Below are positions 1 to 64,000 of a DNA stretch of 64,000 nucleotides, piece after piece (position 1 is the first letter of the stretch; every line of letters begins with the position of its first letter). Under the pieces are notes generated by a model that saw only the letters and a program-made list of their open reading frames with translations, did no database searches and was not told the DNA's origin. Made by a program: the position numbers and the translations under genes. The stretch spans positions 62,001 to 126,000 of the forward strand of contig NZ_FRBD01000014.1 of the NCBI RefSeq assembly GCF_900142525.1, in the 5' to 3' direction. This stretch comes from Xylanibacter ruminicola. GTDB taxonomy: Bacteria > Bacteroidota > Bacteroidia > Bacteroidales > Bacteroidaceae.

Positions 1-823
1 TAAACTTGTTGGGTAGTGCAAACTTAAAGAACAGTAAGTTCAGTATGATGGCTACAATCACGTAGAACAGGATGCCTAGGAACATTCCGAATATCCACTC
101 AGCGCTCCACTGCGAGTTGGCATTGGCGTTAAAGCTGTACTTCTTCCTTAGGTTGTCGCCCATCTGTTGCCAGCGCCTACTCAGGTTCTGGATCAGAGTG
201 GGGTAGCTGTCGCCACCGTTTATAAAGATGTTCTGCTGTATCTCGTTGTAGCGCTTGTTGGCATATTCGTTCAGCTCTTTCAGTCGGTTCTCGGCCTTGG
301 TATATAGGTAGATGTTGCGGCGCAGCGTGCTGGCGTTGTCTTCCAGCTTTTCGCGTATGCTCTTCGCTATCACCAGGCATGAGTCGCGGTTCTGCGCGCC
401 ATATTTAGTCATAATGCGCGTGGGTATTCCCTGCAGATGGTTTATCAAGCTGTCGTATCTTACTATCTCGCCCTCTGTCTTCTCCAGAAAACTGGTAAAC
501 GGTAGCTGGTTGCGATGGAAGTCGTGATACTGCTTGGTGGCCTCGTGGCAGGCGTAGGTCAGATCGAACACGTTGTCCTGCTGCTGTGAGTACAGCATCA
601 GTGCGTTCTGGTCGGCACGCTTCATGGTGCTCATCAGCTGTTGTATCAGTCGCTTGGTGCGATCTTTACGTGCAGTCGATCGCCTTGTCAGTTCGCTGTT
701 GTATTGTTTCAGTTCTGTACGCAGTATTCCCAGCGTCTGCTCCAGGTCTTTCTCTTTCAGTACCGCTCCGGCTTCTACGATTATGGCCAGTGCAAAGACG
801 CAGAATAATAGTAATCTCTTCAT
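1..823 (-). CDS. Probable mechanosensitive ion channel (MscS-type), N-terminal part
   Basis: The reading frame starts at an ATG (complement of 821-823) and stays open to the window edge, giving about 274 residues. A hydrophobic signal-like start (MKRLLLFCVFALAI) is followed by a long, charged, mostly helical periplasmic-looking region. The first strong membrane segment (FGMFLGILFYVIVAIILNLLFF) lies at the very edge. Large MscS-family channels of Bacteroidota have this layout: signal peptide, helical periplasmic domain, then several membrane helices. The diagnostic pore helix and beta domain lie outside the window, so the family name is an inference from layout and general resemblance. The gene itself is well supported by its long open frame and a promoter-like box just upstream (858-865). 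Confidence 0.6.
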   Translation of the reverse strand, partial: MKRLLLFCVFALAIIVEAGAVLKEKDLEQTLGILRTELKQYNSELTRRSTARKDRTKRLIQQLMSTMKRADQNALMLYSQQQDNVFDLTYACHEATKQYHDFHRNQLPFTSFLEKTEGEIVRYDSLINHLQGIPTRIMTKYGAQNRDSCLVIAKSIREKLEDNASTLRRNIYLYTKAENRLKELNEYANKRYNEIQQNIFINGGDSYPTLIQNLSRRWQQMGDNLRKKYSFNANANSQWSAEWIFGMFLGILFYVIVAIILNLLFFKFALPNKF

Positions 824-857
824 ATCTTTTTAGTCTGATGTTTCTTTTTCCAATGTG

Positions 858-865
858 CAAAATTA
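858..865 (-). promoter_or_regulatory. -7 promoter box for the leftward channel gene
   Basis: The complement reads TAATTTTG, matching the Bacteroidota -7 consensus TAnnTTTG, about 35 bases ahead of the ATG at 823. No good TTTG -33 box is visible 20 bases further upstream. Confidence 0.5.
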
Positions 866-905
866 GTTTTTTTTTTTCTATTTTCTGCATTTTCTTACCA
901 TAACT

Positions 906-937
906 TTTGGATTTTTGCTGTTTTTTTGTTACTTTTG
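906..937 (+). promoter_or_regulatory. Bacteroidota-type promoter for the BadF-type kinase
   Basis: A -33 TTTG at 906-909 and a -7 TACTTTTG at 930-937 are separated by exactly 20 bases. Transcription would begin a few bases downstream and leave a short leader before the ATG at 966. Confidence 0.65.
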
Positions 938-965
938 CACCAAAATCCACTTAAATACACGTATT

Positions 966-1811
966 ATGGCGATTCTCATAGCTGATAGTGGTAGTACAAA
1001 GACCGATTGGGTGTGCCTCCAGCCTGGTGGTGCAGTTAGTCAGATCGAGGTCCACACCGTGGGGCTCAATCCTTTTCATGTGTCCGACAATGAAATCCGT
1101 TCGGTCTTCAATCACGAGCTGCTGCCTCAGTTGGGTGGCATCCGTATCGATGCTGTGTATTTCTATGGCAGTGGTGTTCGTCCTGAGGTCGAAGACCGTG
1201 TTATTGGGCTTTTGAGTGAGGCTTTTCCAGATGCGCAGACCATCGAGGCTCATAGCGATTTGCTAGGTGCCTGTCGTGCTCTTTGTGGCAGTGGTCAGGG
1301 CATTGCTTGCATCCTGGGCACAGGTGCTAACTCTTGTGTCTACGATGGTCGTGGCATCGTTCACAACACGCCAGCTTTGGGCTATATCCTTGGCGACGAG
1401 GGTAGTGGCGCTGTGCTGGGCAAGCATCTGCTTCACGATCTCTATACGGGCGTTCTGTCGCATAGTATGCGTATGTGCTTTGAACAGGAAATGGGCATGG
1501 GGTTGTCTGAAATTATCAACAAGGTTTATCGTGAACCTCAGGCCAATCGTTTCCTGGCATCCCTGTCTGAGTTTATTCATCGCCATCTCGACGACGAGGG
1601 TGTTCGTCAGCTGGTGTACTCTACCTTTAACGACTTTGTTAACTATCATATTTCGCGCTATGGTCGTAAAGACCTTTCTGTATCTTTTGTAGGCAGCATC
1701 GCCTGGTATTATCAGGAGCAGCTCAAGCTTATACTCCAGATGCATGGCTATCAGGTTGGCGCTATCATGCAGAGCCCGCTTCAGGGGCTTATTGCTTATC
1801 ATCAGAATTGA
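966..1811 (+). CDS. BadF/BadG/BcrA/BcrD-type ATPase, N-acetylglucosamine kinase-like
   Basis: 281 residues, cytoplasmic, no signal peptide. The N-terminal motif LIADSGSTKTDW is the phosphate-1 loop of the ASKHA fold in the BadF/NagK-like group. A second glycine-rich phosphate motif, ILGTGANS, lies near residue 120, and an ILGDEGSG segment follows near residue 143. The family phosphorylates amino sugars such as N-acetylglucosamine, though the substrate cannot be fixed from sequence. An ATG at 966 is preferred over an in-frame start at 915, because the latter would lie upstream of the promoter at 906-937. The next gene starts 22 bases downstream on the same strand, so the two are probably co-transcribed. 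Confidence 0.85.
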   Translation: MAILIADSGSTKTDWVCLQPGGAVSQIEVHTVGLNPFHVSDNEIRSVFNHELLPQLGGIRIDAVYFYGSGVRPEVEDRVIGLLSEAFPDAQTIEAHSDLLGACRALCGSGQGIACILGTGANSCVYDGRGIVHNTPALGYILGDEGSGAVLGKHLLHDLYTGVLSHSMRMCFEQEMGMGLSEIINKVYREPQANRFLASLSEFIHRHLDDEGVRQLVYSTFNDFVNYHISRYGRKDLSVSFVGSIAWYYQEQLKLILQMHGYQVGAIMQSPLQGLIAYHQN

Positions 1812-1833
1812 GCTATTAATAAAATAATGTAAT

Positions 1834-2787
1834 ATGGAAAAAAATGCAATTATCAACTTGTGTGTAAGAATTTTAACTGCGATTCTAATTGCCGTAGGAG
1901 TGTTTGTGGCAGTACCCATGATAACACTTGCAGTCGAGATTATTTTAGGCAAGATAACCGATCCTGAACTCATCGAGCTCCCCATGTCGTTCAAGCGTCT
2001 GGGTCTTGTCGATCTTCAGGCCAATCGCCCTGGTGTGCTCACCACCTATGTTGTTTCGCTGTTCTTTACGCTGCTGGCCGCTGTCTATCTGCTGGTAGGC
2101 AAGCAGATGCATAAGATAGAGCGCATCGCTTCGTGGTGCGTTTTCGTTGTGGCCCTGTTTGTGCTGGTACCTTCTGTACGTACCATTATCAAGGAGGCCA
2201 AACATGCCCTTGAGATTAAGAAAGAGCAGAACCGCGACACCTATATGGGCATCAAGATGAACGAAGTGAGCCGTCAGTATCTCAGTAAGAACGGCTGGAC
2301 GCTCACCAAGCACGAGTATTGCGACAACGGCTATGCCAACAAGGGCGAGTACCTTAATGGCGATCCTCAGGTGGCTTATCTCGATGCATGGAACCCTCAC
2401 GGACAGGAGGTTTATCAGGTCGAGAAGTATCAGCCAGTAGAGCCAGGCACCTATCGCATCATCTGTAGTGCCCGTGCCGAGGGTGCAGGCTGTTATGTCT
2501 TTGCTACCACCAAGAGCGGTAAGAATGGTGTTAAGTTGGTCGAGATTCCTCACTATGGCAATACCGAGGGTGAGATCTGGGAGAATGCTCTCGATGGTTC
2601 GGCCGAGAAGGAGGCCAATATGGGCAACGGCTTCGGATGGAGCAAGGTGGTAGTCACCATTCAGGTTGGTGATAACGACACCCTTGTTTATGGTGTAAGT
2701 ACCGATTCTAAGTTCACCGGTAAGCCTGTTCGCTCTAAGTGGTTCTCGGCAGCCGACTTTGAGGTAGAGCGCCTGGGCATCAATTAA
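1834..2787 (+). CDS. Uncharacterised membrane protein with C-terminal soluble domain
   Basis: 317 residues. Three hydrophobic segments are visible in the first third (about residues 9-37, 70-90 and 98-116). The remaining 200 residues are soluble and rich in aromatic and beta-type stretches (for example CYVFATTKSG). This second part has the look of a beta-sandwich, but I do not recognise a named family. It follows the BadF-type kinase by 22 bases with no promoter between, so it is probably the second gene of that unit. A strong hairpin follows at 2808-2841. No function is assigned. Confidence 0.75.
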   Translation: MEKNAIINLCVRILTAILIAVGVFVAVPMITLAVEIILGKITDPELIELPMSFKRLGLVDLQANRPGVLTTYVVSLFFTLLAAVYLLVGKQMHKIERIASWCVFVVALFVLVPSVRTIIKEAKHALEIKKEQNRDTYMGIKMNEVSRQYLSKNGWTLTKHEYCDNGYANKGEYLNGDPQVAYLDAWNPHGQEVYQVEKYQPVEPGTYRIICSARAEGAGCYVFATTKSGKNGVKLVEIPHYGNTEGEIWENALDGSAEKEANMGNGFGWSKVVVTIQVGDNDTLVYGVSTDSKFTGKPVRSKWFSAADFEVERLGIN

Positions 2788-2807
2788 GCATCCGTATCAG
2801 TAAAAAT

Positions 2808-2841
2808 AAAGAGAGCTTGCAGTTTTTTGCAAGCTCTCTTT
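2808..2841. terminator. Intrinsic terminator between convergent genes
   Basis: Thirteen-base inverted repeat (2808-2820 with 2829-2841) around an 8-base loop. On the minus strand it is followed by a T-rich run, so it best serves the leftward gene at 2864-3337. It can also end the rightward gene at 2787. Confidence 0.75.
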
Positions 2842-2863
2842 GTGTTCGTTCTAGAGTTTTCTT

Positions 2864-3337
2864 TTAGCTCATGGCGGCTATGCCTAGGGCGGCAAACAGC
2901 ATGATGAATATCAGAGCCACCACGTAGATCGAAACCACGATGATGGTCAGTATGCCCGTAAACTTCAGCAGGTCTTTCAGTCCTGCAGCGGCTCTTGCCA
3001 GCTGGAACTGGTCGTTCTGCAGACATGCGGCCTTGGTGCCGTTAGCAAACTGGAATCCCTTTATCAGCGGGTAGATGTAGAGTGCGGCTATCAGTAGATA
3101 GGTAATGCCCATCACGGGTCCTAAAGGCATACCGTCTAATAACTTCGAGGCTACGGCCCCCACAAACATCATTAAGAAGGCTACGATTACCAGCAGTGCT
3201 ACTCCCACGCATCCTAAGATACACAGAAACTTAGCCCACTTAGCTGCACAAAGCAGGTCGGCTTTCATGCTCTCTGTTACGATTAGTTTCGTTTCACACT
3301 GAACAGTCTCGTTCTGATTCAAAAATTCTTCACTCAT
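2864..3337 (-). CDS. Small multi-pass membrane protein (DUF5362-like)
   Basis: 157 residues with three clear membrane segments: about residues 36-62 (FLCILGCVGVALLVIVAFLM), 72-92 and 124-152. An acidic, soluble N-terminal stretch comes first. Size and layout recall small Bacteroidota membrane proteins annotated as DUF5362, but that name is from memory and uncertain. The gene has its own promoter (3377-3408) and ends at the hairpin 2808-2841. No enzymatic motif is visible. Confidence 0.7.
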   Translation of the reverse strand: MSEEFLNQNETVQCETKLIVTESMKADLLCAAKWAKFLCILGCVGVALLVIVAFLMMFVGAVASKLLDGMPLGPVMGITYLLIAALYIYPLIKGFQFANGTKAACLQNDQFQLARAAAGLKDLLKFTGILTIIVVSIYVVALIFIMLFAALGIAAMS

Positions 3338-3376
3338 AGTTGTAATTTTTTAGTTTTTTAAAATATATAATCGCCG

Positions 3377-3408
3377 CAAAGGTAACTATTATTTTTCGAT
3401 TACCCAAG
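3377..3408 (-). promoter_or_regulatory. Leftward promoter for the small membrane protein
   Basis: On the minus strand the -7 box is TACCTTTG (complement of 3377-3384). A CTTG (3405-3408) lies 20 bases upstream in the -33 position, one base off TTTG. Confidence 0.6.
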
Positions 3409-3520
3409 AAAAATCGAAAAATTTTTTTTTCGCTCGCTGTCGTATGTTGTAATAGGTGGGCTGTAAAGTGTTTGTCTTTTTAATGATTAATGTTTTGCTT
3501 GGCTCTCGTGATTGACGGTG

Positions 3521-3552
3521 CAAAGGTACGAATAAATTCTGACTTCACCAAA
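3521..3552 (-). promoter_or_regulatory. Orphan leftward promoter
   Basis: A textbook match on the minus strand: -7 TACCTTTG (complement of 3521-3528) and -33 TTTG (complement of 3549-3552), 20 bases apart. Leftward of it there are about 180 bases with no credible reading frame before the next gene. It corresponds in position and partly in sequence to the promoter of the HU-like gene at 61017-61048. Confidence 0.6.
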
Positions 3553-3684
3553 TTTTTCAACTATTATTTCTGTAAATATGTGTTAAATAATTTGATGTTT
3601 TATTTCTTGGGTCGTAATATGTAATTTATCTGCCCGACATTCGTAATTTTGTGCCTTATGAAGTGCTGCTTTGCTCATCAACCC

Positions 3685-3911
3685 CATAACAACATAACAG
3701 CATAACAACATAACATGGCGTGTTTTGGCATATCCTCGCCATTCATTGCACTTAAAATTTTAATATTATATATATTATAATATATATAATATTAAATATA
3801 ATAATATATATTATTTAATTATTATCTTGTCGCCATGCTCTTTTACTTCCCGCTGTCATTTCCCTGTCTCAAAATGCAGATGTTATGTTGTTATGTTGTT
3901 ATGCTGTTATG
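3685..3911. repeat. Iteron/AT-palindrome element, copy 1
   Basis: Left array: four 8-mers, CATAACAA, CATAACAG, CATAACAA, CATAACAT (3685-3716). Right array: the inverse orientation, ATGTTATG, TTGTTATG, TTGTTATG, CTGTTATG (3880-3911). The 32-base arms pair with two mismatches. Between them lies a perfect 34-bp A/T-only palindrome (3761-3794), followed by more A/T-only sequence to about 3823. The same plan recurs at 61178-61368. Possible roles include a replication origin-like site, a protein-binding cruciform or a structured RNA. None is proven. Confidence 0.8.
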
Positions 3912-3964
3912 CTCACGCATGTTTTTTTGTATTAACAAATATTATAAAAATATTTCGCTAAATA

Positions 3965-3996
3965 TTTGTATATTACAAAATTTATTTGTAACTTTG
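3965..3996 (+). promoter_or_regulatory. Rightward promoter beside palindromic element 1
   Basis: -33 TTTG at 3965-3968 and -7 TAACTTTG at 3989-3996 with a 20-base spacer. It could start a long leader for the GH5 gene (ATG 4160) or an untranslated RNA. Confidence 0.55.
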
Positions 3997-4111
3997 CACT
4001 CGCTTGGATGAAATGGTTGTGGCAATAATACTTTCTTTGCAGGATTTAACAGATTTGTGGAAAAATGGAAAAATAACGGCGATAAGTGTCTCTCGTGACG
4101 AAAAATAATAC

Positions 4112-4119
4112 TAACTTTG
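4112..4119 (+). promoter_or_regulatory. -7 box ahead of the GH5 mannanase gene
   Basis: TAACTTTG, 40 bases before the ATG at 4160. No -33 TTTG is seen at the usual distance. Confidence 0.45.
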
Positions 4120-4159
4120 CAACCGCATAGACAGGCAACCTAAAAAAGAATAATGATAG

Positions 4160-5464
4160 ATGAAACGTATTAAACTATTTAGAATCATAGTCCTGATGGC
4201 GTGTGTGGTAGCGTGTGCTAATAAAGCGACACAGGAGTCGGGCTTTGTGAAGGTGGTGAACGGGCACTTTGTGAAGGACGGCAAACCGTACTACTACGTG
4301 GGCACTAACTTCTGGTATGGTGCCATACTGGGCTCGGAAGGGCAGGGAGGCGACCGCGAACGTCTGTGCCGTGAGTTGGACAAGATGAAGGAGATGGGGA
4401 TTGACAACCTGCGCATACTGGTGGGCAGCGATGGCGAACGCGGGGTGACCACCAAGGTGGAGCCTACACTACAGGTGAAACCGGGTGTGTATAACGACAC
4501 GATACTGGCCGGACTCGACTATCTGCTGCAGGAGATGGGCAAGCGACAGATGGTGGCTGTGCTCTACCTGAACAACTCGTGGGAGTGGAGCGGCGGCTAC
4601 GGATTCTATCTGGAGCATGCTGGCGAGGGCAAGCAGCCACGCCCCGACGACGTGGGCTATCCCGCCTTTATGGAGGCTATGAGTAAGTATGCTGCCAACG
4701 AGAAGGCGCACCAGCTGTTTTACGACTACGTGAAGTTTATCATCGGCCGCACCAACCGCTATACAGGCGTTGCATATAAGGACGATCCGGCCATTATGAG
4801 TTGGCAGATAGGTAATGAGCCGCGCGCCTTTAGCAAAGAGGCATTGCCCGCATTCGAGAAGTGGCTCGGTGAGGCATCGGCCCTGATTCGCAGTCTGGAT
4901 CCCAATCACCTGATATCGATAGGTAGCGAGGGCGCATGGGGCTGCGAGGGCGACTTTGACTGCTGGGAGCGCATCAGCGCCGACAAGAACATAGACTATG
5001 CCAACATACACCTGTGGCCCTACAACTGGGGATGGGCTAAGCAAGACTCGCTGATAGAGAATCTGCCTCGGGCCAAAGAGAACACCAAGGCGTATATAGA
5101 CCGCCATCTGGACATCTGCGCTAAAATAAAGAAGCCACTGGTGATGGAGGAGTTCGGATACCCTCGCGATGACTTTAAGTTCGGCTTGGGAACACCTACC
5201 AAAGGGCGCGACGGATTCTATGAGTATGTGTTTTCGCTGGTGGGCGACAATGCTGAACAAGGTGGCTACTTTGCAGGCTGCAACTTCTGGGGGTGGGGCG
5301 GATTTGCCCAGCCTAAGCACGAAGAGCAATGGCAGGTGGGCGACGACTATACGGGCGACCCTGCTCAGGAAGCTCAGGGGCTGAATTCAGTATTTGCTGG
5401 CGACACATCGACACTAAACGTGATAAAGGCGCAGGTGGAGCGTATGAATAGATTGGCAAAATAG
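4160..5464 (+). CDS. Endo-beta-1,4-mannanase, GH5 (subfamily 7-like) lipoprotein
   Basis: 434 residues. The N-terminus has a lipoprotein signal with Cys near residue 19 (MACVVACAN), so the enzyme is probably anchored in the envelope. The catalytic barrel shows the GH5 acid/base motif WQIGNEPRA (Glu220) and the nucleophile motif VMEEFGYP (Glu331, the second Glu). The family cuts internal beta-1,4-mannosyl links in mannan, glucomannan and galactomannan. The long N-terminal core beginning FVKVVNGHFVKDGKPYY is typical of GH5_7. It heads the mannan cluster, and the CE7 gene follows after 89 bases with its own -7 box. The neighbourhood (GH26, GH130, 2-epimerase) strongly supports mannan as substrate. 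Confidence 0.88.
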   Translation: MKRIKLFRIIVLMACVVACANKATQESGFVKVVNGHFVKDGKPYYYVGTNFWYGAILGSEGQGGDRERLCRELDKMKEMGIDNLRILVGSDGERGVTTKVEPTLQVKPGVYNDTILAGLDYLLQEMGKRQMVAVLYLNNSWEWSGGYGFYLEHAGEGKQPRPDDVGYPAFMEAMSKYAANEKAHQLFYDYVKFIIGRTNRYTGVAYKDDPAIMSWQIGNEPRAFSKEALPAFEKWLGEASALIRSLDPNHLISIGSEGAWGCEGDFDCWERISADKNIDYANIHLWPYNWGWAKQDSLIENLPRAKENTKAYIDRHLDICAKIKKPLVMEEFGYPRDDFKFGLGTPTKGRDGFYEYVFSLVGDNAEQGGYFAGCNFWGWGGFAQPKHEEQWQVGDDYTGDPAQEAQGLNSVFAGDTSTLNVIKAQVERMNRLAK

Positions 5465-5511
5465 TATAAGTATTGGATAATAAAAAGTATCGGTGTTTGG
5501 GAAAGTTGTTG

Positions 5512-5519
5512 TATCTTTG
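5512..5519 (+). promoter_or_regulatory. -7 box ahead of the CE7 esterase
   Basis: TATCTTTG, 34 bases before the ATG at 5554. A TTTG lies at 5496-5499, but the spacing is too short for a standard -33 box. Confidence 0.45.
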
Positions 5520-5528
5520 CAGCCGAAT

Positions 5529-5556
5529 AACTAATAATTGACAATTGATAATTATG
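5529..5556 (+). repeat. Heptamer tandem repeat abutting the CE7 start codon
   Basis: Four consecutive imperfect 7-mers, AACTAAT, AATTGAC, AATTGAT and AATTATG. The last contains the ATG of the CE7 gene. A second heptamer tract lies on the stop codon of the same gene. Confidence 0.55.
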
Positions 5557-6837
5557 AATAGATTGCGGATGTTCCTTCTTGGAATGATGGTGGCTGTAGC
5601 GATGCAGGCACAGATACGCGGTAATAGCGTGGTGGTGACAGTGGAACCCGACCATACTGACTGGAAGTATGAAGTGGGCGAGAAAGTGAACTTTACCGTT
5701 GAGGTGCGTTGCGAGGGCACCCTGGTAAAGAACGCTAACATAGACTACCAGATGGGGCCTGAGATGTATCAGGATGTTAAGAAAAGCATAGTACTGAAAG
5801 ATGGTATGCTAAAATTGACAGGCACCATGAAGAAGCCCGGATTCTATCGCCTGGATGTGACAGCGCATGTAGATGGTAAGGATTATCGTGGCGCCTGTGG
5901 TGCGGCCTTCAGTCCAGAGAAGTTGCAACCATCCACCGTGATACCAAAGGACTTTGAGGCGTTCTGGCAGAAGTCGATAGCTGAAGCCCGTAAGACAGAG
6001 CTGGACCCCACTAAGCGACTGCTGCCCGAGCGATGCACCAAGGATGTAAACGTGTATGAGGTGAGCTTCCAGAACGAGCGCTGGGGATCGCGTACCTATG
6101 GTATATTGTGTGTGCCTGTGCGCGAAGGCAAATATCCGGCCTTGCTCAGAGTGCCTGGAGCTGGTGTACGTCCCTATGGTGGTGATGTGTATTCGGCTCA
6201 GCAAGGTGTAATAACGCTGGAGATTGGTATTCATGGTATTCCTGTGACGATGGAGCAGGGCGTGTACGACAATCTGCACAACGGTGCGCTGCAAGGCTAC
6301 TGGGAGTATAACATGGATAATCGCGAAAAGCATTACTATCACCATGTCATCATGGGATGCATACGTGCGCTCGACTATATTGAACAGTACACCCCATGGA
6401 ACGGTAAAGGACTGGGTGTGACAGGGTCGAGCCAAGGCGGATTCCTGACATTGGCTACTGCAGGGTTGGACAAACGCATTACCTGCTATGTGCCTGTGCA
6501 TGCGGCACTCTGCGACCACACCAACTCGCTGAAGGGTGAGGCATGCGGATGGCCACACTACTTCTACTGGAACAAGGGAAAGGGGCAGGAAAAGCAGATT
6601 GAGACATCGCGCTATTATGACGGCGTGAACTTTGCACGACTGATTACCAATCAGCAGAAAGGCTGGTTCTCGTTTGGATACAATGACGACGTGGTGCCTC
6701 CAACAACGGCATGGAGCACCTACAACTCCGTGACTGGTCCCAAGGAGATAAAACCCTACCAAGCTACCTGGCACTTCTGGCATCAGGAACAGTGGGATGA
6801 GTGGGAGAATTGGCTGATTAGAGAGGTGAAGAGTTAA
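5554..6837 (+). CDS. Acetyl esterase, CE7 (AXE1/cephalosporin-C deacetylase type)
   Basis: 427 residues from ATG 5554, which gives a clean signal peptide ending near AMQAQ. An upstream TTG at 5545 is less likely. After an N-terminal immunoglobulin-like region of about 120 residues comes the alpha/beta-hydrolase domain. Its nucleophile motif is VTGSSQGG (Ser293), the acid is in FGYNDDVVPP (Asp378 or Asp379), and a His lies in the WHFWHQEQW stretch near the end. CE7 enzymes remove acetyl groups from plant oligosaccharides. In this cluster the natural substrate is probably acetylated (gluco)mannan fragments. Its start and stop codons each lie inside a short heptamer repeat, which suggests the gene boundaries are expansion-prone. 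Confidence 0.85.
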   Translation: MNRLRMFLLGMMVAVAMQAQIRGNSVVVTVEPDHTDWKYEVGEKVNFTVEVRCEGTLVKNANIDYQMGPEMYQDVKKSIVLKDGMLKLTGTMKKPGFYRLDVTAHVDGKDYRGACGAAFSPEKLQPSTVIPKDFEAFWQKSIAEARKTELDPTKRLLPERCTKDVNVYEVSFQNERWGSRTYGILCVPVREGKYPALLRVPGAGVRPYGGDVYSAQQGVITLEIGIHGIPVTMEQGVYDNLHNGALQGYWEYNMDNREKHYYHHVIMGCIRALDYIEQYTPWNGKGLGVTGSSQGGFLTLATAGLDKRITCYVPVHAALCDHTNSLKGEACGWPHYFYWNKGKGQEKQIETSRYYDGVNFARLITNQQKGWFSFGYNDDVVPPTTAWSTYNSVTGPKEIKPYQATWHFWHQEQWDEWENWLIREVKS

Positions 6838-6853
6838 GAGTGAATAGTTTAGA
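6826..6853 (+). repeat. Heptamer tandem repeat spanning the CE7 stop codon
   Basis: Four consecutive 7-mers, GTGAAGA, GTTAAGA, GTGAATA and GTTTAGA. The TAA stop of the CE7 gene (6835-6837) lies in the second. The unit is a rotation of the TAGTGAA unit at 44112-44139. Confidence 0.6.
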
Positions 6854-6884
6854 AAAAACTGTATAATCCGTAGGTGAAATAATA

Positions 6885-8003
6885 ATGAAAAAGTTATTTG
6901 TGTTGACAGTGGGGGCAATGATGATTGCCAGCTGCGCAGGGATTAAGAATGCTGAGCCAGAAAAGACTGGCGCTCAATTGTTGAAAGAACGTCTGGATAC
7001 CCTAAGAGAAAAGGGTATTATGTATGGGCATCAGGACGACCCGTTCTACGGACTGACTTGGGCGTATCAGAACGACTCGAGCGACGTGAAGAACGTGTGT
7101 GGAGACTATCCTGCCGTGATGGGCTTTGAGTTGGGAGGCATAGAGATGGGCGACGAGAAGAGCCTGGACAGCGTGCCCTTTACCCGCATTACTCAGGAAA
7201 TCATCAACCACTATAACCGTGGTGGTATCATCACCATCAGCTGGCATCCCCGCAATCCTGTGACTACAATAGACGGTGGCGGACTGGCAGGACAGAAATT
7301 CCCAGAGGGAACGGCTTGGGACGTGACTGATAGCGCTGTGGTAAAGAAAGTGCTTGACGGTGGCGAATATCACGATAAGTTTGAAACATGGATGCAGAGA
7401 CTGTCTGACTTCCTGGCAACACTGAAGACAAGTGATGGCAAGAAGATACCTTATATCTTCCGTCCGTGGCATGAAAATTCGGGCTCTTGGTTCTGGTGGG
7501 GCGAAAAACTCTGTACGGTAGAAGAGTATAAGGCGCTATGGAACATGCTGCAAGATAAGCTGAAGGCCGATGGGTTCGACAATATAGTATGGGCATACTC
7601 GCCAGGTTGTCAGGATAATCTGACTGCTGAGAGACTGCTTGACCGCTATCCTGGCGACGATCGCGTAGATATGCTGGGTCTTGACGGTTATCAGTGGGTG
7701 CCTGAGGAGAAAGATGCCTTCATGGCTCGTACCAAGCAGAATCTGGAAGTGCTCTGTAAAGTTTCTGAGGAACACGGACTGATACCTGCTCTGACTGAAT
7801 GCGGTATGAAAAACCTGACTGAGCCTACTTGGTGGTCGTCGACACTGCTGCCAGCTGTAGAGCAATTCCCAATAAGCTATATGCTGACTTGGCGAAATGC
7901 ACCACACGAGTGGTTTGGGCCATCGCCAGCCAAGCCTGATGCACCATACTTCGTAGAAATGTACAAGAAGAATAATACTTTATTCCTAAAAGATATAAAA
8001 TAA
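6885..8003 (+). CDS. Beta-mannanase, GH26 lipoprotein
   Basis: 372 residues. The start MKKLFVLTVGAMMIASCAG is a lipoprotein signal with Cys at residue 17. The GH26 acid/base lies in RPWHENSGSWFWWG (Glu197) and the nucleophile in ALTECGM (Glu305), both intact. GH26 enzymes cut beta-1,4-mannan, and several Bacteroidota members release mannobiose. That product fits the downstream GH130/epimerase pathway exactly. Spacing is 47 bases from the CE7 gene and 65 bases to the GH130 gene, with no TAnnTTTG box seen in either gap, so co-transcription is likely. Confidence 0.9.
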   Translation: MKKLFVLTVGAMMIASCAGIKNAEPEKTGAQLLKERLDTLREKGIMYGHQDDPFYGLTWAYQNDSSDVKNVCGDYPAVMGFELGGIEMGDEKSLDSVPFTRITQEIINHYNRGGIITISWHPRNPVTTIDGGGLAGQKFPEGTAWDVTDSAVVKKVLDGGEYHDKFETWMQRLSDFLATLKTSDGKKIPYIFRPWHENSGSWFWWGEKLCTVEEYKALWNMLQDKLKADGFDNIVWAYSPGCQDNLTAERLLDRYPGDDRVDMLGLDGYQWVPEEKDAFMARTKQNLEVLCKVSEEHGLIPALTECGMKNLTEPTWWSSTLLPAVEQFPISYMLTWRNAPHEWFGPSPAKPDAPYFVEMYKKNNTLFLKDIK

Positions 8004-8068
8004 TAATGCATAAAAATGTCAGCTCGACTAAGCTAAGTGCATGGAAATATCAAAACAATAAATAGAAT

Positions 8069-9232
8069 ATGAGCAATTTTAAAGAAAGAGTAGCAGCCTT
8101 GAGAAAACATCATGAGGAGCTGCTGACAAAGAAAAATGAAAAACTGGAGTGGGGTAATGGGATATACGAAAAGTATAAAAACCCAGTGGTAACAGCCGAA
8201 CACGTGCCATTGGAGTGGAAATACGACTTCAACGAGCAGGATAATCCCTACCTGATGCAGCGTATTATGTGTAACGCTGCGCTAAATGCAGGCGCCCTGA
8301 AGTGGCAGGGTAAATACCTGTTGGTGGTACGCGTAGAGGGAGCCGACCGCAAGAGCTATTTTGCTGTGGCCGAGAGTCCTAACGGTGTGGATAACTTCCG
8401 TTTCTGGGAGGAGCCTATCACCATGCCCGACGATGTGATTCCTGCTACCAATGTGTACGATATGCGAGTGACTCAGCATGAGGATGGCTGGATTTATGGC
8501 GTGTTCTGTGCTGAGCGCCACGACGATAATGAACCAGGCAACCTGAGTGCTGCTACAGCCACGGCTGGTATCGCTCGTACCAAGGACCTGAAGACCTGGT
8601 ATCGACTGCCCGATTTGAAAACACGGAGTCAGCAGCGTAACGTCGTGCTGCACCCAGAGTTTGTAGATGGAAAATACGCCTTCTATACCCGTCCGCAGGA
8701 TGGATTTATCGACACTGGTAGCGGTGGTGGTATAGGTTGGGCGCTGGTCGACGACATCACCAACGCTGAAATCAAGGAAGAAAAGATTATCTACGAGCGC
8801 AGGTATCATACGATTACCGAGGTGAAGAACGGTGAGGGTCCACACCCCATCAAGACACCCAAGGGGTGGTTGCATCTGGCTCATGGCGTGCGTGCCACTG
8901 CCGATGGATTGCGCTACGTACTCTATATGTATATGACTGCCCTCGACGACCCAACCAAGGTGATAGCACGTCCAGGCGGATACTTCTTGGTGCCTGAGGG
9001 TAATGAGTATCTGGGCGACGTGATGAACGTGGCTTTTGCTAATGGATGGATTGCTGATGAGGATGGTAAGGTGTTTATCTACTACGCCTCGGCCGATACC
9101 CGTATGCACGTGGCTACTTCGACCATCGACAAGTTGATAGACTACTGCATGAATACCCCAGAAGACGGCTACTACACTGCCGCCAGCGTTGAGACCATCA
9201 AGAAATTGGTGGAAAAGAATCGTAAATTGTAA
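8069..9232 (+). CDS. 4-O-beta-D-mannosyl-D-glucose phosphorylase, GH130
   Basis: 387 residues, no signal peptide, cytoplasmic. The start (MSNFKERVAALRKHHEELL) and the core NPYLMQRIMCNAALNAGALKW are typical of the mannosylglucose phosphorylase subfamily. The VYDMRVTQHEDG motif places an Asp at residue 131. As I recall, Asp131 is the reported general acid of the Bacteroides fragilis enzyme. The reaction is phosphorolysis of beta-mannosyl-1,4-glucose to alpha-mannose-1-phosphate and glucose. The substrate is supplied by the 2-epimerase two genes downstream. The stop codon lies in a short A/T-rich period-8 repeat (9227-9250). Confidence 0.92.
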   Translation: MSNFKERVAALRKHHEELLTKKNEKLEWGNGIYEKYKNPVVTAEHVPLEWKYDFNEQDNPYLMQRIMCNAALNAGALKWQGKYLLVVRVEGADRKSYFAVAESPNGVDNFRFWEEPITMPDDVIPATNVYDMRVTQHEDGWIYGVFCAERHDDNEPGNLSAATATAGIARTKDLKTWYRLPDLKTRSQQRNVVLHPEFVDGKYAFYTRPQDGFIDTGSGGGIGWALVDDITNAEIKEEKIIYERRYHTITEVKNGEGPHPIKTPKGWLHLAHGVRATADGLRYVLYMYMTALDDPTKVIARPGGYFLVPEGNEYLGDVMNVAFANGWIADEDGKVFIYYASADTRMHVATSTIDKLIDYCMNTPEDGYYTAASVETIKKLVEKNRKL

Positions 9233-9250
9233 AATTGTTAAATAGTAAAA
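9227..9250 (+). repeat. Period-8 repeat over the GH130 stop codon
   Basis: Three imperfect 8-mers, TTGTAAAA, TTGTTAAA and TAGTAAAA. The TAA stop (9230-9232) is in the first. Confidence 0.4.
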
Positions 9251-9257
9251 TCAAACC

Positions 9258-10601
9258 ATGGCTAGTTTAAAAGAAAAAATCGGTTACGCCTTAGGCGATG
9301 CCGCTGCAGGAGGAATCACATGGAAAATCATGTCGATAGCCTTCCCGCTGTTCTTTACAAATGTGTTCGGATTGACGTTTGCTGATGCTGCAACACTGAT
9401 GCTCATCGCACGTATGTTCGACGTAGTTACTGACCCACTGATGGGATCGCTGGCCGATCGCACGCAGAGCAGATGGGGTACCTATCGCCCTTGGCTGATA
9501 TTTGGTGCTATCCCCTTCGGACTGGTGTTCGCTCTGCTGCTCTATACACCCGATTTCGGGCTGACAGGCAAGCGTATCTGGGCTTATAGCCTTTATCTGC
9601 TCATGATGGCGATGTATACCGCAGTGAATGTGCCTTACGGTTCGCTGTTGGGCGTGATGACCGACGATGATAATGAGAAAAACCAGTTCTCTAGCTTCCG
9701 TATGGTGGGTGCTTATGCAATGGGATTTATCACTCTGCTGTCGTTCCCATACTTGCAGCGGCTGGTGGGCGGTACCGAGCAGCATCAGTATGCCGTTCTG
9801 GGTGCATTCTTTGGCTTTATAGCCGCTGCTGGCACACTGGCTTGCGGATTTCTGACCAAGGAGCGCCTGAAGCCAGTACGCGCTGAGAAATTCTCGTTTA
9901 AGCAGTTTGGCGATCTGTTTAAGAATAAGCCTTGGATTATTCTGACACTGATTGGAATCTGTACAAACTTTTTTAATGGATTCCGTTACGCCGTTGCGGG
10001 CTATATGATTGAGTATTGTCTGCATGGCGATGTAACCGTTAGCGGACTGATTATTAACTACACTGTGTTTATGACCTTTGGTGAGCTGACTTGTATGATA
10101 TTCGGCGGTGTGTCGCCTGCATTTACCAAGATGGTTGGCTCTAAGCGCATGGCGTTTATGATGGCCGCGCTGATTTGTGTAGTATTTTCGGTAGCTTTCT
10201 TCTTCATCCCCATGGATCCTGGTTATATCTGGGTGATGGTGGCCTTGGTAGTACTTACCTCTATCGGTATCGGACTCTACTCACCACTGTTGTGGAGTAT
10301 GTATGCTGACGTGGCCGACTATGCTACTGAGAAGAACGGCACATCGTCGACAGGACTTATCTTCTCGTCGGGAACCATGGCGCAGAAGTTCGGTACAGCC
10401 ATCTCTGGTTCGCTGGTAGCCCTGTTCCTGGGCTTGGCTGGCGCTAGCATGATTACCGACGATATGGGTAACACTATGGTTGACCCAGCATCGATTACCG
10501 ACTCAGTACTCACGATGGTATGGTCGCTGTTCTCGCTGTTCCCAGCCGTTATCGCTGGACTGATTATTCTGCTTACATGGATTTATCCTATTAAAAAATG
10601 A
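9258..10601 (+). CDS. GPH-type sugar:cation symporter (MelB-like)
   Basis: 447 residues with about 12 hydrophobic segments. The N-terminal signature KIGYALGDAAAGGITWKI and the loop VVTDPLMGSLADRTQSRWGTYRPW are characteristic of the glycoside-pentoside-hexuronide:cation symporter family in the inner membrane. Between the phosphorylase and the 2-epimerase, its most likely cargo is beta-1,4-mannobiose or short manno-oligosaccharides. Its last 4 bases overlap the start of the epimerase gene (ATGA), indicating translational coupling. Confidence 0.88.
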   Translation: MASLKEKIGYALGDAAAGGITWKIMSIAFPLFFTNVFGLTFADAATLMLIARMFDVVTDPLMGSLADRTQSRWGTYRPWLIFGAIPFGLVFALLLYTPDFGLTGKRIWAYSLYLLMMAMYTAVNVPYGSLLGVMTDDDNEKNQFSSFRMVGAYAMGFITLLSFPYLQRLVGGTEQHQYAVLGAFFGFIAAAGTLACGFLTKERLKPVRAEKFSFKQFGDLFKNKPWIILTLIGICTNFFNGFRYAVAGYMIEYCLHGDVTVSGLIINYTVFMTFGELTCMIFGGVSPAFTKMVGSKRMAFMMAALICVVFSVAFFFIPMDPGYIWVMVALVVLTSIGIGLYSPLLWSMYADVADYATEKNGTSSTGLIFSSGTMAQKFGTAISGSLVALFLGLAGASMITDDMGNTMVDPASITDSVLTMVWSLFSLFPAVIAGLIILLTWIYPIKK

Positions 10602-11887
10602 ACGAAGAACACGTTGACATGATGAAGCTGGAGATGCAGGATGTGCTGGAAAACAACATCCTGCCCTTCTGGCTCGAGAAAATGCAAGACAACGAGAATG
10701 GTGGCTTTTACGGCCGTATAGACGGTAGCGGAGTGTTGCACCCCGATGCCGAGAAAGGCGCCATACTCAATGCCCGCATACTGTGGACCTTCTCGGCTGC
10801 CTACAGGGTGCTGGAGAAGGAGGAGCTGCTGGAAGCTGCCACGAGGGCGAAAGACTACCTGGTAGACCACTTTATAGACCCAGAATATGGAGGCGTGTAT
10901 TGGAGTGTAGACTATCAGGGTAATCCGCTTGACACCAAGAAACAATTCTATGCCATAGGCTTTGCTATTTACGGTCTGAGTGAGTATGCACGTGCCACGG
11001 GCGATAGAGAGGCCCTGGAGTATGCGCTCGACCTGTATGACTGCATAGAGGAACATGCATTTGATAAAGCGCATAATGGCTATATTGAGGCGTGTACGCG
11101 AGAGTGGGGAGAGATAGCCGACATGCGACTATCGGAGTTGGATGCCAACTATCCTAAGTCGCAGAATACGCATCTGCACATTATTGAGCCATATACCAAC
11201 CTCTTGAGGTGTCTGAAAGAGATGCAGGCTCAAGCATCGTGCGACTATGTACCTGCCATTGGATCGGTGCTTCCTGTAGGCATCAGTGTGCCTATAGAGA
11301 CCATCGTGAGCATAGAGTCGTCGTTGCGTAATTTGATTGACATTTTTACAGATTTCATACTGAATCCTAATACCAATCATCTGGACCTGTTCTTTGATAT
11401 GGACTGGAAACGAGGTGCAGGGAATCTGGAGAGCTACGGGCACGATATAGAGTGCTCTTGGCTATTGCACGAGGCGGCATTGGTACTTGGCGATAAAAAA
11501 GTGCTCGCTAAGATTGAAGGCGTTGTGCAAAAGGTTGCAAAAGCATCGGAAAAAGGTTTACGTCAGGATGGTTCGATGATACACGAGGCCAATCTGGATA
11601 CTGGTCATGTTGACGATGATTTGCATTGGTGGGTTCAGGCTGAAAATGTGGTAGGCTGGTTTAACCTGTGGCAGCATTTTGGTGATGAAGATGCCTTCGA
11701 AAAGGCTGAGAAATGCTGGAAGTATATTAAAGACCAGTTGATAGACTGGGATAATGGCGAGTGGTATTGGAGCAGGCATCCGGACGGAACCCTGAACACC
11801 ACTGGCGACAAGGCCGGATTTTGGAAATGTCCGTACCATAACAGTAGAATGTGTCTCGAGATAATTGAGAGAACTGCAGAGAATTGA
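10598..11887 (+). CDS. Cellobiose/mannobiose 2-epimerase (AGE family)
   Basis: 429 residues, cytoplasmic, alpha/alpha-barrel of the N-acylglucosamine 2-epimerase family. Visible motifs are ENGGFYGRIDG near the start, the catalytic-region HLHIIEPYTNLLR near residue 190, DDDLHWWVQAENVVGWFN, and WYWSRHPDG near the end. Such enzymes convert mannobiose to mannosylglucose (and cellobiose to glucosylmannose), feeding the GH130 phosphorylase. The chain looks about 25-30 residues longer than the usual length near 400. The extra part appears to be an insertion around residues 208-238 (QAQASCDYVPAIGSVL and following). It starts inside the symporter stop (ATGA) and ends at the terminator 11942-11966. Confidence 0.88.
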   Translation: MNEEHVDMMKLEMQDVLENNILPFWLEKMQDNENGGFYGRIDGSGVLHPDAEKGAILNARILWTFSAAYRVLEKEELLEAATRAKDYLVDHFIDPEYGGVYWSVDYQGNPLDTKKQFYAIGFAIYGLSEYARATGDREALEYALDLYDCIEEHAFDKAHNGYIEACTREWGEIADMRLSELDANYPKSQNTHLHIIEPYTNLLRCLKEMQAQASCDYVPAIGSVLPVGISVPIETIVSIESSLRNLIDIFTDFILNPNTNHLDLFFDMDWKRGAGNLESYGHDIECSWLLHEAALVLGDKKVLAKIEGVVQKVAKASEKGLRQDGSMIHEANLDTGHVDDDLHWWVQAENVVGWFNLWQHFGDEDAFEKAEKCWKYIKDQLIDWDNGEWYWSRHPDGTLNTTGDKAGFWKCPYHNSRMCLEIIERTAEN

Positions 11888-11941
11888 TATATCTCAAGCC
11901 TCTTGCCTTTCACCTCATAAGTATTTTGTATTAAAAATTTT

Positions 11942-11966
11942 CGCCAAAGTATTTGGAGCTTTGGCG
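11942..11966 (+). terminator. Terminator of the mannan cluster, overlapping the next promoter
   Basis: Eight-base stem CGCCAAAG (11942-11949) and CTTTGGCG (11959-11966) with a 9-base loop, followed by a short T run. The -33 box of the next promoter lies in the loop. Confidence 0.6.
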
Positions 11967-11983
11967 GAATTTTTGTACCTTTG
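11952..11983 (+). promoter_or_regulatory. Promoter for the alkaline phosphatase gene
   Basis: -33 TTTG at 11952-11955 and -7 TACCTTTG at 11976-11983, 20 bases apart. Only 9 bases lie between the -7 box and the ATG at 11993, so the leader is very short. Confidence 0.65.
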
Positions 11984-11992
11984 CACACAATT

Positions 11993-13501
11993 ATGAGGAA
12001 AATATTACTATTCATTGCATTAGCGGCGTGCTATATTGCTGAATGTCAGGCACAAACGCAGTTCAACGAGCGTCCTAAGCTCGTGGTTGGAATCGTAGTA
12101 GATCAGATGCGTTGGGATTACCTGGGCAGATATTACGACAAGTATCAGGAAGACGGATTGAAACGTCTGATAAACAAGGGATACTCGTGTAATAACTGCC
12201 TAATTAATTATCTGCCAACCGTTACTGCCATCGGACATACCAGCGCTTATACCGGCACCACCCCCGCTTTTCATGGTATCTGCGGTAACGCCTTTTACAA
12301 GAATGGTGTGAAGATTAGCAGTTGCGAGGATCACGACGTGAGTACCGTGGGTAGTGACAAGAAAGATGCTTCATCGCCCGTGAACCTGTTGGCCACCACC
12401 ATTGGCGACCAGCTGAGACTGCATACCGACTTCAAGTCGAAGGTGATTGGCGTGAGCTACAAGGACCGTGCAGCCATTCTGCCAGCCGGACGTAGTGCAA
12501 ATGCTGCCTACTGGATTGATACCAAGAACGGACAGTTTATCAGCAGCACATGGTACATGCAAGAACTGCCACAGTGGGCTAAGGACTACAACGTGCAGAT
12601 GAAGAAAAACAAGGAACTGAAGAAGGTGGGCAAAGATGTAGGATTATATCCTCTCTGCGGCCACCTGATTGCTGATATGGCTATCTCGGCCCTGAAGGGC
12701 GAACAGCTTGGCAAGGGCGAAGAGACCGATATGCTGTGCATCAGTTTCTCGCAGACTGACGTTATCGGACATGAGTGGAGTACTCGAGGTGAGCGTACCG
12801 ACGAGGCTTATCTGGAATTGGATAAGGACATAGCCAAACTGCTGAAGGCGTTCGACGAGCAGGTGGGCGAGGGTAACTATCTGGTGTTCCTGACTGCTGA
12901 CCACGGTGCTGCACACAACTTCCAGTTTATGGAAGACCATAAGCTGAATGGTGGCGCCTTTAAGTGGGACGAGGTGTTCTCGGTAGAGGCTGCTAAGAAG
13001 TTGGCCGCAAAATTCCATCTGACAAAGAATGTCATTAAGGATTGTCTGGACTATCGCATTGTTCTGGACAAGGATGCTATACGTGAACAGGGTGTAGACG
13101 AGCAGGCACTTCGTGATGCCATCGTAGAAGAGCTGTTGAATACGCCCCACGTGGCATTTGCCTTCGACTTTAAGAAGGCTGCCACAGCCCCAGTGCCTGA
13201 GATGCTGAAAGAGCGCGCACTGAAGGGCTATCACCACGACCGTTCGGGCGACATCATCTTTATGCTGGAGCCAGGATGGTACGGGTTCGGAAAATGGTCA
13301 TCGCCAGTAGGTACTACCCACGGCGAGTGGAATCCATACGACGCCCATATACCTCTGCTGTTCTACGGCTGGAAGGTAAAGCATGGCGCCACAAGTCGTG
13401 AGGTGCACATTGTGGATATAGCTCCAACGGTGTGTCAGAAACTTCATATCCAGCAGCCCAACGCGTGCATTGGTGAGGCCATCACAGAGGTGATAGAATA
13501 G
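11993..13501 (+). CDS. Alkaline phosphatase superfamily protein (PafA-like), exported
   Basis: 502 residues from ATG 11993. An in-frame TTG at 11981 overlaps the -7 box and is rejected. A signal peptide ends near ECQAQ. The motif LVVGIVVDQMRWDYL carries the first metal-binding Asp. PTVTAIGHTSAYTG (from about residue 75) holds the Thr nucleophile region of the nucleotide-pyrophosphatase-like branch. FLTADHGAAHN supplies the Asp/His metal ligands. These features match periplasmic broad-specificity phosphomonoesterases of the PafA type. It lies between the mannan cluster and nuoA. No TAnnTTTG box is seen before nuoA (31-base gap), so nuo may be transcribed through from here. Confidence 0.85.
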   Translation: MRKILLFIALAACYIAECQAQTQFNERPKLVVGIVVDQMRWDYLGRYYDKYQEDGLKRLINKGYSCNNCLINYLPTVTAIGHTSAYTGTTPAFHGICGNAFYKNGVKISSCEDHDVSTVGSDKKDASSPVNLLATTIGDQLRLHTDFKSKVIGVSYKDRAAILPAGRSANAAYWIDTKNGQFISSTWYMQELPQWAKDYNVQMKKNKELKKVGKDVGLYPLCGHLIADMAISALKGEQLGKGEETDMLCISFSQTDVIGHEWSTRGERTDEAYLELDKDIAKLLKAFDEQVGEGNYLVFLTADHGAAHNFQFMEDHKLNGGAFKWDEVFSVEAAKKLAAKFHLTKNVIKDCLDYRIVLDKDAIREQGVDEQALRDAIVEELLNTPHVAFAFDFKKAATAPVPEMLKERALKGYHHDRSGDIIFMLEPGWYGFGKWSSPVGTTHGEWNPYDAHIPLLFYGWKVKHGATSREVHIVDIAPTVCQKLHIQQPNACIGEAITEVIE

Positions 13502-13532
13502 TATATTAGTATAACATTATATTTAACTTTTT

Positions 13533-13883
13533 ATGAACTTTACTTTGTTAATTACCGTCTTGGTGACGGCTTTGACATTGGTGGTAGCGGCCTACATAGT
13601 AGCCAAGCTGATAGGACCTAGGTCTTACGCTAAGGTGAAGGGTGAGCCGTATGAGAGTGGTATCCCAACTCGAGGCAGCTCATGGTTGCCTATCTCTGTA
13701 GGATTCTACCTCTTTGCCATCTTGTTCCTCATGTTCGATGTGGAAACGGTGTTTCTGTATCCATGGGCAGTAGTAGTGAAGGACTTTGGTGCTATGGCAT
13801 TGCTTAGCATCGGTTTCTTCTTGGTAGTTCTGGTATTAGGCTTGGCTTATGCTTGGCGGAAAGGAGACTTGGAATGGAAGTAA
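13533..13883 (+). CDS. nuoA: NADH-quinone oxidoreductase-like subunit A
   Basis: 116 residues with three membrane helices. The conserved loop segment YESGIPTRGSSW and the following FLMFDVETVFLYPWAV are the family hallmarks. NuoA is a small inner-membrane subunit at the junction of the quinone chamber and the proton-pumping arm. It is the first gene of a ten-gene operon. Its last 10 bases overlap the start of nuoB. Confidence 0.95.
   Translation: MNFTLLITVLVTALTLVVAAYIVAKLIGPRSYAKVKGEPYESGIPTRGSSWLPISVGFYLFAILFLMFDVETVFLYPWAVVVKDFGAMALLSIGFFLVVLVLGLAYAWRKGDLEWK
13859..13866 (+). promoter_or_regulatory. Ribosome binding site fixing the nuoB start
   Basis: AAAGGAGA, 7 bases ahead of the ATG at 13874. 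It lies inside the nuoA coding region and supports 13874 over an upstream TTG at 13853. Confidence 0.6.
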
Positions 13884-14608
13884 GAAAGCCCAGTATCAAG
13901 AGTATCCCCTACGAGGAGTGGAATGACAACGACTCGTTGGAGAAGATTATTGACGAGCTCCATGAGGGTGGCGTCAATGTGATTACGGGCTCGCTCGACC
14001 AGTTGATTAACTGGGGACGCTCTAACTCACTCTGGTCATTGACCTTTGCTACATCTTGTTGTGGTATCGAGTTTATGGCTTGTGGTTGTGCCCGTTATGA
14101 CTTTGCTCGCTTTGGTTTCGAGGTAACACGTAACTCTCCACGTCAGGCCGACCTGATTATGTGTGCTGGTACCATTACTCATAAGATGGCTCCAGCATTG
14201 AAGCGCCTGTACGACGAGATGGCCGAGCCTAAGTATGTGATTGCTGTTGGTGGTTGCGCCATCAGTGGTGGTCCATTCAAGTCGAGCTACCATGTAGTGA
14301 AGGGTATCGAGGAAATCGTGCCCGTAGATGTATTTATTCCTGGTTGTCCTCCACGTCCAGAGGCTATCATGTATGGCATGATGCAGCTGCAGCGTAAGGT
14401 GAAGATTGAAAAATTCTTCGGAGGTGCTAACCACAAGCAAACCGCTGAGGAGCGCGAGCTTGGTGTATCTAACGAGGAGTTGACATTCCGTGAGAAGCTG
14501 GGCGATCATCGTCGTGAGCCAATCGTGGTTACAAATGTTCCCCAGGAGTTTGTAGATGAAATGAAGTCTGCTCAGGCAGACGCTAAAGCAGAGGAGGAAA
14601 AGGCATGA
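13874..14608 (+). CDS. nuoB: NADH-quinone oxidoreductase-like subunit B
   Basis: 244 residues. The N2 iron-sulfur cluster ligands are present: the paired cysteines in TSCCGIEFMACG, the Cys in VGGCAISGGP and the Cys in PGCPPRPEAI. NuoB carries the terminal [4Fe-4S] centre that passes electrons to quinone. The C-terminus is extended by a charged tail (DAKAEEEKA). The start at 13874 overlaps nuoA and is set by a good ribosome binding site. The stop overlaps the nuoCD start (ATGA). Confidence 0.95.
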   Translation: MEVRKPSIKSIPYEEWNDNDSLEKIIDELHEGGVNVITGSLDQLINWGRSNSLWSLTFATSCCGIEFMACGCARYDFARFGFEVTRNSPRQADLIMCAGTITHKMAPALKRLYDEMAEPKYVIAVGGCAISGGPFKSSYHVVKGIEEIVPVDVFIPGCPPRPEAIMYGMMQLQRKVKIEKFFGGANHKQTAEERELGVSNEELTFREKLGDHRREPIVVTNVPQEFVDEMKSAQADAKAEEEKA

Positions 14609-16218
14609 AGTTAGAGTTCTTATCATTTGATTATGACAAGTTCGCACAGGAGATGCAGAACTTGAAGGACAAGAAGGGCTTTGACTATCTTGTCACCATC
14701 GTAGGCGAGGACTTTGGAGCTGAAGAAGGTCTCGGTTGCGTATATATCCTTGAAAACAGCAACACCCACGAGCGTTGCAGCGTGAAGATGATTGCCCGCA
14801 CCAAGGAGTGTGGCGATGGTATGTCGTCGAACGGTACTGGCGAGATGGACGGACAGATGATTCCTTATCTTCCTACCGTTTCAAAGATATGGCGTGTGGC
14901 CGACCTGCTGGAGCGCGAGGTATTCGACTTCTACGGTATCGTATTCATCGGACATCCTGACATGCGTCGCTTGTTCCTGCGTTCTGACTTCAAGGGTTAT
15001 CCTTTCCGCAAGGACTGGCAGTTTAACGATAAGTACACACTCGACGACGATGTGGAGCCCGACTATGGTCTGGAGTTCTATTTCGATAAGGATGGCTATC
15101 TGCAGACTAAGCAGAACAAACTGTTCGATTCTGACGAGTATGTCATCAACATCGGCCCTCAGCACCCTGCTACCCACGGTGTGCTCCGTTTGCAGACCGT
15201 GCTTGACGGTGAGACTGTAAAGCGCATCTATCCACACCTGGGATATATCCATCGTGCTATCGAGAAGATGTGGGAGGGTATGACCTATCCTCAGACTCTG
15301 GCTCTGACAGACCGTTTGAACTATCTGGGTGCTATGCAGCACCGCCACGCTTTGGTAGGTGTGATTGAGGAGGCTATGGAAGTTGAGCTGACAGACCGCA
15401 TCAAGTACATCCGTACCATTATGGATGAGCTTCAGCGTCTCGACTCTCACTTGCTTTACACTTCGTGTGTGGCTCAGGACCTTGGTGCTCTCACTGGTAT
15501 GCTTTATGGTATGCGCGATCGCGAGCACGTGCTGAACGTGATGGAGGAGACCACAGGTGGTCGTCTGATACAGAACTACTACCGCATCGGAGGATTGCAG
15601 GATGATATCGATCCTAACTTCGTGAAGAATTGTAAGGAACTGATTAAGTATCTGCGCCCAATGATTCAGGAGTATATGGATATCTTCGGTGATAATATCA
15701 TCACTCACAACCGTCTGGTTAACTGCGGTCCGATGAATCTTGAGGATTGTATCAACTACGCTGTGACCGGTCCTGCTGGACGTGCATCAGGTTGGAAGAA
15801 CGACGTTCGTAAGAACCATCCATACGACATGTACGACAAGGTACAGTGGGAGCAGTGCACACTCGACGGTTGCGACTCGATGGCTCGTTATATGGTTCAC
15901 ATCAATGAGATGTATCAGAGCCTGAACATCATCGAGCAGCTGATTGACAATATCCCAGAGGGCGACTTCTATGTGAAGCAGAAGCCTATCATCAAGGTTC
16001 CCGAGGGACAATGGTACTACTCTGTTGAGGGTGTGGCCGGTGAGTTTGGCGTTTATCTCGACTCTCGTGGCGATAAGAGCCCATACCGCATGAAGATGCG
16101 TCCAATGGGTCTCTCGCTGGTAGGTGCTTTCGACCCCATGCTGCGTGGTCAGAAGGTAGCCGACCTGATTGCTACCTGTGCCGCTATTGATGTAGTTATT
16201 CCTGATATTGACAGATAA
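14605..16218 (+). CDS. nuoCD: Fused NADH-quinone oxidoreductase-like subunits C and D
   Basis: 537 residues. The first ~170 residues are the NuoC (30 kDa) domain, ending in EREVFDFYGIVFIGHPDMRRL and KGYPFRKDW. A short linker leads into NuoD (49 kDa), which starts at YVINIGPQHPATHGVLRL (about residue 180) and continues with YLGYIHRAIEKMWEG-like and RLDSHLL segments. NuoD forms the quinone-binding cavity with NuoB. The C-D fusion is common in Bacteroidota and several other groups. It starts within the nuoB stop codon. Confidence 0.95.
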   Translation: MKLEFLSFDYDKFAQEMQNLKDKKGFDYLVTIVGEDFGAEEGLGCVYILENSNTHERCSVKMIARTKECGDGMSSNGTGEMDGQMIPYLPTVSKIWRVADLLEREVFDFYGIVFIGHPDMRRLFLRSDFKGYPFRKDWQFNDKYTLDDDVEPDYGLEFYFDKDGYLQTKQNKLFDSDEYVINIGPQHPATHGVLRLQTVLDGETVKRIYPHLGYIHRAIEKMWEGMTYPQTLALTDRLNYLGAMQHRHALVGVIEEAMEVELTDRIKYIRTIMDELQRLDSHLLYTSCVAQDLGALTGMLYGMRDREHVLNVMEETTGGRLIQNYYRIGGLQDDIDPNFVKNCKELIKYLRPMIQEYMDIFGDNIITHNRLVNCGPMNLEDCINYAVTGPAGRASGWKNDVRKNHPYDMYDKVQWEQCTLDGCDSMARYMVHINEMYQSLNIIEQLIDNIPEGDFYVKQKPIIKVPEGQWYYSVEGVAGEFGVYLDSRGDKSPYRMKMRPMGLSLVGAFDPMLRGQKVADLIATCAAIDVVIPDIDR

Positions 16219-16230
16219 AAGCGAAGGATT

Positions 16231-17319
16231 ATGTTTGATTTTAGTATTGTTACACAATGGTTCGACGCTCTCCTTCGCGAGACACTCGGTTTGGGAGATT
16301 TCCTGTCGATATTGATTGAGTGCGTGCTGGTGGGTACTGCTATTCTGGTGGGATATGCCCTCATAGCTTGCGTACTGATATTTATGGAGCGTAAGGTTTG
16401 TGCCTACTTCCAGTGCCGTCTTGGCCCTATGCGAGTAGGTTACTGGGGATTGCTTCAGGTATTTGCCGATGTGTTGAAGATGTTGATCAAGGAGATCTTC
16501 ATCGTCGACAAGGCTGATAAGATTCTCTATCTTGTAGCTCCTATCTTGGTGATTATGGGTTCTGTAGGTGCCTTCTCGTTCCTGCCTTGGAACAATGGTG
16601 CTACAATCCTTGACTTTAATGTAGGTGTCTTCCTGCTTACTGCCATCTCTTCAATCGGAGTTATCGGTATCTTCTTGGCAGGTTGGGGCTCTAACAACAA
16701 GTACTCTGTGCTTTCGGCCATGCGTGCAGCTGTACAGATGATCTCTTACGAGGTTTCGCTCTGTCTCTGCCTGATTACCGCTGTGATTCTGACTGGTACC
16801 ATGCAGATGAGTGGTATCGTTGAGGCACAGACAGGTCCTTTCAAGTGGTTGATTTTCCAGGGTCATATCCCTGCCATCATCGCCTTCTTTGTATTCCTCA
16901 TCGCAGGTAACGCTGAGGCTAACCGTGGCCCATTCGATATGGCTGAGGCTGAGAGTGAGTTGACTGCTGGACACCATACCGAGTATAGTGGTATGGGATT
17001 CGGTTTCTTCTACCTCGCTGAGTTCTTGAACCTCTTTATCATCGCAGGTATCGCAGCTACCGTATTCCTGGGTGGTTGGGCTCCTGTAAACATCGGTATC
17101 GATGCTTTTGATGCAGTGATGAACTACATCCCAGGTATCGTTTGGTTCATGGGTAAAACCTTCTTCCTGGTTTGGATCCTGATGTGGATTAAGTGGACTT
17201 TCCCACGTCTGCGTATCGACCAGATCCTGAAGCTGGAGTGGAAGTATTTGATGCCAATGTGTCTCATCAACCTTGTGTTAATGACAGTTGTTGTGGCCCT
17301 CGGCCTATATATTAAATAA
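16231..17319 (+). CDS. nuoH: NADH-quinone oxidoreductase-like subunit H
   Basis: 362 residues with about eight or nine membrane helices. GPMRVGYWGLLQVFADVLKMLIKEIF and ANRGPFDMAEAESELTAGHHTEYSG are the conserved loops facing the quinone site. NuoH links the peripheral arm to the pumping arm. The gene lies 12 bases after nuoCD. Confidence 0.95.
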   Translation: MFDFSIVTQWFDALLRETLGLGDFLSILIECVLVGTAILVGYALIACVLIFMERKVCAYFQCRLGPMRVGYWGLLQVFADVLKMLIKEIFIVDKADKILYLVAPILVIMGSVGAFSFLPWNNGATILDFNVGVFLLTAISSIGVIGIFLAGWGSNNKYSVLSAMRAAVQMISYEVSLCLCLITAVILTGTMQMSGIVEAQTGPFKWLIFQGHIPAIIAFFVFLIAGNAEANRGPFDMAEAESELTAGHHTEYSGMGFGFFYLAEFLNLFIIAGIAATVFLGGWAPVNIGIDAFDAVMNYIPGIVWFMGKTFFLVWILMWIKWTFPRLRIDQILKLEWKYLMPMCLINLVLMTVVVALGLYIK

Positions 17320-17328
17320 GGTATAGCA

Positions 17329-17874
17329 ATGGAAGATAATAAATCATATTTCGGAGAAATCGGGCAAGGCTTGAAGACGCTGGCTATCGGTATGAAGACC
17401 TCTTGGAAGGAATATTTCAAGGACTTCTTTACCAATAAGTCAACCGAGCAGTACCCCGAGAACCGCAAGACTACACTCCATGTTGCTAAGCGTCATCGTG
17501 GTCGCCTGGTATTCAAGCGCAATGAGGATGGCAGCTACAAGTGTACAGCTTGCACATTGTGCGAAAAGGCCTGTCCTAACGGAACCATCAAGATTACAGC
17601 CCACATGGCTGAGGATCCTGAGACAGGTAAGAAAAAGAAGGTGCTCGACGACTATGCGTACGACCTTGGCGACTGCATGTTCTGCCAGCTTTGTACCAAC
17701 GCTTGCAACTTCGACGCCATCGAGTTTACTAATGATTTCGAGAACGCCGTATTCGACCGCTCTAAGTTGGTGCTCCACCTTAACCAGGAGGTTTATGCTG
17801 GTGGTTCACTGCCCAATCTGCTTGAAGGTGGTGCTGAGTGGCAAGTAGGTAAGTTTAATACTAAAACTAAGTAA
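17329..17874 (+). CDS. nuoI: NADH-quinone oxidoreductase-like subunit I (2x[4Fe-4S])
   Basis: 181 residues. Two ferredoxin-type motifs are present, CTACTLCEKACPNG and CMFCQLCTNACNFDA, each with the CxxCxxCxxxC pattern for one [4Fe-4S] cluster. With no NuoEFG in the operon, this subunit or an unlinked partner is the likely electron entry point. It begins 9 bases after nuoH. Confidence 0.95.
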   Translation: MEDNKSYFGEIGQGLKTLAIGMKTSWKEYFKDFFTNKSTEQYPENRKTTLHVAKRHRGRLVFKRNEDGSYKCTACTLCEKACPNGTIKITAHMAEDPETGKKKKVLDDYAYDLGDCMFCQLCTNACNFDAIEFTNDFENAVFDRSKLVLHLNQEVYAGGSLPNLLEGGAEWQVGKFNTKTK

Positions 17875-17880
17875 CGCATT

Positions 17881-18396
17881 ATGGCAAATATAATTATGTT
17901 TATCATTCTCGCGGTGTTCATCATCGTTTCGGCGCTGATGTGTGTAGCCACCACGCGAATTGTGAGAGCCGCAACATTCATGTTGTTTGTGCTCCTTGGT
18001 GTAGCAGGTATCTACTTCCTGCTCGACTACACCTTCCTGGGTGCAGCTCAGATCGCCGTATATGCTGGAGGCGTTACGATGGTCTTTGTATTTGCTATCC
18101 AGCTGGTAAGCAAGCGCGCTCTTCAGGGTTTGGAGAAGCGTGTTAAGGCTGGCACTATGGCCGTTGGAGCTCTGTGTGCTCTTGCTGGTTTGGTTGTAGT
18201 AAGCCTGATTCTGCTCAAGGCCGGCTTCTTAACTCAGGAGATTGCCAACGTAGAGGTTCCGATGAAGGAAATCGGTACTGCTCTCGTAGGTTCAGGTAAG
18301 TATCAGTATGTATTACCCTTCGAGTTCATCTCAGTATTCCTGCTGGCATGTATCATCGGAGGTTTGGTTGTAGCAAGAAAGGAGGAAGAGGCATGA
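17881..18396 (+). CDS. nuoJ: NADH-quinone oxidoreductase-like subunit J
   Basis: 171 residues, five membrane helices. The helix with AAQIAVYAGGVTMVFVFAIQL contains the pi-bulge region conserved in NuoJ/ND6. The stop overlaps the nuoK start (ATGA). Confidence 0.93.
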   Translation: MANIIMFIILAVFIIVSALMCVATTRIVRAATFMLFVLLGVAGIYFLLDYTFLGAAQIAVYAGGVTMVFVFAIQLVSKRALQGLEKRVKAGTMAVGALCALAGLVVVSLILLKAGFLTQEIANVEVPMKEIGTALVGSGKYQYVLPFEFISVFLLACIIGGLVVARKEEEA

Positions 18397-18701
18397 TACC
18401 CGTAGAATGTTATTTCGCACTTAGTGCCATCTTGTTCTTTATTGGTGTCTATGGTTTCACCACTCGTCGCAATCTGATTGCCATGCTCATCTCGGTTGAG
18501 CTGATTCTGAATGCTGTCGACATCAACTTTGCCGCTATCAACCGTCTGTTGTATCCCAACGGTAACGAGGGTATGTTTATGACACTCTTTGTGATTGGTG
18601 TTGCCGCTGCTGAAAGTGCAGTTGCCATCTCTATTATCATCAATGTTTATCGCAAGTTCAAGAGCGATAGTGTTGATGCCATCAAGAATATGAAACGATA
18701 A
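18393..18701 (+). CDS. nuoK: NADH-quinone oxidoreductase-like subunit K
   Basis: 102 residues, three membrane helices. The conserved Glu lies in the second helix (LIAMLISVELILNAVDINF). The ATG at 18393 follows an AAAGGAGG ribosome binding site at 18378-18385, overlaps the nuoJ stop, and gives the usual NuoK length. A longer frame from 18348 is not needed. Confidence 0.95.
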   Translation: MIPVECYFALSAILFFIGVYGFTTRRNLIAMLISVELILNAVDINFAAINRLLYPNGNEGMFMTLFVIGVAAAESAVAISIIINVYRKFKSDSVDAIKNMKR

Positions 18702-18716
18702 AAAACGGTAAAGATT

Positions 18717-20702
18717 ATGTTTAGTTACACATTGTTTATAATGCTTCTGCCGCTGCTGTCGTTCATCGTTCTTGGACTGGCTGGCATGAAGATGCAGCAC
18801 AAGGTAGCCGGATTGATCGGTACCTGTTCACTGGGAATTGTTACTATACTCTCATACCTTACAGCCTTCCAGTACTTCGGTATGGAACGCGTGGATGGGG
18901 TATATCAGACTTTTGTTCCATACAACTTCACATGGTTGCCTCTTGGCAATCTGCATTTCGACCTCGGTATCCTGTTGGATCCTATCAGCGTCATGATGCT
19001 GATTGTTATTTCAACAGTTTCACTGATGGTTCATATCTACTCATTTGGCTATATGCACGGTGAGAAGGGATTCCAGCGTTACTACGCATTCCTGAGTCTC
19101 TTCACCATGTCAATGCTTGGATTGGTGCTCGCTACTAACATCTTCCAGATGTACATGTTCTGGGAGTTGGTAGGTGTTTCTTCTTACCTGCTCATTGGTT
19201 TCTACTATCCTTTGAAGCCTGCTATTGCAGCATCTAAGAAGGCATTCATCGTTACCCGCTTTGCTGATATGTTCTTCCTGGTTGGTATTCTGACCTTTGG
19301 TTACTTCGTTGATTCGTTCAGCTTCTCATTTGCTGGCGATATCGTGATGGGCCAGGGCACCACACCATTCATCGAGGGTAACATCGCTAAGGCTGTTGCC
19401 GCTGGTGGTTTCATCATCCCAACCGCTCTGGTTCTGATGTTTATTGGTGGTGCTGGTAAGAGTGCTATGTTCCCACTGCACATCTGGCTGCCCGATGCTA
19501 TGGAGGGTCCAACTCCTGTTTCGGCTCTGATCCATGCTGCTACCATGGTTGTAGCTGGTGTATTCCAGATTGCACGTATGTTCCCACTTTGGATTGAGTA
19601 TGCACCTCAGGCTATGAGTATTGTGGTTTGGGTGGGTGTGTTCACCGCTTTCTATGCTGCTGCTGTGGCTTGTGCCCAGAGCGATATCAAGCGTGTGCTC
19701 GCTTTCTCAACTATCTCGCAGATTGCGTTCATGATGGTTGCCCTTGGCGTATCGCTACCAGGTCACCATGGTGCCGTTCTCGACAACCATGCTCAGCTGG
19801 GTTACATGGCTGGTATGTTCCACCTGTTTACCCACGCTATGTTTAAGGCTTGTCTGTTCCTGGGTGCCGGATGTATCATCCACGCTGTTCACAGTAACGA
19901 GATGGCGCTGATGGGTGGTCTGCGTAAGTATATGCCTATTACCCACATCACCTTCCTCATCTCATGTTTGGCTATTGCTGGTATTCCATTCTTCTCGGGC
20001 TTCAGCTCAAAGGATGAGATTATCACTGCCTGCATGGAGTACAGCCCTGTAGTAGGTTGGATTATGACTGGTATCGCTGCCATGACTGCCTTCTATATGT
20101 TCCGTCTGTACTATGGTATATTCTGGGGAACAGAGAATAAGGAGGCTCACGAGCATCACACGCCACATGAGGCTCCATTGACTATGACTATTCCATTGAT
20201 CGTACTCTGTGTGATCACTGTTGGTGTTGGTGTTTACACCACACTGGGTGGCTTCATGGAGTGGGGTGGTTCGTTCGGTAGCTACGTATCAGCTGCTGGT
20301 ACTGACTATACCATCCACTTCAACACGCAGATTGCCCTTACCTCTACAGTTATTGCGATTCTGAGCATCTGTCTCGCCACCTATATCTATAAGGGTGAGA
20401 GTCAGCCTATTGCCGATCGTCTGTACAAGACGTTCCCAAAACTGCATCGTGCAGCTTACAAGCGTTTCTATCAGGACGAGATTTGGCAGTATGTCACTCA
20501 TCGTATTATCTTCCGCTGCGTTTCTACTCCTATTGCCTGGTTCGACCGTCATGTTGTTGATGGTACCTTTAACTTCCTGGCTTGGGGTGCTAACGAGGGT
20601 GGTGAGAGTATCCGTAGCTGGCAGAGTGGCGATGTTCGCCAGTATGCCGTTTGGTTCATTACGGGTTCAGTTGCTTTGACATTAATCCTTTTATGCATCT
20701 AA
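18717..20702 (+). CDS. nuoL: NADH-quinone oxidoreductase-like subunit L
   Basis: 661 residues, antiporter-like (Mrp-type) membrane subunit. FWELVGVSSYLLIGFYY contains the conserved pumping Glu. GGAGKSAMFPLHIWLPDAMEGPTPVSALIHAATMV contains the key Lys and the broken helix. The C-terminal part supplies the long lateral helix. It lies 15 bases after nuoK. Confidence 0.95.
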   Translation: MFSYTLFIMLLPLLSFIVLGLAGMKMQHKVAGLIGTCSLGIVTILSYLTAFQYFGMERVDGVYQTFVPYNFTWLPLGNLHFDLGILLDPISVMMLIVISTVSLMVHIYSFGYMHGEKGFQRYYAFLSLFTMSMLGLVLATNIFQMYMFWELVGVSSYLLIGFYYPLKPAIAASKKAFIVTRFADMFFLVGILTFGYFVDSFSFSFAGDIVMGQGTTPFIEGNIAKAVAAGGFIIPTALVLMFIGGAGKSAMFPLHIWLPDAMEGPTPVSALIHAATMVVAGVFQIARMFPLWIEYAPQAMSIVVWVGVFTAFYAAAVACAQSDIKRVLAFSTISQIAFMMVALGVSLPGHHGAVLDNHAQLGYMAGMFHLFTHAMFKACLFLGAGCIIHAVHSNEMALMGGLRKYMPITHITFLISCLAIAGIPFFSGFSSKDEIITACMEYSPVVGWIMTGIAAMTAFYMFRLYYGIFWGTENKEAHEHHTPHEAPLTMTIPLIVLCVITVGVGVYTTLGGFMEWGGSFGSYVSAAGTDYTIHFNTQIALTSTVIAILSICLATYIYKGESQPIADRLYKTFPKLHRAAYKRFYQDEIWQYVTHRIIFRCVSTPIAWFDRHVVDGTFNFLAWGANEGGESIRSWQSGDVRQYAVWFITGSVALTLILLCI

Positions 20703-20706
20703 AGAT

Positions 20707-22227
20707 ATGAGTATATTAAGTGTTTTCGTAATAATTCCCGCCCTGATGCTGCTGGGTCTTTGGCTTTCAAAGAGCCTGAATCAGGTGCGTGGTGTGATGG
20801 TAACGGGAGCTTCGTGTCTGCTGGCCCTCTCTATTTGGTTGACCATCTATTTCATCCAGGAGCGTGCAGCTGGTAACACCGCTGAGATGCTGCTTACTTA
20901 TAGCACGCCTTGGTTCAAGCCTCTGAACATTGCTTACAGCGTAGGTGTCGATGGCATTTCTGTTGTCATGCTGCTGCTGTCAAGTATCATTGTGTTCACC
21001 GGTACTTTTGCCTCTTGGCAGCTCAAGCCACTTACCAAGGAGTACTTCCTTTGGTTCACCCTGCTTTCTACAGGTGTGTTCGGCTTCTTTATCTCTACCG
21101 ACCTGTTCACCATGTTCATGTTCTACGAGGTAGCTCTGATTCCTATGTACCTGCTCATTGGTGTCTGGGGTTCTGGCCGCAAGGAGTACTCAGCCATGAA
21201 GCTTACTCTGATGCTGATGGGAGGTTCGGCCCTGCTGATTCTTGGTCTGCTGGGTATCTACTACTTCAACGGACTTTACAGTGGTGAGTACACATTTGAG
21301 CTGACTACAATCGCAGCTAACCACGTTATTCCTGGACACATCCAGAATATCTTCTTCCCATTTATCTTCATCGGATTCGGTGTACTGGGCGCTCTGTTCC
21401 CATTCCACACATGGTCTCCCGATGGTCACGCTTCAGCGCCTACAGCCGTATCAATGCTGCACGCAGGTGTGCTGATGAAGCTGGGAGGTTATGGCTGCTT
21501 CCGTGTAGCTATGTATCTGCTCCCTGAGGCTGCTCAGGATCTGTCATGGATCTTCCTCATCCTCACTACTATCTCGGTAGTTTACGGTGCGCTCTCAGCT
21601 TGTGTACAGACCGACCTGAAGTATATCAATGCTTACTCATCGGTTTCTCACTGCGGACTGGTACTGTTTGCTCTGCTCATGATGAGTCAGACAGCTGTTA
21701 CAGGTGCTGTGCTGCAGATGCTTTCACACGGACTGATGACAGCCCTGTTCTTCGCCCTGATCGGTATGATCTACGGTCGTACCCACACTCGCGATATCCG
21801 TGAGTTGGCTGGACTGATGAAGATTATGCCTTTCCTGGCTGTAGGTTATGTGATTGCGGGTCTTGCTAACCTCGGACTTCCTGGTTTCTCTGGCTTCATT
21901 GCTGAGATGACCATCTTCGTTGGTTCGTTCGGTGCTCATCCTATGAGTGGCGACCCCAATGCTTCGTTCCGTATGGTAGCTACCATCATCGCATGTATGA
22001 GTATCGTTGTAACAGCAGTTTACATTCTGCGTGTTGTTGGTAAGATCCTGTATGGCGAGGTGGAGAACAAGCACTTCCTTGAGCTCACCGATGCTACATG
22101 GGACGAGCGTGTTGCTGTTATCTGTCTGATTTTCTGTGTGGCTGGTCTGGGTAGCTTCCCATTCTGGGTTAGCGATATCATCTCGCCTGCTGCTGGAACA
22201 ATCCTTGAGTCAATTGGTGTTATGTAA
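20707..22227 (+). CDS. nuoM: NADH-quinone oxidoreductase-like subunit M
   Basis: 506 residues, about 14 membrane helices. MFMFYEVALIPMYLLIG carries the conserved Glu, and FPFHTWSPDGHASAPTAVSMLHAGVLMK the broken-helix region. Antiporter-like proton-translocating subunit. It begins 4 bases after nuoL. Confidence 0.95.
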   Translation: MSILSVFVIIPALMLLGLWLSKSLNQVRGVMVTGASCLLALSIWLTIYFIQERAAGNTAEMLLTYSTPWFKPLNIAYSVGVDGISVVMLLLSSIIVFTGTFASWQLKPLTKEYFLWFTLLSTGVFGFFISTDLFTMFMFYEVALIPMYLLIGVWGSGRKEYSAMKLTLMLMGGSALLILGLLGIYYFNGLYSGEYTFELTTIAANHVIPGHIQNIFFPFIFIGFGVLGALFPFHTWSPDGHASAPTAVSMLHAGVLMKLGGYGCFRVAMYLLPEAAQDLSWIFLILTTISVVYGALSACVQTDLKYINAYSSVSHCGLVLFALLMMSQTAVTGAVLQMLSHGLMTALFFALIGMIYGRTHTRDIRELAGLMKIMPFLAVGYVIAGLANLGLPGFSGFIAEMTIFVGSFGAHPMSGDPNASFRMVATIIACMSIVVTAVYILRVVGKILYGEVENKHFLELTDATWDERVAVICLIFCVAGLGSFPFWVSDIISPAAGTILESIGVM

Positions 22228-22245
22228 AAATAGGAGGACTTAGAT

Positions 22246-23670
22246 ATGAATTATAGCGAATTTCTGAAAATGATTCCTGAGGCCTTCTTGGTTCTCGCAC
22301 TGATATTAGTATTCATTGGCGATTTCTGCCTGAATAAGAGTGAGCGTAAGAATGCCGTGTTGAGCAAACTAGCTGCCGCCCTCTTGGTGGTTGTAGGTGT
22401 GGTTACCACGTCGGTTACACCAGAGTCTGCCTTTGGTGGAATTTATGCCTCGTCGGCTGCCATCAACGTGATGAAGGTCATCCTGGCCTTTGGTACGCTG
22501 ATTGTGATGATTATGGCTCAGCCATGGGTTGAGAAGACTCATCGTCTGGCTGGCGAGTTTTATATGCTCCTCATTTCTACCCTGCTAGGTATGTTCATGA
22601 TGATGTCATCAGGCTCGTTCCTGCTGTTCTTCCTCGGTCTCGAAACTGCTTCAGTGCCTCTGGCATGTATGGTGGCCTTCGACCGTCATCGTAAGGACAG
22701 CGCCGAGGGTGCTGCAAAGTATATCCTCGTGGCTACATTCTCTAGTGGTGTCATGCTGTTCGGTATCTCGTTCATCTATGCTGCTACTGGTACTCTGTAC
22801 TTCGATGATGTCGCTAATGTGGTTACTGGTTCGCCTCTGTGCATCATGGGCTTGACCTTCTTCTTCAGCGGACTTGGCTTCAAGATTTCACTTGTGCCAT
22901 TCCACTTCTGGACAGCCGACACCTATCAGGGTGCTCCAACTCCAGTAACTGGATACCTGAGTGTTATCTCTAAGGGTGCTGCTGCCATCACGTTGTGCAC
23001 CATCCTGATGAAAGCCTTCGGTCCAATGGTTGAGTACTGGAACTACCTGCTCTATATTGTAATTGTGCTGTCGATTACCTTGGCCAACCTGTTTGCCATC
23101 CGTCAGAGTGAGCTCAAGCGCTTCATGGCGTTCAGCTCTATCTCACAGGCCGGATACATCATGCTGGCTGTGGTTGGTAACGGTCAGCTGGGCGTAGCCG
23201 CATTAACCTACTATGTACTTGTTTACATTGTAGCCAATATGGCTGTGTTCACTGTTATCAATGTGGTTGAGCATAATAATGGTGGTCGTACCGACATGGC
23301 TGCCTACAACGGATTCTATCAGACTAATCCCAAACTCAGCTTCCTCATGACGCTGGCTTTGTTCTCGTTGGCTGGTATTCCTCCGTTTGCAGGTATGTTC
23401 TCTAAGTTCTTTGTATTTATGGCAGGTGTGCAGAATGGTGATCCAATGGCCTACATTGTAGTATTCATTGCCTTGGTTAACACCGTAGTATCACTTTACT
23501 ACTATCTGCTCATCGTTAAGGCTATGTACATCACAAAGACCGATACTCCACTGCCTACATTCAAGAGCGACAATGGTACTAAGATAGCTTTGGCTCTCTG
23601 TACTGCAGGTATCGCCCTGTTTGGTGTAGTAAGTTGCGTTTACGAGTGGATTGCTGCAGCAGGTCTGTAG
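22246..23670 (+). CDS. nuoN: NADH-quinone oxidoreductase-like subunit N
   Basis: 474 residues, about 14 membrane helices, third antiporter-like subunit. LLFFLGLETASVPLACMVAF and KISLVPFHFWTADTYQGAPTPVTGYLSVISKGAA are the conserved segments. An AGGAGG site at 22232-22237 precedes the ATG. This is the last gene of the operon and is followed by two strong hairpins. Confidence 0.95.
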   Translation: MNYSEFLKMIPEAFLVLALILVFIGDFCLNKSERKNAVLSKLAAALLVVVGVVTTSVTPESAFGGIYASSAAINVMKVILAFGTLIVMIMAQPWVEKTHRLAGEFYMLLISTLLGMFMMMSSGSFLLFFLGLETASVPLACMVAFDRHRKDSAEGAAKYILVATFSSGVMLFGISFIYAATGTLYFDDVANVVTGSPLCIMGLTFFFSGLGFKISLVPFHFWTADTYQGAPTPVTGYLSVISKGAAAITLCTILMKAFGPMVEYWNYLLYIVIVLSITLANLFAIRQSELKRFMAFSSISQAGYIMLAVVGNGQLGVAALTYYVLVYIVANMAVFTVINVVEHNNGGRTDMAAYNGFYQTNPKLSFLMTLALFSLAGIPPFAGMFSKFFVFMAGVQNGDPMAYIVVFIALVNTVVSLYYYLLIVKAMYITKTDTPLPTFKSDNGTKIALALCTAGIALFGVVSCVYEWIAAAGL

Positions 23671-23694
23671 TAATCTCCGGCATAAATCTTATAT

Positions 23695-23731
23695 AAAAGC
23701 ATAGCTTTCGCATGATGAAAGCTATGCTTTT
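23695..23731. terminator. Terminator after nuoN (hairpin 1)
   Basis: Fifteen-base stem (23695-23709 with 23717-23731), 7-base loop, A-rich before and T-rich after. It works for nuo and probably also for the convergent leftward operon. Confidence 0.8.
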
Positions 23732-23761
23732 AATATGTCAAAGCTACGGTTCTGATTTATG

Positions 23762-23796
23762 AAAGCTATGGTTTCGAGGGGCGAAACCATAGCTTT
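23762..23796. terminator. Second terminator hairpin, at the end of the leftward GH106 operon
   Basis: Fifteen-base perfect stem (23762-23776 with 23782-23796) and a 5-base loop. It shares the AAAGCTATG motif with hairpin 1. It lies just past the GH106 stop codon at 23803. Confidence 0.75.
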
Positions 23797-23802
23797 TGTT
23801 TA

Positions 23803-26238
23803 TTATTGTTTATTAATCAGCGTAACCTTAGAATTTAATCCGCTTGGTACTGGAGTCCAATTGCTGTATGTTGTATTCTTGTAGTTGATGTCTACCACGT
23901 TGATTTCGTTGAACTTGCGCCACTTTACGTCGTGACGATCCAAATCTGCAATGCGGTTGGCGGGTAAGTTTGTTACCTCAATGCGTAGTGTGTTCTTGCC
24001 TTTATGCAGTGCCGAGCCGCAGTCAAGAATAAAGGGTACTGCCCAGGCACAACCTATAAACTGATCATTGATATAGACACGAGCTGACTCGCGCACATCG
24101 CCTAAGTCAATCTGCCAATGCTGCTTGGCTTGCTTGGCCGACAGCTTGAAGGTTGTGGTGTAGACACCTGTACCCATGGTAACTGCGGCTGAATCGCTAA
24201 GTGTCTCCCATGTCTTGAGTTTATCGAGCTTGAAAGTGCCTGATACGCGTGGGCATTCGTCGATAAACGACAGAGTCCAAGGACCATTGAGCGCAACGAT
24301 TTCTTCTACAGCACACGTATCGGCAAGCACGGGTAGGCTCTCTTGTAGGGCTAGCGGCTGATTGAAGGTCTGCAGTATCATGGATTGCCCGCTACGCAGA
24401 TTCAGTTCAATCTCATTGCCATCGATGTGAGCTTGATATCGGTTGCCCGTTAGCGGATCAAACCACATGGCATCCTTAAAAGGTACAGCCAATGTGATGT
24501 CTCCGTTCATATCGTGTGGCGTGAGATTGGCGATGAAGTAGTGCCAGCCATCAGCAGTACGGCGACGTATGGTGCGTAGTCCAAGTTTGGCTTTCATGGC
24601 CTCGGCCTTGGCATACTTGGCCATGAGTGCCGGCTTTTCGCCCTTGATGACATAGGGACTCAGGCGCTCTATCTGGGTGCTGAGCGAGGCATCGATGGTG
24701 GTGCCGCTAGGAATGATAAGTGCCTTGTAGCGGGTACCGCCTTCGGTAACCAGCATACCATCCTCTATGCGTACTTTAGCCAATTGGCGGTCGCTGATGT
24801 AGTCGCAGTCGTAGCCCAAGCTGTCAATAGTCAGAATGCTCTGGATGAACTGTGGTGCCTTCTTGGCCATCGAATGGATGTCGAACTGCATAAGCAGCAT
24901 GTTACTCTTATCACGCTGATGCCACATATCGCGTACGGGCAGGTAGACCAGAAAATCGTTGTCGGGCTGACCCAATTGCAGGAAACTCTGGCATCGCTCA
25001 ATATATTTCATCAGGTACGGGGCATCGCGCCAGATGGAGTTGGTGGGGCTCATGTCTACCGAGGCGTAGAACTTCCATCCTGGCCAAGCATCGTTCTTTG
25101 GGGTGTAGCACGAACCATGGAAGTAGACGTGGTTCACACCGCAGGTGAACATGAGGTCGAGATCGGGCTTCATCTGCGACAACGACGTACGGAAGTGCTC
25201 GGTGAGCCATGTAAACGTCTCGCTCGATGTGAACGGCTTGCCCATGACGTGAGCGGCCGAAGAGGCGTATTTCAGCATCGACACATCGCTATCATTCTTT
25301 CGGGTTTTGCCTGGATCGGTACGCAACCCTTTGATGCCGAACTCTGAAAGACCGAAACCTTCTATTTCAGGTATGTCGACAGCAGCATAGAGGTCGAGCA
25401 GGTTGGCGGGTGAACCATGTGCCTGATTGCGTACTTTTACGCCGTGCTGATGAGCCCATGCCACCCATTGCTGGGTGAAATTCTCGAGCAGCATGTCGCT
25501 GAGCGTCTCGCGGTAGTCGGCAAGCACCTGATTGCCGTCGTCAACCTTGCCTAGCAGTTCGGGCAGTTTTCCGCGGAGGTCGTAGCCGCGACGTTTCTTA
25601 AACTCGTCGAAGAGGGTAGGGGTCCAGTCGGCCTTATACACCTCGTAAGAGTCGTTGAAGAAGGTGTGCGGATAGGATACGCCCGAAGTGGCAAATGCCT
25701 GCTCGAAACGGTCGAGATAGTGGCGTACGGCATTGCGATCGAAGTGGTCAACTACCCATCCCTCGCCCCCAGGAGCAGCGCGCTTTACTTTTTGCTTGGT
25801 GCGGCCTACCTCAACGGTGAACTGATGAATACCATTGATGAGAGTATCATTGAAGATGGCTCTGCAAGCAGCATCGTCGAGTGAGATATGTGGGCCACCA
25901 AATGGCCAACCTGTACCACAGTTCATATCCACCTGGATACCTAGTGGGTGTGCTATGTCCTGTGTGGTCTGTAGCATCTGCATCCATTGGGGTGAAAGAT
26001 ACGGTATATTGTTCCTATCGTTGCCTTTTACACCATAGATGGGGGTTATCTCTACAGCACCGATGCCAGCACGTGCATATTCGCTAAGGTTCCATTCCAG
26101 GTTGGCTTTATCAACAGCTGAACCCAGCCACCACCAACGGGTGCCTGGTTTCGCCTCTGGCTTGGCTGTAGGCCATGCCTGAGCCCATGTGGCCGAGGCA
26201 TAGCAAACAGCACATATAATGGTTAACAGTTTCCGCAT
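23803..26238 (-). CDS. Exported alpha-L-rhamnosidase-type glycoside hydrolase, GH106
   Basis: 811 residues with a signal peptide (CYASATWAQA). The N-terminal motif TRWWWLGSAVDKANLEWNL and the segment AGIGAVEITPIYGVKG are typical of GH106. So is HPLGIQVDMNCGTGWPFGGPH. The C-terminal region, with VYINDQFIGCAWAVPFILDCG, looks like a galactose-binding beta-sandwich. GH106 enzymes remove alpha-L-rhamnose from pectic rhamnogalacturonan side chains or oligosaccharides. It is the last gene of a three-gene leftward operon. Its ATG shares one base with the GH105 stop (TAATG). Confidence 0.87.
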   Translation of the reverse strand: MRKLLTIICAVCYASATWAQAWPTAKPEAKPGTRWWWLGSAVDKANLEWNLSEYARAGIGAVEITPIYGVKGNDRNNIPYLSPQWMQMLQTTQDIAHPLGIQVDMNCGTGWPFGGPHISLDDAACRAIFNDTLINGIHQFTVEVGRTKQKVKRAAPGGEGWVVDHFDRNAVRHYLDRFEQAFATSGVSYPHTFFNDSYEVYKADWTPTLFDEFKKRRGYDLRGKLPELLGKVDDGNQVLADYRETLSDMLLENFTQQWVAWAHQHGVKVRNQAHGSPANLLDLYAAVDIPEIEGFGLSEFGIKGLRTDPGKTRKNDSDVSMLKYASSAAHVMGKPFTSSETFTWLTEHFRTSLSQMKPDLDLMFTCGVNHVYFHGSCYTPKNDAWPGWKFYASVDMSPTNSIWRDAPYLMKYIERCQSFLQLGQPDNDFLVYLPVRDMWHQRDKSNMLLMQFDIHSMAKKAPQFIQSILTIDSLGYDCDYISDRQLAKVRIEDGMLVTEGGTRYKALIIPSGTTIDASLSTQIERLSPYVIKGEKPALMAKYAKAEAMKAKLGLRTIRRRTADGWHYFIANLTPHDMNGDITLAVPFKDAMWFDPLTGNRYQAHIDGNEIELNLRSGQSMILQTFNQPLALQESLPVLADTCAVEEIVALNGPWTLSFIDECPRVSGTFKLDKLKTWETLSDSAAVTMGTGVYTTTFKLSAKQAKQHWQIDLGDVRESARVYINDQFIGCAWAVPFILDCGSALHKGKNTLRIEVTNLPANRIADLDRHDVKWRKFNEINVVDINYKNTTYSNWTPVPSGLNSKVTLINKQ

Positions 26239-27401
26239 TATCTGATGAGTTTGTAGTATTCACTGGCGCCAAGAAGGAAGCAGCCAGTACCGTAGTCTTC
26301 GAAGTCGGGAACGGTGTAGAAGGTAACTGGCTGACCAGCTGAGGGATCCTTACCCGTTCCTTGGTTCCACCCCAGGAATCCGTCGTTATGAACGCACGAT
26401 GCTAATGCCTGCCAAGCTTTATCGCAAGCAGGGCGATAAATGTTGGCTTTCAGCAATCCCTGTTGGATGCCCCATGCCATACCGTAGAGAAACAGGGCTG
26501 TACCCGTCATCTCGGGGGTAGGGTAGTCGACATCGCTCACCAAACTAGCGTGCCAGAATCCGTCTTCGTGCTGACAATCCAACAGACCTTTACTCATCAG
26601 CAGGAAGTCTTTCTTAAGTTCCTTGTATTCCTTGCTCTTGGGCGAGAGTTGGTTCATGCAACGTACCAATGCTGCATATACCCAGCCGTTACCACGGCTC
26701 CAGTAGCAGTCGTTGCCGTCTTTCTCTTTATAAGGGGGCACATAGTCGGCATCGCGCCACCACAGACCAGACTTGGTGTTGAAGAGTCCACCTCCGCATT
26801 CATTGCGCGTCCAGCGATACATCTGCATGGCGTGATCGCGGTATTTCTGCTCGTCAGTAACCTTGGCTATCTGCATATAGAGGGGCATGGCCATCTGTAT
26901 GGCATCAATCCAAGTCCACCAACCATAAAGCGAGTTGACGTTGGTTTTAGCCTTAGGTGTGGTAGTTTGTTTCTTGGTGTTTGGTGTGGCCATCTGGTGG
27001 TCCAGATTGGCTATTACGTTAGCAAGGAGTGCTTTCTGATTGCCCCCCTTCAAAGCAGCAAGTTCTACGTAGGTTTGTCCGCAGCATTGGTCGTCGGCAT
27101 CGCAGGTGTTCACTCCGTTGCGTGGCGTCCACTTGTGGAAGTCGGCCCACGTCATAGCGTAGTTAATGTAACGCTGTTGCGGGTCGATGGCATTCAGGGC
27201 CATCAGTCCTTCGTAGTAAACGGCGCGTGTCCAAAGCGATGAAGGACGAACCTTCTTGACATTAGTGGGCAGCGTGGGGTCGCTGTACTTCGCCATGAAG
27301 TAGTTGTTGGTTCTCTGTGCTGTCTCTAACACATTGTTCTGAGCTGTAGCTGACGTCATCATGCCGATGAGAGCTACAAGTGTGATGATGGTTTTCTTCA
27401 T
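26238..27401 (-). CDS. Unsaturated rhamnogalacturonyl hydrolase, GH105, exported
   Basis: 387 residues with a signal peptide ending near TSATAQ. The alpha/alpha-barrel motif GWWTWIDAIQMAMPLY places the catalytic Asp at residue 166, equivalent to the catalytic Asp of YteR-type enzymes. WWRDADYVP and YWSRGNGWVYAALVRCM line the active site. The enzyme removes the unsaturated galacturonyl residue left by rhamnogalacturonan lyases such as the PL11 in this locus. It is co-transcribed between GH2 and GH106, with 11 bases to GH2. Confidence 0.9.
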   Translation of the reverse strand: MKKTIITLVALIGMMTSATAQNNVLETAQRTNNYFMAKYSDPTLPTNVKKVRPSSLWTRAVYYEGLMALNAIDPQQRYINYAMTWADFHKWTPRNGVNTCDADDQCCGQTYVELAALKGGNQKALLANVIANLDHQMATPNTKKQTTTPKAKTNVNSLYGWWTWIDAIQMAMPLYMQIAKVTDEQKYRDHAMQMYRWTRNECGGGLFNTKSGLWWRDADYVPPYKEKDGNDCYWSRGNGWVYAALVRCMNQLSPKSKEYKELKKDFLLMSKGLLDCQHEDGFWHASLVSDVDYPTPEMTGTALFLYGMAWGIQQGLLKANIYRPACDKAWQALASCVHNDGFLGWNQGTGKDPSAGQPVTFYTVPDFEDYGTGCFLLGASEYYKLIR

Positions 27402-27412
27402 TTCTATGTAGT

Positions 27413-29785
27413 TTATTCAGTTACTAATTTGGTGGTCACAGTCTTAAACTTGTCCGAAGTTGTTTTCAGCGTTATCTTTGACGGTTGTTTGCCGGCACGC
27501 AGGATAACCATAGCGGCTCCTTGCCACAAGCTGCGGTGATTGGTCACGTTGAGCTCGTTGCTCTGAATATCGCCATTGGTCACAGCTACGATGCGGGCGT
27601 CGCCTTCAACTTCGAACTTCAGTTCGTTGTCTGCATGTAGTACACGACGCCCCTTGCTATCTACAGCTACGATGCGTATGTGCTGCAAGTCCTGTCCGTC
27701 AGCCTTCCAATGATAGTTGTCGGGCGTGGCTATCAGTTTTACGGCACGTCCTGTGGTTTCTATGGCGTGACGGGCTATTATCTTACCGTTCTTATAGGCT
27801 ACAGCTTCGAGTTTGCCGGCACGATAGGCTATATCTTTCCAGAATATTTGGTTGCGCAACTTGGGGTTTTCGGGGTTCTGCTGCTTGCCAAGACTTTTGC
27901 CGTTCAGCAGCAACTCTACCTCGTCGGCATTGGTAAAGGTCATCAGATTAACCGTTGTTCCTTCTGTGCGGTTCCAGTCTTCTGAGAATGTGGCGTTACC
28001 GGTCTGTATGCCGTTCCATTCTATATTCTGTTGGTCGCTCTCTATCACCGCCAGATGTACCATAGGGTCGTCTTTCAGGAAACTCTTCATGAAATAAGCC
28101 TTAGGCTTGGGGTTTAATGCGATGTCGAAAACGCCCTGTGCCCAACCCTTGGCTGGCCATCCCTGACTCTCGCCCAGATAGTCGATGGCGCCCCAATAGG
28201 CCAACCCGATTACTTTGTTCAGATCCATCTCAAACCAGTTCATTCCCATGTTGCTGATGCTGGCTTCGCTTTGGTAGAAGGTCATCCAGGGGAATCGGCG
28301 CCCGTCGCCAGGGAAATACATATACCTATAATTATAGGCCTGAATATCCGTCTCTTTTGCCAGATCGCAGGGCAGTGAGTCGGTTTCCCAGTTGCGATAG
28401 CGGGGATGCATGGCTACGGTTACTTTGCGGGTAGAGTCGTAACGATGCACCACTGGGCGCATCATGCGATAGCAGGTTACACCCCAATCGTTGAAGGGCT
28501 GGTTTGGATCCTGTTGCAGCTCGTTACCCAGACTCCACATAATGACCGATGGCGAGTTGCGATCGCGTTTAATCCACTCGGTCACGTCTTGTGCCCAATG
28601 GTTCATAAATGGCACGCGCCCGCCGGTATGCTGTCGGGTCCATTTGTCGTAGAGCTCGTCAACCACCAGTATGCCGTATTGGTCGCACAGTTTGATGAAG
28701 TCGCGGCTATATGGATTATGCGATGTGCGTATGTGGTTAATACCAAATTGCTTCATCAGCTGTATGCGCTTCTCGATGGCGCGAGGGTAGGCCGCTGCTC
28801 CAAGCGCACCCAAGGTGTGGTGATTGGCGTAACCTTTCAGCAGCACCTTCTGGCCGTTCAGCTTCAGACCGTAGTCGGGACCATATTCTATCGTGCGGAT
28901 ACCGAACTGCTCACTCACCTCATCGGCCACACTACCATCCTCGCGCAGCAATTGGGCTACAGCAGTGTATAGGTATGGATGCTCGGTATCCCATAACTTT
29001 GCGTCGGAGATTTCCATCTCGGGCATCTGGATGGTGAGTGTACGTGTTTGCGGATTGCTGCCTCGTGTTGCAGTCTGTTCAGTCACCAGTTGGCCATTGG
29101 GTGCGTAAATGCTTACCTTCATACTCGTTTGACGGTTCTTGGTGCGATTTGTAAAATCGGCAGCCACATTTACGTATTTATTTTGGCGAGTGGTGATATA
29201 TAGCGGATGACGCTCGAAGTACAGATCGGCTGGGGTGTCGGTCAGACTTACATTTCTGAATAATCCACCTCCGGTATACCAGCGTGAGTTGCGCTCGCTC
29301 ATGGTGTGGGCCTTCACCTTAATTTCGTTGGGCTGATCATAGCGCAGCAGCTTGGTCACATCTATTTCAAATCCTACGTAGCCATAATCTGTTCCTCCTA
29401 TATGTTGTCCGTTCAGCCATACATCACCCACGTACATGATACCCTCGAAGTCTAGTAATACGCGTCGGCCTTTCATTGCAGCATCTGGTGTGATGGTCTT
29501 GCGATACCATCCTGCTCCCATCTCTTTAAATCCTCGGGCCGATAGTCGGCTTTTTATATTTGCAGCCACATCGGTGTTGTCGGCACGTTCGTCGGCACCG
29601 GGGGCTATCCAAGGTTGCTCTATCTGGAAGTCGTGGGGAACGTCTATGATATGTGATTCCTTAAACAATGAGTCGCGTGAGAATTCCCAACCGAAGTTCA
29701 GATTCTGTACTGCTCTTGGTTGTGCCCATGCGCCCGTTGCTATTAACAGCGGTAAGGCCATTGTGACGATTCGATTTATCTTCAT
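27413..29785 (-). CDS. Exported beta-galactosidase-like enzyme, GH2
   Basis: 790 residues, signal peptide ending near TGAWAQ. Sugar-binding, immunoglobulin-like and barrel domains are in the usual GH2 order. The acid/base is in MWSLGNELQQDP (Glu422) and the nucleophile in FYQSEASISNMG (Glu507), both intact. The C-terminal 200 residues form one or two further beta domains. In this setting it probably trims beta-galactose (or a related sugar) from rhamnogalacturonan-I side chains. First gene of the leftward operon, with a -7 box at 29815-29822. Confidence 0.87.
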   Translation of the reverse strand: MKINRIVTMALPLLIATGAWAQPRAVQNLNFGWEFSRDSLFKESHIIDVPHDFQIEQPWIAPGADERADNTDVAANIKSRLSARGFKEMGAGWYRKTITPDAAMKGRRVLLDFEGIMYVGDVWLNGQHIGGTDYGYVGFEIDVTKLLRYDQPNEIKVKAHTMSERNSRWYTGGGLFRNVSLTDTPADLYFERHPLYITTRQNKYVNVAADFTNRTKNRQTSMKVSIYAPNGQLVTEQTATRGSNPQTRTLTIQMPEMEISDAKLWDTEHPYLYTAVAQLLREDGSVADEVSEQFGIRTIEYGPDYGLKLNGQKVLLKGYANHHTLGALGAAAYPRAIEKRIQLMKQFGINHIRTSHNPYSRDFIKLCDQYGILVVDELYDKWTRQHTGGRVPFMNHWAQDVTEWIKRDRNSPSVIMWSLGNELQQDPNQPFNDWGVTCYRMMRPVVHRYDSTRKVTVAMHPRYRNWETDSLPCDLAKETDIQAYNYRYMYFPGDGRRFPWMTFYQSEASISNMGMNWFEMDLNKVIGLAYWGAIDYLGESQGWPAKGWAQGVFDIALNPKPKAYFMKSFLKDDPMVHLAVIESDQQNIEWNGIQTGNATFSEDWNRTEGTTVNLMTFTNADEVELLLNGKSLGKQQNPENPKLRNQIFWKDIAYRAGKLEAVAYKNGKIIARHAIETTGRAVKLIATPDNYHWKADGQDLQHIRIVAVDSKGRRVLHADNELKFEVEGDARIVAVTNGDIQSNELNVTNHRSLWQGAAMVILRAGKQPSKITLKTTSDKFKTVTTKLVTE

Positions 29786-29814
29786 TTTTTTCGTACGTTT
29801 TTAGTTTTCTGCTG

Positions 29815-29822
29815 CAAAAGTA
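29815..29822 (-). promoter_or_regulatory. -7 box of the leftward GH2-GH105-GH106 operon
   Basis: The complement reads TACTTTTG, 30 bases ahead of the GH2 ATG. It is divergent from the CE12 promoter about 110 bases away. No clear -33 TTTG at 20 bases. Confidence 0.5.
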
Positions 29823-29930
29823 GCCAAATAAGCCATGCAGATACATATCCGTTCGTTCTGAAATTAGTAATTTTGTACAACTTTGATAGTTTACGGACGA
29901 TAATCGGGTGTATCGTGGTGATAAAGGTGG

Positions 29931-29938
29931 TACTTTTG
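29931..29938 (+). promoter_or_regulatory. -7 box of the CE12 esterase gene
   Basis: TACTTTTG, 21 bases ahead of the ATG at 29960. This box rules out the longer in-frame start at 29873. Confidence 0.5.
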
Positions 29939-29959
29939 CACCAGCTAATAAAAACTTTG

Positions 29960-31138
29960 ATGAAAAGACTATTAATTCTAACTGTGGCTATGACAGCCAT
30001 CATGTGTTGTAAAGCTCAGCGCGTCGACACCTTATTAAATATATATAGTGCCGGCCCTATCAATTTCTCGGTCCCTGTGCCCGATGGAAATTATCGTGTC
30101 ACCGTTACGCTCGGTTCTAAGAAACGTGCAGCTAAGACGGTGGTTCGTGCAGAGTCGCGTCGTCATTATACTGATGTCGTCAGCACGAAGAAGGGAAAAT
30201 ACGAAACCGTGAGCTTCGTGGTTAATAAGCACACGCCTGAGATTGATGCCGATCGTAGTGTGAAGCTGAAACCTCGTGAGCTGGGTTATAAGAACTGGGA
30301 CGACGCCTTGAATCTGCAGTTCTGTGGTCCTGCTCCTGCTGTTCAGCGTGTTACTATCGAGCCCGATACAACTGCAACTACCGTATTTCTTTGTGGCAAC
30401 AGCACGGTGGTAGATCAGGAAGAAGAGCCTTGGGCCTCATGGGGGCAGATGATTACACGTTGGTTTGACGATAGTGTGGTGATTGCCAACTATGCCGAAA
30501 GCGGACTCTCGGCCACCACGTTTTTGGCTCAGCTGCGTCTTGACAAAATACTAAGTCAGTTACGTAAGGGCGACTACGTGATCTGTGAGTTTGGTCATAA
30601 TGACGAGAAAGAGAAGAAAGCCGGCGATGGCGCTTGGTATAGCTATTCGCGCAATCTGAAGATATTTGCCGACCGTGTGCGCGAAAAAGGCGGTAACATC
30701 ATCTTTGTTACTCCCACGGCTCGCCGATTCTTTGAGGACGACATGATGACTCTGCGCAACACCCACGGCGATTATCCCGAGGCCATGCGTATGGTAGCAC
30801 GTCGCGAAAAGGTGCCCTATATCGAGCTGAACGGTATGACAACAGTTCTTTACGAGACACTCGGTTTCGAGGGCTCTAAGAAAGCATTGGTTCATTATCC
30901 CGCCAATACCTTTGCCAATCAGCCACAGCCATTGGCCGATAACACTCACTTTAATCCTTATGGTGCGTGGCAGGTGGCTAAGCTTATTGTGATGGGGCTG
31001 AAACAGATACACTCGCCGCTTGTCGGACATCTGCGTACAGATTGGAAGGATTACGATCCATCGCATCCTGACGATCCCGCTAAATTCGTATGGTATCCCT
31101 CAGGTAATAGTAACCTGTTAAAGCCCGATGGCAATTAA
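29960..31138 (+). CDS. Rhamnogalacturonan acetylesterase, CE12 (SGNH hydrolase)
   Basis: 392 residues from ATG 29960, with signal peptide MKRLLILTVAMTAIMCCKAQ. An N-terminal beta domain of about 130 residues precedes the SGNH domain. Block I reads VFLCGNSTVVDQ (GNS instead of the commoner GDS), block III is EFGHNDE and block V is ADNTHFNPYGAW. All catalytic Ser, Asn, Asp and His positions are present. CE12 enzymes de-acetylate rhamnogalacturonan so lyases can act. The gene sits between the divergent GH2 operon and susC. Confidence 0.87.
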   Translation: MKRLLILTVAMTAIMCCKAQRVDTLLNIYSAGPINFSVPVPDGNYRVTVTLGSKKRAAKTVVRAESRRHYTDVVSTKKGKYETVSFVVNKHTPEIDADRSVKLKPRELGYKNWDDALNLQFCGPAPAVQRVTIEPDTTATTVFLCGNSTVVDQEEEPWASWGQMITRWFDDSVVIANYAESGLSATTFLAQLRLDKILSQLRKGDYVICEFGHNDEKEKKAGDGAWYSYSRNLKIFADRVREKGGNIIFVTPTARRFFEDDMMTLRNTHGDYPEAMRMVARREKVPYIELNGMTTVLYETLGFEGSKKALVHYPANTFANQPQPLADNTHFNPYGAWQVAKLIVMGLKQIHSPLVGHLRTDWKDYDPSHPDDPAKFVWYPSGNSNLLKPDGN

Positions 31139-31207
31139 AAATATCATATTTGTACTATAATCATAGTAATCGAACAATTTTTATATCTGCATAAATGGTG
31201 AAACTAC

Positions 31208-31215
31208 TACTTTTG
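31208..31215 (+). promoter_or_regulatory. -7 box of the SusC/SusD operon
   Basis: TACTTTTG, 50 bases ahead of the SusC ATG. This is the expected target region for HTCS regulation, though no operator can be named by eye. Confidence 0.5.
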
Positions 31216-31264
31216 CAGCAAAACCAATTTTAAATAAACTATAAATTAAAAAAATTAACACAGT

Positions 31265-34200
31265 ATGAAGGACATTGGTAAATCAAGTCTGAACAACTGC
31301 TGGGGCATGCTCCAGAGGTTGATGTTTACGGTTCTGTTTGCAGTGTTGGCTATTGGTGCCTATGCACAGAACAAAGTAACCGGTACTGTCGTCGATGCTC
31401 AGGGCGAACCCATCATCGGCGCAAGTGTCGTTGTTAAAGGAACAAGTAATGGTACAATTACCGATCTTGATGGTAAGTTTACAGTTTCTAATGTTCCTGC
31501 TAAAGGTAGTCTTGAGGTATCCTACGTTGGCTACAAAACTCAGGTTTTGGCCATCGCAGGTAAGTCTCAATTCAATGTAACTCTCGAAGAAGACCGTCAA
31601 TTGCTTGACGAAGTCGTTGTAGTAGGTTATGGCGTTCAGCGTAAGAGTGATGTAACAGGCGCCCTTGCACATATGGATGCCAAGGAATTGACAAACATGC
31701 CTGTAAGCAATGCATTGCAGGCTATGCAGGGTAAGGCTGCCGGTGTTGACATCACCAATAGCCAGCGTCCTGGTGAAGTTGGTTCAATTACCGTTCGTGG
31801 TCAGCGTTCTATCGATGCTAACAATGGTCCTCTTTACGTTGTCGACGGTATGACAATCCAAACCGGTGGTATTGAGAATATCAATCCAGCAGATATTGAA
31901 AGTATCGAGGTTCTGAAGGATGCTTCTTCTACAGCTATCTATGGTAGCCGTGGTGCTAATGGTGTTGTGCTTGTTACAACAAAGAAGGGTAAACAGGGTA
32001 AGGTTACTTTGAACTACTCAGGTACCGTTACTTTCTCTACGCTCAGTAATGTGGCTGAAATGATGAATGCTGCTGAGTGGTTGAAGTATTCTCGTTATGC
32101 TTATTATAATCAGGGCGCATACGGTGATGGTACACCTAACTACGATCTCGATTATAAGATTTATGGTAATGTTCCTGCCTCTTGGGCAAACATCGAGAAG
32201 GGTTGGAGTGCTGATCACACCACATTCGATTACTCAAAGGTAGGTTCATACGATTGGGAGAGCGCAGGTAAGCGTACTGGTATTGCTCATGAACACACAC
32301 TTAGTGCATCGGGTGGTACTGAGAAGTTCAGTGGATATGGTTCATTTGGTTACCTGAACGAGAAGGGTGTTATGCCTGGCCAGAGCTACCAGCGTTTCAC
32401 CTTGAATACCTCTTTCGAGGGTAAGGTGCTTCCTTACTTCACCATGGGTATGACCATGAATGCATCTTATGGCACTCAGGAGTATGGTTATAGCTTTACC
32501 AAGTCGACAACTGGTGCAGGTGACTACTACAACGCACTTCGTGGTATGCTCCCTTGGTCAGTTCCTTATGATGCAGATGGTAATTTCATTGAGTATCCTA
32601 CTGGTGATGTTAACATCCAGAACCCCATCGATGAGTTGAACTATACTAAGAACCAGCGTAAGAACTTCCGTATCAATGGTAGTGCTTATGGTCAGATTAA
32701 TTTTGGTCAGATTTGGAATCAGCTCGATGGCCTTTCATATCGCATTCAGTTTGGTCCTGAACTGCAGTATTATCGTGCAGGAACAGCCAATGCTGCAGAG
32801 GGTATCAACGGTGCAGGTAGCAACAAGATTGTTTATAATCCTTATCAGCGTGTAGCTTGGACTTTGGATAACATTGTTAACTATAACAGAACTTTCGCTG
32901 ATATCCATAACGTAGGTATCACTCTGTTGCAGTCTGCTTCTGATTTCCACTATGAGGGAGCTAACATCCGCGCTAATGTGGCTACTGCCGATGAGTTGTG
33001 GTACAACGCTCATTCTAATAACGATCCTACCGATTATTCTACAGGTCTGACTGAGACTTCTATGACTTCATACATGGCTCGTCTGAACTACTCATTGATG
33101 GATCGCTATTTGCTTACTGCTTCTATGCGTTGGGATGGTGCTTCTCAGCTTTCTAAAGGCCATAAGTGGGCCAGCTTCCCCTCTATTTCTTTGGGTTGGC
33201 GCTTGGAGCAGGAGAAGTTTATGAGAAATATCACATGGATTGATCAGTTGAAGCTTCGTCTGGGTTGGGGTATATCAGGTAATGCTGCTATCTCTGCCTA
33301 CGCTACAAAGGGTGCTATTCAGGATCTGACATACACTTGGGGCAAGACTACCGAGGTAGGATATGTGCCTTCTGATCCAAATGCCAAGTCTCCTAACATG
33401 ATGGCTAACCAGGAACTGGGTTGGGAGAAGACTTCACAGTGGAACTACGGTATCGACTATAGTTTCCTGAATGGCCGTATTGGTGGTTCTCTGGATGTTT
33501 ATACAACCTATACCAAGGATCTGTTGATGTCAACCACTATTCCTTCGCTTAATGGTTATACCACAACAATGGCTAACGTAGGTGAGACTTCTGGTTGGGG
33601 TATCGATTTGCAGATTAATGCATTGCCAATCAAGACAAAGGACTTTGAGTGGAATACTGTTCTGTCTTGGTCGCTCGATCGCAACAAGATTGAGAAACTT
33701 AACAATGGCGTTACAGAGAATATCAACCGTAATTGGTTCGTTGGTGAGGAGATTGGCGTTTACTACGATTATGTATACGATGGCATTTGGAAGACCTCAG
33801 AAGCTGCAGAGGCTGCCAAGTATGGCTGTAAGCCAGGCCAGATTCGTGTTAAGGACTTGAACGAAGACGGACAGTTGGATGCAAACAACGATCGTGCTAT
33901 TGTTGGTAGGGTACGTCCTCGCTGGTCAGCAGGATGGCGCAATACATTCACTTACAAGGAATTCGAACTCTCGTTCTTCATCTTCTCTCGTTGGAAGTTT
34001 ACTGTTCCAGCAGGCTCTGCAAACCTCGATGGTCGCTATGCTATGCGTAGTCTCGACTATTGGGTAGCTGGTGAGAATGAGGATGCCCTCTATTATGGCC
34101 CTGGTACCAATGGTCAGGCACAGGATCGCTATGCCACTTCTATGAACTATCAAGATGGTTCTTACATCAAGATGCGTAACATTTCTCTGGGTTACAACTT

Positions 34201-34393
34201 CACCAAGAAGCAGCTCAAGCCTCTGGGTATCAACACTCTTAAAGTATATGTACAGGCCATGAACCCATTCACTATCTACTCAAAGTGCAAGTGGCTTGAT
34301 ACGGATATGATGAACTACGATAACAATACTCGCAACTTTGGTACTACAACTACCATCCGTAGCTGGGTTGTTGGTCTTAATGTTGGATTCTAA
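31265..34393 (+). CDS. SusC-like TonB-dependent outer-membrane transporter
   Basis: 1042 residues. Signal peptide ending near AIGAYAQ, then a carboxypeptidase-D regulatory-like domain (about residues 36-115, [20 protein letters not shown]). The plug follows ([39 protein letters not shown]), then a 22-strand-type barrel ending in Phe. It imports large oligosaccharides across the outer membrane with the SusD-like lipoprotein encoded 15 bases downstream. Context indicates rhamnogalacturonan-I fragments. Confidence 0.95.
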   Translation: [1042 protein letters not shown]

Positions 34394-34408
34394 AAATAAG
34401 ATAGAGAT

Positions 34409-36475
34409 ATGAAACTCAATAAAGTATATATTGCGGCACTTCTTGTTGCCGGAACAGTTGGGATGTCGTCGTGTACGGAGGATTTCCTTGACGAAAACCA
34501 AATAACCAAGCATGATACTGAGTATTTTAAGACTCAGGAGGGTATTGATGCTCTTGTGACAGGTGCCTATCAGACACTGAAATTCCGTTATGAGTACCAG
34601 TGGGCCTATAAGATGTGGCACATGGGTATCGACGAGTTTACTGGTGGTAATAACGATATGGCCGATTACAACCACTATGGATCTGCCCTAAATTCTTCAC
34701 AGGGTGATCTGGCTCAAGTCTGGAACACCTATTACGGACTGATTGAGCAGTCGAATATTATTATCCAGAATGTTCCTGAGTACTATAATAAGAGCAATGC
34801 CAACTATAACACCCGTTTAGGTGAGGGTTATTTCCTTCGTGCCTATGGTTACTTCGAGTTGGTTAAGCTCTTTGGCGGTGTGCCCATTAAGTTGGCACCA
34901 TCAGTTGGTGTTGAAACTTATTTCACTCGTGCATCTGAAGAGGAATGTTACAAGCAGATTATCAGCGATTTCGAGCAGGCATACAATCTGTTGCCTACAA
35001 GCAGTAATCAGACTGGTCGTATTCTGAAGAGTGCTGCTGCCCATTTCCTGGCAAAGGCTCACCTTTTCCGTGCTTCTGAGGGTTGCGACACATGGAATAG
35101 TAGCTACAAAGCTGCTGACCTGGATGCCGTTATTAAGTATGGTAAGGAGGTTATTGCAGCTCATCCATTATGTGCAAACTTCCTCGACTTGTGGAACTAC
35201 ACCAAACCTAATGACGCTAACGAGAGCGTTAGCGAGGTTGTGCTGGCTGCCCAGTTCTCTGATAACTCTGATTCTTGGGGCCGCTTCGGCAACCAGATGA
35301 GCCTTTGTTATCCTTCTGTTTATCAGAATCTTGCTGGTTGTGTTCGTGACATCTCAGGTGGTCGTGAGTTCTGCTATGTCAGCGCTACTGAGTATGCTAT
35401 GGAGGTCTTCGATCGTGTAAACGACTCTCGTTTCTGGAAGTCATTCATTACCTGCTACGGATGTAACAAGGGTAGTGCAGCTCCTAAGTGGGATGCTTCT
35501 GACGCAGCTTACTTCCCAGAGGGTGCTGTTGCTGGCGATACTCGTTTCAAGGGTGGTGAGATTGGTATTAAGTATATTGTTAACAATCCTGAGGATACCC
35601 GCTTTACAGATGCTGGTACTGGTCGTAGCGATTTAGCTGTGCTGAAGGATGGTAAGCTTGAGAATACTCACACATTTATTCGTTACTATGCCAATGAGTC
35701 GTTCAATTGGAATGTGAAGAAGGAAGAGCGTACTGGTAACTATTACACTCTGTATCCTCACAACCGCAGTGTAGCCCTGTCAAAGTATCGTGATGGCTCA
35801 CGTAATGGTTACAACTCTCAGTTTGGTTGCCGTGATGCTATCACTGCCCGATCTGCAGAGGATGTGCTGATGGTAGCCGAAGCCTATATCCGCAAGGGTG
35901 AGAGTGAGTATGGTAATGCTATTACCTATCTGAACATGCTGCGCGACCGTGCTGGTTACGCCGCAGGTGAGGATCGCTCTAAGAGCCCTGATGGTGGTCA
36001 GGCTTATTTGAACAATCCTCTCGGAACAGGTGTTGCTAACCTCGATGGTGCCATCTATACCGATGCTAACACCTACTACGAGTCTAACAATATTGCAGTT
36101 ACAACAGCTGAGACCAAGTCTGTTATGCACTTGAATAGTGTTGACGATGTTTATAATATGCCTAACGAGCAGCGTATCTATCAGGCTCTGAACTGCACAA
36201 CCAATGCTCAGAAGATGATGTGCTTCCTGCTCGATGAGCGTAGCCGTGAGCTGATTGGTGAGGGTCATCGTTACGAGGATTTGGTACGTACCCGTACACT
36301 CGATGCCCGTTGGCATGCCTTTAACGATGGTGCTGGTCAGGGAATTGGAAACTTTGATCCTGCTAAGCACTACTATCGTCCTATTCCTCAGTCATTCCTC
36401 AATGATATTACTAATGAAGATGGAACCAGTCTGACAGCTGAGCAGAAGCAGGCTATGCAGAATCCAGGTTATTAA
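34409..36475 (+). CDS. SusD-like starch-binding-type outer-membrane lipoprotein
   Basis: 688 residues. Lipoprotein signal with the Cys in GMSSCTEDF. The SusD pattern of tetratricopeptide-like helices is visible in LGEGYFLRAYGYFELVKLFGGVP and, later, AEAYIRKGESEYGNAITYLNMLRDRAGY and LLDERSRELIGEGHRYEDLVRT. It binds the glycan at the cell surface and closes over the SusC barrel. It is followed by a strong terminator. Confidence 0.95.
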   Translation: MKLNKVYIAALLVAGTVGMSSCTEDFLDENQITKHDTEYFKTQEGIDALVTGAYQTLKFRYEYQWAYKMWHMGIDEFTGGNNDMADYNHYGSALNSSQGDLAQVWNTYYGLIEQSNIIIQNVPEYYNKSNANYNTRLGEGYFLRAYGYFELVKLFGGVPIKLAPSVGVETYFTRASEEECYKQIISDFEQAYNLLPTSSNQTGRILKSAAAHFLAKAHLFRASEGCDTWNSSYKAADLDAVIKYGKEVIAAHPLCANFLDLWNYTKPNDANESVSEVVLAAQFSDNSDSWGRFGNQMSLCYPSVYQNLAGCVRDISGGREFCYVSATEYAMEVFDRVNDSRFWKSFITCYGCNKGSAAPKWDASDAAYFPEGAVAGDTRFKGGEIGIKYIVNNPEDTRFTDAGTGRSDLAVLKDGKLENTHTFIRYYANESFNWNVKKEERTGNYYTLYPHNRSVALSKYRDGSRNGYNSQFGCRDAITARSAEDVLMVAEAYIRKGESEYGNAITYLNMLRDRAGYAAGEDRSKSPDGGQAYLNNPLGTGVANLDGAIYTDANTYYESNNIAVTTAETKSVMHLNSVDDVYNMPNEQRIYQALNCTTNAQKMMCFLLDERSRELIGEGHRYEDLVRTRTLDARWHAFNDGAGQGIGNFDPAKHYYRPIPQSFLNDITNEDGTSLTAEQKQAMQNPGY

Positions 36476-36497
36476 TATAGTTAGTTGTTTCTTGAAG

Positions 36498-36530
36498 ACC
36501 GCCCCAGGAGTAGCGACTCCTTGGGGCGGT
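36498..36530. terminator. Terminator after the SusD gene
   Basis: G/C-rich inverted repeat ACCGCCCC...GGGGCGGT with an inner AGGAG/CTCCT pair and a small loop, followed by T-rich sequence. It lies between the convergent SusD and HTCS genes. Confidence 0.8.
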
Positions 36531-36541
36531 TATTGTTTTTC

Positions 36542-39500
36542 TTATTTCTGTTTGCCGTATTTGCTGGGTGGAACACCGTATTTCTCTTTAAAGCATTTGT
36601 AGAAATACGTGGGCGATTGGAAGCCAACCTTATAGCTGATTTCGGTCACATTCAGGTCGCCTTCTATCAGCATTTCGGCTGCTTTCTTCAGGCGTTCTGT
36701 CTGTAGATAGGTGTTGGGCGACATGCCGGTAAACTCTTTCATCTTGCCATAGAACTTGGTGCGCCCCATCTTCAGCAGGGCAGCCAGCGTGTCTACGTTG
36801 AAGTCGGCATCACCCATGTGCTGGGCCACAATCGTTTCCATCTTTTCGCGGAAACGCTGGTCGGCCTCGTCGGTGATGATGGGTTGCGATGCAACCGTAT
36901 CGTTGGTGGCGCCGTCTGCGCTCTTCATGCGGCTATACCATTTTATCAGCTGGGTTATGCGTAGTACCAGCAACTCAAAGTTGCAGGGCTTCACCATATA
37001 GTCGTCGGCTCCGGCCTTGTAGCCCCTCAGTAGCTGTTCGTCGCCATCCAGCGCGGTCAGCATGATGATGGGTATGTTTTTCGAAGCCTCGGCCGCACGC
37101 AGTTGGCGCACTATTTCAAAGCCGTTCACGTCGGGCAGCATCACGTCGCAGAGTATCATACTAGGCTGTTGCCCGGCTATATCGTTCAGCGCCTTCTGCC
37201 CCTCGGTATAGCTGATGGTGCGGAAGTAGCGGCCCACGCTCTCGCGAATCTGATCCAGCATGTCCGGATCGTCTTCGATAATGGCCACCGTATAGTTCTC
37301 GTTAAAGGCCACGGGTGCCAGCTCGCGTATGTTGGCTGGGGTATGCTCTGTGTGCGTAGCAGTGTTAACGGCCATTGTTCCGGCGTAGTCGTCGGCACTG
37401 TAAACATCGGCCGTAGCCGGAATGGTGATGGTGAAGCGCGAGCCACCCTCGGCCGAGATGCGCTCGTAGCTCAAATCGCCTTTGTGCAGCTTGGCCGATT
37501 GGTAGGCGGTGTATAGGCCGATGCCCATGCCGCCCTGCGATACATAGCCGTGCATAAAGGGCTGGTATAGCTGTGGCATCTGCTGCTCGCTGATGCCGGG
37601 GCCGCTGTCTTCTACTATCAGCAGTAGCTGCTGTTGCGCCTCGTCGAGTTTTGCTTTCAGGCTGATGCTGCCACCCTGTGGGGTATATTTGATGGCGTTG
37701 CTCAGCAGGTTATACAGTATAGTCTCAATCAGGTGCGGGTCGAAGGTCATGGTGTGCTGGTGGGCAAATGGGGTAAAGGTCAGTGTCTGATCCTTTCGTG
37801 CTGCCACCTCGCGGAATTCGTCGCAGGTGGTGCGGGCCAGCTTGATAATGTCGTCCTCAACCACGCCTAACCGCTGGTTACCGGTATTGATACGTCTGAA
37901 CTCCATCAGCTGATTCACCAGCTTGGTTAGTCGGTGTGTACCTCGGCGCACCGTTTGTACGGCCGAACGCGACACCTGCTGCTCGTTGCCGCTCTGTGTC
38001 AGCTTGTCGGCAGCACCACTGATGATGGCCAGCGGCGTACGGAATTCGTGAGCAATATGGGTAAAGAAGTTCAGTCGGAAGGTAGTAAGCTCCTTCTCCA
38101 CGCGTATCTGCTGGTCAAGCTCAAAGTTACGTCGCCAAGCCCGGTAGAAATACCAGAACAGCACGCCGATGATAAACAGATAGATAATCCATGCCCACCA
38201 CGTGTTGTACCAAGGTTGACGTATCACGATGGTGAATACGCACTCCTCGCTCCACTGGTTGTTCTTGTTCAGCGAACTCAGGTGGAACTTGTATGTGCCC
38301 GGTGGCAATCCGTTGTAGCGGGCGGTGTTGTCGCTGGTCAGTTGTCGCCAATCGTTCTCGGCCCCTTCCAGATAGTAGCGGTATTGCGTAGAGGTGGTGC
38401 CGGCAAAGTCAAGGTTCGAGAATCCTAACTCTATCGAGTTCTGGTCGTGGCTTAGCACCAATCGCTTGTCCGATGTCGATATGTAGCGGTCGGCGCCGTT
38501 TATGCTCACCATGGTGATGATGGGGTTTCCTATCTTCTGGTCGCTATTCACGTTCAGCGCCTCTGGCTTCAGTATCATCATGCCGTAGGCCGTACCAAAT
38601 AGCAGTCGGCCGTCGGGTAGTGTGGCGGCGCTGTTTTCCGAGTAGATGTTGCTCTCCAGTGTGCGCCCGAACTGATATGATATCACCTTCGTGTCTTTGC
38701 GTATGCAGGTTAGTCCGTTGTCGGTGCCGGCCCATATGTTGCCTTGTCGGTCGGCTATAATCGAGAATACATTGTTCGTAATCAGTCCGTCGTGGGTGGT
38801 ATAGCCTTTCTCAACCGTAAATTTTCCGGCGTCGTAACGGCATCGCTGTAGTCCGCCTCCACGTCCGCCCACCCAGATGCTGCCGTCGGCAGTGGGTTGC
38901 AGGCAGGTAATCTCGTCAAAGGGAAACTCGTCGTTCTGGGTGTTGTGAATCTCGAAATCGTCATTGCTCAGTTGTTTCTTCCGCATGTCAATGTTGTACA
39001 CGCCGTTGTTCGATGTTATCCAGAGTTGCTTGTTGGCATCGGCCCTGATACAGCGTATGCAGCTCTCGTTGTAGGTTCGCTTCATCAGCTGTTGGCTGTT
39101 GATGTTGCCCTCGTTGTCAAGTGTCACCACAAACAGTCCGTCGCCCCAGGTGCCTACCCATATACGCCCCAAGTCGTCCTCCAGAATGTCGTATATCTGA
39201 CTGGATGGGAAGTCTATCGGTTTTCTGTCCAGATACAAGCCGCCGCCTCGCATACCCATCCACTCGTGGCCTTTGCTGTCTTTGTAGAAGGCATAGGCCG
39301 TCGAAGGCAGCGTTACCGGGGGTGCCAGCGATTTCCACGTGTTGGGTTGCAACTCATACAGATGGTTGTCCTTGGTACTCAGCAGCACTCTGTCGCCATT
39401 ATAGTGCACCATCCTCACAAAGTTGCTCCAGTCGCCCTTGCGGTCGGGTTGCGGGTAGTAGTAGTCGGCGTTGGCATTGCCTTGCGGCTGTATGCAGGTA

Positions 39501-40741
39501 ACTCCCGTCGACTCTTCGCTCAGCCAGATGCATCCGCTACGGTCTATCAGTATGTTGTTCAGATAGCTGTTGCCCACTATGGCCCAGGGGTCTGTGGCCG
39601 AATAGTGCTGCATCTTGTTCTGCTGTATGTCGTACACAAATAGTCCGTTGCCGTAGCTGGCTATATAGTAGCGTCCGTCGGTACCCTTGCGTATGTTGTA
39701 GCGTCGGCCGCGATCCACGGTCGATTGTATGCCTTTCATCAGGTCCAGCACCCGCATGTCGCCGTTGGCTGGAAACACGCACAGCACACCCGTGCTGTTG
39801 CTCACAAAGTAGTTGTCGTCGTTGGTCAGTCCTTCCATCACCGTACCTCCGGCTACGTGGTATTTCTCCGACGCTGTGGCGCTACCGTCTTCGGGCGATA
39901 CGATAAAGGTGCGCCCGTAGGTCATAATTATCCACTTACCATGCCAGCAAAAGCTGGCCGTCACCGTGGGCACTTTCTGGCCGTCGTTAGCCGTAAACGG
40001 TGTTCGTCTCAGTTCCTTGCCGTTCATGTCGTAGGTCACTATCTCGTGGCTCTCCGTCAGCCCCAGCACCTTTTGTCCTATCTGTATGCCACGGCGAAAG
40101 TTGGTGCCTTGGCTTACGGTTCTCGAGTGGCCCTCCGTGTCTATGATGGTGAGTCCGCCGGTAGTAAAAGCCCATAGTCGGCCCTTGTTGTCCTCTATCG
40201 CGTCGCTCACGTGGTTCACGGGCAGTTTGTTGTTCTTCTTGTTGTAATCGGTGCATTGCAGCTGGCCCTCGGCGTTGCTCTTCACGCGTCGCACGCCGCT
40301 TTCGTCGTCAAACATCCACACCACGCCCTGCTTTCCGCGCGTATAGCGGCGATAGGTGCGGGTATAGTCTTGACGACCCGTAAAGTCGATAAAACGTCCT
40401 TCGCGCAGATCGTAGCAGCAGAACACGTAGGTCGATGTGCGCAGCCACAGGTGCCGCCCGTCAACATCCGGAAACACGTAGCCCACCACGCCCTGAATCT
40501 TGTCCTTTCCCGGACTCAGTTCGTAGATGTTGTAGAAGTGATAGCCGTCGTAGCGGCACAGTCCGTTGGCCGATGCCATCCAGATGTATCCGTCGGCATC
40601 CTGCGTCATATCAAATATCTGGTTACTGGGCAGTCCGTCAGCCGAACTGATGTGTCGGCTGTTAGTAAGCAGTCTGTCTTGTGCAGTCATCACGCTGCTC
40701 ATACAGAGCAATGCTTGTATTAGGTACAATCGTAAGTTCAT
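36542..40741 (-). CDS. Hybrid two-component system regulator (HTCS)
   Basis: 1399 residues. A signal peptide is followed by about 750 residues of beta-propeller repeats (repeated IWVGTWGDGLF- and IWMASANGL-type motifs) and a Y_Y_Y domain (YNGLPPGTYKFHLSSLN). A membrane helix lies near residues 845-868. The histidine-kinase H-box FFTHIAHEFRTPLAII carries His898, and the ATPase domain has the NAIKYTP and GPGISEQQMP motifs. A receiver domain follows with Asp1199 (CDVMLPDVNGFE), then a C-terminal AraC-type DNA-binding domain (KKAAEMLIEGDLNVTEISYKVGFQSPTYF, read in two parts). HTCS proteins sense a periplasmic oligosaccharide and activate their own locus. It is divergent from the PL11 gene. Confidence 0.95.
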   Translation of the reverse strand: MNLRLYLIQALLCMSSVMTAQDRLLTNSRHISSADGLPSNQIFDMTQDADGYIWMASANGLCRYDGYHFYNIYELSPGKDKIQGVVGYVFPDVDGRHLWLRTSTYVFCCYDLREGRFIDFTGRQDYTRTYRRYTRGKQGVVWMFDDESGVRRVKSNAEGQLQCTDYNKKNNKLPVNHVSDAIEDNKGRLWAFTTGGLTIIDTEGHSRTVSQGTNFRRGIQIGQKVLGLTESHEIVTYDMNGKELRRTPFTANDGQKVPTVTASFCWHGKWIIMTYGRTFIVSPEDGSATASEKYHVAGGTVMEGLTNDDNYFVSNSTGVLCVFPANGDMRVLDLMKGIQSTVDRGRRYNIRKGTDGRYYIASYGNGLFVYDIQQNKMQHYSATDPWAIVGNSYLNNILIDRSGCIWLSEESTGVTCIQPQGNANADYYYPQPDRKGDWSNFVRMVHYNGDRVLLSTKDNHLYELQPNTWKSLAPPVTLPSTAYAFYKDSKGHEWMGMRGGGLYLDRKPIDFPSSQIYDILEDDLGRIWVGTWGDGLFVVTLDNEGNINSQQLMKRTYNESCIRCIRADANKQLWITSNNGVYNIDMRKKQLSNDDFEIHNTQNDEFPFDEITCLQPTADGSIWVGGRGGGLQRCRYDAGKFTVEKGYTTHDGLITNNVFSIIADRQGNIWAGTDNGLTCIRKDTKVISYQFGRTLESNIYSENSAATLPDGRLLFGTAYGMMILKPEALNVNSDQKIGNPIITMVSINGADRYISTSDKRLVLSHDQNSIELGFSNLDFAGTTSTQYRYYLEGAENDWRQLTSDNTARYNGLPPGTYKFHLSSLNKNNQWSEECVFTIVIRQPWYNTWWAWIIYLFIIGVLFWYFYRAWRRNFELDQQIRVEKELTTFRLNFFTHIAHEFRTPLAIISGAADKLTQSGNEQQVSRSAVQTVRRGTHRLTKLVNQLMEFRRINTGNQRLGVVEDDIIKLARTTCDEFREVAARKDQTLTFTPFAHQHTMTFDPHLIETILYNLLSNAIKYTPQGGSISLKAKLDEAQQQLLLIVEDSGPGISEQQMPQLYQPFMHGYVSQGGMGIGLYTAYQSAKLHKGDLSYERISAEGGSRFTITIPATADVYSADDYAGTMAVNTATHTEHTPANIRELAPVAFNENYTVAIIEDDPDMLDQIRESVGRYFRTISYTEGQKALNDIAGQQPSMILCDVMLPDVNGFEIVRQLRAAEASKNIPIIMLTALDGDEQLLRGYKAGADDYMVKPCNFELLVLRITQLIKWYSRMKSADGATNDTVASQPIITDEADQRFREKMETIVAQHMGDADFNVDTLAALLKMGRTKFYGKMKEFTGMSPNTYLQTERLKKAAEMLIEGDLNVTEISYKVGFQSPTYFYKCFKEKYGVPPSKYGKQK

Positions 40742-40763
40742 TATCGTTAGTTGTTATTGGGTG

Positions 40764-40771
40764 CAAAAATA
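40764..40771 (-). promoter_or_regulatory. -7 box of the HTCS gene
   Basis: The complement reads TATTTTTG, 23 bases ahead of the HTCS ATG, in the HTCS/PL11 divergent gap. Confidence 0.5.
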
Positions 40772-40859
40772 CTCAATATTTTCGAATTAGATGCATAGAA
40801 AACGTACAAATCTATTGATTTCCGAATAAAAATCGTGGTTTTGGGCTGCAAAAATGCCG

Positions 40860-40867
40860 TATCTTTG
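40860..40867 (+). promoter_or_regulatory. -7 box of the PL11 gene
   Basis: TATCTTTG, 22 bases ahead of the ATG at 40890. A TTTG at 40840-40843 is only 16 bases upstream. The box overlaps an earlier in-frame ATG at 40854, which argues for the later start. Confidence 0.5.
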
Positions 40868-40889
40868 CCCCAAAAACTTAAAAAAGACA

Positions 40890-42812
40890 ATGAAAAGACT
40901 AACACTAACCACTCTGCTCTTGCTGCTGGCTGCTCTCATCATCTGGGCCCAGCCGCGTTATAACATGCAGCAGCTTCATCGCGAAACCCTTAATCGTGGC
41001 GTTGTAGCCATCCGTAGCGGCCAGCAGGTCGTTGTCAGTTGGCGTTCGCTCTTGTCCGATAAGCCCCATCAGGCCTTCCATGTGTATCGCAATGGGCGCA
41101 AGCTCACGTCGAAGCCCCTCACCCATGGCGGCACCTTCTTCATCGACGAGTCGCCCTTGGCTACCAAGGCCGTCTACGAGGTGCGTGGTGGCGGGCTCAA
41201 TGGTCAGTTCACCTTGCTGCCCGATGCCCCCTGCGGCTATCTGCCCGTCAAGCTGCAGCGCCCCGATGGCGGCGAAACGCCCGATGGGCGTAAGTATTTC
41301 TATTCGGCCAACGATGCCTCGGTGGCCGATGTAGATGGCGATGGTCAATACGAGATTCTGCTCAAGTGGGATCCCTCTAATGCCCACGACAACGCCCACG
41401 ACGGCTATACCGGCCCCACCATCTTCGATTGCTATCGCCTCGACGGCACGTTGCTCTGGCGCATCGATATGGGCATCAATATCCGCAGCGGCGCCCACTA
41501 CGTGCCTTTTATCTTCTACGATCTCGATGGCGACGGGCGTGCCGAGTTCATCGTGCGCACCTCCGACGGCACCCGCGATGGGGCAGGGCAGGTCATCGGC
41601 GATGCCACAGCCGACTACCGCCACCACCCATCACCTATCACCCAGAACCCCTCACCCGAACGCGAGTGGGGCAAATACAATCGTCCCGGCCGCCCCATGA
41701 CCGGCCGCATCCTTACCGGCCGTGAGTATATCACCGTGTTCGATGGCCTTACCGGCCGTGCTCTCAACTCCAAACCCTATATCCCCGAGCGTGGCAATCT
41801 GAGCGATTGGGGCGACAACTATGCCAACCGTTCCGATCGCATGCTGGCTGCTGTGGGCTATCTCGATGGCGTTCATGCCTCGGCCGTGTTCTGTCGCGGC
41901 TATTACACCCGCACCGTCTTGGCGGCGTGGGATTGGGATGGCCGTGAGCTCCGTCAGCACTGGGTGTTCGATACCAACACCCCCGAGTGGGCCAGCTATG
42001 CCGGCCAGGGCAATCATAATCTGCGTGTGGCCGATGTAGATGGCGATGGTTGCGACGAGATTACCTATGGCTCCATGGCTGTCGACCACGATGGCCGCGG
42101 CCTCTATAACACCGGCATGGGCCATGGCGATGCCATCCACCTCATGGCTTTCTATCCCGATTCGCCCGAGCTGCAGGTGTGGGATTGCCACGAGAATCGT
42201 CGCGACGGCTCCGACTTCCGCAATGCCCGCACCGGCGAGGTCATCTTCCAGGTGCCCTCTAAGAGCGATGTAGGTCGCTGTATGGCCGCCGATATCGACC
42301 CCACCAATCCCGGTGTCGAGATGTGGAGCAGCGATAGCCACGGCATCCGCAATGTCAAGGGCCAGGTCATCTATTCCGCTCAGGATCCTGACGATCCTCA
42401 ACATCAGCAGCATCTCAAGCTTGGTGGCCGCCCCCTCTCCGTCAATTTCGGCATCTGGTGGGATGGCGACCTGTTGCGCGAGCTGCTCGACCACGAAACC
42501 GTTTCCAAGTACGATTGGCTTAATCACACCATTGTCGATGTAGTAAAGTTCTCGGGTGTTGTGTTCAATAACGGCACCAAGTCCAATCCCTGCCTCTCGG
42601 CCGATATCCTGGGCGATTGGCGCGAGGAAGTCATGGCCCGCACCCCTGATAGCAGCGAGCTACGCATCTTCGTTTCGCCCATCCCCACCCAGCATCGCAT
42701 CACCTGCCTCATGGAGGATATCCCTTACCGCCTCTCAACCGCCGCTCAGAATGTGGGCTACAACCAGCCCTCAGAGCCAGGCTTCTACCTCGGCGCCGAG
42801 ATGTTTCGTTAA
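40890..42812 (+). CDS. Rhamnogalacturonan lyase, PL11, exported
   Basis: 640 residues from ATG 40890, signal peptide ending near LIIWAQ. An eight-bladed propeller is recognisable, with Ca-binding loops DVDGDGQYE, DLDGDGRAE and DVDGDGCDE. Further hallmarks are NLSDWGDNYANRSDRMLA, FCRGYYTRTVLAAWDWDG, GQGNHNLRVADVDGDG and the C-terminal SADILGDWREEVMART. It cuts the rhamnose-galacturonate backbone by elimination, giving the unsaturated ends that GH105 removes. The segment RHHPSPITQNPSPER near residues 245-259 is encoded by a heptamer repeat (41623-41657) and looks like an in-frame insertion in a loop. The gene is visibly richer in G and C than its neighbours. Confidence 0.93.
   Translation: MKRLTLTTLLLLLAALIIWAQPRYNMQQLHRETLNRGVVAIRSGQQVVVSWRSLLSDKPHQAFHVYRNGRKLTSKPLTHGGTFFIDESPLATKAVYEVRGGGLNGQFTLLPDAPCGYLPVKLQRPDGGETPDGRKYFYSANDASVADVDGDGQYEILLKWDPSNAHDNAHDGYTGPTIFDCYRLDGTLLWRIDMGINIRSGAHYVPFIFYDLDGDGRAEFIVRTSDGTRDGAGQVIGDATADYRHHPSPITQNPSPEREWGKYNRPGRPMTGRILTGREYITVFDGLTGRALNSKPYIPERGNLSDWGDNYANRSDRMLAAVGYLDGVHASAVFCRGYYTRTVLAAWDWDGRELRQHWVFDTNTPEWASYAGQGNHNLRVADVDGDGCDEITYGSMAVDHDGRGLYNTGMGHGDAIHLMAFYPDSPELQVWDCHENRRDGSDFRNARTGEVIFQVPSKSDVGRCMAADIDPTNPGVEMWSSDSHGIRNVKGQVIYSAQDPDDPQHQQHLKLGGRPLSVNFGIWWDGDLLRELLDHETVSKYDWLNHTIVDVVKFSGVVFNNGTKSNPCLSADILGDWREEVMARTPDSSELRIFVSPIPTQHRITCLMEDIPYRLSTAAQNVGYNQPSEPGFYLGAEMFR
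41623..41657 (+). repeat. Heptamer tandem repeat inside the PL11 gene
   Basis: Five consecutive imperfect 7-mers: ACCACCC, ATCACCT, ATCACCC, AGAACCC and CTCACCC. They are translated as a His/Pro/Ser-rich stretch. Confidence 0.6.
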
Positions 42813-42886
42813 TTTATAAATAGTCAAATTTAAGTAAAAAAACATTGAAATTCACGAAAATGTTTTCTTTTTTTAAAAAAAATGTG

Positions 42887-42894
42887 TACCTTTG
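42887..42894 (+). promoter_or_regulatory. -7 box of the lipocalin-like lipoprotein gene
   Basis: TACCTTTG, 34 bases before the ATG at 42929, preceded by A/T-rich sequence without a clear -33 box. Confidence 0.5.
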
Positions 42895-42928
42895 TAGAGC
42901 AATTATTAACATCTAACCCAAAACAATT

Positions 42929-43741
42929 ATGAAAAAGAATTTTTTCCATTGGATGTTTGCCGCCATCCTCATTTGCGGCGCAAGTGTGTTCACATCGTGT
43001 TCGTCGAACGACGATAACCCCACACAGCCCGACCTGAATGTGGCCGAAAAGATTATAGGTAAGTGGATGGTGGAAGAACTGGACGGTCAGACATGTCCTA
43101 CCAACCTGAAAGCTGTCATCACATTCGTGTCGCCGACAAAAGCATACGGTAGTCTTTCTGATTACTATAGCGAATCATGGAACAACCATGCCTCAGCCGA
43201 TGTCGTTATCAATGGCAATGATGTGACGCTCACTGCATTCGAAAATGAGCACATCAAACATGTAACGGTGGCTAACATTTCCTCAATTACAGCCAATGAC
43301 ATGATGTTGAAATCTGACTGGAAAGTCTTTGTTGATGGCGAGCAGGTTATCAATGAGGTATATGACAAGGAGCGTTATATCCGCATAACCGACGACTACG
43401 AAAACGACATCATTGGTACTTGGGAGGGCAAGGTAACCAGCAGCGAAGACGAACACACCGACGGCGAACTGCACCGCTGGGAGTACAAAGCCAACGGCAC
43501 CTACGTATATTATAGCAAGGAGAACGACGAATGGAAGGCCGGTAACGATGTCATGGCAGACTATTTCGTTGATGGCATTCTGCTCTGCACCCGTTGGAAG
43601 AAGACCATCGACAGCAATGAACTGCGCGAATGGTGGGAGATTGAGAGCATCAAGGACGGTGTGATGAAGTGGAAGGCCCTGCGTATGCGTGAGGATGGCA
43701 CCACTTATACCGCCACCTTCGAGATGACCAAGGTACAGTAA
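42929..43741 (+). CDS. Lipoprotein with two lipocalin-like domains, function unknown
   Basis: 270 residues. The lipoprotein signal ends at VFTSCSSNDD. Two similar units follow, starting IIGKWMVEEL (about residue 41) and IIGTWEGKVT (about residue 160). Each opens with the G-x-W start typical of lipocalin-like or DUF4923-like beta-barrel domains of Bacteroidota lipoproteins. The ligand is unknown. The gene is a single unit with its own -7 box and ends at the hairpin 43794-43827. It lies just outside the first copy of the 267-bp duplication. Confidence 0.75.
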   Translation: MKKNFFHWMFAAILICGASVFTSCSSNDDNPTQPDLNVAEKIIGKWMVEELDGQTCPTNLKAVITFVSPTKAYGSLSDYYSESWNNHASADVVINGNDVTLTAFENEHIKHVTVANISSITANDMMLKSDWKVFVDGEQVINEVYDKERYIRITDDYENDIIGTWEGKVTSSEDEHTDGELHRWEYKANGTYVYYSKENDEWKAGNDVMADYFVDGILLCTRWKKTIDSNELREWWEIESIKDGVMKWKALRMREDGTTYTATFEMTKVQ

Positions 43742-43793
43742 TTTCCCTATCCGCCCGCAGACTGAGTGGCAGCAACTGAGAATGAAAGAAATA

Positions 43794-43827
43794 AAAACTC
43801 CCCTCATCCTGAGATGAGGGGAGTTTT
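43794..43827. terminator. Terminator in duplication copy A
   Basis: Fourteen-base perfect stem (43794-43807 with 43814-43827), 6-base loop, A-run and T-run at the ends. It serves both the lipoprotein gene on the plus strand and the small peptide gene on the minus strand. Confidence 0.85.
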
Positions 43828-43892
43828 CTCTGTTTCAGGCACTACCTGTTTCACCATTTCTCGGCTTTCTTGCCGCTTCGCTTCTCGAAGAA

Positions 43893-43994
43893 CTACATGC
43901 CCATACATGATGTAGCACCCAGTGCAGTCAGTATCGCCGACGCCACAGATGCGATAATCTGCACGATAAATTTAATGGTTTCTTTCTTGGTCAT
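43893..43994 (-). CDS. 'smalll'-family small peptide, copy A
   Basis: 33 residues, beginning MTKKETIKFIVQIIAS and ending GATSCMGM. This matches the pattern of the very small Bacteroidota peptides that NCBI names 'smalll protein': a Lys/Glu-rich start, one hydrophobic helix, then a TSCM end. The helix and terminal Cys suggest a membrane or lipoprotein-like peptide, but its function is unknown. Copy A lacks the HU-like gene and promoter found upstream of copy B. I see no TAnnTTTG box on this strand up to 44443. The protein is identical to copy B. Confidence 0.75.
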   Translation of the reverse strand: MTKKETIKFIVQIIASVASAILTALGATSCMGM

Positions 43995-44044
43995 GGTTGA
44001 TTTTGAATTTTAATGGTTAATATTTCGGAGGTACCCCCGATTAC

Positions 44045-44107
44045 TTAATCCCCCGGGGCGGTGGTGCGAGGTATGTCTGCGGTAGGAGTATTGATACGTG
44101 CCAGCAT
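44045..44107 (-). pseudogene. Possible remnant of an HU-like gene tail
   Basis: A 20-codon open stretch ends ...TTAPGD-stop, sharing its last three codons and stop with the HU-like gene at 60470. Double stop codons lie immediately upstream, followed by tandem repeats, so no full gene is present. It may be the eroded end of a related gene. A different frame here (44041-44274) is open for 77 codons but has no recognisable content. Confidence 0.3.
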
Positions 44108-44111
44108 TTAT

Positions 44112-44184
44112 TAGTGAATAGTGGATAGTGAATAGTGAAGTTTTTGCGGCCACACGTGGGAGTTTTTACGCTCACACGTGGGAG
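44112..44184. repeat. Two adjoining tandem repeats (4x7 and 2x22 bases)
   Basis: TAGTGAA, TAGTGGA, TAGTGAA, TAGTGAA at 44112-44139. Then come two 22-base units beginning at 44140 and 44162 (each starting GTTTTT and containing CACACGTGGGAG), differing at three positions. Confidence 0.7.
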
Positions 44185-44361
44185 CCGATTCATTGTCAGC
44201 ATTGTCATTGTCATTAAGGTCATAACGGCCTCGCCGGGGGTGGTGTCGGCTTCGCGGGGGAAGTAGATGGACATATTCTTCTTTTAGTAATCGTTTCGTT
44301 AATTTATATTAAAAAAGCGGGTAGAATAGATTCTTAATCCATAATATATATACATTATTTT

Positions 44362-44369
44362 GTACATTT
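44362..44369 (+). promoter_or_regulatory. -7 box of the capsule operon
   Basis: TACATTTG, about 75 bases before the UpxY ATG. No clear -33 TTTG. The leader between is the expected site of UpxY-dependent antitermination. Confidence 0.5.
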
Positions 44370-44443
44370 GCGACTAAAAGATAAGCTTTGTTAATGTACG
44401 AGGCTTGCGCTGAAATCATAAAGCAACTGAAAATCAGAGTGAT

Positions 44444-45049
44444 ATGACGATGGCAGACAAAGACGGAATATCTCTGGGACACGACACAACGATGTGTGGT
44501 GACCCCAAGGTTTGGTTTCCAATGCGGGTGACTTATTCGCGTGAACTGAAGATTAAAGCCGAGTTGGATAGACTGATGATTGAGAACTTTATCCCGATGA
44601 CAAATAAGCTAATGGATGCTGATACGGAGCATCCCCATCGTAAGTTGGTGCCGGCCATCAATAACCTCATTTTCGTGCACTCTACACAGGAGCGGATTAG
44701 TTATCTGAAGCAGAAGAACGAGGTGCTTGAGCCGTTGCGATACATACTTGACCAGACTACTCAAGAGGCTCACACCATTATGACAGTGAGGGATGGAGAA
44801 ATGGAAAATTTTATGCGCGTGGCCTCTATGACTGATAACAGTGTGATATTCCTGGATGATGAGAGCGTTATAGGGAAGGAAGGCAAACATGTGCAGATTA
44901 TTGGCGGCGTCTTCAAGGGCGTGAAAGGAGTGATACGCCGCGTGAAGCGTTGTAAGAGAGTCGTAGTAGAATTGAAAGGGATTGCTGGTGTTGCTATCGC
45001 CTTTGTCCCCGCCGTATTTCTGAGGGAAATAGAGAGAAGTGAACATTAA
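44444..45049 (+). CDS. UpxY-type transcription antiterminator (NusG family)
   Basis: 201 residues from ATG 44444. An alternative ATG lies two codons later. The N-terminal NGN domain begins KVWFPMRVTYSRELKIKAEL and continues through FIPMTNKLMD and NLIFVHST. A KOW domain follows near residue 150 (GKEGKHVQIIGGVFKGVKGVIRRVKRCKRVVV). UpxY proteins ride RNA polymerase so that it reads through long capsule operons. It is the first gene of the locus. No UpxZ-type partner follows. Confidence 0.88.
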   Translation: MTMADKDGISLGHDTTMCGDPKVWFPMRVTYSRELKIKAELDRLMIENFIPMTNKLMDADTEHPHRKLVPAINNLIFVHSTQERISYLKQKNEVLEPLRYILDQTTQEAHTIMTVRDGEMENFMRVASMTDNSVIFLDDESVIGKEGKHVQIIGGVFKGVKGVIRRVKRCKRVVVELKGIAGVAIAFVPAVFLREIERSEH

Positions 45050-45113
45050 TGTGAAATAATTATAAATAAGAAAACTAAATAAATGTATTACAATTAAAAC
45101 TTAAGAACATAAA

Positions 45114-47513
45114 ATGAAAAAAATCTTATTGTTTATATTTATTATGACTCTGACGTGCCAATATGCGAGCGCACAAACTTCAATGTCAGACGAACAAATC
45201 AAAGATTATGCAATTACGCTCAAGAACAAAGGATTGTCGAAAGAGCAGATATATATGGAACTTCTGAAAAAAGGAATTACAGAGGCTCAACTGAAGAGTC
45301 TCTATAGCAAATATGAAAATCAAAAAGAATCAGACAATTCATCGGATCATAAAAATATGTCGAAAGGCACGACATCTAGGATGCGTAGTGTCAATAGCGA
45401 ACAGCGGGAAGAATTCAAGACCCATGTGGAAGATTTCTATACCAGTATGGACAAAATCAACACACATCGTAAAATATTTGGTCATGATGTCTTCAACAAC
45501 AAGAACCTGACTTTCCAAAGTTCGATGAATCTGGCTACACCTCAGAATTATGTTCTGGGGCCTGGAGACGAGGTCAACGTGGACATTTGGGGTAATACCC
45601 AAGAGAGTATGACCCTGCCAATCTCACCCGACGGAACCATCGTTATTAACGATATCGGCGTCATCCATTTGGGGGGGCTTACTGTTAGTCAAGCTAAAGC
45701 CAAGCTCAAAAAGGAAATAGGGCCTCGCTTTCTGGATTCGAAAATAGAACTTACGCTAGGTCAGACGCGTACCATTACTGTCAACGTCATGGGTGAGGTA
45801 AAAGTTCCTGGAACATACACCGTATCTGCCTTCTCCACTGTATTCAACGCTTTATATATGGCAGGTGGACCTAACAACATTGGCACACTACGAAACATCA
45901 AGGTTTACCGCCGCGGACGTCTGCTATCCAATGTTGATGTTTACGAATTCCTGCTAAACGGAAAGCTTAGCGGCGATGTCCGTCTGCAAGACAATGATAT
46001 TATCACAGTCAGCCCATACGAGGCATTGGTTTGTATTACTGGCAAAGTGAAACGTCCGATGTACTATGAGATGAAGAAAAACGAAAGTGCTTTGACGCTA
46101 CTTAACTATGCTGGCGGATTTACTGGAGCAGCCCATACAAGAGCTATCAGTGTATTTCGCAAGACCGAGCCAAAGCTCTCCGTTTTCAGTGTTGGAGAAT
46201 TTGATTACAGCAGCTTCCACCTCATGGACGAAGATAGTGTCTGCGTAGATGCTACTTTGAACCGTTATCAGAACATGGTGGAAATCAAGGGAGCTGTTTT
46301 CCGCCCAGGTAAGTATCAAGTTGGTGGTGACATTACAACAGTGAAAGCCCTTATACAAGCGGCCGATGGACTCAAGGAAGACGCGATTTCCACCCATGGT
46401 GTGTTATATCGCATGAAACCTGACCGCACATTGGAGGCTCTCAGTGTAGATCTTGGCAACATTATTAATGGCACAGTCCCCGATCCCCCTCTCCAAAATG
46501 AAGATGTACTATACGTTGCAAGCAACGAAACGCTCAATATGAAGAAAATCGTTACCATCAAAGGTGAGATAACCAACCCTGGTGAGTATCCATACGCTGA
46601 GAGCGAGACCATCGAAGACCTCATCTTGCGGGCAGGTGGTCTCACAGATGCCGCTTCACTTAGCAAAGTTGACATTTCGCGTCGTATTGCGAACCCTTAC
46701 GCTAAAGAAGACGCTGACAGCATCAGCCAAATGTTCAGTTTCAATATCAATCCCGACTTTACTATAAACGAGCAGGAAAAATTCAGGCTGCTACCATATG
46801 ACGAGATTTATGTGAGACGTAGCCCGGCTTTCAATACTCTGCAAAATGTTATCGTAGAAGGTGAGGTGATTTTTGAAGGTAACTATGCTCTGAAGAACAA
46901 GACCCAGCGCTTGAGTGAGATTATCAAGGCTGCAGGTGGACTTACGAAGGAGGCATACGTAGAAGGCACGAAACTTCTCCGTCAAATGACTGACGAGGAG
47001 CGTGCTGTCACGGAGACATTGTTACGTGTCGCTTCCCGAAATGCAGGTAACGGCAAGGATTCCATTGACGTCAAGAAAATTATGGCCAACAACAATTACC
47101 CCTTAGCTATCGAACTGAGCAAAGCACTTGAACACCCTGGCACCGACGACGACCCCATCCTGCGCGAAGGCGACCGCATTATTGTTCCACGAAAGACGAG
47201 CAATGTCACGATTAACGGTGAAGTTCTCTATCCTAATGCCATCCGTTTCAAGGAAGGAAAGAAAGCCAAGTACTATATAGAACAGGCAGGTGGTTATACT
47301 TCTTCGGCCAAGAAATCAAAGGCAATCATTATCTACATGAACGGAATGGTTGCTAAGGCCAACTCAAAAAACATGCCAGCACCAGGCTGTCAGATTGTTA
47401 TTCCCTCCAAAAAACAAAAAAACGGCTTAGCCCTCCAACAGTGGCTCAGCGTTGGCACCACTGCCGCTTCCCTTGGAACAATGGCCGCCTCTATTGCTAA
47501 CCTGCTGAAATGA
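45114..47513 (+). CDS. Wza-like polysaccharide export outer-membrane protein
   Basis: 799 residues, signal peptide ending near YASAQT. A short SHOCT-like helical segment follows (LKNKGLSKEQIYMELLKKGITEAQL). The polysaccharide-export domain (YVLGPGDEVNVDIWGN through DIGVIHLGGLTVSQAK) spans about residues 140-215. About five SLBB-type units follow, each with a VxVxGEVxxPGTY-like motif (for example VNVMGEVKVPGTY, VTIKGEITNPGEY, VTINGEVLYPNAI). A hydrophobic C-terminus closes the chain. It forms the outer-membrane channel for the capsule. It is longer than E. coli Wza, as is usual in Bacteroidota. Confidence 0.9.
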   Translation: MKKILLFIFIMTLTCQYASAQTSMSDEQIKDYAITLKNKGLSKEQIYMELLKKGITEAQLKSLYSKYENQKESDNSSDHKNMSKGTTSRMRSVNSEQREEFKTHVEDFYTSMDKINTHRKIFGHDVFNNKNLTFQSSMNLATPQNYVLGPGDEVNVDIWGNTQESMTLPISPDGTIVINDIGVIHLGGLTVSQAKAKLKKEIGPRFLDSKIELTLGQTRTITVNVMGEVKVPGTYTVSAFSTVFNALYMAGGPNNIGTLRNIKVYRRGRLLSNVDVYEFLLNGKLSGDVRLQDNDIITVSPYEALVCITGKVKRPMYYEMKKNESALTLLNYAGGFTGAAHTRAISVFRKTEPKLSVFSVGEFDYSSFHLMDEDSVCVDATLNRYQNMVEIKGAVFRPGKYQVGGDITTVKALIQAADGLKEDAISTHGVLYRMKPDRTLEALSVDLGNIINGTVPDPPLQNEDVLYVASNETLNMKKIVTIKGEITNPGEYPYAESETIEDLILRAGGLTDAASLSKVDISRRIANPYAKEDADSISQMFSFNINPDFTINEQEKFRLLPYDEIYVRRSPAFNTLQNVIVEGEVIFEGNYALKNKTQRLSEIIKAAGGLTKEAYVEGTKLLRQMTDEERAVTETLLRVASRNAGNGKDSIDVKKIMANNNYPLAIELSKALEHPGTDDDPILREGDRIIVPRKTSNVTINGEVLYPNAIRFKEGKKAKYYIEQAGGYTSSAKKSKAIIIYMNGMVAKANSKNMPAPGCQIVIPSKKQKNGLALQQWLSVGTTAASLGTMAASIANLLK

Positions 47514-47533
47514 TGACATAAGAAAAAGATAAT

Positions 47534-48589
47534 ATGGAAGATAATAAGAATAAAATAATAGAAAGAGTGGACTGGAATGCTGTACTAAAGGAAATATGGG
47601 GTAGACGCAAGTTATTTTACAAGACATTGCCATTAGCCTTTATATTATCTAGTATATTTATATTCAGTATACCTAAATACTACCATTCTGAAGTAAAATT
47701 AGCTCCTGAACTTGAGAGTTCTTCTAAAACCGGTGGATCTTTAGGGACACTAGCATCCTCGTTTGGCATTGATCTTAGTCGCATGCAAACTAACGATGCC
47801 ATTACGCCTTTATTATACCCGGACTTAATGGAAGATAATAGCTTCGTATATAGTCTGTTGAATGTCAAAGTCTACAATCAGGATAATAACATAAATACTA
47901 CCTACTATGACTACCTGAAGAACTATCAAAAATTAGCTTGGTGGGAATATCCTATCGACTGGCTGTCAAGATTAATACAAGAACATGAAGATAAATTTGG
48001 CCAAGATGGTTACGACCCTAACAACATAACCAAGGAAGAGGATGATATATATGAAATGGCACGTCATGACATCAATATTTCCGTTGATAAGAAAACAAGA
48101 GTAATCACCATTAGGGCCACATCTCAAGATCCAGTGATTTGTAAGACTCTTGGAGATTCCATAAAAGACAAACTACAGGTGTTTATTACCCAATACCGTA
48201 CTAACAAGGCCCGAATTGATTGTGAATATTATCAAAAGCTAACAGACAGTGCAAGAATTGATTTTGAAAAACAACGCCATAAATACGCCCATATGGCTGA
48301 TGCGAGCACCCATGTTACCCTTCAAAGTGTAACACAAAGATTACAGGACATTGCCAACGACACACAGGAAAAATATAATACTTACACAAAACTCAACACC
48401 CAGTTGCAGGCAGCCAAGGCCAAGGTACAGGAATGTACTCCAGCTTTCACCATCTTGAAAGCAGCTTCTGTGCCTGTAAAGCCAACAGGTCCAAGGCGTG
48501 TAAGATTTGTTTTCATAGTAGTGTTGCTTGCCGCTATATGTACCAGTGGATATATTATGTGGGAAATCATTAAGACTGACAGGAAATAA
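47534..48589 (+). CDS. Wzz-type chain-length determinant protein
   Basis: 351 residues. Two membrane segments lie near residues 33-49 and 322-342 and enclose a helical periplasmic domain. PVKPTGPRRVR ahead of the second helix is the Pro-rich Wzz signature. There are no Walker motifs, so no kinase domain is fused. It controls polymer length together with the Wza-like exporter. Base composition is clearly more A/T-rich from here through about 51.9 kb. Confidence 0.85.
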   Translation: MEDNKNKIIERVDWNAVLKEIWGRRKLFYKTLPLAFILSSIFIFSIPKYYHSEVKLAPELESSSKTGGSLGTLASSFGIDLSRMQTNDAITPLLYPDLMEDNSFVYSLLNVKVYNQDNNINTTYYDYLKNYQKLAWWEYPIDWLSRLIQEHEDKFGQDGYDPNNITKEEDDIYEMARHDINISVDKKTRVITIRATSQDPVICKTLGDSIKDKLQVFITQYRTNKARIDCEYYQKLTDSARIDFEKQRHKYAHMADASTHVTLQSVTQRLQDIANDTQEKYNTYTKLNTQLQAAKAKVQECTPAFTILKAASVPVKPTGPRRVRFVFIVVLLAAICTSGYIMWEIIKTDRK

Positions 48590-48600
48590 CAGATCCAGTT

Positions 48601-49887
48601 ATGGCCACAGCTGCAGACAATATTTTGTTAGCCTTCTATACATTACTTTGGCTAATCTCATTTATATTGTACCACTACAAAAACCGACACATAGACGGTG
48701 GTAGTGCCGTTATGGCCAGTTATATTGTTTACTGTTTTTTTTCATTTATCACTTTAAACGATGATTTCTTCGATATCACATACGAACATCTTCGCCTGTT
48801 CCCTTTTATCTATCTGTATGTGATGATGATGTTAGCTCTATTACCTGCAATCAAGTTACATTGCAGTCCTGTTACAGAAATAGAAGATCCTCACTCAAAG
48901 GCGTTGCTAATCCCATGTTTTGTTGTCATCCTATGCATTTTTGCGCAGATACCCTCTGTTTTGTCAAATTTCAACAGTGGTTTTATCAGTCTACTAACTG
49001 ATAGCGATGCTGGAAAAGAAGCTTATCTGGAGGCATTAGGAGATGCCGAAAGCGCGGGAAGCGAAATCAGTAACCTACCAGCTGTATTATATAACATTTT
49101 AATTGACTGCTCAGTATTTATTTTCTTTTTTTTCCTCACACGAAAAGATAAAAACGTCTTTTTTCTCGTCCTTCTGTTTCTCGCCATTATCATCGGAATG
49201 ATAATACCAGTCATGGACGGACGGCGAGGGTCGGTTATCAAATGTGGCTTAACGATTATAGCGGGCTATATGCTCTTCCGCAAATTCATCTCTAAACGAA
49301 TTGATCGCATCATACAAATTGCTGGCATTACGTTAACCGCCATAGTGGCTATACCCATTATAGCGATAACCATCAGCCGATTCAGCGACAGAAAAGATAG
49401 TCCCGAAACAAGCGGTTATGTATATTGGTACATAGGCCAAGCCAACATCTATTTCAATAACTATGCCCTTGATGCCGGTGGCACAAGAAATGGCGACCGC
49501 ACCATCAATTTGGCGAAAAGGCTTCTGTCGTCCGACACACCGAAAAACTATACGGAAAGACGTGAAAAATACAGTAATTTAAATGTTGACGACATCGTTT
49601 TTACAACATTTGTAGGCGATTTTGCCATTGACTTCAGCCCTTTGGGTGCCTTTATTATCTTCGTTGCGTTCAACGTGTGGGCTATACTCCAAATACGACC
49701 GTGTGATGGCACCATCAAACTACATCAGCTACTTCTTGTTTATTTTGCCTTATGCGTCAGTCTTCAGGGAGGAATGACACTCTTCATGTATTCAGACACT
49801 GGCAACCTAACCATTGGCGCAATAATTATACTATATATTTGGCTTAGATACCATGAGGCCTTACTTAAAAAATTCCCCAAAGTCTAA
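48601..49887 (+). CDS. Probable Wzy-type polysaccharide polymerase
   Basis: 428 residues, about 10-12 hydrophobic segments and a larger periplasmic loop near residues 260-340 (ending TFVGDFAIDFSPLGAF). Position after Wzz and before the flippase, plus topology, point to the O-unit polymerase. Sequence conservation in this family is poor, so the call rests on context. Its last 35 bases overlap the flippase gene. Confidence 0.7.
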   Translation: MATAADNILLAFYTLLWLISFILYHYKNRHIDGGSAVMASYIVYCFFSFITLNDDFFDITYEHLRLFPFIYLYVMMMLALLPAIKLHCSPVTEIEDPHSKALLIPCFVVILCIFAQIPSVLSNFNSGFISLLTDSDAGKEAYLEALGDAESAGSEISNLPAVLYNILIDCSVFIFFFFLTRKDKNVFFLVLLFLAIIIGMIIPVMDGRRGSVIKCGLTIIAGYMLFRKFISKRIDRIIQIAGITLTAIVAIPIIAITISRFSDRKDSPETSGYVYWYIGQANIYFNNYALDAGGTRNGDRTINLAKRLLSSDTPKNYTERREKYSNLNVDDIVFTTFVGDFAIDFSPLGAFIIFVAFNVWAILQIRPCDGTIKLHQLLLVYFALCVSLQGGMTLFMYSDTGNLTIGAIIILYIWLRYHEALLKKFPKV

Positions 49888-51403
49888 ACGCATCGCATCG
49901 AATAGCTTAATGCTGTTTGCAAGGATGATGGTTATCACAGCCATCAACCTATATGCTGTACGCCTGCTATTACGAAACCTGGGGCAAGAAGATTATGGTA
50001 CTTTCAATGCCGTTGCAGGTGTCGTACTGGCCAGTACCTTCATTACAACCACACTGGCAGTCAGTATTCAGCGTTTCTACTCATATACGCTGGGAAAAGG
50101 AGAAAGCAACCAGCTTTCAACTATCTTTTCAGCTAGCATGAATATCATCTTGGTATTGTCTATAGCACTGCTTTTTATCTTTGAAACTATTGGCCTTTGG
50201 TTTGTCAACAACCAATTATCAATACCACCAGAACGTCTTGTCGCTGCCAATTGGATATTTCATTTCTCGCTAATCACATTATGGTTTGGCTTACTGCAGC
50301 TGCCCTTTACTGCAGCTATCTTTGCACAAGAGGAGATGGGAGTGTTCGCTCTCATTTCCCTGACCGAATGCGTGCTACGTCTCGGCGTGATATTTTTTAT
50401 CGGCATCACCGCTACGGACGGCTTGATTTTCTATAGTATTGGGCTTAGTGCCGTAGCTGTGATTATATTCTTGCTCTATGCATTTATTGCTCGTCACCGC
50501 TACCCGGAATACAGATATTGCAGGAAAATACCCAAAGAAACCTATCGTTCACTGCTGGCCTTTTCCGGATGGACTATGTATAGTGCTTTGGCCGCTGTAG
50601 GTATAACGCAAGGCATTACTATCTTGCTCTATATGTTTTTTGGCCCGTTAGCCACGGCAGCATACGCTATTGCGCAACAAGTGTTACACGCATTCGCAGC
50701 GCTAAGTAACAGTATTGTTGTTGCCTTCCGCCCCGCGATGGTGAAATCTTTTGCAGAGAAAGACTACACTTCGCTCAACAAGATGTTCAGTGCCAACAAT
50801 AAATTCATACTCTATCTACTCCTGATGGTTGCAATACCCATTATATTGGAATTGCGCACCATTCTCGATTGGTGGCTGGGCCCTGTTTCAGAAGAAGCCA
50901 TCATCTATACCCGACTTATCATCATATATATGCTGTGCTTCTCCATGCATAACCCTGTAACAACTATTATCCAGTCAACTGGACAACTTAAGTATTATAG
51001 TTTTTTTGTTGACAGTATAGTCATTTTATGTCTTCCTGCCACATGGCTAGCCTTCCACCTTGGAGCATCATCCGAAATAAGCATTATACTAATGATAGTG
51101 ATGTGTATGATAGCTCATCTTGTCAGACTTGTCATTCTACGACGTCAATATCCCTCATTTAGCTATGCCACTTATATTTCGGGAATCATTCTGAGGGGGC
51201 TATTCGTAGCTGTATGCACCTTCTTTGTTGTCTACCTTGTTCACCAAGCATTACATCCAGGCATTGTAAGGCTAATCGCTGTTTTTGCATCTTCATGCAT
51301 TACAACACTCCTTACAGTCTATTTCTTAGCACTTTCTGCCAAAGAACAACAAACGCTAAGCCATTTCTTAAAGCAACGAATGAATAAATTTTCAGAAAGC
51401 TAA
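49853..51403 (+). CDS. Wzx-type polysaccharide flippase (oligosaccharide translocase)
   Basis: 516 residues, about 12-14 membrane helices. The N-terminus SKRIASNSLMLFARMMVITAINLYAVRLLLRNLGQEDYGTF (read in parts) is the usual start of Bacteroidota flippases. It turns lipid-linked repeat units across the inner membrane. It starts 35 bases inside the polymerase gene, suggesting coupled translation. The acetyltransferase gene follows after one base. Confidence 0.88.
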   Translation: MRPYLKNSPKSKRIASNSLMLFARMMVITAINLYAVRLLLRNLGQEDYGTFNAVAGVVLASTFITTTLAVSIQRFYSYTLGKGESNQLSTIFSASMNIILVLSIALLFIFETIGLWFVNNQLSIPPERLVAANWIFHFSLITLWFGLLQLPFTAAIFAQEEMGVFALISLTECVLRLGVIFFIGITATDGLIFYSIGLSAVAVIIFLLYAFIARHRYPEYRYCRKIPKETYRSLLAFSGWTMYSALAAVGITQGITILLYMFFGPLATAAYAIAQQVLHAFAALSNSIVVAFRPAMVKSFAEKDYTSLNKMFSANNKFILYLLLMVAIPIILELRTILDWWLGPVSEEAIIYTRLIIIYMLCFSMHNPVTTIIQSTGQLKYYSFFVDSIVILCLPATWLAFHLGASSEISIILMIVMCMIAHLVRLVILRRQYPSFSYATYISGIILRGLFVAVCTFFVVYLVHQALHPGIVRLIAVFASSCITTLLTVYFLALSAKEQQTLSHFLKQRMNKFSES

Positions 51404-51404
51404 T

Positions 51405-51968
51405 ATGTCAAGAATTATCAACTACTTCTTTATCAGAATATATACACTGTTCTTACGTCCACGTTTTGCCCATTTGGGGAAGGGTACTCATATAGGATGG
51501 AAGGCTCTGAGACTGAAAGGTCTTCAGTATATATCAGTAGGCGACAAAACATTCATTGCTTCAGGTGCACAACTTACAGCCTGGGACAGCCATAACGGCA
51601 ACAGGTATAACCCATCTATCACCATTGGTAACTGTTGTGCTATACGTGAAAACTGTCATATTACTGCTATTAATTGCATTGCCATTGGCAATCATCTCCT
51701 AACAGGCACCAATGTGCTTATTACCGACAATAGCCATGGACAGAGCATTCGCGAACACATGAGTATGCCTTTCACAGAGCGCCCACTGTATAGCAAAGGA
51801 CCTGTTGCTATCGGCAATAATGTATGGCTGGGAAACAACGTCTGCGTCATGCCAGGAGTAACCATCGGAGACGGAGCCATTATCGGAGCCAATAGCGTTG
51901 TTACCCATAATATTCCTGCATATGCTGTAGCAGCCGGCATACCTGCGAAAGTAATCAAGCAATTATAG
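51405..51968 (+). CDS. Acyltransferase with hexapeptide-repeat (left-handed beta-helix) fold
   Basis: 187 residues. Hexapeptide repeats run from about residue 65 (ITIGNCCAIRENCHITAINCIAIGNHLLTG) through GPVAIGNNVWLGNNVCVMPGVTIGDGAIIGANSVV. The catalytic-type His is in ITDNSHG. It probably O- or N-acetylates a capsule sugar. Confidence 0.85.
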   Translation: MSRIINYFFIRIYTLFLRPRFAHLGKGTHIGWKALRLKGLQYISVGDKTFIASGAQLTAWDSHNGNRYNPSITIGNCCAIRENCHITAINCIAIGNHLLTGTNVLITDNSHGQSIREHMSMPFTERPLYSKGPVAIGNNVWLGNNVCVMPGVTIGDGAIIGANSVVTHNIPAYAVAAGIPAKVIKQL

Positions 51969-51981
51969 TATTATTAAAGAA

Positions 51982-53127
51982 ATGAAACCAAGAATTATAG
52001 GATTGTATTTGCCTCAATACCATCCCATCCCCGAAAACGACGAGTGGTGGGGAAAGGGGTTTACAGAGTGGAATAATGTGGTGAAAGCAAAGCCACTGTT
52101 CCGCGGGCATTACCAGCCGCATTTGCCAGCCGATCTGGGCTTTTATGACCTGCGACTGCCAGAGGTGCGCGAGCAACAGGCAGAATTAGCGCGTGAGGCA
52201 GGATTAGAGGGATTTTGCTACTACCATTACTGGTTTGGCAACGGCAAACAATTACTACAACGCCCGTTCGAAGAAGTGCTGGCCAGTGGCAAGCCTGACT
52301 TCCCCTTCTGTCTCTGCTGGGCCAATCATGACTGGACTAGCAAGACCTGGGAGAAAGGCAGCAGTTTGCGCCGCGACACCATGATTATGAAAATGGAATA
52401 CTCGCGTGAAGATTACGTTCGACACTTCAACTATCTGCTCCCAGCTTTCCGCAATCCGCGCTACATTAAGGTTGACGGCAAGCCACTTTTTGCCGTATGG
52501 GCCCCCAGGAATATCCCAGATGGCAAGGAGTTTATCGACCTATGGCAGAAAATGGCACAAGAGAATGGTCTTAAAGGAATACACTTCGTGGGGCAGACCG
52601 ACAACACGGGTAAGGCACTCTCTGGAAAAAAAGCCAACTATTACTCTGCCGACATGGCAAAGGATTATTATAAGTCAGTGCTTGACTTGGGGTTCGATGC
52701 TGTTATGTCACAAGGTTATCGCAGGGCCGTTGCCTTGGCACAGGGTAGAGCAAAGATGACGCTGAAATTGCTGTCGTTCAATTCCTTCATGCCAACGTAC
52801 TCAAAAATAGACTATGGTCGCCTGATGGAAAACTACTATGTAGAGGAAGACCGCTGGGAAAATGTCTACCCCACGCTGTTGCCTCAGTGGGACCGTACGC
52901 CAAGGGCAGGTTCAAAGACGGAGATCGTCACGAGTAGTTCTCCCGATAAATTTCAGCACTACACAGAACAGGCCATCCAGATTATTGCTAACAAGCAGCC
53001 TGAACACCAAATCCTATTCCTAAAGTCATGGAACGAATGGGGCGAAGGTAACTATGTGGAACCTGACCAGAAATTTGGACATGGCTGGCTTCAGGCCATT
53101 AGGAATGCCATGATGAAATACAAGTAA
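51982..53127 (+). CDS. WbsX-like glycosyltransferase / GH99-like domain protein
   Basis: 381 residues, cytoplasmic. The N-terminal PRIIGLYLPQYHPIPENDEWWG and FTEWNNVVKAKPLFRGHYQPHLP are the WbsX (DUF4838/GH99-like) signature. FPFCLCWANHDWTSKTW and WNEWGEGNYVEPD near the end are also typical. Family members sit in O-antigen and capsule loci and are regarded as glycosyltransferases, although the fold resembles GH99. The exact transfer is unknown. Confidence 0.82.
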   Translation: MKPRIIGLYLPQYHPIPENDEWWGKGFTEWNNVVKAKPLFRGHYQPHLPADLGFYDLRLPEVREQQAELAREAGLEGFCYYHYWFGNGKQLLQRPFEEVLASGKPDFPFCLCWANHDWTSKTWEKGSSLRRDTMIMKMEYSREDYVRHFNYLLPAFRNPRYIKVDGKPLFAVWAPRNIPDGKEFIDLWQKMAQENGLKGIHFVGQTDNTGKALSGKKANYYSADMAKDYYKSVLDLGFDAVMSQGYRRAVALAQGRAKMTLKLLSFNSFMPTYSKIDYGRLMENYYVEEDRWENVYPTLLPQWDRTPRAGSKTEIVTSSSPDKFQHYTEQAIQIIANKQPEHQILFLKSWNEWGEGNYVEPDQKFGHGWLQAIRNAMMKYK

Positions 53128-53150
53128 TTCAAACATTTATTCAAAAAAGA

Positions 53151-54185
53151 ATGAAGAAAGTTGCATTTCTTAGTAACTTCGGTTCTGGCAAAGAAGTAAC
53201 AGGAGGCCAGATAGGCCGCGCGCTGATGGTGGGCGATATTCTTGAAAGGAATTACGGAAAACAGGAAGTGACGCTGAAGAACACATACGGAGGTTGGATC
53301 AACATCTTCAAGCTTCCTTTCGTGATAAGTAACCTGTTGCTCAACCACAAAAACGTGGCTGTAATGCCATCACGCAAGGGAATATGGATGGTCATACCGC
53401 TTACTGCCATGTTCAACCTTATTTTCCACCGCAGGATTCACTATACCGTAGTAGGTGGTTGGCTGCCTGCCTTCAGCAAAAGGCACCGGCTCTTCCGAAA
53501 ATTATTTGGGAGATTCCATTTGCTCTATATGGAGACAGATGGCATGGAAAGAGACATGAAAGAGTTGGGCGTAAAAAATGCAGTGACGATGTACAACTGT
53601 AAGAGCACTACCATCGTAGATGAGAAAAAGATGTATAACAACACTAATGCCCCATTCCCAGTATGTGTCTTCACCCGAATAACAAAACTGAAAGGAATAG
53701 CAGAGGCTGTAGAGGCAGTGAATGCATGTAACAAGAAAGCAGGTAAGACGCTTTTCACGCTCGACCTCTACGGTAAGGTGCAACAGGAGGAATGGTTTAC
53801 TAAATTGATGGAGAATCAGCCTAATGAGATACAATACAAGGGGTTGGTGGATTTCGATAAGTGTACGCCAGTACTCAAAAACTACTTCGCTATGATTTTC
53901 CCCACGTACTATGACGGGGAAGGATTTCCCCAGACGCTCATAGATGCGATGGCAGCCGGACTACCGGTCGTAGCAACTAATTGGAACTCGAATGGTGAGG
54001 TGGTAGAAGAAGGAAAGACCGGATTCTTGGTGGAGCCACGATCAGCCAGTGCCATCAGTGAAAAACTGCTGGAACTGGCAAATGCCCCGGAAAGGGTGAA
54101 CGCCATGAGAGGGGCTTGCAGAAGAAAGGCTATGGACTTTCAGCCTGACAAGGCGATGAAACTCTTATTAGACAATCTGTTATAA
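53151..54185 (+). CDS. Glycosyltransferase family 4
   Basis: 344 residues. FLSNFGSGKEVTGGQIGRAL at the start suits the acceptor domain. The GT4 EX7E-type motif region is in FPTYYDGEGFPQTLIDAMAAGLPVVATNWNSNGEVVEEGKTGFLV (read in parts). A retaining GT-B transferase adding one sugar to the lipid-linked repeat unit. Donor unknown. Confidence 0.88.
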   Translation: MKKVAFLSNFGSGKEVTGGQIGRALMVGDILERNYGKQEVTLKNTYGGWINIFKLPFVISNLLLNHKNVAVMPSRKGIWMVIPLTAMFNLIFHRRIHYTVVGGWLPAFSKRHRLFRKLFGRFHLLYMETDGMERDMKELGVKNAVTMYNCKSTTIVDEKKMYNNTNAPFPVCVFTRITKLKGIAEAVEAVNACNKKAGKTLFTLDLYGKVQQEEWFTKLMENQPNEIQYKGLVDFDKCTPVLKNYFAMIFPTYYDGEGFPQTLIDAMAAGLPVVATNWNSNGEVVEEGKTGFLVEPRSASAISEKLLELANAPERVNAMRGACRRKAMDFQPDKAMKLLLDNLL

Positions 54186-54187
54186 AG

Positions 54188-55750
54188 ATGTCTATTTTCT
54201 GTTATTTAGAGACCTTGAGGCATCTGCGGTTGACGCAGATGACCCACCAGCTAAAACACCGGCTCTACAGGCCTGCGCTCCGCGTCGCGTCCCCTCCTAA
54301 GACTCATCCAGGTGTGACAATGTTTACAGAGCCTATTGCCAAGCCTTGCTGCTACGACAGTCAGGGACGGTTCACCTTCCTGAACATCTCTGACAGTTTT
54401 CGAGACTGGAACATGGACGAACACGGGATGCTGTGGGCTTACAATCTTAACTACATGGACTGGTTGGGGCAGGAGGGGATCAGTGAAGAGGAGTGCCTGA
54501 TGTGGTTAGACCGTTTCATTGACGAACTTCCTAGTAACCACGTCGGCCTTGACCCTTACCCCATAGCCTTGAGAGCTATCAACTGGGCAAAGTTCCTTAG
54601 CCGTCATCCCCAAGGTTGCAATAAAAAGCGGATAGACTCCATGTATGCTCAAATTCTCTTGCTTGAGCATAAGTTAGAATATCACCTGCTGGGCAACCAC
54701 TTGCTGGAAGATGCCTACGCCCTCTTCATAGCCTCAGTTTTCTTTAGTGACGAACGTTTGTTCAGCAAGGCGGCCCATCTTTTGGAAGAGCAGTTAAGGG
54801 AGCAGATTCTTCCAGACGGTGCACACTACGAGCAGTCGCCCATGTACCACTGCATCATGCTCGACCGTTTGCTCGACTGCATCAATTTCTCGGCCAACAA
54901 CCAACTGTTCGTCCTTCAAGAAACATTTACCAACACGCTCAAGCAGAAGGCAGCCTTGATGCTGGGCCATTTGCAGAGCATCATCTACAGCGACGGCTCC
55001 ATACCACTGCTCAACGATTCGGCCTATGACATTGCGCCCACCGCCGGCCAGCTGTTCGACTATGCACGGAAACTGAACATTCTGTGGAACCCCATACCTC
55101 TCAGGGAATGCGGCTATAGGAAACTAAACGACAAGGGGATGGAAGTCATACTCGACATCGGCAATATCACAGCCTCCTATCAGCCGGGCCATTCCCATGC
55201 CGACACGTTCAACTACGAGTTGCGCATCGACGGCCAGCCTGTCATTATAGATACTGGCATCTCCACTTACAACAAAGACCCACGGCGACAATATGAGCGC
55301 AGTACAGCAGCCCATAACACTGTTTCTGTCGCTGGTAAGGACTCCAGTATGGTTTGGGGTGGTTTCCGCGTGGGTAGAAGGGCGAAGGTTACCATTGTGA
55401 AAGACTGCCCTACGGAAATATTAGCGCATCACGACGGATTTGGACGCCATATCATACATCAACGACATTTTGCCCTTTGTGACCACTCCATCCATATCGA
55501 AGACCTTATCATTGGAAACGTTACCAATGCTATCAGCTATTTACATTTTAGTCCTCAGACAGATGTAAGCATTGTTTCAGAAACTGACGGTATCATAAAG
55601 GCTGGTAAAGTCATGATAAAGGCAGAGGGATTCAATGGCATCAGTGTCAAAACCGACTATGTTTCTACAGAATATAATAAGCTTCAGCCCTGTCAGGTGC
55701 TTGAATTATCCTTTCAACAACAACTGAGTTATTCCATTAAGGTTATGTAA
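54188..55750 (+). CDS. Heparinase II/III-family protein in the capsule locus
   Basis: 520 residues without a signal peptide. The first two-thirds form an alpha/alpha toroid (NLNYMDWLGQEG, YPIALRAINWAKF, LGNHLLEDAYALFIAS). The C-terminal beta-sheet domain carries the heparinase II/III pattern GHSHADTFNYELRIDGQPVIIDTGISTYN (read in parts). Proteins of this kind recur in O-antigen and capsule clusters and are thought to act on uronate-containing repeat units, possibly as lyases or in assembly. The WecB/WecC pair below would supply ManNAc-uronate. Only 2 bases separate it from the GT4 gene and 3 from wecB. Confidence 0.85.
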   Translation: MSIFCYLETLRHLRLTQMTHQLKHRLYRPALRVASPPKTHPGVTMFTEPIAKPCCYDSQGRFTFLNISDSFRDWNMDEHGMLWAYNLNYMDWLGQEGISEEECLMWLDRFIDELPSNHVGLDPYPIALRAINWAKFLSRHPQGCNKKRIDSMYAQILLLEHKLEYHLLGNHLLEDAYALFIASVFFSDERLFSKAAHLLEEQLREQILPDGAHYEQSPMYHCIMLDRLLDCINFSANNQLFVLQETFTNTLKQKAALMLGHLQSIIYSDGSIPLLNDSAYDIAPTAGQLFDYARKLNILWNPIPLRECGYRKLNDKGMEVILDIGNITASYQPGHSHADTFNYELRIDGQPVIIDTGISTYNKDPRRQYERSTAAHNTVSVAGKDSSMVWGGFRVGRRAKVTIVKDCPTEILAHHDGFGRHIIHQRHFALCDHSIHIEDLIIGNVTNAISYLHFSPQTDVSIVSETDGIIKAGKVMIKAEGFNGISVKTDYVSTEYNKLQPCQVLELSFQQQLSYSIKVM

Positions 55751-55753
55751 AGT

Positions 55754-56926
55754 ATGAAAAAAATAATGTTAGTCTTCGGTACTCGTCCTGAAGCTATTAA
55801 AATGGCACCTCTGGTTATCCAATTGAAAAGAGAAACGGCCCATTTTGATACAGTAGTGTGTGTGACGGGACAGCACCGTGAGATGCTAGATCAAGTTCTT
55901 GATATTTTTGATATCAAACCCGATTACAACTTAAACATCATGAAGCAGGGTCAAGACCTCTATGATGTAACTTGTCGTGTGCTTACAGGAATGAGGGATG
56001 TACTGAGAAGCGTACACCCCGACGTGGTTCTGGTCCATGGCGACACAACTACTTCCACAGCAGCGGCATTGGCAGCTTTCTATCAGCAAATACCTGTCGG
56101 TCATGTAGAGGCTGGCTTGCGTACTTATAATATATACAGTCCCTGGCCAGAGGAGATAAACCGTCAGTTGACTGACCGTATAGCCACCTGGCACTTTGCA
56201 CCCACCCCAATGTGCCGCAAGAATCTGTTGAACGAGAACATTGAGGAAAACAAAATAGCCATCACAGGAAACACCGTTATTGATGCGCTCTATATGGTGG
56301 TCAACAGGCTGAAGGATGATACGACTCTGACCAATAAGCAAAACGAGATTATCAGGAAAGCCGGATACGACTGCAACCGGCTTTCCAGCGGCAGACAGCT
56401 GATACTGATTACCGCCCATCGCCGTGAGAATTTCGGCGACAGTTTTGTTCACATGATAACAGCTATAAAAGAACTGAGCCGGAAATATCCCGACGTGGAC
56501 TTTGTTTATCCAATGCATCCCAATCCCAATGTGCGCAAACCTATTCATGAGGTATTCGGTGAGAAACTGGAAAACCTTGGCAACATGTTTTTCATCGAAC
56601 CGTTGCAATATCTGGAGTTTGTTTACCTGATGGAGAAATCGACTATTGTTCTCACCGACAGTGGTGGTATTCAGGAAGAGGCTCCCAGTCTGGGTAAGCC
56701 TGTATTAGTGATGCGTGACACCACTGAACGGCCTGAAGCATTGACGGCAGGCACTGTGAAACTAATTGGTACGAACTATGATAAAATTGTGAGCGAAGTC
56801 AGCACACTGCTTGACAATCCAGCTGAATATGCTAAAATGAGCCAAGCCGTCAACCCTTATGGAGACGGCAAGGCTTGTGAACGAATCATCAATATATTAA
56901 AGACTAAATCTGTATCCGAATTATGA
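55754..56926 (+). CDS. wecB: UDP-N-acetylglucosamine 2-epimerase (non-hydrolysing)
   Basis: 390 residues. FGTRPEAIKMAPLV at the start, VCVTGQHREMLDQVLDIF, HGDTTTSTAAALAAFY, GHVEAGLRTYNIYSPWPEEINRQ and LTDSGGIQEEAPSLGKPVLVMR are the family hallmarks. It converts UDP-GlcNAc to UDP-ManNAc. The stop codon overlaps the start of wecC (ATGA). Confidence 0.95.
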   Translation: MKKIMLVFGTRPEAIKMAPLVIQLKRETAHFDTVVCVTGQHREMLDQVLDIFDIKPDYNLNIMKQGQDLYDVTCRVLTGMRDVLRSVHPDVVLVHGDTTTSTAAALAAFYQQIPVGHVEAGLRTYNIYSPWPEEINRQLTDRIATWHFAPTPMCRKNLLNENIEENKIAITGNTVIDALYMVVNRLKDDTTLTNKQNEIIRKAGYDCNRLSSGRQLILITAHRRENFGDSFVHMITAIKELSRKYPDVDFVYPMHPNPNVRKPIHEVFGEKLENLGNMFFIEPLQYLEFVYLMEKSTIVLTDSGGIQEEAPSLGKPVLVMRDTTERPEALTAGTVKLIGTNYDKIVSEVSTLLDNPAEYAKMSQAVNPYGDGKACERIINILKTKSVSEL

Positions 56927-58128
56927 AAGCATGTTTTATGGGACTTGGATATATAGGATTGCCAACGTCAATCATTGCAGCCAAACACGGGGTTAAAATT
57001 ATAGGCGTTGACATCAATTCGCAGGTGGTTAATATGACCAACCAAGGTCGCCTGCATATCATCGAGCCCGGAATGAAAGAGATGTTACAAGAAGTAGTAA
57101 ATAATGGATGTCTGCATGCCAGTAATACCCCAGAGGTCAGCGATGCCTACTTCATAGTGGTACCCACCCCATTTAAAGGAGACCACGAACCTGATATCTC
57201 TTATGTCGAGTCGGCCACACGCATGGTACTCCCTCTTTTGAAAGAGGGTGATCTATATGTTATTGAATCGACATCGCCCGTCGGTACAACTGAAAAAATG
57301 GCTGAACTCATTTATACCGAGCGTCCCGAACTAAAAGACAAGGTATATATTGCATATTGTCCAGAGCGCGTGTTGCCAGGCAACGTTATTTACGAACTTA
57401 TACATAACGATCGCGTCATCGGTGGTCTCAACGAGGCCTCTACTAGGAAAGCGCAGGAATTCTATAGTCTGTTCGTAAAAGGTACACTACACCCGACGAA
57501 CTGCAGGACTGCCGAAATGTGCAAACTGACAGAAAACAGCAGCCGCGACATGCAAATAGCCTTTGCCAATGAGTTAAGCATCATCTGCGACAAGGCCGGC
57601 ATCAATGTCTGGGAACTTATCAGCCTGGCAAACAAGCACCCTCGCGTTAATATTTTGCAGCCAGGCTGCGGTGTGGGAGGCCACTGCATAGCTGTCGATC
57701 CCTACTTCATTAGCAGCGAGTTCCCCAAGGAGGCCAGGATGATTGCTATGGCCCGTGAAGTGAACAACTCCAAGGCTGACTGGTGTGCCGAAAAAGTTCA
57801 GAATGCTATGCTTCGCTTTGAACTTGACAACAAGCGCAAACCTGTAGTGGCCATGATGGGTTTGGCTTTTAAACCCAATATCGATGACTTACGTGAAAGT
57901 CCAGCCAAGTATATCGTTGCCAAAGTTATGCAGGAATGCAACAATGCCAACATACTGGTGGTCGAACCTAATATAACAGAACACAAGGTATTTAAGCTTA
58001 CCGACTACAGGGAGGCTTACGACAAAGCCGACATCGTAGTATTTTTGACAGCCCACACACCATTCAAGGAACTGAAATGGCGGGATGACAAAGTGATATT
58101 GGATTTCTGTGGCATCTTCAGAAAGTAA
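56923..58128 (+). CDS. wecC: UDP-N-acetyl-D-mannosamine dehydrogenase
   Basis: 401 residues. The NAD-binding GLGYIGLPTSIIAAKHG is at the start. The catalytic Cys is at residue 255 in LQPGCGVGGHCIAVDPYF, and SSRDMQIAFANELS and GLAFKPNIDDLRESPA follow the family order. It oxidises UDP-ManNAc to UDP-ManNAcA, so the capsule probably contains this uronic acid. Confidence 0.93.
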   Translation: MKACFMGLGYIGLPTSIIAAKHGVKIIGVDINSQVVNMTNQGRLHIIEPGMKEMLQEVVNNGCLHASNTPEVSDAYFIVVPTPFKGDHEPDISYVESATRMVLPLLKEGDLYVIESTSPVGTTEKMAELIYTERPELKDKVYIAYCPERVLPGNVIYELIHNDRVIGGLNEASTRKAQEFYSLFVKGTLHPTNCRTAEMCKLTENSSRDMQIAFANELSIICDKAGINVWELISLANKHPRVNILQPGCGVGGHCIAVDPYFISSEFPKEARMIAMAREVNNSKADWCAEKVQNAMLRFELDNKRKPVVAMMGLAFKPNIDDLRESPAKYIVAKVMQECNNANILVVEPNITEHKVFKLTDYREAYDKADIVVFLTAHTPFKELKWRDDKVILDFCGIFRK

Positions 58129-58129
58129 T

Positions 58130-59326
58130 ATGAAAGTACTGATTGTTTCCTTCTACTATGCTCCCGAGATAGGAGCTGCCCCTTCACGTATAACCAACAT
58201 GGCCGAAGGGCTTCAAAAAGAAGGTTTCGACGTAGACATTCTAACTTGTCTGCCCAACTATCCAAAGGGAAAGATATTCGATGGTTATCGGGGGAGTTTG
58301 TATAAGAAAGAGACCATCAATAGTGTCAGTATCTACCGTTACTGGACCTATTCCACCGTATCGAAGGGTAGCTTGGCTCGTATCATGGGCATGCTGTTTT
58401 TTGCCATGGCCATCTGGATATTCGGACTGAAATTCTGGAAAGTGCTTCGATACGACCGTGTGATTATCCAAAGCCCCCCAATTATGGTGGCCTATTCGGC
58501 CATGATGCTGTTCCGATGCCTCTATCGGCGAATCACCATTCTGAACGTGTCAGACCTATGGCCCCTTTCTGCCATCGAATTAGGAGCTGTCAAGGAAGGT
58601 TCTCTCTACCATAAGATTCTGCTACACATGGAGCGTTTTCTCTATCGGAATGCCTCAGCCTACCAAGGGCAGAGTCAAGAGATTATCGATCATATACAAA
58701 CTTTTGGATATGAGAAAACTCATTTTCTGTACCGTAACCTACAACCATTAGTTGTTGTAAGTAACAATAGCGTTCCCTGCCGTGATACATTTAAAATTGT
58801 ATATGCCGGGCTGTTAGGTGTTGCACAGAATATATTGAGCATTGTCAAGCACATAAATTTTAAGGAGTTGGGAGCCGAGCTACACATATATGGTGGCGGG
58901 AACCAAGCTACTCAGATTCAGCAATTTGTTAATCAGCACGATTGCGGTATCATATATCTCGGCTACCAGCCGAAAGAGACGATAAACTCAGTATTGGGCC
59001 AATACCATGCCTCTATCATACCGCTTTCAGTGCGGATAAAAGGTGCTGTACCATCGAAGATTTTCGACCTCCTGCCGCATGGCATACCCATTCTCTTCTC
59101 AGGAGGTGGCGAGGGAGAAAACATCATTAAAGCCCATGGCTTCGGCTTAGTGTCACCACCAGGAGACTATGAAACGCTAAAATGTAATATCATCAAGATG
59201 AAAGAAATGTCAGACGATGATTACAGACAAATGCATCTCAATTGCACTAAAGCCTCTTTAGAAGAGTTCTCATTTGAACAACAAATGAAAAAGTACAAGG
59301 AATTTGTAATCCTGCCTACTACATAA
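58130..59326 (+). CDS. Glycosyltransferase family 4 (WbuB-like)
   Basis: 398 residues from ATG 58130, one base after the wecC stop. VSFYYAPEIGAAPSRITNMAEGL, LTCLPNYPKGKIF and NVSDLWPLSAIELGAV are typical of the WbuB/WcaI-like GT4 branch. A membrane-associating hydrophobic stretch lies near residues 84-105. These transferases often precede the initiating sugar transferase, as here. Confidence 0.87.
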   Translation: MKVLIVSFYYAPEIGAAPSRITNMAEGLQKEGFDVDILTCLPNYPKGKIFDGYRGSLYKKETINSVSIYRYWTYSTVSKGSLARIMGMLFFAMAIWIFGLKFWKVLRYDRVIIQSPPIMVAYSAMMLFRCLYRRITILNVSDLWPLSAIELGAVKEGSLYHKILLHMERFLYRNASAYQGQSQEIIDHIQTFGYEKTHFLYRNLQPLVVVSNNSVPCRDTFKIVYAGLLGVAQNILSIVKHINFKELGAELHIYGGGNQATQIQQFVNQHDCGIIYLGYQPKETINSVLGQYHASIIPLSVRIKGAVPSKIFDLLPHGIPILFSGGGEGENIIKAHGFGLVSPPGDYETLKCNIIKMKEMSDDDYRQMHLNCTKASLEEFSFEQQMKKYKEFVILPTT

Positions 59327-59350
59327 AAGAAAAACTTCATCAGAATTAAT

Positions 59351-60004
59351 ATGAAGCAAGTTAAAAGAGTTAATAGTAAGGAACATGTAAAATATATACC
59401 CGATGGGATGAATGCGTTTGAGCGAAATATCAAGCGAATATTGGATTGTGTCCTTGCCAGTTGCGCATTAGTGATATTATCTCCCGTGTTCCTCTGCTGC
59501 TACATTGCAATAAAATGGGAAGACCGCGGTCCGGCAATCTTCAAACAGGAACGTATAGGACGATTTGGAAGGCCATTTAACATCCTGAAGTTCCGATCAA
59601 TGAAACTGGATGCCGAAAAATACGGGCCAGAGTTATTCCAGGGACAGGAAAAGGACCCGCGATTGACGAAGGTAGGAAAATTCCTGCGTATGCGTCATCT
59701 GGATGAGTTGCCGCAACTATGGAATGTTGTCAGAGGAGATATGTCTTTCGTTGGCCCAAGACCAGAGCGTCAATTTTATATCAAACAGATTGAAGAGAAA
59801 GATCCCCGCTATTATATGCTGTACCAAATTCGCCCGGGACTGACGAGTTACGCAACATTGCATAATGGCTATACGGATACAATAGAGAAGATGGTAACTC
59901 GTTTACGTTATGACTTGTTCTATCTTCAACATCGCTCATGGTTTTTTGACTTTAAAATCATATTTCAGACTTTTGCATATATGGTTTCCGGGAAAAAATT
60001 TTAA
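59351..60004 (+). CDS. Initiating sugar transferase (undecaprenyl-phosphate sugar phosphotransferase)
   Basis: 217 residues. One membrane segment near residues 29-52 (LASCALVILSPVFLCCYIAI). Then come the bacterial sugar transferase motifs KQERIGRFGRPFNILKFRSM, LRMRHLDELPQLWNVVRGDMSFVGPRPER (read in parts) and IRPGLTSYA. It starts the repeat unit by moving a sugar phosphate to undecaprenyl phosphate. It is the short PglC-like form and the last capsule gene. Confidence 0.92.
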   Translation: MKQVKRVNSKEHVKYIPDGMNAFERNIKRILDCVLASCALVILSPVFLCCYIAIKWEDRGPAIFKQERIGRFGRPFNILKFRSMKLDAEKYGPELFQGQEKDPRLTKVGKFLRMRHLDELPQLWNVVRGDMSFVGPRPERQFYIKQIEEKDPRYYMLYQIRPGLTSYATLHNGYTDTIEKMVTRLRYDLFYLQHRSWFFDFKIIFQTFAYMVSGKKF

Positions 60005-60210
60005 AGGTGTAATCTTTTCTTGTCTATTTCTCTGGTAACCATTTCCTTGTAGTAGTCGCGATTCAGACGCAGATTCTCCTCGGCCTGTTCAATACTGCGT
60101 TTGGCTATCTGGAGCTGTTGGCGTGATTCTTCTACGTTGTTCCAGACATTCTGCATGCGAATCTTCAGTAGTTCAGAATTATCTGCCAGCTGTTCCTCAG
60201 CGCCGAGATG
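60001..60210 (-). pseudogene. Fragment of a TolC-family outer-membrane efflux protein
   Basis: A 69-codon open stretch on the minus strand reads ...EEQLADNSELLKIRMQNVWN, then RQQLQIAKRSIEQAEENLRL and NRDYYK, followed by an unrelated tail and stop. This is the helical repeat characteristic of the C-terminal half of TolC/OprM-type proteins, where NRDYYKAGTS usually follows. There is no start codon. The fragment begins four bases from the end of duplication copy B and overlaps the stop of the sugar transferase gene. It is a decayed remnant of an older gene at this junction. Confidence 0.65.
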
Positions 60211-60218
60211 TTTAAATA

Positions 60219-60252
60219 AAAACTCCCCTCATCCTGAGATGAGGGGAGTTTT
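60219..60252. terminator. Terminator in duplication copy B
   Basis: Same 14-base stem and 6-base loop as at 43794-43827 (60219-60232 with 60239-60252). It ends the HU-like/small peptide transcript. Confidence 0.85.
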
Positions 60253-60317
60253 CTCTGTTTCAGGCACTACCTGTTTCACCATTTCTCGGCTTTCTTGCCG
60301 CTTCGCTTGTCGATGAA

Positions 60318-60419
60318 CTACATGCCCATACATGATGTAGCACCCAGTGCAGTCAATATCGCCGACGCCACAGATGCAATAATCTGCACGATGAATTTAA
60401 TGGTTTCTTTCTTGGTCAT
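60318..60419 (-). CDS. 'smalll'-family small peptide, copy B
   Basis: 33 residues identical to copy A (MTKKETIKFIVQ... ending TSCMGM), despite three nucleotide differences. It lies 50 bases downstream of the HU-like gene on the same strand and is probably co-transcribed from the promoter at 61017-61048. One hydrophobic helix and a near-terminal Cys are visible. Function unknown. Confidence 0.78.
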   Translation of the reverse strand: MTKKETIKFIVQIIASVASAILTALGATSCMGM

Positions 60420-60469
60420 GGTTGATTTTGAATTTTAATGGTTAATATTTCGGAGGTACCCCCGATTAC

Positions 60470-60967
60470 TTAATCCCCCGGATTAGGCGTGTAGCCACCA
60501 GTTGGCCCATCATCCTCCTCGCTACCCGAATCCTCTACCAGCGCACCTGCAAACGTCTCGGCATTCACGAACTCGGCCTTCTTGATGAACTCACGACTCG
60601 AGATGTTGGTCTCGGCCTGCTGGTCGGGCAGGAATCGGATGTGCAGCGCCTTCAGGTTCTTCTGTGGAGTAAAATCCTCCTTCTTGTCGGCACCGCCTGC
60701 CTCATTCTCCAGGGTGGTGTAGAAGATTCCAAGTCCGTCAATCTTCACTCGCTTCGAGTCGAGCAGCATCTCCAGCAGACAGCTGCGGAACTTCTCCAGC
60801 ACGCCGAACACCACGTCGGGGGTGTAGATGCTTCCGTGCTCACTGATGTGGTTAGCCAGCTTACGGGTGTTCAGAGTTTCGATGGTCTTGCTCTTAGCGA
60901 ACCACTTACCTTTCACTGCAGAATTTTTAGCGTTGTTCTGCTTCAACAGATAAAAAATCTTTGCCAT
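60470..60967 (-). CDS. HU-like DNA-binding protein (HU-HIG type)
   Basis: 165 residues. The HU/IHF-like core spans about residues 1-125: KTIETLNTRKLANHISEHGSIYTPDVVFGVLEKF, then MLLDSKRVKIDGLGIFYTTLENE (read in parts). This is the helix-helix-beta arrangement of Bacteroidota HU domains that carry an acidic tail. The last ~30 residues are acidic and Gly-rich (LVEDSGSEEDDGPTGGY). Such proteins bind DNA architecturally and commonly neighbour 'smalll' peptides and cell-wall amidases in this phylum. The amidase is absent here. The promoter is textbook, and the palindromic element lies immediately upstream. Confidence 0.88.
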   Translation of the reverse strand: MAKIFYLLKQNNAKNSAVKGKWFAKSKTIETLNTRKLANHISEHGSIYTPDVVFGVLEKFRSCLLEMLLDSKRVKIDGLGIFYTTLENEAGGADKKEDFTPQKNLKALHIRFLPDQQAETNISSREFIKKAEFVNAETFAGALVEDSGSEEDDGPTGGYTPNPGD

Positions 60968-61016
60968 AATGTTTGTAAATTTTAATTGGTTAAAAGTTTA
61001 TTTCCTAATGCGAGTA

Positions 61017-61048
61017 CAAAGGTACGAAAAATATTTGAATCTACCAAA
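61017..61048 (-). promoter_or_regulatory. Promoter of the HU-like / small peptide unit
   Basis: On the minus strand: -7 TACCTTTG (complement of 61017-61024) and -33 TTTG (complement of 61045-61048), 20 bases apart. About 45 bases of leader precede the ATG. Confidence 0.7.
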
Positions 61049-61177
61049 TATTTTAGCAACAATTTGTGTTAAATAAATGTTAAATAAATTAGTGTATCAT
61101 TTCATGACCGAAGAACCGTAATTTTCGGTCATATAAAACGTAATTTATTCGTCGATGATATTACGACACATGTTACC

Positions 61178-61368
61178 CACGCAGTAACGCAGTAACGCAG
61201 TAACATTTGATTTTGTGATATTTGCCTCGAAAACTTTGCTCCAAAATTTTATATTATATATTATATTATAATATAATATATAATATAAATATAATATCTA
61301 ATATTTTCCTCCCCCAACCCTCCATAATCAATTTTTCTAATGTTACTGCGTTACTGCGTTACTGCGTG
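61178..61368. repeat. Iteron/AT-palindrome element, copy 2
   Basis: Left array: three exact copies of GCAGTAAC (61181-61204). Right array: three exact copies of the inverse, GTTACTGC (61342-61365). With three flanking bases on each side, the arms form a perfect 30-bp inverted repeat (61178-61207 with 61339-61368) around 131 bases. Inside lies a perfect 42-bp A/T-only palindrome (61248-61289). Same plan as 3685-3911 but with a different 8-mer. Confidence 0.85.
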
Positions 61369-61410
61369 TGAGCTCTTTTCTCACCCTAAAACCATTTTTT
61401 CTCCTTTTTA

Positions 61411-61442
61411 TTTGCGTATTTCGTAAATAATACCTATTTTTG
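61411..61442 (+). promoter_or_regulatory. Promoter of the restriction-helicase gene
   Basis: -33 TTTG at 61411-61414 and -7 TATTTTTG at 61435-61442, 20 bases apart. The ATG is about 300 bases further on, an unusually long leader for this genome segment. Confidence 0.6.
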
Positions 61443-61530
61443 CAGATGCATTGTGGCTTAGGCTGCTTTGCATTGACATCGTGGGTATATTGAATATTCG
61501 TATTCAATTCTGATGGTTCTACACCTAAAA

Positions 61531-61623
61531 ATGTCCGACCAACATTACGAAGAACCTAGGAATGTGAGTGCGTCTATGCTTCATAGGCGTGCCACTTCCT
61601 TTCATTTCTTCGTAAGGGTTTAA
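61531..61623 (+). CDS. Doubtful 30-codon leader peptide
   Basis: Open from ATG 61531 to TAA 61621-61623, within the leader of the restriction gene. Its first codons (MSDQHYEEP) lie on the upstream copy of the GTCCGACCAAC sequence. No family is recognised and no convincing ribosome binding site is seen. It could be a leader peptide or chance. Confidence 0.2.
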   Translation: MSDQHYEEPRNVSASMLHRRATSFHFFVRV

Positions 61624-61747
61624 ATCTTTGGTCGGACGCGAATTCCTGGGTGTGGAGATGTTAGAAAGTTGGTACGCTTTCTTTGTGCCCCAACGTCAAT
61701 TTACCTTTTTTGAACATAGAATTAGATTTTTAAAGCGTCCGACCAAC
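61533..61747. promoter_or_regulatory. Three GTCCGACCAA motifs in the restriction-gene leader
   Basis: Direct copies GTCCGACCAAC at 61533-61543 and 61737-61747, the second ending at the ATG (61749). One inverted copy, TTGGTCGGAC, lies at 61628-61637. The two direct copies continue with related sequence (GAAGAAYCTA). They could be operators, RNA pairing sites or traces of a small duplication. Confidence 0.5.
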
Positions 61748-61748
61748 T

Positions 61749-64000
61749 ATGCCGAAGAATCTATCCAAGGGGCAGTATGCCCAGGAGCCATCATTGTATG
61801 GCATCAGCGATATACTGACGGAAATCCGCCAGAAGTCAATTACTGAGAAAGAAAAGGGCACAGACTTTGAACGTCTGATGAAGCTCTGGTTTCTTACCGA
61901 TCCACGTTATGCCAACCTGCAACAGGTTTGGCTGTGGGAAGAATTTCCTGCCCGCAAGGACTTTGGTGGCAAAGACCTTGGTATAGACCTTGTAGCCCGC
62001 ACTGAAACAGGCGACTACTGGGCTATACAGTGTAAATGCTATGCCGAAGATGCGCAGATTTCGAAAGGCGCAGTAGATAGCTTCTTGGCTAATGCCAGTC
62101 GTACCTTTCTCGATCCCGAGACCTTCCAGACTCGAGAGTTCTCGAATCTGCTCTGGGTGCAGACTACCCGTAAGCGTTGGGGCGCTAATGCCGAAATGGC
62201 TATACAAGGACTTAGCAAGCCATTTAACCGCATATCGCTTTATGATTTAGAAATCTCAGCTGTTGACTGGGAGAAGCTCAAGGCTGGTCTTTATGGCGAT
62301 AACGCCAAACTGCCCGGCAAACAGCCCCGTCCACACCAGCTGGCGGCTATGTCGAAGGCCTACGAATACTTTGTAGAACAGGGCAACGAGCGTGGCAAAC
62401 TGATTATGGCTTGCGGTACAGGTAAAACCTATACCAGTCTTAAAATCATGGAACAGATGACAGATAAGGATGCCTTTGTTCTGTTTCTTGTGCCAAGTAT
62501 CGCGCTCTTAGGTCAAACGCTGAATGCATGGATGGCCGATAAACAGGATGATATGCGTGCCGTCTGCGTTTGCTCGGATGCCAAGGCGAGCAGAAAAATG
62601 GTTGATGCCGACGATGAGGATGCAAGCGTTATCGACTTGGCTGTGCCTGCCACGACTAATACCAAATCGATACTCAAGCAGCTGCAACAATATGGTAAGG
62701 AAGATTGTCGTACTGTTATTTTCTCTACCTATCAGAGTATTGATGTGGTGAAAGAGGCTATAGATATGTACGGTCGCGAGGTCGATCTGATTATCTGTGA
62801 CGAGGCGCATCGTACCACTGGCGTCATCCTGAAAGATAAAGCTGAAAGCAACTTTACTAAGATTCATAGCAACGACTTTATAGCATCCAAGCGTCGCTTG
62901 TATATGACAGCCACACCTCGCCTGTATAGTGCCAACGTAAAGGTAAAAGCCAAGGAGAATGAGAATGTTGATATTCTCTGCTCGATGGACTCAAAGGAGC
63001 TTTATGGCGAGGAATTCCACCGTCTGACCTTTAACGATGCAGTGAGCCAAGGCTTATTGGCTGATTATAAGGTATTGGTGCTGACTGTTAGTGAGGAAGA
63101 TATCCCGCAGAACATCCGTGAGAACATCAAGACCAGCTATAACTTTGCGTCGGATAAAGACAAACTCCATGAACTGAACTTCGACGATGCCACCAAGATT
63201 ATTGGCTGTATTAATGGTCTGTCTAAGCGTATAAAAGGCGATAATGGCGTAACCAAGGAACAAGACCCCATTATGATGAAACGCGCCGTGGCTTTCTGCC
63301 AGACCATCAATCCCACCAAGAGCAATCCTAACTACTCGTCAACCCAGTTGGCCAAATATTTCGGAACGATATGCGATGAGTATAAACAGACGATGTTTAA
63401 GGATGAACAGAAGGAAGTGGTAAACGTAAAAGCCAAGCATATTGATGGCTCAATGGATGCCAACACCCGTAACGAGTTGATAGCCTGGCTGAAACAGGAC
63501 GCCGAAGACCCACAGGAGTGCCGCGTGCTCTGCAATGTGCGTTGTTTGAGCGAGGGCGTAGATGTGCCAGCACTCGATGCTGTATTGTTCCTGTCGCCCC
63601 GAAACAGCGAGGTTGAGGTGGTACAGAGCGTAGGCCGCGTGATGCGAACCTTTGGCAAGGGTACCGACAAGGAAAAGAAGTATGGTTACATCATTATTCC
63701 TGTGATTGTGCCAAACGATGTTAAGCCCGAGGATGCGCTGAATGATAACGAGCGATTCAAGGTGGTGTGGACTATTCTTAATGCCTTGCGTTCGCACGAT
63801 GAAAACTTTAACGCTCATGTCAATCAGATTAATCTGAACAAGACGCGCCCACCAAAGATTACCGTGGCCCGTGTGCCTCGTGAAACATATGGACTAGGCT
63901 CAATGGCTGCTGAGGATGGGGCACAACAACTCGATAATGCAGAGGTTGCGCGCCAACTGGAGTTGCGTTTTGGTACGCTGCAAGATGGCATCTATGCCCG
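61749..64000 (+). CDS. Restriction endonuclease-helicase, probably Type ISP, N-terminal part
   Basis: The frame runs from ATG 61749 (a stop lies in frame just upstream) to the window edge, 750 residues. An Mrr-like nuclease domain comes first: GGKDLGIDLVA with Asp80, then WAIQCKCYAE with Gln94 and Lys96. A superfamily-2 helicase follows, with MACGTGKT (223-227), LIICDEAH (Asp351), YMTATPRLY and VVQSVGRVMR. An N-terminal Mrr nuclease followed by this helicase is the order of single-polypeptide Type ISP enzymes. In those, a methyltransferase and target-recognition domain would follow, but they lie outside the window. A stand-alone helicase-nuclease defence protein is the alternative. It cuts unmodified foreign DNA, driven by ATP-dependent translocation. 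Confidence 0.8.
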   Translation, partial: MPKNLSKGQYAQEPSLYGISDILTEIRQKSITEKEKGTDFERLMKLWFLTDPRYANLQQVWLWEEFPARKDFGGKDLGIDLVARTETGDYWAIQCKCYAEDAQISKGAVDSFLANASRTFLDPETFQTREFSNLLWVQTTRKRWGANAEMAIQGLSKPFNRISLYDLEISAVDWEKLKAGLYGDNAKLPGKQPRPHQLAAMSKAYEYFVEQGNERGKLIMACGTGKTYTSLKIMEQMTDKDAFVLFLVPSIALLGQTLNAWMADKQDDMRAVCVCSDAKASRKMVDADDEDASVIDLAVPATTNTKSILKQLQQYGKEDCRTVIFSTYQSIDVVKEAIDMYGREVDLIICDEAHRTTGVILKDKAESNFTKIHSNDFIASKRRLYMTATPRLYSANVKVKAKENENVDILCSMDSKELYGEEFHRLTFNDAVSQGLLADYKVLVLTVSEEDIPQNIRENIKTSYNFASDKDKLHELNFDDATKIIGCINGLSKRIKGDNGVTKEQDPIMMKRAVAFCQTINPTKSNPNYSSTQLAKYFGTICDEYKQTMFKDEQKEVVNVKAKHIDGSMDANTRNELIAWLKQDAEDPQECRVLCNVRCLSEGVDVPALDAVLFLSPRNSEVEVVQSVGRVMRTFGKGTDKEKKYGYIIIPVIVPNDVKPEDALNDNERFKVVWTILNALRSHDENFNAHVNQINLNKTRPPKITVARVPRETYGLGSMAAEDGAQQLDNAEVARQLELRFGTLQDGIYA

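Follow-up and report, generated by a model that had tools for sequence, protein, structure and literature searches.

What purpose is served by short direct repeats that face their own inverted copies across a long palindrome made only of A and T? The question is raised by two sites in a 64-kb stretch of Xylanibacter ruminicola DNA (here called the window; C19:62001-126000), which belongs to a draft genome of 3.96 Mb in 63 contigs. An earlier note on the sequence had considered iterons beside a melting region, a cruciform bound by an HU-like protein, and a structured RNA. The reading that we favor, and judge reasonably probable from the sequence comparisons below, is that both sites are the iterons of element-specific replication origins in a family of chromosomal, primase-carrying mobile-type elements of rumen Prevotella.

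The two sites

Site 1 has a left array of four CATAACAN octamers at 3685-3716 (plus strand), in the phase AACATAAC, and a right array of four inverted octamers at 3880-3911 (minus strand), the two arms being complementary at 94% over 32 nt. Between them lies a perfect A/T-only palindrome at 3759-3796, centered on TATTATAATA and enclosed in an A/T-only run of 74 nt (3752-3825). Four units facing four is what the earlier note had described; the palindrome, which it gave as 34 bp, measures 38 bp. Site 2 follows the plan with three GCAGTAAC octamers at 61179-61204 (plus strand, the HU-proximal array) and three inverted ones at 61342-61367 (minus strand, the cargo-side array), complementary at 97% over 33 nt, around a perfect A/T-only palindrome of 42 bp at 61248-61289 with the same center, TATTATAATA. 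Here the common plan, the different octamer and the palindrome length had been read correctly, but the arms have three units each and not four.

In the window, exact tandem arrays of period 5-14 and at least 20 nt occur at these two sites alone, and so do A/T runs of at least 28 nt and perfect palindromes of at least 18 nt, two of each, one per site. None of 30 windows generated by a first-order Markov model had such a site. In local Markov sequences, a palindrome with arms arose once in 1000 for site 1 and not at all in 1000 for site 2, and inverted tandem arrays arose in none of 1000 for either. Twenty other stretches of the source genome (400 kb), selected by coordinate and distant from element loci, contained no site with this plan; they contained four short inverted tandem arrays, all without an A/T palindrome. 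By the Markov and 400-kb controls, the convergent arrays around an A/T palindrome are real and far beyond chance. Inverted tandem arrays without the A/T palindrome are found at L221:9869-9943, L223:2727-2834 and 17605-17724, L233:13673-13765 and L127:4937-6813; their units in the source genome are a TAATCCGTA-like 9-mer and a TGAATAG-like 7-mer.

A family of loci with one plan and many units

Site 2 adjoins an HU-HIG gene (60470-60967, minus strand; PF18291), followed by the gene of a small protein, "smalltalk" (60318-60419, minus strand; NF033879, DUF6486). The HU protein has its nearest relatives, among those found, in rumen Prevotella/Xylanibacter. From public genomes 80 HU loci were assembled, and the 69 with at least 400 bp of upstream DNA were scanned; 46 of them have matched inverted arms. 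When the count is confined to HU-HIG loci with at least 700 bp upstream, 43 of 66 have inverted arrays of 7-9-nt units around an A/T-rich core, which is often a palindrome. The HU loci without arms (about 20) mostly have less similar HU genes (L080 and beyond). These loci were collected through HU or through the primase-helicase gene introduced below, which biases counts of neighbors; only the window and the 400-kb control are free of this bias. Most of the genomes are drafts, and the genus and family samples are small.

In 48 sites (the 46 loci with matched arms, and sites 1 and 2), the arms are separated by a median of 121 nt (range 77-163), a perfect A/T-only palindrome of at least 18 nt lies between them in 32, and in 26 sites the central ten bases of the palindrome are TATTATAATA. 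The two arms of a pair are identical in 13 of the 46 loci, 90-99% identical in 22 and below 90% in 11. In L062, L063 and L065 the order of units and the spacers are swapped between arms while the cores are kept.

The unit, on the other hand, changes from locus to locus, as the earlier note had supposed in stating that architecture is kept while sequence differs; its wording "first of two copies" was right for the window and understated otherwise, the plan being repeated at many places in the source genome and its relatives. Further HU-HIG loci in the source genome have octamers GGAGCTAC on C51, GCGGTGAC on C35 and CCAGTTAC on C38, and 7-9-mers on C21. The GCGGTGAC locus on C35 has a backbone like that of site 2 with the octamer altered in both arms. 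At this locus (L009:1719-1936; C35:76.2-76.4 kb) a leftover array of the site 2 type (TTACTGCG) lies just outside the GCGGTGAC arms, possibly a unit caught in mid-change. Quite different units are found beside HU proteins that share 80-90% identity with the one at site 2, and HU was rejected as the reader of the unit, since it stays constant while the unit changes.

Some arrangements depart from the common order. In L135 (C26:107000-123000) a perfect 32-bp palindrome at 5419-5450, about 1.5 kb before a VirE_e-type gene, consists of two GGTTACAT-type units directly facing their inverted copies with no A/T core; it is perhaps a compact variant of the arm plan. In L081, L089 and L104, which are HU loci without upstream arms, HU is downstream of the primase gene in the order VirE, TTGCAT-type array, HU. 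At L128:12945-13896 the arms of a 7-mer element lie beside a HicA toxin gene (Pfam 4.2e-19) and not HU; the partner of HicA is HicB-like by eye and has no Pfam match. Contigs C18, C20, C45 and C51 end at or near HU/array sites, the ends of C18 and C20 having the common unit GCAGGTAC, which suggests that assemblies break there. Intact elements are undercounted because the genomes are drafts and some source-genome contigs end at such sites.

Site 1 can be placed in this family even though its HU gene is absent, for the DNA that precedes HU elsewhere is present. Read on the minus strand, 3464-3911 is the counterpart of the DNA that in L039, L040 and L108 extends from the HU start codon as far as the outer edge of the far arm (64-67% DNA identity), and 3480-3916 is the part that aligns with L044, nearly the full homology of site 1. 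Nearby is a DUF5362-like gene (2864-3337, minus strand; Pfam score under the cut-off), and 2864-3426 aligns at 72% with L051 (RUG126). Since in L051 the homologue of this gene comes after an HU gene fragment at the contig start, HU and smalltalk were probably lost from site 1 at about 3427-3463. The primase-helicase has no significant match anywhere in the 64-kb window. From the HU-upstream and L051 alignments, site 1 is probably an orphan remnant of an element, with the HU-smalltalk part, the cargo and the primase-helicase gone.

A third array at the primase-helicase stop codon

Six loci (L035, L044, L053, L061, L101, and L108) have an extra array of the locus's own unit on the far side. In L044, L061, L101, and L108, the 3' remnant of a DUF3987-like gene lies between the extra array and the arms, and in L101 the next gene after the array is an M15 peptidase. 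The intact order is seen on C35, namely, the primase-helicase gene ("VirE"), then an array, then an M15 peptidase. A set of 51 VirE genes of at least 400 aa was drawn from 20 source-genome and 40 other stretches. A tandem score of at least 10 within 80 nt of the stop codon was found for 27 of them, compared with 30 of 434 other ORFs; 24 of the 51 are below the threshold. A lysin-type gene is found within 900 bp behind the array in 22 of the 27.

The array at the VirE stop and the arms have the same unit. Among 14 stretches with both VirE and arms, one of which (L128) was added by hand, the array matches its own arms best in 12. The mean score of cognate pairs is 21.4 as against 8.3 for permuted pairs, and the largest value in 20,000 permutations is 14.9. 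The match failed in L129, where VirE is truncated, and in L199. In the 12 matching stretches the palindrome is 1.6-7.9 kb from the near end of VirE, and the array is one VirE gene further. L304, from another genus and the only one of 12 new stretches with such a site, gives a match of 31 with HU and lysozyme-like genes in place. Within the source genome, the VirE array of C62 matches the C51 arms best (23; next 8), and the array of the VirE fragment of C18 its own arms (27; next 11). For L127, L129, L131, L135, and the L132 fragment, no partner arms were found among the nine sites compared. In L048 the arm unit differs from that of the array behind the VirE gene. Avoidance of equal units within one genome is unsupported, the numbers being small. 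One element-specific unit is common to the three arrays of an element.

The VirE partner of site 2 was located by this means. The octamer alone pointed from C19 to C35, and this was noted before the contig ends were inspected: the VirE array on C35 scores 32 with site 2, and the next best is 15. The end of C19 and the start of C35 have 12 identical bases, and one frame, HigA-like by eye, crosses the junction. Because of the octamer match and the in-frame overlap, C35 is taken to hold the other end of the site 2 element. The earlier reader could not see VirE, its gene being on another contig. The element is about 13 kb long and runs from smalltalk (C19:122318) through HU, the arms, a type ISP enzyme, an antitoxin-like ORF, small ORFs, VirE (whose DUF3987 match is below the cut-off) and the GCAGTAAC array to M15 (C35:6204). 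The cargo enzyme is a type ISP restriction-modification protein of 1675 aa by Pfam and PADLOC (Type_ISP_C 1.1e-104, ISP_coupler 5.8e-47; PADLOC IIG model, 2097 bits), encoded on the plus strand from 61749 to beyond the window end at 64000 (C19:123749-128776). In our best reading, site 2 would be the origin-like site of a type ISP element of about 13 kb whose VirE end is on C35.

The third array bears on the suggestion that HU binds a cruciform formed by the palindrome, and that slippage at this unstable sequence produced the arrays incidentally. The palindromes are extreme, and HU-HIG is the usual neighbor in loci that were collected through HU or VirE. However, the unit is also present at the VirE stop, which is kilobases away from the palindrome, the arms of L128 adjoin the hicA gene and its hicB-like partner rather than HU, and HU changes little beside quite different units, so that an HU-bound cruciform as the main function is barely credible. 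The array is also present at the VirE stop in the five of the 27 genes for which a search of the next 900 bp gave no lysin-type gene, which argues against the cruciform and against a structured RNA.

A probable reader of the unit

The earlier note had also raised selection on matched protein-DNA pairs. This idea gains support, but the protein partner is probably not the HU-like protein; the unit is more likely to be read by a C-terminal winged-helix-like domain of the BT4734/DUF3987 primase-helicase. Similarity of arrays correlates with identity of VirE (Mantel r 0.32 for 45 genes, with none of 5000 permutations as high), and a control with reversed arrays gives 0.09. The similarity is clear only above about 75% VirE identity (mean 16.1 vs 8.6 reversed); at 60-75% identity the means are 9.6 and 7.7. 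Many pairs have different arrays in spite of high VirE identity, among them L125 (the VirE of C35) and L176 (72%, score 7) and L130 and L189 (79%, score 8).

The correlation is strongest at one end of the protein. Over 373 VirE pairs of at least 35% identity, the last 80 residues (721-801) have the strongest correlation with array similarity (r 0.49, or 0.40 as a partial value given the helicase core); for the other regions the partial values given the core are at most 0.19. Within this domain the presumed recognition helix (partial 0.23) and the wing (0.22) contribute, compared with 0.03 for helix 1. L130 and L186, which have the same unit, are 58, 61, and 29% identical in the first three 110-residue regions and 96% in the last 80 residues, whereas L130 and L189, with different units, are up to 90% identical at the start and 62% in the last window. 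Twenty-four VirE C-termini have weak Pfam matches (E up to 1), mostly to winged-HTH families, including AbiEi_4 in eight members (best 5.5e-6), HTH_Crp_2 in six and MarR_2 in five (best 6.8e-5), and part of the weak matches are to unrelated families. AlphaFold models of the whole VirE and of its C-terminal part are poor (pLDDT 46 and 54), so the winged-helix assignment rests on sequence; a search of solved structures with two profiles gave nothing meaningful.

Part of the correlation may be physical linkage, because the C-terminal codons adjoin the third array. However, arms kilobases away also match. In L048, the presumed recognition helix of VirE is nearly the same as that of L189, and the L048 arms (CTATTCA) resemble the L189 array (TATTCAAG) while the L048 array downstream of VirE differs. 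This single case argues against pure linkage.

The tracking of the C-terminus by the unit also weighs against a structured or antisense RNA, in which the arms would pair in a transcript, or an arm transcript would pair with the third array as part of the following gene's leader, and the unit could change freely provided that the partners still matched. The arms are inverted repeats of locus-specific sequence, and the 35 pairs that are perfect (13) or 90-99% identical (22) out of 46 would suit such pairing. But 11 of the 46 are below 90%, the swapped order and spacers of L062, L063 and L065 do not suit it, and the window has no match to an Rfam covariance model. We consider RNA as the main function very improbable.

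Gene content and marks of mobility

The typical order of the elements is smalltalk and HU, both reading away from the arms, then the convergent arrays with the A/T palindrome between, then cargo, VirE and the third array, which points the same way as the HU-proximal arm, and often a peptidoglycan hydrolase (M15, lysozyme-like or DUF5675). The cargo varies from locus to locus and often consists of restriction-modification or other defense genes. It was scanned as one upstream ORF, not always the nearest, at 41 loci, of which L067, L080, L088, and L090 are without matched arms. Among the best 25 of 43 families there were N6_N4_Mtase (three), Eco57I, T3RM_EcoP15I_C, N6_Mtase, and TaqI_C (two each), M15 peptidases (four), and one each of EcoRI methylase, C5 methylase, Mrr, Cas3-like, DUF1016, HIRAN, and RelB. 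Ordinary genes (glutaminase, Memo, AMMECR1) are also found among these ORFs.

A wider set of 97 ORFs from 13 elements gave, among the best 25 of 50 families, HU-HIG (nine), BT4734-like_N (seven), DUF3987 (six), KilAC/ANT antirepressor (five), Rha (three), Bro-N (two), WYL (two), M15 (three), DUF5675 (two), and single cases of DpnII, D12, other methylases, AbiEii, RloB and YhcG. PADLOC finds restriction-modification, Abi and candidate systems among the element ORFs. The PHROGs matches listed include antirepressors, endolysins, and "head" and "tail" labels in four members each; these labels were discounted because they come from four lysozyme-like genes that an endolysin model fits far better. 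The elements combine the BT4734-like N domain with DUF3987, as integrated primase-helicase elements do, and among the matches listed they have regulators and replication genes of phage type but no complete structural module.

The regulators suggest another possibility, that the units are operators bound by an element-encoded regulator (the VirE C-terminus, a KilAC/Rha antirepressor or WYL), which would control divergent promoters of HU and cargo and the gene behind the third array, with no origin involved. The HU-side array does lie between divergent ORFs in most array-bearing loci (by eye), a lysin-type gene usually follows the third array (22 of 27), and antirepressor-type regulators are among the element ORFs. 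However, such regulators account for only part of the ORFs (five ANT, three Rha and two WYL of 97, among the matches listed), the recurrent pair is VirE and the array behind its stop, five of the 27 arrays have no lysin found, and the long A/T palindrome is left without a role. Operators as the whole explanation thus seem unlikely to us.

The ends of the elements were also considered. When L038, L044 and L108 are compared with L040, homology sets in at the outer end of the far array, at -429 to -425 relative to the HU start, and the far array can look like a boundary for this reason. This feature would suit a scheme in which cargo is excised or exchanged by recombination between two direct repeats, the HU-proximal arm and the third array, that bracket the arms, cargo, and VirE. 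The common unit, the variable cargo, and the orientation of the third array, which is that of the HU-proximal arm in L130, L179, and L182 (by eye), are in keeping with it. But in L039 and L083 similarity to L040 continues past the far array, no recombinase is among the Pfam matches listed, none of the loci read was noticed to have just one array left between HU and lysin after excision, and the inverted second arm and A/T palindrome have no part in the scheme, which we hold to be improbable.

Other marks of mobility are few. No integrase, relaxase or capsid families are among the matches listed (best 25 of 50 and best 25 of 27), and no common att repeat was found flanking ten elements; as integrase and att repeats were sought and not established, the elements are not classed as PICIs. 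L182 alone of the ten has a long flanking direct repeat, a perfect one of 31 bp (8874-8904 and 17552-17582) around the whole element among capsule-type genes, its left copy being the 3' end of a glycosyltransferase gene. Inverted flanking repeats are of 24 nt in L202 and 15 nt in L137. The DUF5362 gene, used to seek empty sites, is in four of 100 genomes, the source included. No empty site was shown through the GH35-like gene beside the C35 end, nor through the SIMPL-like gene beside the L130 element, which is present in 20 of 40 genomes with gene order not kept in 13 loci. At L250:1065-1100 (G018) the SIMPL-like gene is again near an A/T palindrome, and the surrounding order is not kept there either. 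Rearrangements may cluster at these elements.

Relatives of VirE are in 26 of 60 genomes of the same genus and eight of 61 in the family sample, the source genome included in both; in the order-wide sample of 60, only the source genome has them. Plasmids searched with VirE gave no match. One relative was found in phages and one in viral contigs; the latter came with the C35 VirE, and three other VirE types found none in viral contigs. A 4-kb phage-labeled fecal record contains a relative of VirE together with the array belonging to it and, by eye, a DUF5675-like gene, and is the sole pointer, no stronger than a hint, to packaging.

The proposed origin and known systems

Iteron origins have tandem short units next to an A/T-rich region, as both sites do, and an initiator-type gene adjoined by matching repeats, as in 12 of 14 stretches and the one further case, with 24 of the 51 VirE genes lacking a clear array. 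An element-specific origin is favored because repeats at the end of the primase-helicase gene recur around an A/T palindrome and are tracked by a winged-helix-like domain; the earlier idea of iterons beside the melting region of a mobile-type element fits these results. We infer the following steps. The three arrays would be iterons, bound by VirE through its C-terminal winged helix as in SaPI Rep and SCCmec Cch2. VirE oligomers on the converging arms would open the A/T palindrome between them, perhaps with help from HU, and the primase-helicase would begin copying there. The array at the VirE stop could be a second binding site, serving as the other half of the origin, in copy-number control, or in termination. 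The unit would drift in concert at all places because it has to fit its own initiator, and the element as a whole would be mobile. More tentatively, and with considerable doubt, a class of primase-driven chromosomal elements in Bacteroidota could have such three-part origins, with all three arrays changing their iteron word in concert and at such speed that initiators of 72-79% identity no longer recognize a common one. The word would then be an incompatibility barcode that separates related defense-carrying elements in one cell; such rewriting may need an active copying step.

If the favored reading is true, three puzzling features of Bacteroidales genomes would come together in one element whose origin and initiator can be put to the test: the abundance of HU-HIG/smalltalk copies, that of BT4734/DUF3987 genes, and the odd tandem arrays of short units. 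The pairing of a small winged helix and a short DNA word that changes quickly would be a natural data set for a protein-DNA recognition code. As a practical tool, the octamer has joined contig ends left apart by assembly, and it marks slots where restriction-modification and other defense genes are exchanged.

The earlier statement that no Bacteroidota element with this plan had been described is uncontradicted in the literature searched, of which coverage was partial, but bacteria other than Bacteroidota are known to have origins of this general kind. Among bacterial MITEs, BrickBuilt of Porphyromonas is an example of the small intergenic units with inverted ends and tandem repeats. A MITE was rejected here, since the sites are embedded in large coding elements and the repeat is element-specific, changing from copy to copy. 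PrimPol-PV1 and other archaeo-eukaryotic primase elements are similar in being integrated, in their variable gene content, and in their primase-DUF3987/VirE-type fusions, in which these domains are predicted helicases; that study placed elements by att repeats of tyrosine/serine integrases, and the parts of it consulted do not contain the present origin layout (PMC5862659).

In SGI1, an integrated island that needs rep for its replication, an iteron oriV with A/T-rich parts lies directly behind rep, and deletion of oriV abolishes replication; unlike the present elements it has 17-bp iterons, a DnaA box and a RepA_C-type initiator, according to the sections consulted (PMC7433901). SCCmec Cch2 binds short direct repeats downstream of its operon via a C-terminal domain, with primase activity encoded beside it (CCPol-MP), and the repeat site is highly similar among the elements compared in the sections consulted, whereas here the unit changes from element to element (PMC7581432). 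The protein families and organism also differ, and SCCmec has a single repeat site. Compared with SaPIs, the elements described here have a BT4734-type primase fused to DUF3987 and, in addition to the array behind its gene, a pair of arms that converge on an A/T palindrome next to HU, at a distance of kilobases; no integrase is among the Pfam matches listed for them. In SaPI origins an A/T-rich region is flanked by two sets of repeats, and the Rep-ori pairs are island-specific. The likeness to SaPI Rep, as far as the consulted parts of its description go, is that of an initiator helicase whose C-terminal domain acts on iterons directly downstream of its own gene (PMC7581432).
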